DNA of 32,892 bases, from assembly GCA_000585015.1 (NCBI GenBank), contig JFAX01000008.1:78897-111788 (forward strand), written 5' to 3'. Position 1 is the first letter of the stretch, and each line of letters starts with the position of its first letter. The position numbers were made by a program, and so were the translations under genes. Shown one piece after another: positions 1 through 32,892 of the stretch. The stretch is from Candidatus Accumulibacter adjunctus. Lineage in GTDB: Bacteria > Pseudomonadota > Gammaproteobacteria > Burkholderiales > Rhodocyclaceae. The notes beneath the pieces were generated by a model. It did no database searches. It had not been told where the DNA came from and saw nothing but the letters and a program-made list of their open reading frames with translations.

Positions 1-250
1 CCGCCGCTGGCGCTCGCGCTGACCTAGAAGCCCTCGCGCGGAACGATTTCGCCATGCCCGCCCTGAGGATCCGTTCGACGAGGTGGGCGGCGTCGCCGCG
101 ATCCAGCGCATCTTCGCCCACATGTCGGCGCAGGTCGGCGAGCCGCGCCTCGTCGTCAGCGAAAAGGTGGCCGATGAAGGCGGCGCCCTGCTGATCTGGA
201 CCTTCAGCGTCCGCGATGGGCGCACCGCAGGTGGTGTGCGCAGCGAAGGG
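1..250 (+). pseudogene. Remnant of an NTF2/SnoaL-like protein gene
   Basis: From about 62 the plus strand reads EDPFDEVGGVAAIQRIFAHM and on to LLIWTFSVRDGR near 220. This resembles the middle of nuclear-transport-factor-2/SnoaL-like proteins (DPFxxVxGxxAIxxIFxHM followed by a W-F-F strand). Upstream of about 60 the matching sense (LEALARNDFAMP) lies in another frame, and the first frame has a stop at 20-22, so a frameshift sits near 55-65. The C-terminal half of the domain is missing after about 225. The open frame then runs on without a stop into the permease gene downstream, which would give a false fused N-terminus. The family call is from memory of the motif and is tentative. The left end is cut by the window. 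Confidence 0.4.
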
Positions 251-373
251 GCAGGGGTGGCAGACATCGCAGCGGTGAAATGGGCTACCATGCGCCCTGT
301 GTCGGTGCGGCGGTGGCGCCGGCGCGGCGCGCCAAGCGCTGACAACGATGGCGAGAACCTGGATGAACCACTC

Positions 374-1495
374 ATGAACTCCCCCGACAGGCGTTTCGAA
401 ATGGCCCGGCCGACGCTGGCGGTGCTCTTCCTGTGCGTTCTCATCGCGGCATCGTTGTGGATCCTGCAGCCCTTCCTGCCGGCGTTGATCTGGGCGACGA
501 TGGTCGTTGTCGCCTCGTGGCCGCTGCTGCTCCGGGCGCAACGGTTTTTCGGCAATCGTCGTCTGCCGGCGGTGATCCTGATGACCTTCCTGGTGCTCCT
601 CGGACTGGTCGTGCCACTGTCGGTCGCCATCGCCACCATCGTCGACAACGCCGACCAGATCGCCGAATGGGGCAGGGCGATCAGCGGACTGCGCGTGCCG
701 CAGTCACCACCGGAATGGGTCGGCGAGGTGCCGTTGGTCGGCGGACGGATCGAGCACGCGTGGCGGCAGGTCGCCGCGACCGGCTCCGCCGAGCTGGCAG
801 GCAAGGTCGCGCCCTACGCCGCCAACCTGACGCGCTGGTTCGTCAGCGAGATTGGCAGTTTCGGACTGGTCTTCGTGCAGTTCCTGCTCACCGTCGCCCT
901 CGCCGCCGTCCTCTACGCTTCGGGCGAGAAGGCGGCAAGGGGTGCTCGCCGCTTCGGCTATCGCCTCGCCGGCGAACGCGGCGAAGGTGCGGTCATCCTC
1001 GCCGGCCAGGCGGCGCGTGCGGTCGCCCTCGGCGTAGGCGTCACCGCCATCGTCCAGTCGCTGCTCGGCGGTATCGGCCTGGCCATCGCCGGTGTGCCGT
1101 TCGCGCCGGTACTGACCGCGGTCATGTTCATGTTCTGCATCGCGCAGCTCGGTCCGACGCTGGTCCTGGCGCCGGCCGTGGTCTGGCTGTACTGGGGCGA
1201 CCAGACCGGCTGGGGAACCTTCCTCCTCGTGTGGACGGTTTTCGTCGGCACGATGGACAACTTTCTGCGTCCGCTGCTGATCCGCCAGGGAGCCGACCTG
1301 CCGCTGCTGCTGATCCTTGCCGGGGTCATCGGCGGCATGCTGGCCTTCGGACTGGTCGGTCTCTTCGTCGGCCCGGTCGTCCTGGCAGTCGCCTACACGC
1401 TGCTCGAGGCCTGGATCAACGAGGTGCCGCGCGAGGTTGGCAGGTCTCCCGCGACGGTGCATCGCCCGCCGGCGACCGGGCAGCCGGAAGCCTGA
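374..1495 (+). CDS. AI-2E family transporter (PerM/YdiK-like permease)
   Basis: Integral inner-membrane protein of 373 residues, the usual size of the AI-2E/PerM family. It starts with a paired hydrophobic segment (LAVLFLCVLIAASLWILQPFLPALIWATMVVVASWPLLL). A long soluble insertion at about residues 85-150 follows, then several C-terminal membrane segments. The family hallmarks are the late GxPFAPVLTAVMFM segment and the DNFLRPLLIRQGADLPLLLILAGVIGG region. The family is annotated as autoinducer-2 exporters, but many members move other substrates or act in Na+/H+ antiport, so the substrate here is unknown. The ATG at 374 is chosen because the hydrophobic core begins just after it. The frame stays open upstream to about 83, but that part reads as a remnant of an unrelated gene. 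No strong ribosome binding site is visible. Confidence 0.85.
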   Translation: MNSPDRRFEMARPTLAVLFLCVLIAASLWILQPFLPALIWATMVVVASWPLLLRAQRFFGNRRLPAVILMTFLVLLGLVVPLSVAIATIVDNADQIAEWGRAISGLRVPQSPPEWVGEVPLVGGRIEHAWRQVAATGSAELAGKVAPYAANLTRWFVSEIGSFGLVFVQFLLTVALAAVLYASGEKAARGARRFGYRLAGERGEGAVILAGQAARAVALGVGVTAIVQSLLGGIGLAIAGVPFAPVLTAVMFMFCIAQLGPTLVLAPAVVWLYWGDQTGWGTFLLVWTVFVGTMDNFLRPLLIRQGADLPLLLILAGVIGGMLAFGLVGLFVGPVVLAVAYTLLEAWINEVPREVGRSPATVHRPPATGQPEA

Positions 1496-1556
1496 TGCCG
1501 TCGTCTGCGGCCGCGTACGCCGCCGCCTTTTTCATCGCTTCTTCGAGGGCAGCCGG

Positions 1557-2168
1557 ATGTTTTCAGGAATCATCGCCGCGGTCGGTCGGATCACCGCCAT
1601 CACGCCCCGCGGAGACGGCGCGGCAACCGTCCGGCTGAGCATCGACGCCGGCGGGCTCGGGCTCGACGATGTGGCTCGCGGCGATTCGATTGCCTGCAAC
1701 GGTGTCTGCCTGACCGTCGTCGACCTTGCTGGCGAATCGTTCTCGGTCGACGTGTCGCCCGAGACGCTGGCCTGCACCGTTGGTCTGGCGCAGGCTGGTG
1801 GCCCGGTCAATCTGGAGAAGGCGCTGCGGCTTGCCGACCGCCTTGGCGGCCACCTCGTCTCCGGTCATGTCGACGGCGTCGGTGAGGTGCTGCGCTTCGA
1901 TGCCGTCGGCGACAACCGCCGGCTCGAGGTCCGCGCTCCCGAGACGCTTGCCCGGTACATCGCGCGCAAGGGCTCGGTCACCGTCGACGGGGTCAGCCTG
2001 ACGACCAACAGCGTCGATGGCGCGAGCTTCAGCATCAACCTCATTCCCCACACCCTGGCGGCGACGACTCTCGGCCGGCTGGCTCCAGGCAGCCGGGTGA
2101 ATATCGAGGTCGACCTCATCGCGCGCTATTGTGAGCGCCTCCTTGGCGTTTCCGATGCCGTCCAATAG
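1557..2168 (+). CDS. ribE: Riboflavin synthase, alpha subunit
   Basis: Converts two molecules of 6,7-dimethyl-8-ribityllumazine into riboflavin plus a pyrimidinedione, the last step of vitamin B2 synthesis in the cytoplasm. The 203-residue length is normal. The protein opens with MFSGII, close to the family's MFTGII, and carries two lumazine-binding repeats. Repeat 1 contains CNGVCLTVV and the GGHLVSGHVDGVGEV loop. Repeat 2 contains KGSVTVDGVSLTTNSV and FSINLIPHTLAATTLG. It ends with VNIEVDLIARYCERLL. The ATG at 1557 fits this N-terminus, with GAGGG about nine bases upstream. It follows the permease gene by 61 bp on the same strand. Other riboflavin genes (ribD, ribBA, ribH) are not in the window. 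Confidence 0.95.
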   Translation: MFSGIIAAVGRITAITPRGDGAATVRLSIDAGGLGLDDVARGDSIACNGVCLTVVDLAGESFSVDVSPETLACTVGLAQAGGPVNLEKALRLADRLGGHLVSGHVDGVGEVLRFDAVGDNRRLEVRAPETLARYIARKGSVTVDGVSLTTNSVDGASFSINLIPHTLAATTLGRLAPGSRVNIEVDLIARYCERLLGVSDAVQ

Positions 2169-2245
2169 CTGTCAGGTCGCCATATGCCCGACTCGCAGGG
2201 CGGCGCGATGACGGCCGGCGGGGAACACGGCGGTGGCTGCCTGCC

Positions 2246-2676
2246 CGCTGCGTGCTCGGCCGCGTGATCGAGAAGGTGGCGAACAAGCCTTGTCTGGACT
2301 TCGTCCGCGACGACCGGCTTGGACCCGGCAACACACCAGCGTGCGCCTGGCGCGCAGCCTGCCGCGCGACCGCCACCCGCGCGAGCCGGTCTACTCGAGC
2401 CCCTGCCTGCCTGTGCCCAACGTCGTCGACCGCTCGCAGCCGCCGGGGCCGCTCTGCGACGGCGGCTTCCACATCGAGGCGATGGACCCCCACGGCGGGC
2501 TGATCTTCTCGGCGCCTGACCTGGTGCGATTCGCGCTGCGCTTCAAGTTCGACGGCCGGCCCAACACGGGCGACGCCGCGCCGATCTCGCACACCGGCTC
2601 TCTGCCGGGGTCGATCGGTATCGTGCTGGTGTGCATCGTCATCATGGATCCCCCTGCCTCAGCGCTGCAGGTTTGA
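2246..2676 (+). pseudogene. Broken serine beta-lactamase-like hydrolase gene
   Basis: Two frames each hold part of a class C beta-lactamase/penicillin-binding-protein-like hydrolase. From about 2249 one frame reads CVLGRVIEKVANKPCLDFVRDD, the typical helix after the YxN region. Near 2325-2345 the sense passes to a second frame with SVRLARSLPRDRHPREPVYSS, then GFHIEAMDPHGGLIFSAPDLVRFAL. It ends with SHTGSLPG, where HTG is the family's KTG-like box. The N-terminal part with the SxxK nucleophile is missing, the frame is shifted, and the reading after SLPG loses family character. The gene therefore cannot make an active enzyme. Its substrate is unknown. It lies between ribE and the minus-strand cupin gene. 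Confidence 0.6.
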
Positions 2677-2699
2677 TCGTCGGTGTGCTCGCCGCCGAC

Positions 2700-3068
2700 T
2701 CACGAACTGGCACGATTGATGAAGGCAAGGCTGAGGTTGGTGATCGACCGGGTTACGTGGCCCTTGCCGGTGACGTCGTCGCAGTAGAGCACCCCACCAG
2801 GGCCCAGGCGCTCGGTCGAGCCGTCGCTCGCCACCACCTCGCCTTCACCGGAGAGCACGATGCAAATGTAGGGCTGCGGGGCATTGTGCGCTGGCACCTC
2901 GATCCCGGCCGGGACCGAGAACATGACAAGACTGCTGACCCCCTCGATAGCCGTCATGCGCCCCATGGGGGTTGGCGGCGGCCCGAACGGAGCATCATGC
3001 TCTGGGCGGTGACAGACACCAATGTGCGTCTCGCCCTGTTCGTCGGCGTAGATACGCGGAAATTTCAT
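2700..3068 (-). CDS. Small single-domain cupin protein
   Basis: Protein of 122 residues starting MKFPRIYADEQGETHIG, with GGAG at about the right distance upstream of the ATG at 3068. A cupin core is visible. Cupin motif 1 is PAGIEVPAHNAPQPYICIVL with SGEGEVVASDG, about residues 50-80. The second half is LGPGGVLYCDDVTGKGHVTRS, about residues 87-107. Candidate metal ligands are the His of PAHNAP and the late His of GKGHVT; the full HxH(x)3-4E set is not obvious, so metal binding is uncertain. It follows the metallo-beta-lactamase-fold gene on the same strand after an 83-bp gap, so the two are probably co-transcribed. The function is unknown. Confidence 0.75.
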   Translation of the reverse strand: MKFPRIYADEQGETHIGVCHRPEHDAPFGPPPTPMGRMTAIEGVSSLVMFSVPAGIEVPAHNAPQPYICIVLSGEGEVVASDGSTERLGPGGVLYCDDVTGKGHVTRSITNLSLAFINRASS

Positions 3069-3151
3069 CCCTGTTTCTCCTGCAAGTGATGGCTGTCTTC
3101 GTGCGAGCGGTCGCCCGTAACGGAACGGACTGAATGAAACGTGCAATCCGA

Positions 3152-4129
3152 TCAGAACTCGACCGCGATACCCTTGGTCCTTGCCACGGCGAGGATCGCG
3201 TCGAAGACTCTTGCGTGGTCCCAGGGTGCGTCCGCAGCCTCGTTGCGGAACTCGCGGTAGGCCCGCTCGACGTTCATGTACAGGCGCGCCGGGGCTTTCC
3301 ATCCGCCGTACGGTCCAAGATCGATCTTCTTGGAAGCTTCCAGGGCGCTCAGCCCCTGCGCGAAACAGCGCTGCGATTCGTTACGGACGTACTCGAGGTA
3401 GGCCTTTGTTTCAATCGCACTCTCGACCCCGCATATCGGCCCGTGTCCGGGGACGATGACTTCCGGGTCGAGCGAGATGATGAGATCGATCACCTTGATC
3501 CATTGCTCGTAGGTACCGTTCCAGCCCATCGGCGTGCACTCGCGCCAGATCACGTCGCCGGCGAAGACGACCTTCTCCGTCGGAACGTGGATGATCGTGT
3601 CGCCGATCTGATGGCAGGGCCCGACGTAGATGAGGTGGACCTCGGTGCCGTCGAGGTCCAGTACGAGCCGCTCGTCGAACACGGTGGTCGGCAGCACCAA
3701 CCGGATGCCGTCGAAGTCATAGTCCTGCTGCAGTTGCCGGGCGATCGCCAGCGCGCCCGGGTGTAGGACCTTGAGCAGCATGCGGGTGAGGAAGCGATCG
3801 GACCCCTTGATCAGTTGCTGGGTCTCCTTCGGATCGGCAACGTGCGGCATCAGATCCCTGACCGTACGGTGCGCGATGATTTCGGCCCCCTCGAAGAGCT
3901 GGTTCCCCCATACGTGGTCGCCGTCCTCGTGGGTATTGATCACGCGCTTGGGCATCTCGCGCCAGACCTTGCCAAACAGCTTGATCATCTGGCGTCCGTG
4001 CGGCAGGTCCGACTGTGTGTCGATCACCACGCCGCCGCCGAGGTTGATGAGTCCCGAGTTGGCATCACACACGAGGTTCTTCTCGTTGAGCACGGCGAAA
4101 CAGCTGGCGCTGACTTGTTCCATTCTCAT
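3152..4129 (-). CDS. Metallo-beta-lactamase-fold hydrolase with variant metal motif
   Basis: Protein of 325 residues with the MBL-fold layout: an N-terminal beta-sandwich (GLINLGGGVVIDTQSD), the metal motif NTHEDGDHVWGNQLF at about residue 65, GPCHQIGDTIIHVP at about 173, VVFAGDVIW with the bridging Asp, and VIVPGHGPICG near 228. The first motif is H-E-D-G-D-H rather than H-x-H-x-D-H, so the second His is replaced by Asp. The remaining ligands (H of GPCHQ, D of AGD, H of PGHGP) are present. The ATG at 4129 has GAGGA about eight bases upstream; a second ATG follows two codons later. It probably heads a two-gene operon with the cupin. The substrate is not predictable from the sequence. Confidence 0.85.
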   Translation of the reverse strand: MRMEQVSASCFAVLNEKNLVCDANSGLINLGGGVVIDTQSDLPHGRQMIKLFGKVWREMPKRVINTHEDGDHVWGNQLFEGAEIIAHRTVRDLMPHVADPKETQQLIKGSDRFLTRMLLKVLHPGALAIARQLQQDYDFDGIRLVLPTTVFDERLVLDLDGTEVHLIYVGPCHQIGDTIIHVPTEKVVFAGDVIWRECTPMGWNGTYEQWIKVIDLIISLDPEVIVPGHGPICGVESAIETKAYLEYVRNESQRCFAQGLSALEASKKIDLGPYGGWKAPARLYMNVERAYREFRNEAADAPWDHARVFDAILAVARTKGIAVEF

Positions 4130-4164
4130 GTTGTCGTCCTCGTGTCGTCACGGTGATTGAGTTG

Positions 4165-4170
4165 AGTATA
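4165..4170 (-). promoter_or_regulatory. Possible -10 box for the MBL-hydrolase/cupin pair
   Basis: Read on the minus strand, TATACT lies 35 bases before the ATG of the MBL-fold gene. That places a start of transcription close to 4158 and a leader of about 30 bases. No convincing -35 hexamer is found at 16-18 bp, so this rests on the -10 alone. Confidence 0.35.
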
Positions 4171-4757
4171 GATGGATACCCGGACACGCGCCCCAGACAG
4201 GGCGGTCGCTTGCGTCTCTGCCCCCCGTCACGGTGTCCGGTCAATGAACACCCGGTTCGACGGGGGTTGATGCTTGCCGTCGGACCGGAGGCGGAGGCCA
4301 GATTCATCATGGATGCCCGCTGGCAAAGAATCACGTCGGCCAGACGTAGAGGGCAATGGACGCGGACAAGACCAACATCGCCTTTGGCCGAACGCGCGAC
4401 GAGGTCTGTGCCGCCGTAATGGCGGCAAACCAAGCGCCGCAGCCATCTGATCTGCATGGCGGGCGAGTGGACCCTGAGACCGGCCGCAACTGGCCGGTTT
4501 CCGCCAGACGTCATCCGGCACCCACTGGCTGCTTTCCCGCTGGCAGTGGTCGGTCCGCCGAGGAAAGCCGAGATCCCCGGCGCAATGGCCCGGGTTCAAT
4601 CGCGGCCACCGGACTCGTCGATGGGCAATCGCCTTCCGCGCAGAAGTCCAAGCTGGCGCCGCCGACCGTCGCGAGACCGGCGACCACGGTGCCAGCGGCT
4701 CGCGTCACCCGTTGCGCTACTCTCGAATGGTGCCGGAGTTCGCGCCGGCCAGACGAT
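4171..4757. other. Stretch without a supported gene
   Basis: About 590 bp between the MBL-fold gene and the NnrU-family gene. Open frames exist on both strands, as expected in high-GC DNA. None has a convincing ribosome binding site, recognisable motif or coherent hydrophobic pattern. I see no inverted repeats typical of an insertion sequence end, no tRNA and no clear terminator. It may be decayed sequence, like the broken hydrolase nearby. Confidence 0.5.
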
Positions 4758-4760
4758 GTC

Positions 4761-5342
4761 TCAGCCGCCGAACGGCGGTACGCCGATCAGCCAGACGTGC
4801 AGCCAGAAGGCGAACGCGGCCCAGGCAGCGAGACCGACGATCAGCGCGCTGAGGTCGCGCGTGCGCGACCCGCGGGCGTACTCGGGGCCCGCGGTGCGGT
4901 CGCGGCGACGGGCGGAAGCGTAATCGAGGATTGCCCACGCCAGGAAACTGCCGAACAGCACGATGTCGGCCAGGGTGCCGTTGGCGATCAGGTGCGCGAA
5001 CGCCCAGACCTTCACGCCCGCGACCATCGGGTGGCCGACCACCCTCTTGATTCGCGTACCGGGCACGTATGCCGCTGCCAACAGGACGAATGCCGCAACG
5101 GTCAGCAGCGCGGCGACGTGTCTGCTCCACAGCGGAGGACTCCAGATCACCACCGGCGTCATCCGCGCCGTCGCGTAGCCGTACACGATGAGCATCAAGC
5201 CGGCGATCGAGACGATCGAATAGACGGCCTTCCAGCCGTTCAGCCCGAGCTTCGCCACCTGCGCGTTGCGGAACCCGTCGGCGAAGATCCGTGTGGAATG
5301 AACACCGAGGAAAGTCGTGAGGCCGAGAATCAGCAGGGTCAT
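4761..5342 (-). CDS. NnrU family membrane protein
   Basis: Integral membrane protein of 193 residues matching the NnrU family. It has MTLLILGLTTFLGVHSTRIFADG at the start, GWKAVYSIVSIAGLMLIVYGYATAR, then WSRHVAALLTVAAFVLLAAAYVPG. The family signature RIKRVVGHPMVAGVKVWAFAHLIANGTLADIVLFGSFLAWA follows, and a last membrane helix closes the protein. NnrU was first linked to nitrite/nitric oxide reduction in denitrifiers, and its relatives include NnrU-like isomerases of carotenoid metabolism. The biochemical role here is not certain. GGAGGG lies just upstream of the ATG at 5342. It is on the same strand as the SPOR-domain gene, 125 bp downstream of it. No other denitrification gene is visible nearby. 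Confidence 0.85.
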   Translation of the reverse strand: MTLLILGLTTFLGVHSTRIFADGFRNAQVAKLGLNGWKAVYSIVSIAGLMLIVYGYATARMTPVVIWSPPLWSRHVAALLTVAAFVLLAAAYVPGTRIKRVVGHPMVAGVKVWAFAHLIANGTLADIVLFGSFLAWAILDYASARRRDRTAGPEYARGSRTRDLSALIVGLAAWAAFAFWLHVWLIGVPPFGG

Positions 5343-5467
5343 GTTCCCTCCGGGTGAACTCCCTTTTCCGGGCCGAGGGCGTCGCCGTCGGCCGGACGGC
5401 CGACGACCGAGGCAACGACGCCGTGAGGCGCCGTGCCCCGGAGCACATCAGTCCCCGGCGGAGCGCT

Positions 5468-6907
5468 TCAGCGCAGCGACTCCTGCACCGAGCGCAGCGG
5501 GCGCACCCATGGCTGGTTGACCTGCAACTCGGCCGGCAGGGCGGCGATGGCGGCGCGCGCCTGCGCCAGCGTCGGGAAGACGCCGAAGAAGAGGTTGTAG
5601 CGCTCGCCCTGCGCTCGCTCGCTGACCGAGTAGGCGAGCGAGTCGAGTGCCAGATGGGTGATGTTGCGGTCGATGAAGCGTGCCATGTCGCCCTGGCTTG
5701 GCGAGGTCACCAACTGCACCGTGTACGCTTTCGGGTTCTGTTGCAGGAGCCACTGGCTGTCATGCAATACGGCGGCACCGGCACCCTGCGGGCGCAGTTT
5801 GCGGATCGCTCCGCGCAGGTCGGCGAGGCTCTTCTCGAGGCTGCCGAGTTTGCCATCGACCCGGTCGATGCTCGCCTGCTGTTGCGCGTCGATTTCCTGC
5901 TGCGCGCTCAGCCGGGACGCCAGAGCGGCCACCTGGGCGTCCACCGCGCTGATGCGCGACTGGCTTTCGGCCAACGCCGACTCGGTGCCGGCTGGTGCGA
6001 AGGCAGGCAGCCACTTGACGAGGGCGAAGCCGAGGACGGTCAGCAGGAAGACGGCGGCGATTGCCAGATGGGTCCACTTGAAGCTTTCGCCGGTCTCGTC
6101 GCGGTGCGTCGCCAGTGCCGTCGCCAGCTTGCCGATCTCCTCGTCCAGACGTCGCGTCTCGGAGTGCAGGACGCCGACCAGGCGCTGCAGCTCCTGGAAC
6201 TCGGCGTAATGCTCGCGCTGCAGGGCGCCGAGGCCGTCGATGCGTGCCGCGACGATCGCATGTTGCCTTTCCGTCTGCTCACGCACCGCCTCGATGCGGC
6301 TCTTGTTGCCGCGCGTCGCGCTGTCCAGCAGCTGGCAGGCGATGTCGAACTGGTCGAGACGCGCGCGCTGTTCGCCGACGATCTGCTCCTGCGACCGGAA
6401 CAGCGCTTCGAGCGAAGCGATGCCGGCGTCGAGTTGCGCCAGTTCTGCAGCGATGCGCGAGTTGCTGCTTGCCAGGCGCCCTTCCCAGCGCTGCTCGGCG
6501 TCGGCGATGGCGGCCTGTGCCTGCCCCCGGAGCATCTCGATACGCTGTTCGACAGCGGTGGCGCGGGCGACCAGCGACGAACCCTGCTGTTGCAGGTCGG
6601 CCCCGAGCTGGTGCACGCGGCCCGACAGGGAACCGCTGGTCTGGCGGATGTCGTTCAGCTCGCCGTCGATCCGGCGATTGTTGTCGGCGTAGAGCGCCGT
6701 CAGTTCTTCGTAGTCGCGCAGGACGCGGTCGAGCTGGGCGTTGATCTCCTTCGCCGTCGTGCTGCTGCCGTTGGCCTGTGTCAGCTCGAGCAGCCTGGCC
6801 ATTTCCGGGCGGATGACGGCGGCTTGCCGGGCGGCTGCGTCGGTCGCGTTGGCTTCGGTCTCGAGCTGCGCATCGCTTGGCAGCACCAGTTTGGCAGTTT
6901 CGGTCAT
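5468..6907 (-). CDS. Coiled-coil, single-TM protein with C-terminal SPOR domain
   Basis: Protein of 479 residues. Residues about 15-275 are long charged and Ala/Gln/Glu-rich helices with heptad character, very likely coiled coil. One membrane segment follows at about 280-300 (HLAIAAVFLLTVLGFALVKW). After it comes a second short coiled region (about 315-375), then a SPOR-like domain from about 394 (YTVQLVTSPSQGDMARFIDR ... YNLFFGVFPTLAQARAAIAAL). SPOR domains bind denuded septal peptidoglycan, so the C-terminus is expected in the periplasm and the coil in the cytoplasm. That is inference from topology. I do not recognise a named family for the whole protein. The ATG at 6907 is preferred to the in-frame codon at 6937 because GGAGGG lies seven bases before it. 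A role in division or envelope organisation is plausible but unproven. Confidence 0.8.
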   Translation of the reverse strand: MTETAKLVLPSDAQLETEANATDAAARQAAVIRPEMARLLELTQANGSSTTAKEINAQLDRVLRDYEELTALYADNNRRIDGELNDIRQTSGSLSGRVHQLGADLQQQGSSLVARATAVEQRIEMLRGQAQAAIADAEQRWEGRLASSNSRIAAELAQLDAGIASLEALFRSQEQIVGEQRARLDQFDIACQLLDSATRGNKSRIEAVREQTERQHAIVAARIDGLGALQREHYAEFQELQRLVGVLHSETRRLDEEIGKLATALATHRDETGESFKWTHLAIAAVFLLTVLGFALVKWLPAFAPAGTESALAESQSRISAVDAQVAALASRLSAQQEIDAQQQASIDRVDGKLGSLEKSLADLRGAIRKLRPQGAGAAVLHDSQWLLQQNPKAYTVQLVTSPSQGDMARFIDRNITHLALDSLAYSVSERAQGERYNLFFGVFPTLAQARAAIAALPAELQVNQPWVRPLRSVQESLR

Positions 6908-7041
6908 GTTCGGTCCCTCCAGTGGATTGACGGTCATGCGTCCAGGAAAGTGCGTGCTGGCGCACGTTGCAGCAGCGGTTCAGCGATTCTCCCGGACCTC
7001 CCTCGATGGCGACACGCGTGCCGATGAGACACGCTCGCGGC

Positions 7042-7071
7042 AGTATAGGTTGCGCGCTCGATCGGGGTCAA
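7042..7071 (-). promoter_or_regulatory. Sigma-70 promoter for the SPOR-domain gene
   Basis: On the minus strand TTGACC (7071-7066) and TATACT (7047-7042) are separated by 18 bp, close to the sigma-70 consensus. Transcription would start near 7035, leaving a leader of about 125 bases before the ATG at 6907. It lies just beyond the stop codon of the flavoprotein gene, which is on the same strand. Confidence 0.65.
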
Positions 7072-7082
7072 TCGGCGGGCGC

Positions 7083-8363
7083 TCAGGAAAGCATGTCGGC
7101 CCAGATGTTCTGCGCCCAGCCGTTGGCGATGCGGCCTTCGAGTTCGCTGCGTGCGTTCGACACGCCACCGGCGCCCGCCACCGGTTGCAGGACGCGCGAG
7201 GCAGGCTCGTACTGGAACACCGCGGCGACGTGGATCGCGCTGCGCGCATCCACGAAGCTGTAGCAGGTATTCATCAGCAGCGGTGCCGGGTCGGGTTGCT
7301 CGCCGGCGAGCAGCCTGAGGATCGCCGCCGCGGCGAGTTTCGCCTGTTGGTTGGCGACGTGCCCCGATTTCGGCATCGTCGGCGCCGGAAAGATGGCGTC
7401 GCCGAGCACATGCACTCCCGGCGTGCTGCTCGACTCCATCGACAGCCAGTCGATCTCCACCCAGCGCTGGTTGATCAGCTTCAGACCCGAGGTCGCGGCG
7501 ATGTCGGCGGCACGCTGCGGCGGAATGACGTTCAGGACGTCGGCCCTGACCTCGTCGAAATCGAGGCGGGCGGTCTTCGTCGCGACGTGCACGTCGCGCA
7601 GCTCGCTCTGTGGCCGATATTCGATGATCCCCGGATAGAGCTCCGCCCACGCCTTGGCGAAGAGTCCCTTCTTGGAGACGATCTCGTCATTGGCATCGAG
7701 AACGAGCACCTTGGCGCGTGGCTTGTGCCGCTTGCAGTAGTCGGCGACCAGGCAGGCCCGCTCATACGGGCCCGGCGGGCAACGGTAGGGTGCGCGCGGG
7801 ATCGACAGGACGAAGACGCCGTCGTCCGGCATCGCTTCGAGCTGGCGGCGCAGCGCCACGGTCTGCGCGCCGGCCTTCCATGCGTGCAGGATGCTGCCCT
7901 GGGCGGTGGCGTTGTCGAGCCCGGGAATCTCCTGCCACAGGAAGTCGATTCCGGGCGACAGGACGAGGCGGTCATAGCGCAGATCGCCGCCATCAGCCAG
8001 GCGCAGGCTGCGCGCCGCCGTGTCGATCGCCAGCACCTCGCCGTGCACGACGCGCACGCCCCAGTGGCTCTGCAGGCGGTCATAGTCGAGCGTGATGTCG
8101 GCCATGCTGCGCTGGCCAGCGATGACCAGATTGGACATCGGGCAGGAGACGAAACGGGGCGAGCGCTCGACCAGCGTGACGTCGACGCCGCGCCCGCTCC
8201 ACATGCGCAGGTACTTCGCTGCCGTGGCGCCGCCGTAGCCGCCGCCGACGACGACGACGTGGCCGTGCGCCGGCCGTCGGCCGCCGCCGGCACAGCCAGT
8301 CAGGGCGAGGGCTCCGGCCAGGGCGCTGCTCTTCAGGAAAGCGCGTCGATCGAGGTCTGCCAT
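7083..8363 (-). CDS. fccB: Sulfide dehydrogenase flavoprotein (FccB/SoxF type)
   Basis: FAD-dependent oxidoreductase of 426 residues, the size of flavocytochrome c sulfide dehydrogenase flavoproteins. It starts with a twin-arginine-type signal (DRRAFLKSSALAGALALTGC), and the C could also be a lipobox cysteine. The FAD-binding Rossmann motif HVVVVGGGYGGATAAKYLR follows at about residues 34-52. Family landmarks are FVSCPMSN, LSPGIDF, IPRAPYRCPPGPYERA, GDAIFPAPTMPKSGHVANQQAKLAA and NTCYSFV. The cysteines in YRCPPG and NTCYS are candidates for the redox-active pair known in this family. It would oxidise sulfide in the periplasm and pass electrons to the cytochrome encoded 11 bp upstream. The ATG at 8363 has GGAGC upstream. 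Confidence 0.85.
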   Translation of the reverse strand: MADLDRRAFLKSSALAGALALTGCAGGGRRPAHGHVVVVGGGYGGATAAKYLRMWSGRGVDVTLVERSPRFVSCPMSNLVIAGQRSMADITLDYDRLQSHWGVRVVHGEVLAIDTAARSLRLADGGDLRYDRLVLSPGIDFLWQEIPGLDNATAQGSILHAWKAGAQTVALRRQLEAMPDDGVFVLSIPRAPYRCPPGPYERACLVADYCKRHKPRAKVLVLDANDEIVSKKGLFAKAWAELYPGIIEYRPQSELRDVHVATKTARLDFDEVRADVLNVIPPQRAADIAATSGLKLINQRWVEIDWLSMESSSTPGVHVLGDAIFPAPTMPKSGHVANQQAKLAAAAILRLLAGEQPDPAPLLMNTCYSFVDARSAIHVAAVFQYEPASRVLQPVAGAGGVSNARSELEGRIANGWAQNIWADMLS

Positions 8364-8374
8364 GTCGTTGCTCC

Positions 8375-8680
8375 CTACTTCTGCGCCGCAAGGTAGGTGG
8401 CGATCAGTTCCAGCTGCTCGTCACTGTAGCCTTTGGCAATCTGCGGCATGATCGTTCCGGGTCGCTGGCCGCTCTTGAAGTCGCGCAGCTTCTGCAGGCT
8501 GATGCGCTTGTCGACTCCGGCGAGGGGGTCGATTCCGGAAGCGGCGACCGCGTGGCCATTGGTGCCATGGCAGTTGGCGCAGGTGGCCGCGAGATTGCGT
8601 GCCCGTTCCGGGTCCGCTGTCTGGGCAAGCGGGCTGCCGCCCAGCAGCAACAGGGTGACCAGGGCTGATAGCCTTTTCAT
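8375..8680 (-). CDS. Monohaem cytochrome c, probable FccA/SoxE-like partner
   Basis: Short exported c-type cytochrome of 101 residues. A cleavable signal peptide (MKRLSALVTLLLLGGSPLAQ) is followed by one haem-binding CANCH at about residue 36. The distal methionine is probably in GTIMPQIAKGYSDEQL, and the fold ends with the helix ELIATYLAAQK. This is a class I cytochrome c in the c553/FccA style. GGAGGA precedes the ATG at 8680. The stop codon is 11 bp from the start of the flavoprotein gene, so the two form an operon and presumably a flavocytochrome. Classical FccA subunits may carry two haems; only one is present here. Confidence 0.85.
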   Translation of the reverse strand: MKRLSALVTLLLLGGSPLAQTADPERARNLAATCANCHGTNGHAVAASGIDPLAGVDKRISLQKLRDFKSGQRPGTIMPQIAKGYSDEQLELIATYLAAQK

Positions 8681-8713
8681 CGAGTCTCCTCCGAATCCGA
8701 AAAGCCGGTCGGC

Positions 8714-8740
8714 GCGGGCCGAATCCGGCCGCCGGCCCGC
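8714..8740 (-). terminator. Stem-loop between pyk and the cytochrome gene
   Basis: GCGGGCC (8714-8720) and GGCCCGC (8734-8740) form a perfect 7-bp stem with a 13-base loop, directly after the pyk stop. On the minus strand a short CTTTT follows about ten bases later. It could attenuate or end pyk transcripts before fccAB, but it lacks a proper T-run next to the stem, so termination is uncertain. Confidence 0.3.
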
Positions 8741-8744
8741 CTGC

Positions 8745-10157
8745 TCACACGCGGACGATGCGAACGCTGTCGGTGCTGCCGGCGCGCGGGCCGGCCGAGC
8801 CGAAAACGAAGGCCAGCAGGTCGCCCTCGCGTACCAGTCCGGCGCCGCGGGCGGCGACGACGGCCAAACGCAATTGCTCACCGGGGTCCGAATTCGCCGC
8901 TACGACGAGCGGGCGGACTCCCCAGACCAGCGACAGGTCGCCGAGTACCTGGCTGCTCGTCGAGATGCCGGCGATCGGCACGTTTGGCCGGAAGGCGGCG
9001 ACGCGGTGGGCGGTCTGCCCGCTGCGCGTCGGGCAGAGGATCGCGGCGACGCCGAGTTCCTCGGCGGCCTGCACTGCGGCGTGTGCCACCGCCCATGCGA
9101 CGCGGTCGCCGTCGGCACCGCTGGCCTCCGGCGCCACGCGCTGTCGCGGCCAGCCTTCGGCCGATTCGGCGACCTCGCTCATCATGCGCACGGCCTGGCT
9201 CGGGTAGAGGCCGACCGCCGTTTCCTCGGAAAGCATCAGGGCATCGGTGCCGTCGAGGACGGCGTTGGCGACGTCGTTGACTTCGGCACGGGTCGGCAGC
9301 GGCGAGCGGGTCATCGATTCGAGCATCTGCGTTGCCGTGATCACCGGTTTCCCCGCCAGGTTGCAGTGGCGGATGATTTCCTTCTGCAGCAGGGGCACGC
9401 TGCGCGCCGGCATCTGGATGCCGAGATCGCCGCGCGCGACCATCACCGCATCGGCCGTCCTGATGATGCCGTCGAGGTTGTCGATGGCGGTTGCCGTCTC
9501 GATCTTCGGCACCAGGGCCGGACGCACACCACGCTTCGGCAGCATTGCCCGCACCCGCTCGACGTCTTCGGCGCGGCGAACGAAGGAGAGACCGATGAAA
9601 TCCACCTTGGCGGCGATCGCCATTTCGAGCGCCAGCGCGTCGCGTTCGGTGAAGGGTTCGACGTGCGCCTCGGCGCGCGGCAGGTGCATCCCCTTGCGTG
9701 AGCGCAGCGTGCCGCCGCGGACGACCTCGGTGCGCACGTCGTCGCCCAGCGACTGCAGCACGCGCAGGACGATGGCGCCGTCGGCGAGATAGACGTCGTC
9801 GCCCGGGCAGACCCATTGCGCCAGGTCGTTGAGGGTCGTCGCCACATGCCGTTCATCGCCTTGTCCGTCGTCGCTGCCGCTGAGGACGAATTCCTGGCCG
9901 TTTGCCAGTTCGACTTCACCGCAGGCGATGACGCCGGAGCGGATCTTGGGGCCGGGCAGGTCGACCAGGGTGCCGATGCTGCGCCCGAGCACCTGGGAGA
10001 GTTCGCGGACGCGGCGGACGTTGGCGCTGTGCGTTTCCATGTCGGCGTGCGCGGCGTTCAGACGAACCACGTCGACCCCGGCCTCCAGGAGATCCCGCAG
10101 CGATCCCGTGTCGGCAGTGGCGGGGCCGATCGTGGCGACGATCTTGGTTCGGCGCAT
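8745..10157 (-). CDS. pyk: Pyruvate kinase
   Basis: Cytoplasmic glycolytic enzyme making pyruvate and ATP from phosphoenolpyruvate and ADP; 470 residues, normal for bacterial forms. It begins MRRTKIVATIGPATADTGSL. Visible landmarks are DLPGPKIRSG, GLSFVRRAEDVERV, VPKIETATAIDNLDGIIRTADAVMVARGDLGIQ (catalytic/metal region), and KPVITATQMLESMTRSPLPTRAEVNDVANAVLDGTDALMLSEETAVG. The usual RxNFSHG is RLNAAHAD here, a divergence common in type II-like enzymes. The ATG at 10157 has AGGAG six bases upstream, better than the TTG codon just before it. It has its own promoter and lies 64 bp upstream of the fccA-like gene on the same strand. Confidence 0.95.
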   Translation of the reverse strand: MRRTKIVATIGPATADTGSLRDLLEAGVDVVRLNAAHADMETHSANVRRVRELSQVLGRSIGTLVDLPGPKIRSGVIACGEVELANGQEFVLSGSDDGQGDERHVATTLNDLAQWVCPGDDVYLADGAIVLRVLQSLGDDVRTEVVRGGTLRSRKGMHLPRAEAHVEPFTERDALALEMAIAAKVDFIGLSFVRRAEDVERVRAMLPKRGVRPALVPKIETATAIDNLDGIIRTADAVMVARGDLGIQMPARSVPLLQKEIIRHCNLAGKPVITATQMLESMTRSPLPTRAEVNDVANAVLDGTDALMLSEETAVGLYPSQAVRMMSEVAESAEGWPRQRVAPEASGADGDRVAWAVAHAAVQAAEELGVAAILCPTRSGQTAHRVAAFRPNVPIAGISTSSQVLGDLSLVWGVRPLVVAANSDPGEQLRLAVVAARGAGLVREGDLLAFVFGSAGPRAGSTDSVRIVRV

Positions 10158-10271
10158 CAACTACTCCTCGCTCGTTGCACACTCCCGGCGGCTCGGCCAG
10201 AACCCTGCAGCCGCCGTGTCGGCCGGCCTCCGGCCCATGGGCAGGATGCTGCAACGCGAAAAAATCGGCGA

Positions 10272-10301
10272 AGTATATGGGGCGGCAGCGCAGGCAGTCA
10301 A
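10272..10301 (-). promoter_or_regulatory. Sigma-70 promoter of pyk
   Basis: On the minus strand TTGACT (10301-10296) and TATACT (10277-10272) are 18 bp apart. Transcription would start near 10265, giving a leader of about 108 bases before the pyk ATG. It has almost the same hexamers and the same spacing as the promoter at 7042-7071. Confidence 0.7.
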
Positions 10302-10362
10302 TCCGCGTGCGGCCCCGCGGACCGTAGGCCGCTGGCAGGGTTGGCGCCGCGCAGCCGGGCAC

Positions 10363-11973
10363 TCACAGCCGGAACCTGCCGACGACCTGGTCGAGTTCAC
10401 GCGAGAGCTGTTCGAGACGGCTGGCGCTGCCGGCAATCGTGCCCAGCGAGTGGCGACCCTCGTCTGCCATCTGTGCCACCTGCTGCACGCTGACCGCGAT
10501 CGCCGAACTCGTGACGCGTTGTTCCTCGATCGCGCCGGTGATCTCGTTGACCTCCTGCGCCAGACCAGCGAGTCGCTCCCGCGCAGTCGTCATCGAGGCG
10601 AAGGCTCTTTGCGCCTGCGCCACGCTCTGGTCGACCGCCAGCAGACTCTGCTGCATGCCTGCCGCCGCCTCCTTCGAGCGCGCACCGATGGCTTCGATCA
10701 TGGCTGAGATTTCACGCGTCGAGCCAGCGGTACGTTCCGCCAGCTTGCGCACCTCGTCGGCGACGACGGCGAAACCGCGGCCCTGCTCGCCGGCACGGGC
10801 AGCCTCGATGGCGGCGTTGAGCGCCAGCAGGTTGGTCTGTTCGGCAATCTCGCGGATGGTCTCGGTGATCGCCGTGATGCGCTGCGTCTCGTCGCCAAGC
10901 GCCACGATCAGGCCGCTCGCCAGGCGGACGGAGTCGGCCACGCGCGCGATGTCGGCGCTGACCGCGCGCACCTCGTCGCCTCCCTGCTGCGCCCGTGTTT
11001 CCGCCTCGTCGCCATGCTGGCGCACGCTGCATGCGAAGTCCGCCGTCTGCATCACGGCGCGCGCCATCTGCTCCACCGAACTCGACATGGCAGTGGCGGC
11101 TTCGCTCTGCGCGCGCGAGCCAGCAACGCCATGCGCCGCTTCGGCAGCCAGTTTGGCTGCCGCGCCCAATACTTCCTGCGAGCCATTGCGAATCGCGCTG
11201 ACCGTCTCGCGCAGGCCGGCCTGCATGGCGCCAATGTCGGCAAGCAGGCTTCCCCGCTCATTCGGATGGCGTTGCAGCGCTTGCGTCAGGTCACCGGCAG
11301 CCAGCCGCGAAACGGCTGTCACGGCAGCTGCTGGCTCGCCGCCGAGGAGCCTGAGAAGCATCCGCGCCAGCCCGACGAAGGACGCTACGACGCAGAGCAG
11401 CGTCACGACACCGACGCCGAGGCTGCTGTGCAGCATCCGTTCGCGGGTCGCATCGGCGCGGGCTCGCGCGCCTGCGGCAGTGGCCTCGAGTTCGCCGGCC
11501 AGGCTGGCGAGTGCCGCGGCGGCACTGGCGGCCGAACTGTCGAAGCCAGCGTCCCCCTTCATCAGCGCGTTGCCGGCTTCGCGACCTTGCCCGACGTAGG
11601 CATGGACCATGCGCTCGCCGCTTTCGTACAGGCGCCGGACGGCGTCGCCGAGTTGCCGCAAGTCAGCCTGCCGCTCGGGAACGACGGTAGCCAGGCGGTC
11701 GATGTGGTCGAGTGCCTGCGTGCGGTGCTCGCCGGCCTCGCTGAAAGTGGCTTCGCCAACGGCGGCGGCATCGGTCAGGAACTGTTGAATTTGCACGACA
11801 TGGTAGCGGCTGTCCTTGAACAGACGGATTGCCTGCTCGGCGCGCGCCGCTTCGTCGGCGGCGACCGCCATGGCGTTGCTGCTGCGCCAGACGACCACGT
11901 TACCAGCGACCAGCAGGGCACCGATGAGCACTGCCAGCGAGGACAGGGAGCGTTTGAGCGAGAGCTGTTTCAT
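10363..11973 (-). CDS. Methyl-accepting chemotaxis protein
   Basis: Transmembrane chemoreceptor of 536 residues. TM1 is at about residues 9-30 ([21 protein letters not shown]), followed by a helical periplasmic sensor region of about 150 residues. TM2 is at about 184-210 ([27 protein letters not shown]). A HAMP-like linker comes next, then the cytoplasmic signalling domain. Its hairpin tip is [38 protein letters not shown], the CheA/CheW-binding signature. The helical sensor looks like a four-helix-bundle type; the ligand is unknown. No CheR-docking pentapeptide is present at the end (QVVGRFRL). The ATG at 11973 is chosen because the TM1 helix starts right after it. The frame is open further upstream, and no clear ribosome binding site is seen. 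Confidence 0.92.
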
Positions 11974-12197
11974 GATCAGAGGACTCGATCCGGTTGGGCT
12001 GAGGGTTACCCAGGAAGGGGATACTGGCGTCGCGGTGGCCGTCGGGCAAGGAGTCACCCGTGGTCCCGGTCGCCGGGACGGCAGTATTCCTTCCGGGCAC
12101 GTCACCGTCAACGACGATCGTGCAGCGATCTTGAGCGGCCGCTCCTCTGCTGCCGTGCGCTGACTGCGGCGACGCCCGGCAGGCGAACCACCCGACT

Positions 12198-12227
12198 TTG
12201 CCCGCCGCGCCCGTGCGGTGGTAACCT
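12198..12227 (+). promoter_or_regulatory. Possible promoter of the cytochrome c peroxidase gene
   Basis: TTGCCC (12198-12203) and TAACCT (12222-12227) are 18 bp apart, about 30 bases before the peroxidase ATG. The match to consensus is moderate. The divergent chemoreceptor gene starts at 11973, so this 284-bp gap must hold both promoters. Confidence 0.4.
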
Positions 12228-12257
12228 AGCCGCGTTCGCCACCCAGGAGGAGAGACG

Positions 12258-13312
12258 ATGCAAACGAGACCAAGTCGCTGGCTTGCCGCCATTGCCGTCG
12301 CCGCTGCCGTGTTCGGCTGCGTCGGCACCCCCGGGCCCGGTGGCGATCAACCGCGTTCGTCGGCGCTGCCGGCGCCACCCGACCCAGCCGACAACCCGAC
12401 GACGCCGGCAAAGGCCGCGCTGGGCAAGAAGCTGTTCTTCGATCCGCGGCTTTCCGGCGATGGCAGCATGGCCTGCCAGGGTTGCCACTACCGTCATCTC
12501 GGCTGGACCGATGGGCTGGCGCTGTCACGCAAGGTGGGCGGTGGCATGAACACGCGCCATACGCCGAGCGTCTACAACACCGGCTACTACACCTCCTGGT
12601 ACTGCGCCATACGCCGAGCGTCTACAACACCGGCTACTACACCTCCTGGTACTGGGATGGGCGCGCCAAGACACTGGAGGGGCAGGTCACGGCGGCCTGG
12701 AAGGCGCAGATCGGTGCCGATCCGGCCCAGGCGGCAGCGGTGATCGCGGCTGTTCCCGCCTATCAGGCCGAGTTCCAGGCGGTGTTCGGCGCTGCCCCGA
12801 ATGCCGAGAACACCGCGCAGGCGCTGGCGGCGTTCCTGCGGACGCTGAACAGCGGCGAGTCGTCATGGGATCGATACACTGCCGGCGACAGGACCGCCGT
12901 CTCGGCCGACGCGGTCGCCGGTTACGAGTTGTTCATCGGCAAGGCTGGCTGCGCCGGCTGCCACAAGCCACCGCTCTTCAGTGACGCCCAGTTCCACAAC
13001 GTCGGCCTCGAAGCGGGCAAGGCGAATCCGGATCCGGGCCGATTTGCGGTCACCAGGGATGTCAAGGATCTGTCGGCGTTCAAGACGCCGTCGCTGCGCT
13101 CGGTGGCGATCTCGGGGCCCTATTTCCACGATGGCAGTGTCGCCAGTCTCGATGCCGCAGTGCGTTACATGGCTTCGGGCGGCAAGGCTGATCCGAACAA
13201 GAGTGGCCTGCTGGTCGACCGCAAGCTTGCCGACAGGGAGATCGCGCAATTGCTCGCCTTTCTCGACACGCTGACCAGCCACGAGCGTTTCGACCCGCCC
13301 AGGCTGCCGTAA
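12258..13312 (+). pseudogene. Dihaem cytochrome c peroxidase gene, split by a 50-bp tandem duplication
   Basis: Two overlapping frames together make one MauG/CcpA-family dihaem peroxidase, which reduces H2O2 in the periplasm. Frame one, from the ATG at 12258 with AGGAGG in front, has a lipoprotein-like signal (AAAVFGCVG), then KAALGKKLFFDPRLSGDG and the first haem site CQGCH. Frame two continues with WYWDGRAKTLEGQV and FLRTLNSGESSWDRY. It then has the second haem site CAGCH, FKTPSLRSVAISGPYFHDGSVASL, and ends at 13312. The break is caused by a direct repeat (12554-12604 and 12604-12654, period 50). Deleting one copy gives a single 334-residue reading frame. As written, the first frame leaves the family sequence after SWYC, and a protein with both haems cannot be made without frameshifting. 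Confidence 0.85.
12554..12654 (+). repeat. Perfect 50-bp tandem duplication inside the peroxidase gene
   Basis: The bases 12554-12604 and 12604-12654 are identical (51 bases each, sharing one base; period 50). Both copies encode RHTPSVYNTGYYTSWY, but in different frames because 50 is not a multiple of three. Complete identity points to a very recent event or an assembly error. Confidence 0.95.
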
Positions 13313-13542
13313 GCGCTGCCGATGGGCGAACAGCGGCCGCCGGCTGCAGTTGGCGCGGGAGGTGTGCGGTCAGCGCGGCTGGCCAGCCGCTGTCGGCGCC
13401 GCTTCGTCGCCTGCGTGCACGCCAGCCCCGGCGGTGGCTGGGCCGGCCGGGCCGGCGAGGTATCCGGACCCCTGGCTGCTCGCTGCCGCCCGTCGGCAGC
13501 TGCCCGCGTGACCGCTGCGGCCGGGCGCTGGCGGCTGCAGCG

Positions 13543-14430
13543 GTGACGGCCGGGAGGCAATTCGCCGGCATCGCCTTCGGTCTCGTTGCCTATGGCACCT
13601 GGGGATTCTTCCCGCTGTTCTTCCACCAGCTCTCACACGTGCCGCCGATGGACATCCTGAGCCACCGCGCCTTCTGGGCCTGCGTCTTCGTCGGTGGGCT
13701 GCTGACGCTGCGCCGACAGTGGTCGAGCGTCGCGGCAGTCGTGCGCAACGGACCGCATCTCCTGTTGCTGGGTGCTGCGGCGTTGCTCATCGGCGTCAAC
13801 TGGCTGGTCTTCCTGTGGGCGGTCGACACGCAGCAGGTCGTCGCGTCGAGTCTCGGCTACTTCCTGACGCCGCTGGTGAACGTCGTTCTCGGACTGGTCG
13901 TTCTCGGCGAGCGCCTCGATCGACTGGAATGGCTGGCGGTGGGCCTGGCGGTCGCGGCGATCGCCAACGAGATCCTCGCTTTCGGCCGCCTGCCGTGGGT
14001 GTCGCTGGTTCTCGCCGCAACCTTCGGCACCTACGGCCTGATCCGCAAGCGCCTGCCGGTCGATGTCGCCCCGGGTCTCTGGCTCGAGACGCTGACGATG
14101 CTGCCGCTGTGCCTGCTCCATGCGGCGTGGCAGGCCGAGCGCGGCCACTCCGTCTGGGTGGGACACGCGCCGTCGACCATGGCGCTGCTGATTGGGTCCG
14201 GCGTGCTCACGGCCCTGCCGCTGCTGGCGTTCGCTGCCGCGGCGCGACGCCTTGATCTGGTGACGCTCGGCATGTTGATGTACATCAACCCGACGCTGCA
14301 GTTCGTCACCGCCGTCCGGCTGTTCGGCGAGCCGATGCAGGGCAGCCGGCTGCTGAGTTTCGGCCTGATCTGGCTGGGGCTCCTGATCTTCAGCTGGAGC
14401 GCGTGGCGCAAGTACCGCAACCCGTGGTGA
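13543..14430 (+). CDS. rarD: RarD/EamA-family transporter
   Basis: Inner-membrane protein of 295 residues, the length of RarD in other proteobacteria, with about ten hydrophobic segments in two EamA-like halves. RarD features are GLVAYGTWGFFPLFFHQLSHVPPMDILSHRAFWA at the start, NWLVFLWAVDTQQVVASSLGYFLTPLVNVVLG in the middle, and LDLVTLGMLMYINPTLQFVTAVRLFGEPM near the end. RarD was named for chloramphenicol sensitivity; its physiological substrate is not established. The start is a GTG at 13543, fixed by the conserved N-terminus, with no strong ribosome binding site. The 230 bp between the peroxidase gene and this start are GC-rich and hold nothing I can name. Confidence 0.92.
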   Translation: MTAGRQFAGIAFGLVAYGTWGFFPLFFHQLSHVPPMDILSHRAFWACVFVGGLLTLRRQWSSVAAVVRNGPHLLLLGAAALLIGVNWLVFLWAVDTQQVVASSLGYFLTPLVNVVLGLVVLGERLDRLEWLAVGLAVAAIANEILAFGRLPWVSLVLAATFGTYGLIRKRLPVDVAPGLWLETLTMLPLCLLHAAWQAERGHSVWVGHAPSTMALLIGSGVLTALPLLAFAAAARRLDLVTLGMLMYINPTLQFVTAVRLFGEPMQGSRLLSFGLIWLGLLIFSWSAWRKYRNPW

Positions 14431-14450
14431 CCGGGGTTGTTGCCGCCGTG

Positions 14451-14465
14451 CGGGCCGCGGGCCCG
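14451..14465. terminator. Short hairpin between convergent genes
   Basis: CGGGCC (14451-14456), a three-base loop and GGCCCG (14460-14465) lie 20 bp after the rarD stop and 22 bp beyond the small minus-strand ORF's stop. The compact stem could act on both strands, but there is only TCTTG after it and no T-run. Confidence 0.35.
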
Positions 14466-14487
14466 TCTTGTGAAGGGAGCGGCAGAA

Positions 14488-14622
14488 CTAGCTGCCGGGG
14501 CGCGTTTCCTGCCGATGCCGTGCGAGCCATTCGATCGCGATGCCGATTCCCGGCGAGGACAGGAAGGCCACCATGACCACGAGCGTGAACCCGGCGCCCA
14601 GCAGCGGGATGCTCTCTGACAT
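14488..14622 (-). CDS. Small single-span membrane protein
   Basis: A 44-residue reading frame: MSESIPLLGAGFTLVVMVAF, then a segment ending GIGIAIEWLARHRQETRPGS. It has one clear hydrophobic helix at about residues 8-34 and a basic C-terminal tail, as expected for a single-pass inner-membrane protein with its C-terminus in the cytoplasm. GGAGA sits about six bases upstream of the ATG, a good ribosome binding site. I do not recognise the family. It is convergent with rarD, and its promoter region is shared with the gap before the mscS gene. Length and composition resemble small accessory subunits of transporters, but no partner gene is adjacent. Confidence 0.55.
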   Translation of the reverse strand: MSESIPLLGAGFTLVVMVAFLSSPGIGIAIEWLARHRQETRPGS

Positions 14623-14760
14623 TTTCGTTCTCCAGTGTCGTCGATGGTCCCGCAGTCTGCGAGACCGGAAGCCCCGCCACCGCTGTCCGTCGGGTGCGGT
14701 CGCGGGGATCACGCGGGGAATGTATCGGCTGCGCCGTCGGCAGACAAACGATAAAAATTC

Positions 14761-14798
14761 AGCCAACGAATGAGATTTTCTCATTCATATTTTCGGCT
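14761..14798. promoter_or_regulatory. AT-rich inverted repeat upstream of the MscS gene
   Basis: GAATGAGA (14768-14775), spacer TTT, TCTCATTC (14779-14786) form a perfect 8-bp inverted repeat in an unusually AT-rich island. AGCC and GGCT at 14761-14764 and 14795-14798 could extend it. It lies about 95 bp before the mscS ATG and 146 bp before the small minus-strand ORF. A regulator operator is the likeliest reading. A hairpin in an RNA leader is the alternative. Confidence 0.45.
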
Positions 14799-14881
14799 TT
14801 GAACATGCCGCTGGTAGCGGGTGCTTGCGCTGGCTCGCAGACGATGGGAAACTTCGGCCTACTCACAAACGGGAGAACCTC

Positions 14882-15703
14882 ATGACGAGTCAGGACATTT
14901 CGCGTTGGCAGGAGCTGGCGCTGCAGTATGGTTCGGAGCTGGGAATCAAGATCATTGCCGCGATCGCCTTCTGGGTCGTCGGACGCTGGCTGATCGGCAC
15001 CGTCGGCCACCTGGTGCAGAGCGCGCTCGAGCGGCAGAAGGTCGACGCGACCGTCATGCGCTACCTCGGCACGGTGATCAACGTCACCTTGAACATTCTG
15101 CTGGTGGTCGGCATCCTCGGTTACTTCGGCATCCAGACGACCACTTTCGCCGCCCTCTTCGCCGCCGCCGGTGTCGCCATCGGCCTCGCCTGGTCGGGAC
15201 TTCTCGCCAATTTCGCCGGCGGCGTCTTCCTGATCATCCTGCGGCCGATCAAGGTCGGCGATTTCGTGACCGTCGGTGGCGTCACCGGAACGGTGAAGGA
15301 AGTCGGCCTGTTCACCTCGGCGATCAACACGCCCGACAACGTGCTGACGCTGGTCGGCAACAGCAAGATCTTCGGCGACACGATCCAGAACTACTCGAGC
15401 AATGCCTATCGCCGCGTCGACCTGAAGGCGCAGTTGTCCGGTGCTGCCGATCACACGGCGGCGATGGCGCTGCTCAGGGAGAAGGTCGCGGCGATTCCCA
15501 ACGTCCTGGCCAGTCCGGCGGTCGATGTCGAGATCCTCGAACTGAATCTGGTTGGCCCGCTGCTGGCTGTCCGTCCGTATTGCCATACCGATCACTACTG
15601 GCAGGTGTACTTCGATACCAACAAGACGATTCGCGAGTCGCTCGGTGCCGCCGGTTTCCCGGCGCCGATGCCGGCGCAGGTGGTCTTCGTCAATCAGCAG
15701 TAG
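14882..15703 (+). CDS. mscS: Small-conductance mechanosensitive channel (MscS family)
   Basis: Inner-membrane channel of 273 residues that opens on membrane tension and releases solutes under hypo-osmotic shock. The size matches E. coli MscS. It has three N-terminal membrane segments (IIAAIAFWVVGRWLIG; VMRYLGTVINVTLNILLVVGILGYFGI; then the pore helix TTTFAALFAAAGVAIGLAWSGLLANFAGGVFLIILRPIKVGDFV). The beta domain follows (VGGVTGTVKEVGLFTSAINTPDN with VGNSKIFGDTIQNYS), and an alpha/beta C-terminal domain ends the protein. The Ala/Gly-rich TM3 packing pattern is intact. The ATG at 14882 has GGGAGA about five bases upstream. A 12-bp inverted repeat follows the stop codon. Confidence 0.95.
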   Translation: MTSQDISRWQELALQYGSELGIKIIAAIAFWVVGRWLIGTVGHLVQSALERQKVDATVMRYLGTVINVTLNILLVVGILGYFGIQTTTFAALFAAAGVAIGLAWSGLLANFAGGVFLIILRPIKVGDFVTVGGVTGTVKEVGLFTSAINTPDNVLTLVGNSKIFGDTIQNYSSNAYRRVDLKAQLSGAADHTAAMALLREKVAAIPNVLASPAVDVEILELNLVGPLLAVRPYCHTDHYWQVYFDTNKTIRESLGAAGFPAPMPAQVVFVNQQ

Positions 15704-15713
15704 CTCCCGCGGC

Positions 15714-15746
15714 GGGCGAGGCGGGTGCCGCGTGCCCGCCTCGCCC
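15714..15746 (+). terminator. Strong GC stem-loop after the mscS gene
   Basis: GGGCGAGGCGGG (15714-15725) and CCCGCCTCGCCC (15735-15746) are perfect 12-bp arms with a nine-base loop, starting ten bases after the mscS stop. No T-run follows, so a factor-independent stop is not certain. It sits directly in front of the cls start, so it could also limit translation or transcription of that gene. Confidence 0.55.
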
Positions 15747-15761
15747 TGATCCCGTTCGGGC

Positions 15762-16922
15762 TTGGCACCCCAGTTCCTGTCCGGCAACCGCCTGCGGCTG
15801 CTCAACAGCGGCGGCGAGTATTTCCCGGCGCTGCTGGCAGCGATCGGCGCGGCGGAGCGCGAGGTGCATCTCGAGAGCTACATCTTCGAGGATGACGAAA
15901 CCGGGCAAGCCGTTGCCGCCGCGCTGGCGGCGGCCGCGCGCCGCGGCGTCGTCGTGCGCGTTCTCGTCGACGGCTTCGGCGCACCCGAGTTCGCCACGCG
16001 ACAGCAACCGTACCTGCATGCTGCCGGCGTGCAGGCGCTGGTCTACCGGCCGGAGATTGCACGTTTCCACCTGCGACGCCATCGGCTGCGACGGCTGCAC
16101 CGCAAGCTCGCCCTGATCGATGGCCGGGTCGCTTTCGTCGGTGGCATCAACGTCATCGACGACTTCAACTCGCCCCATCGTTCCTCGCCGCGCTACGATT
16201 ACGCGGTGTGCGTCGAAGGCCCCCTGCTGGTGCCGATCCAGCGGGCGCTCCATCGTCTGTGGGAACTGGTGCTCTGGGCCCGGCTCAATCGCCGCTACCG
16301 CCTGGCGAGATTGGTCGAAGCAAGCGCCGCGGCGTGCGGCGAGCAGACGGCCGCCTTTCTGGTGCGCGACAACCTGCGCCATCGCCGCGACATCGAGCGC
16401 GCCTATCTCGAAGCGATCGGCGCCGCACGCGATGAGATCATCCTGGCCAACGCCTATTTCCTGCCCGGCCGGCGTTTCCGGCGGGCGCTGCGGGCTGCCG
16501 CCGGCAGGGGCGTCCGCGTGACGATCCTGCTGCAGGGTCTGGTCGAGTATCGCCTGCTGCACTACGCGACGCAGGCACTCTACGGCAACCTGCTCGCCGC
16601 CGGAATCCGGATCTTCGAGTACCAGCGCAGCTTCCTGCACGCCAAGGTGGCGGTCATCGACCGCCATTGGGCGACGGTCGGTTCGTCGAACATCGATCCC
16701 TTCAGTCTCCTGCTGGCGAGGGAGGCGAACGTCGTCGTCCTCGACCGGAGCTTTGCCGATGAACTGCGGCAGAGCCTGGCGGCAGCCATGCGCGATGGCG
16801 CACGGGAGCTGTCGGCTGGCAGCTGGCAACGTCAGCCGTGGTACTCGCGCCTGCTGCGTCGCGCCAGTTACGGCTTGCTGCGCATCTTCGTCGGCATCAG
16901 CGGCTACGGCGGCAGGCGGTGA
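15762..16922 (+). CDS. clsB: Cardiolipin synthase, ClsB-like phospholipase D family
   Basis: Membrane-associated enzyme of 386 residues joining phosphatidyl groups to form cardiolipin. It has two HKD motifs: HRKLALIDGRVAFVGGINV at about residues 112-130, and HAKVAVIDRHWATVGSSNIDPFS near 293-313. N-terminal ESYIFEDDETGQAVAAAL and ILANAYFLPGRRFRRAL in the middle are further ClsB-type landmarks. ClsB of E. coli is slightly longer (413). The start must be the TTG at 15762 or later, because an in-frame stop lies at 15747-15749 and no earlier ATG or GTG is available. The ribosome binding site is poor. The last 19 bases overlap the convergent gluQ gene. Confidence 0.9.
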   Translation: MAPQFLSGNRLRLLNSGGEYFPALLAAIGAAEREVHLESYIFEDDETGQAVAAALAAAARRGVVVRVLVDGFGAPEFATRQQPYLHAAGVQALVYRPEIARFHLRRHRLRRLHRKLALIDGRVAFVGGINVIDDFNSPHRSSPRYDYAVCVEGPLLVPIQRALHRLWELVLWARLNRRYRLARLVEASAAACGEQTAAFLVRDNLRHRRDIERAYLEAIGAARDEIILANAYFLPGRRFRRALRAAAGRGVRVTILLQGLVEYRLLHYATQALYGNLLAAGIRIFEYQRSFLHAKVAVIDRHWATVGSSNIDPFSLLLAREANVVVLDRSFADELRQSLAAAMRDGARELSAGSWQRQPWYSRLLRRASYGLLRIFVGISGYGGRR

Positions 16923-17851
16923 CCAAGGGTGGCGCTGCGTCGTGCCGGTACGCGAGTGATCGACCAGTTGGCGATGGCCCAGCGCCAGAACTCGGGCAGC
17001 GGCGCATGGCGCAGGTCGGCCGGTACGACATGGCCGAGAAACTCCAGTGCCGCCGCCAGCAGCGGGCTGCCGATGGTGGCGTCGATGGCTTGGGCGCGGG
17101 TCTGCTTCGAAAGCTTCTCACCGGCGGCGTTGCTCACCAGTGGCAGGTGCGCGTAAGTGGGGACGGGCAGCCGCAGGCGCCGCGCGAGCCAGATCTGGCG
17201 AGGCGTCGAGTCCAGCAGGTCGGCGCCACGGACGACCGAGTTCACTCCCTGCGCCGCGTCATCCACCATTACGGCAAGTTGGTAGGCGAACTCTCCGTCG
17301 GCTCGCAGCAGGACGAAATCGCCGACGGCGGCGGCCACATCCTGCCGCTGCGTTCCCTGCACGCGATCGTCGAAAACGATCTCCTCGTCTGGCGCGAGCA
17401 TGCGCCAGGAGCGTGCGTCGCGCCCGTGCGGCAGGCCGGAACGGCAGGTGCCAGGGTATACCGGGGCACCATCGACCCCCACTGCCGGTGCGCGGGCGGC
17501 AATCTCGCGCCGCGAGCAGGCGCAGGGGTAGATGTCGCCGTTGTCGCGCAGCTGGCTCAACGCGGCGCGATAGGCATCACGGCGTCGGCTTTGGTAGAGG
17601 ATCTCGCCATCCCACTCGAAGGCGAGTCCGGCGAGCGTGCGCAGGATGGCGTCGGCGGCACCGGGAGCGGTTCGTTGCCGGTCGATGTCCTCGATGCGCA
17701 GCAACCAGTTGCCAGCGCTCGCACGCGCATCGAGATAGCTGCCGACGGCCGCGACGAGCGAGCCGAAGTGCAGCGGGCCCGTCGGCGAAGGGGCAAAGCG
17801 GCCACAGCGGGCAGCCGGGTGCCTGCCCGGTGATTCGGCATTGCGGCTCAT
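16904..17851 (-). CDS. gluQ: Glutamyl-Q tRNA(Asp) synthetase
   Basis: Cytoplasmic enzyme of 315 residues that activates glutamate and attaches it to queuosine at the wobble position of tRNA(Asp). It is a shortened GluRS catalytic domain without the anticodon-binding domain. It starts GRFAPSPTGPLHFGSLVAAVGSYLDA, with HFGS as the HIGH motif. RIEDIDRQRTAPGAADAIL follows, then a zinc site built from CACSRRE and the later YPGTC. Next come VVRGADLLDSTPRQIWL, YAHLPLV and a KMSKS-like KLSKQ. The chosen start is the ATG at 17851; the ribosome binding site is weak. The same frame stays open far upstream opposite argB, but that is a shadow. It is divergent from argB, 126 bp apart. Confidence 0.94.
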   Translation of the reverse strand: MSRNAESPGRHPAARCGRFAPSPTGPLHFGSLVAAVGSYLDARASAGNWLLRIEDIDRQRTAPGAADAILRTLAGLAFEWDGEILYQSRRRDAYRAALSQLRDNGDIYPCACSRREIAARAPAVGVDGAPVYPGTCRSGLPHGRDARSWRMLAPDEEIVFDDRVQGTQRQDVAAAVGDFVLLRADGEFAYQLAVMVDDAAQGVNSVVRGADLLDSTPRQIWLARRLRLPVPTYAHLPLVSNAAGEKLSKQTRAQAIDATIGSPLLAAALEFLGHVVPADLRHAPLPEFWRWAIANWSITRVPARRSATLGHRLPP

Positions 17852-17921
17852 CGCCGCCTGTCCATGGTCGACGCCGCGCGCCCGGCGGGCCGCCCCGGTG
17901 CGTTCTCCGCCGTGCGGAGCC

Positions 17922-18865
<944 letters not shown>

Positions 18866-18887
18866 GCGGGAGACCGCGCTGAACGCG

Positions 18888-19598
18888 GTGTCGCCGGTGT
18901 GGCTGTTCGATCTCGACAACACGCTGCACGATGCCACGCCGTACATCTTTCCGCACATCAACCGTGCGATGGCGGCCTACATCCGCCACCAGCTCGGTGT
19001 CGATGAAGTCGCGGCGACAAGCCTTCGACTCGAATACTGGCAGCGCTACGGCGCGACGCTGCTGGGCCTGATGCGCCATCACGGCATCGACCCGCATCAT
19101 TTTCTTCACCACACGCACGATTTGCCCGACCTGGAGCGGATGCTGGTCTTCGAGCGCGGGCTGAACGCGATGCTGCGTCGCCTGCCCGGGCGCAAGATCC
19201 TCTTCTCGAACGCGCCGCTGGCCTACAGCGAAGCGGTTCTCGAACTGGTCGGGGTGCGCCAGCGCTTCGCAGCGCTTTACTCGGTGGAGCGGCTCCGCTT
19301 CCAGCCAAAGCCAGCGGTCGGCGGTTTCCGCCATCTGCTGCGCAGCGAGCGGTTGTCGCCGCAGCACTGCATCATGGTCGAGGATTCGCTGGTGAACCTG
19401 AAGACGGCGAAACATCTCGGGATGAAGACTGTCTGGATCCATTGCGGCACACGCCAGCCGCCGTGGCTCGACCTGCGGTTGCGCTCGGTGCTCGATCTGC
19501 CGCGGTATTGGCACCGCCTGCAGTTGCCGCAGTCCGGCTCGCGGTCGTGCTCCCGGACCAGAAGGCGGCACCCTGGTGGCACGGTTGGAGCGCCATGA
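18888..19598 (+). CDS. HAD-family pyrimidine 5'-nucleotidase-like hydrolase
   Basis: Cytoplasmic haloacid-dehalogenase-type phosphatase of 236 residues, closest in layout to the Sdt1/Phm8 pyrimidine 5'-nucleotidase group. The nucleophile motif FDLDNTLHD is at about residues 7-15. Motif II is ILFSNAP, the motif III lysine is in QPKP, and motif IV is CIMVEDSLVNLKTAKHLGMKTVWI. A helical cap with the HHFLHHTHDLPDLERML segment lies between. The start is the GTG at 18888 with GGGAG some distance upstream. The C-terminal ~30 residues (rich in Arg and Ser) are low-complexity and may be dispensable. The stop overlaps the ATG of the next gene as ATGA, so translation of the two is probably coupled. Confidence 0.85.
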   Translation: MSPVWLFDLDNTLHDATPYIFPHINRAMAAYIRHQLGVDEVAATSLRLEYWQRYGATLLGLMRHHGIDPHHFLHHTHDLPDLERMLVFERGLNAMLRRLPGRKILFSNAPLAYSEAVLELVGVRQRFAALYSVERLRFQPKPAVGGFRHLLRSERLSPQHCIMVEDSLVNLKTAKHLGMKTVWIHCGTRQPPWLDLRLRSVLDLPRYWHRLQLPQSGSRSCSRTRRRHPGGTVGAP

Positions 19599-22500
19599 GG
19601 AAGTCGGACTCACTCGCAGAACAGTTGCTGGAATACCGCGCCATCCTCGATCATTCGGGGGTGGCCGTGGTGTGCATCCGCAACCGTCTGGTCTATCGTT
19701 GCAACCCGCGCGCCGAAGAACTCTTCGGCTGGCTGCCGGGGACTCTGGTGGGGCAGCCCGATCTCGTCTTTTTTCCTGACAGCGAGGCCTGCGACGACCT
19801 GCGGCGACGGGCACGATCGCCCTTGCGCGTTGGCCAGGTGCTCGATCTGGCGACCAACATGATGCGTCGTGATGGCCGCATCTTCGTCGCCCATCTGGTG
19901 GCCCGGGCCATCGATCCGGCGGCACCCCGCAACGGCACGGTCTGGATCGTGCGCGACATCTCGGACGAGGTCCGCGCCCGTGCCCTGAACGACAGCCTGT
20001 TGCGCGAACAGACGCTGATTTTCGAGCGGGCGCCGATCGGGATCGCCTTCATTCGCGAGCGCATCATTCAACGCTGCAATCCGGCGCTCGAGAGGATGTT
20101 CGGCTACGCGCCGGGCTACCTGCCGGGACGCTGCACGCGCCTGCTTTTCGCCAGTGAGGAGGCCTGGCGCGCGAAGGGCGAGGAGACCCGCAGGCTCATC
20201 GAGGCAAGCGGGCGCTACGTCGGTGAAGTGGAGTACCGGCGCGCTGACGGCGCGCCGCTCTGGTGCCAGGTCACCGGCAGTCTGCTCAATCCGCAGCGAC
20301 GCGAGGAGGGGTTCGTCTGGCTGTTCGAGGACGTCACCGAGAAGCGGCACGCCAGCCGTGCCATGGATGCCTTGCTGCGCGAGCAGGCCGTGATCTTCGA
20401 ACGTGCGCCGGTCGGCATCGCGTTCCTGCGTGATCGGATCATCCAGCGCTGCAATCCGAGCTTCGAGAAAATGTTCGGCTATCCGCCCGGGACCTTGCCC
20501 GGCCAGTCCACCCGCATCGTTTTTGCCACCGAGCAGCAGTGGCTCGAGGCCGGCGAACGCGCACATGCGGTGATCGATGCCGTCGGGCGCTACAGCGCCG
20601 AACTGGAATACCGCAAGGCTGACGGCACGCCGATCTGGTGCCAGGTCACGGGGAGTCGCTTCAACCCGGACAACCCGGACGAGGGCCTGGTCTGGCTGTT
20701 TGAAGATGTGACGGCGCGGCGCGCTGCCGAAGAGGCGCTGGTCGACAGCCTGTGGGAGCAGCAACTGATCTTCGACAATGCGATGATCGGCATCTCCTAC
20801 CAGCGGCAGCAGACCATCCTGCGCTGCAATCGCCGCTGCGAGGAGATCTTCGGTTACCCTCCGGGTGGACTGAAGGGACAATCGGCGCGCATTCTCTTTG
20901 CCAGCGACGAGGCGTGGGAGGCGGACGGGCGGCTGATCTACGACCATCATCCGGAAAGGGAGACCTTCGTCGGCGAGTTCGTCTATTGTCGGCGCGATCG
21001 ACAGCCAATCCGCGTACGGGCGATCGGGCGCACCATCGGCGAAGATGAGAAGGCAGGGACGTGGATCTGGACCTACGAGGATGTCACGGCGCAACGGGCG
21101 GCTGAGGAGCAGCTGCGGCAGAGCCATCTCGAACTCGAGCAGCGGGTCGGCGAGCGGACCCGAGAGCTGTCGCGGCAACTCCATTTCATGCGTCGGTTGA
21201 TCGAAGCGATTCCCGGCCCGGTGTACTACAAGAATCGCGAGGGGCGCTACCTGGGTTGCAATCAGGCGTTCCTGGCAATGATTGGCAGATCGCGCGACGA
21301 GGTCGTGGGCGCGACCGTCCACGACCTCGCGCCGCCCGAACTCGCCGATCGCTATCGGGCTGCAGACGAAGAACTGCTCGCGCGTGGCGGTTCCCAGGTT
21401 CATGAGGCCAAGGTGCTGCATGCCGACGGTGCCTGGCGCGATGTCGTCTTCCACAAGGCGACCTACGGCAACGCCGACGAGCCCGGTAGCGGTGTGGTCG
21501 GAGTGATGCTCGACATCACCGAGCGCAAGCGGATGGAGGCACGGCTGCAACAGGCTGCCACCGTGTTTGACAGCAGTGCCGAGGGCATTACGATCACCGC
21601 CCCCGACGGCCGCATCATTGCTGTCAACCGGGCGTTTTCCGAGATCACTGGCTACAGCGAGGAGGAGGTCATTGGCCGCAACCCGCGTATCCTGCAGTCG
21701 GGTCGCCAGGATCGGGGTCTCTATCAGCAGATGTGGCAGACGCTGACCGCTTGCGGGCACTGGCAAGGCGAGCTGTGGAACCGGCGCAAGGACGGAAAGA
21801 CCTTCCTCGAATCGCTGACGATCAGCGCGGTGAAGGACAGCGAGGGCAGCCTGACCCATTACGTCGGCGTCTTCTCGGACATCACCGAGTTGCGCCGGGC
21901 GCACGATCAACTGGCGCATCAGGCACACCACGATCCGCTCACCGGCCTGCCGAACCGCCTGTTGCTCGGGGATCGCTTGCACAAGGCCCTGCAGCGGGCG
22001 CAACGCGATGGCAGCGAACTGGCGGTCCTCTTCATCGATCTCGACCGCTTCAAGATCATCAACGACACGCTCGGCCATCAGGCCGGCGATCGGGTCCTCT
22101 GCGAGGTCGCGCGACGACTGAGCAGATTGATGCGGGAATCCGATACCGTCGGCCGCCTTGGGGGTGACGAATTCCTGATCATCGTCGAGCGGATCGTCGA
22201 GCCGGGAGCAGCCTCGCTGGTCGCCGAGAAGATCCTCGTCGTGCTGCAGGACGCTCCGGTGACGGTCGGGCAGGAGTTCTTTGTCGGCGCAAGTATCGGT
22301 ATCAGCGTTTTCCCCCAGGATGGAAACGATGTCGAAACGCTGATGAAGAATGCCGACGTGGCGATGTACCGGGCCAAGGAACGCGGCCGGAATACGTACG
22401 ACTTCTTCACCAAGGCGCTGGCCGGATCGTCGCTCGAACGTCTGCAGATGGAGACCGACCTGCGCCGTGCCATCGAGCGGGGCGATCTGCGCGTCTACCT

Positions 22501-23203
22501 GCAGCCGCAGTTCTCCCTGCACGATGGCCGGCTGTTGGGAGCCGAGGCTCTGGTGCGCTGGTCGCGACCGGCGCACGGGCTGGTGATGCCCGGCGAGTTC
22601 ATCAGGTTGGCCGAGGAGTCGGGTCTGATCGTGGCGATCGGCGAATGGGTCCTGCTGACGGCGGCACGCCACTGGGCGGACTGGCTTGCCGCCGGGCTTG
22701 CTCCCGGCGTGCTGTCGATCAACGTCTCCGGCGTCGAGTTCAGCCGCGGTGGCATCGAGCAGACGGCGCGCAAGGCGATCGCCACTTCCGGGTTGGCAGC
22801 GAGCTGCATCGAGCTGGAGATCACCGAGAGTGCCATCATGAGCCATGCCGAAGGCAGCGTGCAGGTGCTCGACAACCTGCGGGCGATGGGCATCAGCCTG
22901 GTCATCGACGATTTCGGCACCGGCTATTCCTCGCTGGCGTATCTCAAGCGGCTGCCGATCAACAAGCTGAAGATCGATCAGAGCTTCGTGCGCGGCTTGC
23001 CGGCCGACGTCGAGGACTGCGCGATCACGAGGGCGGTGATCGCGCTGGCGCACAGCCTGCAGCTGACGGTCATCGCCGAGGGGGTCGAGTCGGACTTGCA
23101 GCGCGATTTCCTGGCCGACGCAGGCTGCGACGAGATGCAGGGCTACCTGTGCGGACGGCCACTGCCGATCGACGAATACCGCCAACGCTTCCTTGACCAT
23201 TGA
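19595..23203 (+). CDS. PAS(x6)-GGDEF-EAL cyclic-di-GMP signalling protein
   Basis: Large cytoplasmic regulator of 1202 residues with no membrane segment. Four related PAS modules come first, with their RCN motif at residues 35, 160, 285 and 410. A short coiled coil (EQRVGERTRELSRQL, about 515-530) follows, then two further PAS domains (about 531-650 and 650-765). The GGDEF domain has an intact GGDEF at 856-860 and an RESD inhibitory site five residues before it. The EAL domain has EAL at 984-986, SINVSGVEF, LEITESAIM, VIDDFGTGYSSLAYLKRLP and VIAEGVES, so it looks catalytically competent. The protein could both make and degrade c-di-GMP. The ligand or redox input is unknown. The ATG at 19595 has GGAG upstream and overlaps the stop of the HAD gene. 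Confidence 0.95.
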   Translation: MRKSDSLAEQLLEYRAILDHSGVAVVCIRNRLVYRCNPRAEELFGWLPGTLVGQPDLVFFPDSEACDDLRRRARSPLRVGQVLDLATNMMRRDGRIFVAHLVARAIDPAAPRNGTVWIVRDISDEVRARALNDSLLREQTLIFERAPIGIAFIRERIIQRCNPALERMFGYAPGYLPGRCTRLLFASEEAWRAKGEETRRLIEASGRYVGEVEYRRADGAPLWCQVTGSLLNPQRREEGFVWLFEDVTEKRHASRAMDALLREQAVIFERAPVGIAFLRDRIIQRCNPSFEKMFGYPPGTLPGQSTRIVFATEQQWLEAGERAHAVIDAVGRYSAELEYRKADGTPIWCQVTGSRFNPDNPDEGLVWLFEDVTARRAAEEALVDSLWEQQLIFDNAMIGISYQRQQTILRCNRRCEEIFGYPPGGLKGQSARILFASDEAWEADGRLIYDHHPERETFVGEFVYCRRDRQPIRVRAIGRTIGEDEKAGTWIWTYEDVTAQRAAEEQLRQSHLELEQRVGERTRELSRQLHFMRRLIEAIPGPVYYKNREGRYLGCNQAFLAMIGRSRDEVVGATVHDLAPPELADRYRAADEELLARGGSQVHEAKVLHADGAWRDVVFHKATYGNADEPGSGVVGVMLDITERKRMEARLQQAATVFDSSAEGITITAPDGRIIAVNRAFSEITGYSEEEVIGRNPRILQSGRQDRGLYQQMWQTLTACGHWQGELWNRRKDGKTFLESLTISAVKDSEGSLTHYVGVFSDITELRRAHDQLAHQAHHDPLTGLPNRLLLGDRLHKALQRAQRDGSELAVLFIDLDRFKIINDTLGHQAGDRVLCEVARRLSRLMRESDTVGRLGGDEFLIIVERIVEPGAASLVAEKILVVLQDAPVTVGQEFFVGASIGISVFPQDGNDVETLMKNADVAMYRAKERGRNTYDFFTKALAGSSLERLQMETDLRRAIERGDLRVYLQPQFSLHDGRLLGAEALVRWSRPAHGLVMPGEFIRLAEESGLIVAIGEWVLLTAARHWADWLAAGLAPGVLSINVSGVEFSRGGIEQTARKAIATSGLAASCIELEITESAIMSHAEGSVQVLDNLRAMGISLVIDDFGTGYSSLAYLKRLPINKLKIDQSFVRGLPADVEDCAITRAVIALAHSLQLTVIAEGVESDLQRDFLADAGCDEMQGYLCGRPLPIDEYRQRFLDH

Positions 23204-23220
23204 GCCGACAAGTTCACACG

Positions 23221-25348
<2,128 letters not shown>

Positions 25349-25378
25349 TCGACGTGCCGCGGGAACTGTTCGGGGCCC

Positions 25379-25498
25379 GCAGCACTCCATGACAGCAGAT
25401 GGCGCTGCCGTCTCCCGCTTCACCTCCCTGAGCGGGTGCCTTATTCCCTTAAGGCATGTCCTGCCCCCGGCTCCCCCCTTTGCCGGGGGTTTTTTTTT
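25379..25498 (+). ncRNA. Candidate small regulatory RNA with C/U-rich loops, convergent with engB
   Basis: Four hairpins follow each other on the plus strand. First, GCAGC/GCTGC with inner CCAT/ATGG (25379-25408). Second, CCCGCT/AGCGGG (25414-25436) with loop TCACCTCCCTG. Third, TGCCTTA/TAAGGCA (25437-25456) with loop TTCCCT. Fourth, CCCCCGGC/GCCGGGGG (25464-25489) with loop TCCCCCCTTT and nine T's after it, a textbook intrinsic terminator. No protein frame explains the terminator on this strand, because hemB and engB are both encoded on the other. Exposed CCUCC/CCCUU loops could pair with ribosome binding sites. The position beside engB with cytochrome c4 beyond matches the ErsA/Spot 42 locus of gammaproteobacteria. 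The transcript is inferred and its 5' end unknown. Confidence 0.55.
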
Positions 25499-26204
25499 GT
25501 TGCTGGCCGGCGTTGGTCGCGCTGCGTGCGCTCCAGCCGATCGCCGCGCGCTTCTTGCGCGCGCTGCTCGCGCCAGGCGAGCTGGCGGGCGATGCTGCCG
25601 CTTCCTGGGCGCGCATGCCGACCCAGCCGCCGAGAACGGCCTCGGCTTGCCCGATGCCCAACCTCCTCAGGCTCGAGAAGAACTGCCACGTACAGCGGCC
25701 GCCGGTGGTCGCCAGTACCGTGGCGACCTCGCGCGCCGCGAGATCCTGCTGCTGCCGGGTCAGCTTGTCCGCCTTCGACAACAGGACATGTATTGGTTTG
25801 CCCGTTGGAGCAAACCAGCCGAGCATCTGCAGGTCGAGCTCGGTCAGCGGGTGGCGGCTGTCCATGATCAGGACGAGGCCGCAGAGCGCCTCGCGGTAGC
25901 GCAGATAGGGCGCCAGCAGACCCTCCCACTGGGAACGGATCTCTTCCGGTGCCTTGGCATAGCCATAGCCGGGCAGGTCCACGAGATACTTGCCGGCTGC
26001 TATCCGGAAATAGTTGAGATGCTGGGTCCGTCCGGGTGTGCGCGAGACGAAGGCGAGACGCGTGTGGTTGGCGAGGGCGTTGATCGCCGATGACTTGCCG
26101 GAGTTCGAACGGCCGGCAAACGCGATTTCGGCTTGCGAATCGCCCGGCAGATCCTGCAGTCGGGCCACCGTCGTCTGGAAGACTGCCTTCTGAAAGAGGG
26201 GCAT
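25449..26204 (-). CDS. engB: Ribosome-biogenesis GTPase EngB (YsxC/YihA)
   Basis: GTPase needed for large-subunit ribosome assembly, 251 residues. The G motifs are all present: G1 GRSNSGKSS (about 31-39), G2 in [14 protein letters not shown]3 [14 protein letters not shown]4 LLSKADKL and G5 FSS. Typical EngB proteins end at about 195-215 residues. Here the fold seems complete at VLGGWVG (about 196), and a tail of about 55 residues rich in Ala, Ser, Arg and Lys follows. The last 16 or so tail codons lie opposite the candidate sRNA and its terminator, and the stop codon is inside its third hairpin. The ATG at 26204 is fixed by the conserved [14 protein letters not shown]; no Shine-Dalgarno is visible. 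It is divergent from the cytochrome c4 gene. Confidence 0.95.
25464..25498 (+). terminator. Intrinsic terminator of the candidate sRNA
   Basis: A perfect 8-bp GC stem (25464-25471 with 25482-25489), a ten-base loop and a run of nine T's (25490-25498). The orientation is plus only: on the minus strand the stem is preceded by A's and followed by no T's, so it does not serve engB. The terminator overlaps the last codons of engB, whose C-terminal QQQKK is read from its complement. Confidence 0.85.
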
Positions 26205-26282
26205 GGAGGAACCCGATGGGAGGTGGGAGGATGGGGGGTGCCAAGGTGGCGCGGGCGGGAGGAGCGCGTCGCGCTGCCAAAC

Positions 26283-26293
26283 TGATATAGAAT
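26283..26293 (+). promoter_or_regulatory. Extended -10 promoter of the cytochrome c4 gene
   Basis: TGATATAGAAT matches an extended -10 element (TG, one base, TATAGA) or, shifted by two, TAGAAT. It lies about 64 bp before the cytochrome c4 ATG, giving a leader of roughly 60 bases. No good -35 is seen, which fits the extended -10 type. Confidence 0.5.
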
Positions 26294-26356
26294 ACCAGCT
26301 TGTTGCCCGGCTTCGCAGGCCTCAGCTCAGTCATCGTTGTCATTGGGAGTTTGGAC

Positions 26357-26992
26357 ATGATTCGTACCACGGCACTAGCGGTTCTCCTGGCCGCCAGTCT
26401 CCCCGTCCTCGCCGCCGAACAGGCGAAGGCAAAGCCCGACCTGGCCAAGGCCAAGGAAATCGCCGAGGGGGTCTGTGTGGCCTGCCATGGTGCCGACGGC
26501 AACAGTCCGGCGGCGGCCAATCCCATCATCGCCGGTCAGCTTCCCGAGTATCTCTACAAGCAGCTGAGCAACTTCAAGTCGATCGATGGCAAGCCGCCGG
26601 TACGCAACAATGCGATCATGGGCGGCATGGTTGCGGCGCTGTCGGATGACGACATGCGCGCCCTCGCGCTGTATTTCGCACAGCAGAAGATCAAGCCCTC
26701 GGTGGCCAAGGACGAGAAGCTCCTGGTGGAGGGCAAGTCCCTCTGGCGTATGGGAGATTTTTCGAAGGGCGTGCCGGCGTGTGCCGGTTGCCACGGTCCG
26801 GCGGGCGCCGGTCTGCCGAGCCAGTATCCGCGCCTCGCGGGTCAGTACGCCGAGTATACCGCAGGCCAGTTGAAGAGCTTCCGGAGTCACGAGCGGGCCA
26901 ACGATTCGGAGAAGATGATGCGGGTCATCGCCGGCAAGCTTTCCGATCACCAGATCAACGCGGTTGCCGAGTACGCTGCAGGTCTGCGCTAG
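26357..26992 (+). CDS. Dihaem cytochrome c4
   Basis: Periplasmic electron carrier of 211 residues, the usual cytochrome c4 size, carrying electrons to terminal oxidases. A signal peptide (MIRTTALAVLLAASLPVLAAEQ) is followed by two homologous haem domains. The first has CVACHGADGNSP, GQLPEYLYKQLSNFKS and the distal region NAIMGGMVAALSDDDM. The second has CAGCHGPAGAG, YPRLAGQYAEYTAGQLKSFRS and SEKMMRVIAGKLSDHQI. GGGAG is seven bases before the ATG at 26357. A good terminator follows the stop. Proximity to engB is shared with Pseudomonas, where the c4 gene also neighbours engB. It is probably an electron acceptor of the bc1 complex encoded at the end of the window. Confidence 0.94.
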   Translation: MIRTTALAVLLAASLPVLAAEQAKAKPDLAKAKEIAEGVCVACHGADGNSPAAANPIIAGQLPEYLYKQLSNFKSIDGKPPVRNNAIMGGMVAALSDDDMRALALYFAQQKIKPSVAKDEKLLVEGKSLWRMGDFSKGVPACAGCHGPAGAGLPSQYPRLAGQYAEYTAGQLKSFRSHERANDSEKMMRVIAGKLSDHQINAVAEYAAGLR

Positions 26993-27015
26993 ACCTCTGG
27001 CGGCCGGCTGGTGCC

Positions 27016-27052
27016 GGCGGTTGCCGGTCACGGTGCAACCGCCAGCCCTTTT
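27016..27052 (+). terminator. Intrinsic terminator after cytochrome c4
   Basis: GGCGGTTGC (27016-27024) and GCAACCGCC (27035-27043) form a perfect 9-bp stem with a ten-base loop, and TTTT follows five bases later. It lies 24 bp after the c4 stop and separates it from the CBS-domain gene. Confidence 0.65.
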
Positions 27053-27118
27053 CGCACCCCTCGGAGCGCGCGTCGGACGTCTCACAGCGGGTGCCTCACG
27101 GACCAGAAAGGACGCTTC

Positions 27119-27547
27119 ATGAAGACACTCAGGCAAATCCTCGCTGCCAAGAGCGCAGACTTGGCAGTTGTCGCGCCCGAAGATCCGGTTTTCCGTGCCT
27201 TGCAGGTGATGTCGGATGCCAACGTCGGTGCCGTCCTGGTGCTCGACGGCGACAAGCTCGTCGGTATCCTGTCGGAACGCGACTATGCGCGCAAGGTCAT
27301 TCTGCAAGGCAAGGCGTCCAAGGAAACCCGAGTCGCCGAGATCATGTCCGACAAGGTGCTCTACGTGACACCGGAGCAGACCGTCGATGAGTGCATGGCC
27401 ATCATGACCGAGAAGCACTTCCGTCACTTGCCGGTGCTCGCGGAGGGCAAGGTCGTCGGCATCGTTTCGATCGGTGATGTGGTCAAGGAAACGATCTGCG
27501 AGCAGAAGTTCATCATCGAGCAGATGGAAAAGTACATCACCGGCTGA
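27119..27547 (+). CDS. CBS-domain pair protein
   Basis: Small cytoplasmic protein of 142 residues made almost only of two CBS domains. Domain 1 spans about residues 8-65 (VAPEDPVFRALQVMSDANVGAVLVLDGDKLVGILSERDYARKV) and domain 2 about 75-130 (MSDKVLYVTPEQTVDECMAIMTEKHFRHLPVLAEGKVVGIVSIGDVVK). CBS pairs bind adenine nucleotides or related ligands and act as energy sensors or regulators. The partner here is unknown. The final helix QKFIIEQMEKYITG is typical of stand-alone proteins of this group. A GAAAGG element precedes the ATG at 27119. It is probably a single-gene transcript, with the terminator of cytochrome c4 upstream and a convergent gene downstream. Confidence 0.92.
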   Translation: MKTLRQILAAKSADLAVVAPEDPVFRALQVMSDANVGAVLVLDGDKLVGILSERDYARKVILQGKASKETRVAEIMSDKVLYVTPEQTVDECMAIMTEKHFRHLPVLAEGKVVGIVSIGDVVKETICEQKFIIEQMEKYITG

Positions 27548-27708
27548 CACAGGCAGCGCTTGCCCGGCCCCGGCGAAGCTTTCGGGCGTTCTCGCGCGCC
27601 CGTCACCTGCTGCCAGAAACGCACCCCGGCATCGGTGACCGTGGAGCGGCGCATCCGGGTGCCGGTTCACCTGCCCGTTGGGCTCCCTTTCCAGGTTCGA
27701 AGTGCCGT

Positions 27709-28362
27709 CTAGGGTAGCTCGTCGAGCCCGAAGCCGGCAAGGTGTTCGGTCTGGCCCCAGGTTTCCAGGATCCATTGCTGGTCACGGACGGACAGCCAGT
27801 TGATGGCGGCGTTCGGAATCAGGAAGTCGCGTGGGGCGGACAGCGGATTGCCGCGCGCCAGACGGTTGACGATGTCGAGGACGCCGCCGTGGGTGACGAC
27901 GATGATCGTTTCTCCCTCGTGTGCGGTGGCCAGTTGGCTCAGACCGCCGCTGACCCGGGTGTGCAGTTGCCGCAGGCTCTCGCCGCCGAATGGGATGACG
28001 AAGTCGGGCTCGCGGGTCTCGAAGGCGTGGTAATCCGCTGGATAGCGCGCGCGTGACTCGTCATAGGTCAGCCCTTCGAAGAACCCGTAGCGTCGTTCGC
28101 GGAAGTCCGGCCGGAAAGCGGGCTGAAGCTTCAGCCTGTTGGCGATGCGCTCGGCCGTCTGGCGTGCGCGCAGGAGGTCGCTGCTGTACAGGGCAGCCAC
28201 CGCGCCGCCGGCGGCGAGCCAGTCTGCCGCCGCCTGCGCCTGTGCCAGGCCTGCGGCATTGAGTCCGATGTCGATCTGACCCTGAATGCGTTTTTCCGCA
28301 TTCCAGGTCGTCTCGCCATGGCGGACGAGGCAGATTCGGGTGGCTTCGTTCTTGGTCGTCAC
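27709..28362 (-). CDS. Histidine phosphatase family protein (GpmB/CobC-like)
   Basis: Cytoplasmic phosphatase of about 217 residues from the branched histidine phosphatase superfamily. The catalytic RHG motif lies in CLVRHGETTWNAEKRIQG near the N-terminus. YSSDLLRARQTAERIA, FRERRYGFFEGLTYDE (with the acid/base Glu) and VVTHGGVLDIVNRLA (second catalytic His) complete the site. Substrates of such proteins range from phosphoglycerate to cobalamin or nucleotide phosphates, so the true one is unknown. Two GTG starts are possible. The one at 28362 has AGGTG six bases upstream and is preferred; the other is three codons earlier at 28371. It is convergent with the CBS-domain gene. Confidence 0.9.
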   Translation of the reverse strand: MTTKNEATRICLVRHGETTWNAEKRIQGQIDIGLNAAGLAQAQAAADWLAAGGAVAALYSSDLLRARQTAERIANRLKLQPAFRPDFRERRYGFFEGLTYDESRARYPADYHAFETREPDFVIPFGGESLRQLHTRVSGGLSQLATAHEGETIIVVTHGGVLDIVNRLARGNPLSAPRDFLIPNAAINWLSVRDQQWILETWGQTEHLAGFGLDELP

Positions 28363-28371
28363 GATTTTCAC

Positions 28372-29070
28372 CTAGAGTGGCGGCGCTTTGCCGCCGCCAG
28401 CGCCTGCGCCGGGCTTCTGGCGCGGCGGCGAGACGGTTCCTCCGGCAGCATGCGCCATCGATCTGGCGGCAGGCGGTGGGTGGGCGGAAAAAGACGGATT
28501 CTAAGGCATTCGCTGCCCATCGCCCGGCTTCGTGCCGATGCGCCGACTCCGTCGGCGTGCTGCATGTCGGCTTCGGCGCAGCGGCCGATCGACAGAGTGC
28601 GCAGCAGGAATTGCAGCGGCGAAACTCAGATTGACCCCTCCTCTTGCCTGCAGTGGTCCATCGCCCGCAGAAGACCGACGCCGCCGCACACCTCTGAAGA
28701 GGAAGGAGCATGGCCCGGGCGGCCCAGTACCTCGGGCAACGGGGCATCGCGAGCAAGTACCTGGTCAGCGAGAGATCAATCCCCGACAGGGTTGCCGACC
28801 TGCGGTACCGAGGTGCTGATGGACGCGATCAAAGAGATGGGCGCATCGCCGACGCGCGATCACCGGGACATACAGTTCACTTGCGACAGCTTGGCGGCGG
28901 TCGCTTGCGGGGCAGGCGATGGGCCTCTCCTGCCTCGATCTGCCCAGTCTCCGTACCGGCCTGCTTGAATTGCCGCGCAGTGAAGTGATGATTTCCTTTG
29001 CCGACGCACTTCCGGCGAGCCAGGCATTCATTCTTGCCGACTTCCTGCGGCATTTCCGGCGCGGCGGTGG
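28372..29070. other. Long intergenic stretch without a firm gene
   Basis: About 700 bp between the histidine phosphatase and the 4.5S RNA promoter. A reading frame at 28710 on the plus strand has a good ribosome binding site (GGAAGGAGC before ATG) and opens MARAAQYLGQRGIASKYLVS, but it soon turns arginine-rich. A plausible continuation (EVLMDAIKEMGASPTRDHRD) lies in another frame from about 28816. This may be a decayed gene of unknown family. I see no tRNA, insertion-sequence end or array repeat here. Confidence 0.4.
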
Positions 29071-29076
29071 TCGATG

Positions 29077-29085
29077 TGCTAGCAT
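29077..29085 (+). promoter_or_regulatory. Extended -10 promoter of the 4.5S RNA gene
   Basis: TGCTAGCAT is a TGn extended -10 with hexamer TAGCAT (29080-29085). It ends seven bases before the predicted 5' end of the RNA at about 29093, the right distance for the transcription start. No clear -35 is visible. Confidence 0.6.
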
Positions 29086-29092
29086 TCGTTCT

Positions 29093-29188
29093 GGCGGGTC
29101 TCCCCGCATCGCAGGATGGTGAACCTGGTCAGGTCCGGAAGGAAGCAGCCACAGCCGTCTGATGCGAGTGCCGGGGGTAAGGCTCGCC
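29093..29188 (+). ncRNA. ffs: Signal recognition particle 4.5S RNA
   Basis: The universally conserved SRP RNA apical loop is present: GGTCAGGTCCGGAAGGAAGC (29128-29147) followed by AGCC, the part bound by Ffh. The flanks pair into a long hairpin. GGCGGGTC at the 5' end faces GGCTCGCC at the 3' end, CCCCGCATCGCA faces TGCGAGTGCCGGGG, and the short bacterial form of about 96 bases is complete. It guides inner-membrane proteins to the Sec machinery together with Ffh and FtsY. The gene stands directly before dnaX, a frequent arrangement in proteobacteria. Ends are set by pairing and may be off by a few bases. Confidence 0.93.
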
Positions 29189-29290
29189 ACTTCCTCTCCT
29201 GGCCGCGTCGATGCAGGCCGACGGCGTGGCCCGGGCGCGGTCCCGCGGTACCGGTGGCAAGCAAACTGTCACGGGGCCCGAGGCGCCATC

Positions 29291-29299
29291 TGCTAGAAT
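29291..29299 (+). promoter_or_regulatory. Extended -10 promoter just before dnaX
   Basis: TGCTAGAAT (TG, one base, TAGAAT at 29294-29299) ends six bases before the dnaX ATG. Transcription would begin at or next to the A of the start codon, suggesting a leaderless message. No ribosome binding site is present in this gap, in agreement. Readthrough from ffs is an alternative source of dnaX mRNA. Confidence 0.5.
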
Positions 29300-29305
29300 C
29301 CGCGC

Positions 29306-30964
29306 ATGAGCTACCAGGTCCTGGCGCGCAAATGGCGCCCGCGCACGTTTGCCAGCCTCGTCGGACAGGAACACGTCGTGCGCGCGCTCGAGCATGCGCT
29401 GACGGCGCAGCGCCTGCACCATGCCTACTTGTTCACCGGTACGCGGGGGGTTGGCAAGACGACGCTGGCGCGCATCCTGGCCAAGGCACTGAACTGCGAA
29501 ACAGGCGTCACCGCGGTGCCATGCGGGCTCTGTTCCGCCTGCCAGGAAATCGACGCCGGGCGCTTCGTCGACCTCCTCGAGGTCGATGCGGCAACCAATA
29601 CCCGCGTCGACGAGATGCGGCAGCTCCTCGAGAATGCGGTTTATGCACCTACACGAGGCCGCTTCAAGGTGTACGTCATCGACGAGGTGCACATGCTCTC
29701 CAACTCGGCTTTCAACGCCATGTTGAAGACACTCGAGGAGCCACCCGAGCACGTCAAGTTCATTCTCGCCACGACCGATCCACAGAAGATTCCGGTCACC
29801 GTCCTCTCGCGCTGCCTGCAGTTCAATCTGAAACAGATGACGCAGCCTCTGATTGCCAACCACTTGCGGCAGATTCTCGATGTCGAGGCGATCGGCGCCG
29901 AAGCGGGTGCGCTGCAGCTGCTCGCGCGCTCGGCTGCGGGCAGCATGCGCGACGCGCTGTCCCTGCTCGACCAGGCGATTGCGCATGGTTCGGGGAGGGT
30001 CGAGGAGGCGCTGGTGAGACAAATGCTGGGTGCCGTCGATCTGGACTACCTGTTTTCCATTCTCGACGCCCTGCTCGCCAGCAACCCCGCAGGAATGCTG
30101 CAGGTGGCCGATGACATGGCGGCGCGCAGCCTGTCGTTCGATGCTGCCCTGCAGGAACTGGCAGCCCTGTTCACTCGCGTGCAGGTCGCGCAGCTCGCGC
30201 CGCAGGCGATTGCCGACGATCTTCCGGAGCGTGCGCGACTGCTCGGCATCGCTGCCCGACTTGACCCCGAGTACGTGCAGCTGGCCTATCAGATGGCGGT
30301 GCATGGTCGTCAGGAGCTGCCGCTGGCGCCAGACGAGCAGGCCGGTTTCGTGATGACCCTGTTGCGCCTGCATGCCTTCCGTCCGGAGTCGGAGGAGGCC
30401 GCCAGCGGGCGGGCACTGGCCGCAGCCAGCAGCGCCGGCCGGCCGTCGACGAAATCACTGCCGCTTGCCGATGCGACGCGGCCGTCGCCGCCTGTCCGTG
30501 CCGACGCCTCGCCTGGCGTCGCGCGAGCGGGGCCACCGCCAACGCCACCACTGGTGCCGACGCGTGTCGGGTCGGGGTCGGCACCGCCAGCAGGCGACTG
30601 GCACGAGCTGCTTGCCGCCATCAAGCCGACCGGCATGGCGCGTGAACTGGCGCAGCACTGCGAGCTGTGCGAGCTGGCAGCCGGCCGCGTCCAGCTGCAG
30701 CTGGCGCCAAGGCACCGCCATCTGCTGATGAGGGCGGCGCAGGACAAGCTGCAGCAGACACTCGTCGACCATTTCGCCATGCCGATCCAGTTGAACATCG
30801 CGGTCGCGGAGGGTTCGGGTGATACTCCGGCGGCGGCGGCACAGCGCGACCGCCAGGAGCGCATGGACCGCGCGATCGCGTCGGTCGAGCAGGATGGGTT
30901 CGTGCGCGAGATAATCGAGATGTTCGACGCAACCCTGATCGAATCGTCAATCAAACCCGTTTGA
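29306..30964 (+). CDS. dnaX: DNA polymerase III tau (gamma/tau) subunit
   Basis: Clamp-loader ATPase of 552 residues joining the replicase cores and loading the beta clamp. The AAA+ core is complete: YQVLARKWRPRTFASLVGQEHVVRAL, Walker A GTRGVGKTT (about 45-53), zinc module CETGVTAVPCGLCSAC, Walker B VYVIDEVHMLS, sensor 1 LATTDPQ, and the SRC finger in VTVLSRCLQFNLKQM. Domain III follows to about residue 365. A Pro/Ala-rich linker (about 380-425) then leads to the C-terminal tau-specific region from about 430 (GDWHELLAAIKPTGMARELAQHCEL). No A-rich slippery heptamer like that of E. coli is seen, so a programmed gamma product is not evident. It heads the dnaX-ybaB-recR operon. Confidence 0.96.
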   Translation: MSYQVLARKWRPRTFASLVGQEHVVRALEHALTAQRLHHAYLFTGTRGVGKTTLARILAKALNCETGVTAVPCGLCSACQEIDAGRFVDLLEVDAATNTRVDEMRQLLENAVYAPTRGRFKVYVIDEVHMLSNSAFNAMLKTLEEPPEHVKFILATTDPQKIPVTVLSRCLQFNLKQMTQPLIANHLRQILDVEAIGAEAGALQLLARSAAGSMRDALSLLDQAIAHGSGRVEEALVRQMLGAVDLDYLFSILDALLASNPAGMLQVADDMAARSLSFDAALQELAALFTRVQVAQLAPQAIADDLPERARLLGIAARLDPEYVQLAYQMAVHGRQELPLAPDEQAGFVMTLLRLHAFRPESEEAASGRALAAASSAGRPSTKSLPLADATRPSPPVRADASPGVARAGPPPTPPLVPTRVGSGSAPPAGDWHELLAAIKPTGMARELAQHCELCELAAGRVQLQLAPRHRHLLMRAAQDKLQQTLVDHFAMPIQLNIAVAEGSGDTPAAAAQRDRQERMDRAIASVEQDGFVREIIEMFDATLIESSIKPV

Positions 30965-30985
30965 GCAAGCATCGAGGCAAGAGAA

Positions 30986-31309
30986 ATGATGAAAGGTGGA
31001 ATCGCCGGCCTGATGAAACAGGCCCAGCAGATGCAGGAAAACATGAAGAAGGCGCAGGAGCAGCTGGCAGAGCTCGAAGTCGAAGGGCAAGCCGGCGCCG
31101 GCATGGTCAAGGTGCTGATGACCTGCGCGCACAGTGTGCGGCGGGTGACGATCGACCCGTCGGTGATGGATGACCGCGAGATGCTCGAGGACTTGGTGGC
31201 GGCAGCTCTGAACGACGCGATGCGACGGGCTGAGCAGGCCTCGCAGGAACGGATGGCCGGCTTCTCGGCAGGCCTCAACCTGCCGCCCGGGTTCAAGATG
31301 CCGTTCTGA
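30986..31309 (+). CDS. ybaB: YbaB/EbfC family nucleoid-associated protein
   Basis: DNA-binding dimeric protein of 107 residues, the normal length of the family. It begins [45 protein letters not shown], a helical arm plus the central sheet. It continues [39 protein letters not shown] and a Gly/Pro tail ([16 protein letters not shown]). EbfC/YbaB binds DNA and organises the nucleoid; it is nearly always encoded between dnaX and recR. Two adjacent ATG codons (30986 and 30989) are possible starts, with GAGG upstream. It begins 21 bp after the dnaX stop, and its stop overlaps the recR ATG. Confidence 0.96.
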
Positions 31310-31911
31310 TGACGACGCCGTCGAGCCTCGAGTCGCTGATCGAGGCTCTGCGCTGTCTGCCGGGCGTGGGGCCGAAGTCGGCGCAGCGGATGGCCTACCA
31401 CCTGATGCAGCACGACCGCGAGGGTGCGCAGCGTCTCGCCGGCGCACTGCAGCTGGCGCTGACGGCGCTGCGGCACTGTCAGCGCTGCAACACCTTCAGC
31501 GAAGCGGAGATCTGTTCGCGCTGCCAGTCCAGCAAGCGGGATCCTGCCCTGTTGTGCGTTGTCGAGACGCCGGTCGACATGAACATGCTCGAACAGACGC
31601 ATGCCTACGCCGGGCTGTACTACGTGCTGATGGGGCGCGTGTCGCCGCTTGATGGCGTCGGACCGGCCGAACTGCGCCTCGAGCGATTGCTCGCGCGCGC
31701 GTGTGATGGGGTGGTGCGCGAAGTGATCATCGCCACCAATTACACGAACGAGGGAGAGGCGACGGCACACTACCTCGGCGAGATGTTGCGCAGTCGTGGC
31801 GTCAGCGTATCGCGAATCGCGCGCGGCGTGCCGGTCGGCGGCGAGCTCGAATACGTCGATGCCGGGACCCTGGCGCAGGCTCTGCGAGAACGCCGACCGC
31901 TTGCTGCATAA
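31309..31911 (+). CDS. recR: Recombination mediator RecR
   Basis: Works with RecF/RecO to load RecA on gapped DNA; 200 residues, as in other bacteria. Features in order: the helix-hairpin-helix [27 protein letters not shown], a four-cysteine zinc finger [16 protein letters not shown] (about 57-72), and a Toprim domain ([39 protein letters not shown]). The Walker-B-like C-terminal part follows ([47 protein letters not shown]). The ATG overlaps the ybaB stop (TGATG), so the two are translationally coupled. A promoter for petA follows the stop codon. Confidence 0.97.
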
Positions 31912-31931
31912 GGACTTGCGGCGGTTCCGGA

Positions 31932-31961
31932 TTCAAAACCGTATGGAGATTGGCGTATAAT
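31932..31961 (+). promoter_or_regulatory. Sigma-70 promoter of the petAB (cytochrome bc1) operon
   Basis: TTCAAA (31932-31937) and a perfect TATAAT (31956-31961) are 18 bp apart. Transcription would start near 31968, giving a leader of about 44 bases before petA. It lies in the 100-bp gap after recR. Confidence 0.7.
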
Positions 31962-32011
31962 GGTGCGGTTTGGTATGAAGCAACTTTTACTACGTCCTAG
32001 GGATCAGCGCT

Positions 32012-32608
32012 ATGAGCAATGAGTGCAAGGTGGACGGCGGAAGGCGGCGCCTGATCGTCGCCACCGCTGCGGTTGGCGGGGTGGGGGCGATCGCTGCGCT
32101 CGTACCTTTCGTCTCCAGCATGCTGCCGTCCGAGCGGGCAAGGGCGGCCGGTGCACCGGTTGAAGTCGATATCGGCAGTCTCGAGCCCGGCCAGATGATC
32201 ACCGTCGAGTGGCGCGGTCGGCCAGTGTGGATCATCAACCGTACGACGCACATGCTTGAGACGCTGCCCAAGCTCGATGGCGAAATGGCCGACCCGAAGT
32301 CGGAAAAGAACATGCAGCCGGATTACTGCAGGAACGAAACGCGTTCGATCAAGCCCGAAATCATGGTTGTCGTGGGCATCTGCACGCATCTCGGGTGCTC
32401 GCCCTCGGCGAAGTTCAGGCGCGGTACCGAAGAGGGGATGGACGGCGCCTGGCTGGGCGGTTTCCTCTGTCCCTGTCATGGTTCGACCTTCGACTTCGCC
32501 GGCCGAGTCTTCAAGAGCAAGCCGGCACCCGACAATCTCGAGGTGCCCCGGCACATGTACCTGTCCGATAAGCGGATCCTTATCGGTGAAGACAAGAAGG
32601 GGGCCTAA
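32012..32608 (+). CDS. petA: Ubiquinol-cytochrome c reductase, Rieske iron-sulfur subunit
   Basis: Rieske [2Fe-2S] subunit of the cytochrome bc1 complex, 198 residues. It passes electrons from ubiquinol to cytochrome c1 on the periplasmic side. The N-terminus has a twin-arginine-like GGRRRLIVATAAVGGVGAIA that doubles as the membrane anchor. Cluster-binding boxes are CTHLGCSPSAKF (about 127-138) and CPCHGSTFDFAGRVF (about 153-167), giving the two Cys and two His ligands. VDIGSLEPGQMITVEWRGRPVWIINRT is the typical upstream sheet. The insertion between the boxes is the usual proteobacterial one. The ATG at 32012 has TAGGGAT upstream. petB starts three bases after the stop codon. Confidence 0.96.
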   Translation: MSNECKVDGGRRRLIVATAAVGGVGAIAALVPFVSSMLPSERARAAGAPVEVDIGSLEPGQMITVEWRGRPVWIINRTTHMLETLPKLDGEMADPKSEKNMQPDYCRNETRSIKPEIMVVVGICTHLGCSPSAKFRRGTEEGMDGAWLGGFLCPCHGSTFDFAGRVFKSKPAPDNLEVPRHMYLSDKRILIGEDKKGA

Positions 32609-32611
32609 GCC

Positions 32612-32892
32612 ATGGCGTCGAACACCAATTTCGAAAAATACAAGTCTGACGGCTCGCTGCAGGGCAACCTGCTCGAGTGGTTCGATGCGCGCTTCCCGGC
32701 GACTTCGATGTGGCGCGGGCACCTGTCAGAGTATTACGCACCGAAGAACTTCAACTTCTGGTACTTCTTCGGTTCGCTGGCGATGCTGGTGCTGGTCATC
32801 CAGATCGTGACCGGCATCTTCCTCGTCATGCACTACAAGCCGGACGCGTCGCTCAACGAGAACGGCATCCCGGTCGCCTTTGCCAGCGTCGA
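32612..32892 (+). CDS. petB: Cytochrome b of the bc1 complex (partial, cut by window end)
   Basis: First 93 or so codons of cytochrome b, the haem-b membrane subunit that oxidises ubiquinol. The reading starts [29 protein letters not shown] and continues [42 protein letters not shown]. This is helix A with the family's N-FWYFFG and QIxTGIxLxMHYxP signature. AGAAGGGGG lies about nine bases upstream of the ATG at 32612. The frame is open at the window edge, so the haem-ligand histidines and the rest of the operon (petC, cytochrome c1, expected next) are not seen. Confidence 0.95.

Follow-up and report, generated by a model that had tools for sequence, protein, structure and literature searches.

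An anti-hemB small-RNA gene between hemB and engB in an Accumulibacter genome and its proposed kinship with ErsA and sX13

Positions 25379-25498 of the window, by which we mean the whole stretch of 32,892 nucleotides analysed here, hold a real small-RNA gene of a family known from Burkholderia. We consider it likely that the window RNA is a free-standing, trans-acting, Accumulibacter-like anti-hemB member of a family seated at the polA/engB locus, probably transcribed with RpoE and acting by blocking ribosome-binding sites. On this reading, anti-hemB makes up the betaproteobacterial branch of an old polA/engB-locus sRNA family to which ErsA and sX13 also belong. We lean, on balance, towards a single ancient family of Beta- and Gammaproteobacteria comprising anti-hemB, ErsA and sX13, ancestrally controlled by sigma-E and blocking strong ribosome-binding sites, with the promoter swapped in Burkholderiaceae and Comamonadaceae, and with Spot 42 of enterics as a replacement or a diverged form.

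The Rfam family RF02837 ('anti-hemB') matches 25411-25497 over its full model (1-81) with 68.8 bits and an E value of 2.7e-14. The gathering threshold of 49.5 bits is passed, and the locus is therefore a member of an already known family. The position of the window RNA between hemB and engB is also that of the anti-hemB RNA. Our own models score it at 98 bits (R1, built from betaproteobacterial sequences alone) and 94.2 bits (R2, built from 75 beta- and gammaproteobacterial matches), scores that are not independent because the window sequence is among those used for building. The anti-hemB name was tabulated for B. pseudomallei in 2012 (PMC3521395). The B. cenocepacia RNA ncS04, which is anti-hemB, is presented as a 105 nt RNA with start-site coverage, a Northern panel and a citation for Hfq binding, and its change is over threshold in none of the seven conditions tabulated (PMC5688073). 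The original prediction had held that such an RNA would be new in a betaproteobacterium, which fails because the family has been described in Burkholderia as anti-hemB. Its central claim, an sRNA with anti-Shine-Dalgarno loops, is sustained by structure, covariation, open C-rich loops and a family with an expressed, Hfq-bound Burkholderia member.

Table 1. Features of the hemB-engB interval and its surroundings (window coordinates).
Feature	Position	Strand	Remarks
hemB	24284..25300	-	ORF; ATG at 25300, start codon uncertain; divergent from sRNA
-35-like GGAACT	25362..25367	+	sigma-E-type promoter motif
-10-like CTCCAT	25385..25390	+	degenerate relative to gTCWNA; window matches the loose pattern only
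Predicted sRNA	25395..25498	+	about 104 nt; 5' end inferred from promoter
Hairpin 1 (HP1)	25397..25413	+	absent from Rfam model RF02837
Hairpin 2 (HP2)	25414..25436	+	anti-Shine-Dalgarno loop ACCUCCCU in conserved structure
Hairpin 3 (HP3)	25437..25456	+	loop UUCCCU
engB	25449..26204	-	ORF; convergent with sRNA, 3' end overlapping sRNA
Terminator hairpin	25463..25490	+	loop UCCCCCCUUU; found by terminator scan on plus strand
Terminator T-run	25490..25498	+	nine T
Cytochrome c4 gene	26357..26992	+	ORF; start approximate; frequent engB neighbour

Four tandem hairpins and an intrinsic terminator lie on the plus strand between hemB and engB, and both had been correctly read from the sequence, as the fold and a terminator scan agree (Table 1). 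The free energy of the fold of 25370-25510 (+) is -66.3 kcal/mol; 200 dinucleotide shuffles average -50.7, and none of them is as stable (z -4.10). Three loops of the RNA are C-rich, and in the single-sequence fold the HP2 loop reads CCUCCC. The predicted extent stands at its 3' end; the 5' end is likely nearer 25395, so that 25379-25394 would be promoter.

The structure is under selection in the family. Across 69 betaproteobacterial (beta) loci, the window included, it comprises 26 pairs in four helices with 95.3% of cells paired, a value that drops to 33-54% in slid controls. Stems are conserved with compensatory changes in these related genomes, as the original prediction implied: 19 of the 26 pairs show changes on both sides, the shuffled mean being 9.8, and none of 500 shuffles reaches 19. 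Covariation is 0.283 in these 69 sequences and 0.141 after shuffling. Such both-side changes affect all six pairs of HP1 and five of the six of HP3. With 75 beta and gammaproteobacterial (gamma) matches the count rises to 25 of 26 pairs (shuffled 16.4), in a model-fitted alignment that favours its own structure. RNAalifold on the raw beta and gamma alignment A1 recovers just 15 pairs and mostly loses HP2 and HP3; the beta alignment A2 and the model-fitted A4, which leans towards its structure, were used instead. Seven of 40 gamma loci were excluded from A1 and A3, and six of 40 from the sources of A4. L031, identical to L030 over the RNA, was dropped from the 69 aligned loci and kept among the 70 beta loci of the layout counts below, from which L033 was left out.

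The loop letters CTCCCTG are at least 90% conserved in 58 beta and gamma sequences. The mean unpaired probability of CCUCCC is 0.84 in the 69 beta loci and 0.85 in the gamma loci where the motif turned up (38 of 40), compared with 0.40 for the whole RNA; it exceeds 0.8 in 55/69 and 29/38 loci, respectively. Four conserved hairpins, open C-rich loops, a terminator and a conserved place characterize the family.

The neighbouring genes are taken to be hemB, engB and cytochrome c4, names assumed from the original prediction, and PolA was recognised by eye in translated sequence. Used as tblastn queries, EngB and PolA land on the annotated yihA and polA of E. coli. The ORF list puts both hemB and engB on the minus strand, as had been stated. 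The engB stop codon (TAA, 25449-25451) lies within the sRNA, whose last part, from the end of HP3 through the terminator, therefore runs antisense to the 3' coding end of engB over about 50 nt. The engB frame crosses the antisense of the sRNA terminator (25449-25498), giving EngB a C-terminal tail with lysines. The overlap probably follows incidentally from the convergent packing of the two genes. Elsewhere in the window, the Rfam scan places a small bacterial SRP RNA at 29093-29191 (+) with 81.2 bits.

Relatives are widespread. At E <= 0.001, RF02837 matches 232 of 300 genomes in the order of the window, 190 of them over the cut-off, and 124 of 274 in its class, where 14 are over the cut-off and 12 of those belong to other orders. 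The same E value also admits E. coli, Caulobacter and Deinobacterium controls below the cut-off. It is therefore unspecific alone, and we rely on genomic place and a held-out test. Outside the order there are 122 matching genomes; from 40 of these, for the most part the highest-scoring, we took one locus apiece, which gives the 40 gamma loci. Nearly all have a 5' hairpin, one of the form CCGCT-n-CCTCCCTGAGCGG, and, often with a C-rich loop, a further hairpin and a terminator. A CCUCCCU loop is common to RF02837-like RNAs of many Gammaproteobacteria, between polA and engB. Ectothiorhodospira mobilis and Steroidobacteraceae are among the named gammas in the list of 119 HP2-pattern stretches described below; of the stretches listed, that of Candidatus Accumulibacter meliphilus comes nearest to the window (HemB 83%, EngB 67% identity).

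The order hemB (divergent)-sRNA-engB (convergent)-cytochrome c4 is found in 46 of 70 beta loci. EngB is in the fetched flanks of 61 of these 70, on the other side in nine, and of 26 of the 40 gamma loci. PolA occurs in 29 of the 40 gamma loci, upstream on the same strand in 26 and with the sRNA flipped in three (L109, L113, L119), and in none of the beta loci. These searches (tblastn) cover 1.5-kb flanks, and missed neighbours may therefore be real genes. At least 119 genome stretches match the HP2 pattern, and neighbours were sought within 2.5 kb. Among the 119 listed, 58 have hemB-sRNA-engB, 29 hemB only, nine polA-sRNA-engB and nine one other neighbour; 14 have no polA, engB or hemB within that distance. 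Together with the held-out test and the intermediate sequences described below, the gamma loci support one old polA/engB-locus family, in which hemB stands where polA would be in betaproteobacteria.

Several loci have features of their own. Two to five tandem copies of the RNA are present in the gamma loci L116, L117, L085, L087, L096, L118 and L108, and a Nitrosospira locus (L183) has two HP2 matches. Two stretches with the HP2 pattern (L223, L237) come from MAGs titled Klebsiella and Chloroflexi, titles that may be wrong bins. A c-di-GMP-I riboswitch lies near one gamma locus (L091, 2173-2257, minus strand). The window's own genome has a weak second R2 match of 30.0 bits (L002 1475-1571, G000:C17) with CCCTCCCT and a terminator, a possible paralogue.

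R1 detects all 40 gamma loci at E <= 8e-6, a partly circular result as the loci had been preselected by RF02837. R2 matches 150 of the 274 class genomes. R2 is not fully blind, since weak ErsA or sX13 matches led to six of its training loci (L261-L266); R1 is blind. The held-out set consists of 40 R2 matches, sampled at intervals along the ranking (E 1.6e-18 to 4.2e-8), in gamma genomes that gave no training sequence, 31 of them from families without a training sequence by family labels. In 35 of the 40, polA or engB lies within 2.5 kb; engB is convergent downstream in 26 of 26 cases and polA upstream on the same strand in 23 of 23. The five without either are L290, L314, L315, L306, which lies at a contig end, and L303, which adjoins cytochrome c4.

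Intermediate sequences appear to link the named families. At L116, where polA and engB enclose four copies of the RNA in tandem, there are four RF02837 matches as well as sX13 (48.3 bits) and ErsA (37.1 bits) matches below threshold. Six of the nine sub-threshold ErsA matches in the class coincide with RF02837 matches, and the remaining three (L261, L263, L264) lie between polA and engB. At least three of the ten sub-threshold sX13 matches coincide with RF02837 matches. L334, for which an RF02837 match is not listed, carries CCTCCCTGAGCGGG, scores 40.1 bits with sX13 and has polA upstream. R1 matches both sX13 loci at the place of sX13 (20.3 and 15.1 bits) and gave no match on ErsA. R2, searched against the loci alone, matches the ErsA of G460 with 30.3 bits and sX13 with 33.4 and 28.8 bits. 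Its search of the phylum missed the ErsA of G460 and landed on three ErsA genes (L329-L331; 127-139 bits with RF01719) amid polA, engB and cytochrome c4. R2 also matches three of three loci of the sRNA ar7 (L361-L363), all of one genus and at just 14-17 bits; PolA, sought with a C-terminal query piece, was not found in their 1.5-kb flanks.

The window RNA itself stands further off. ErsA/Pseudomon-1 (RF01719, gathering threshold 50 bits) is not among its matches at E <= 10, sX13 (RF02232) reaches 20.6 bits (E 0.054) below a threshold of 50 bits, and its place is not the polA-engB place of ErsA, engB being present and hemB standing instead of polA. True homology to ErsA, one of the two possibilities raised in the original prediction, has support from the bridging sequences and none from direct comparison, as the window lacks an ErsA-model match and R1 misses ErsA. 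True homology to Spot 42, the other, is not supported: RF00021 (threshold 80 bits) has no match in the window, R2 misses spf, and the Spot 42 search found 0 of 274 class genomes while matching the E. coli control. An Rfam scan for Spot_42 and ErsA accordingly returned neither in the window. Positional homology to both is supported by the gamma relatives between polA and engB and by the order polA-spf-yihA in E. coli, where Spot 42 is convergent with yihA/engB. In E. coli spf (L257) a GAACT lies about 31 bases before +1, a place like that of the family -35; this is one sequence and may be chance.

Upstream of the RNA at many loci is a motif, GAACT-N16..19-TCWNA, which we take to be the shape of a sigma-E (RpoE/AlgU) promoter. 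One of the 69 beta loci and one of the 40 held-out loci had too little upstream sequence for the motif count, which leaves 68 and 39. The strict motif is found at 46/68 beta, 23/40 gamma and 22/39 held-out loci (45/79 gamma in total) and at 3/3 ErsA loci, against shuffled means of 0.01-0.21, related loci not being independent counts. The loose motif is found at 58/68, 34/40, 34/39 and 3/3, respectively. In 34 held-out cases the distance from the start of GAAC to the model is 19-21 bases. The window's own copy, with its degenerate -10, fits the loose pattern alone, which counts against sigma-E control here; all five further loci fetched from its family (L019, L042-L045) have the strict motif, and the window's genome encodes a canonical RpoE (327 bits).

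The motif is unevenly distributed among lineages, here counted among the named HP2-pattern stretches listed and grouped by record titles. Strict and loose motifs, respectively, occur in nine and ten of 10 Rhodocyclaceae and Zoogloeaceae, five and nine of 11 Nitrosomonadales and neighbours, three and ten of 10 Gammaproteobacteria, and ten and 23 of 31 unplaced records. The strict motif occurs in none of 19 Burkholderiaceae, 31 Comamonadaceae and similar, or five Oxalobacteraceae, the loose motif in two, one and one. The promoter motif is common to most sampled lineages except Burkholderiaceae, Comamonadaceae and Oxalobacteraceae. Since the strict form is missing in these three and in most named gammas, sigma-E control is not universal. 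As it is absent from the named Burkholderiaceae, it has probably been lost in the lineage where the RNA was studied.

Anti-hemB, ErsA and sX13 could instead have arisen independently, each converging on C-rich hairpins where the locus tolerates sRNAs, with cross-matches arising from GC-rich terminators. We regard this as unlikely, though it is the rival that fares best. It would account for the weak R2 matches in 22 genomes that belong to the phylum but not to the class and are presumably alphaproteobacterial: none of the 13 fetched has polA or engB nearby, nor do the class loci L332, L333 and L345, two of which (L332, L345) belong to the genome family of the ErsA genes. It also fits the failure of R1 on ErsA and the presence of L261-L266 in the R2 training. 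The promoter speaks differently, being common to the ErsA loci; at 14 weak-match loci (the 13 outside the class and L345) it occurs 0/14 times in strict and 2/14 in loose form (shuffled 1.3). Convergence is further opposed by single sequences that two or three family models match at one place, by the constant order and orientation of neighbours in the held-out set and by the matches of R1 to both sX13 loci.

The family name suggests a cis-antisense regulator of hemB, and the overlap of about 50 nt suggests one of engB. At 54 of 70 beta loci the RNA and hemB are divergent, the RNA overlaps the 3' coding end of engB in the window, and hemB is the predicted target of the Hfq-bound Bc7 according to a review (PMC6321483). 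From the literature and the Rfam name we infer that Bc7 is the anti-hemB RNA ncS04. The RNA nevertheless points away from hemB and shares no sequence with the hemB coding region, HemB is found at 0 of 40 gamma loci (tblastn, 1.5-kb flanks) and polA lies upstream in 26 of them. EngB is not detected beside the RNA at 9/70 beta and 14/40 gamma loci, some at contig ends, and the loop letters are conserved across groups. We therefore hold cis-antisense control to be improbable. That the plus-strand intrinsic terminator belongs to a terminator or attenuator structure without a separate sRNA is very improbable indeed, as three hairpins before it covary, loop letters are conserved, the promoter motif stands at a near-fixed distance and the Burkholderia relative is an expressed RNA (PMC5688073).

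The best reading of the window RNA, its function being deduced from features and relatives, is an envelope-stress-controlled, Hfq-assisted sRNA whose C-rich loops would block ribosome-binding sites, and not a hemB antisense. Under envelope stress, RNA polymerase with RpoE would transcribe the roughly 104 nt that extend from near 25395 to 25498, and Hfq would assist the product. The loops ACCUCCCU and CCCCCC may pair with ribosome-binding sites of the GGGAGG type and so block translation, and targets might include exported or envelope proteins among others. Judging from its features and from its relatives sX13 and ErsA, the sRNA would, when the envelope is under stress, lower the translation of a group of mRNAs with strong initiation. 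The pattern AGGGAGGT-N3..9-ATG has seven sites in the window's genome and one when reversed as a control. The frame downstream of one of the seven has 11 codons only, another enters a masked stretch, and one other AGGGAGGT site precedes a frame that by eye resembles an OmpA-type exported protein. Any C-rich loop of this kind would match strong Shine-Dalgarno sites, which weighs against this reading.

Three RNAs named separately in different bacteria, anti-hemB, sX13 and ErsA, thus appear to form one family fixed at the polA/engB locus. The authors of the sX13 study noted that the polA locus is common to sX13, Spot 42 and the alpha-r7 RNAs and raised the question of whether it encodes sRNAs elsewhere too (PMC3771888); for many gammaproteobacterial genomes the answer on polA-locus sRNAs is yes. 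The polA-engB gamma loci offer a path from there to hemB-engB in betaproteobacteria. The sigma-E-type motif points to RpoE as a possible inducer of an RNA without a known one. That the Burkholderia RNA did not respond in the conditions tried would fit, since the named Burkholderiaceae examined, which do not include B. cenocepacia, are without the strict motif. In the open-licence PMC literature, the scope of our search, we found neither the link of anti-hemB to ErsA and sX13 nor the sigma-E-type promoter, and no listed paper treating both sX13 and ErsA; the term anti-hemB occurs there in three papers, one of which concerns an antibody.

Among known systems, Spot 42 of E. coli resembles the window RNA in adjoining engB and being convergent with it, and differs in having no sequence match and in its control, being described as repressed by CRP. 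sX13 (RF02232) of Xanthomonadaceae likewise has several hairpins with C-rich loops, and is bridged to anti-hemB by L116, L099, L105 and L334. It adjoins polA, and through its C-rich loops it represses mRNAs that carry G-rich motifs close to the start (PMC3771888). Unlike the expectation for the window RNA, which scores below the sX13 threshold, sX13 is reported in that study as Hfq-independent. For ErsA of Pseudomonas, a review describes AlgU-dependent transcription, the use of Hfq and repression of algC with Hfq (PMC8395346). The intermediates and the ErsA genes have in common the promoter motif, terminator loops rich in C and a place in the order polA-sRNA-engB-cytochrome c4, whereas the window RNA falls below the ErsA model and is adjoined by hemB, not polA. 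The anti-hemB RNA of Burkholderia is like the window RNA in sequence and structure over the full Rfam model, in its hemB-engB position and in its length of about 105 nt. The two differ in that the Rfam model is without HP1, which the window RNA has, and in that named Burkholderiaceae are without the strict sigma-E-type motif that 9/10 named Rhodocyclaceae and Zoogloeaceae possess among the matches listed.
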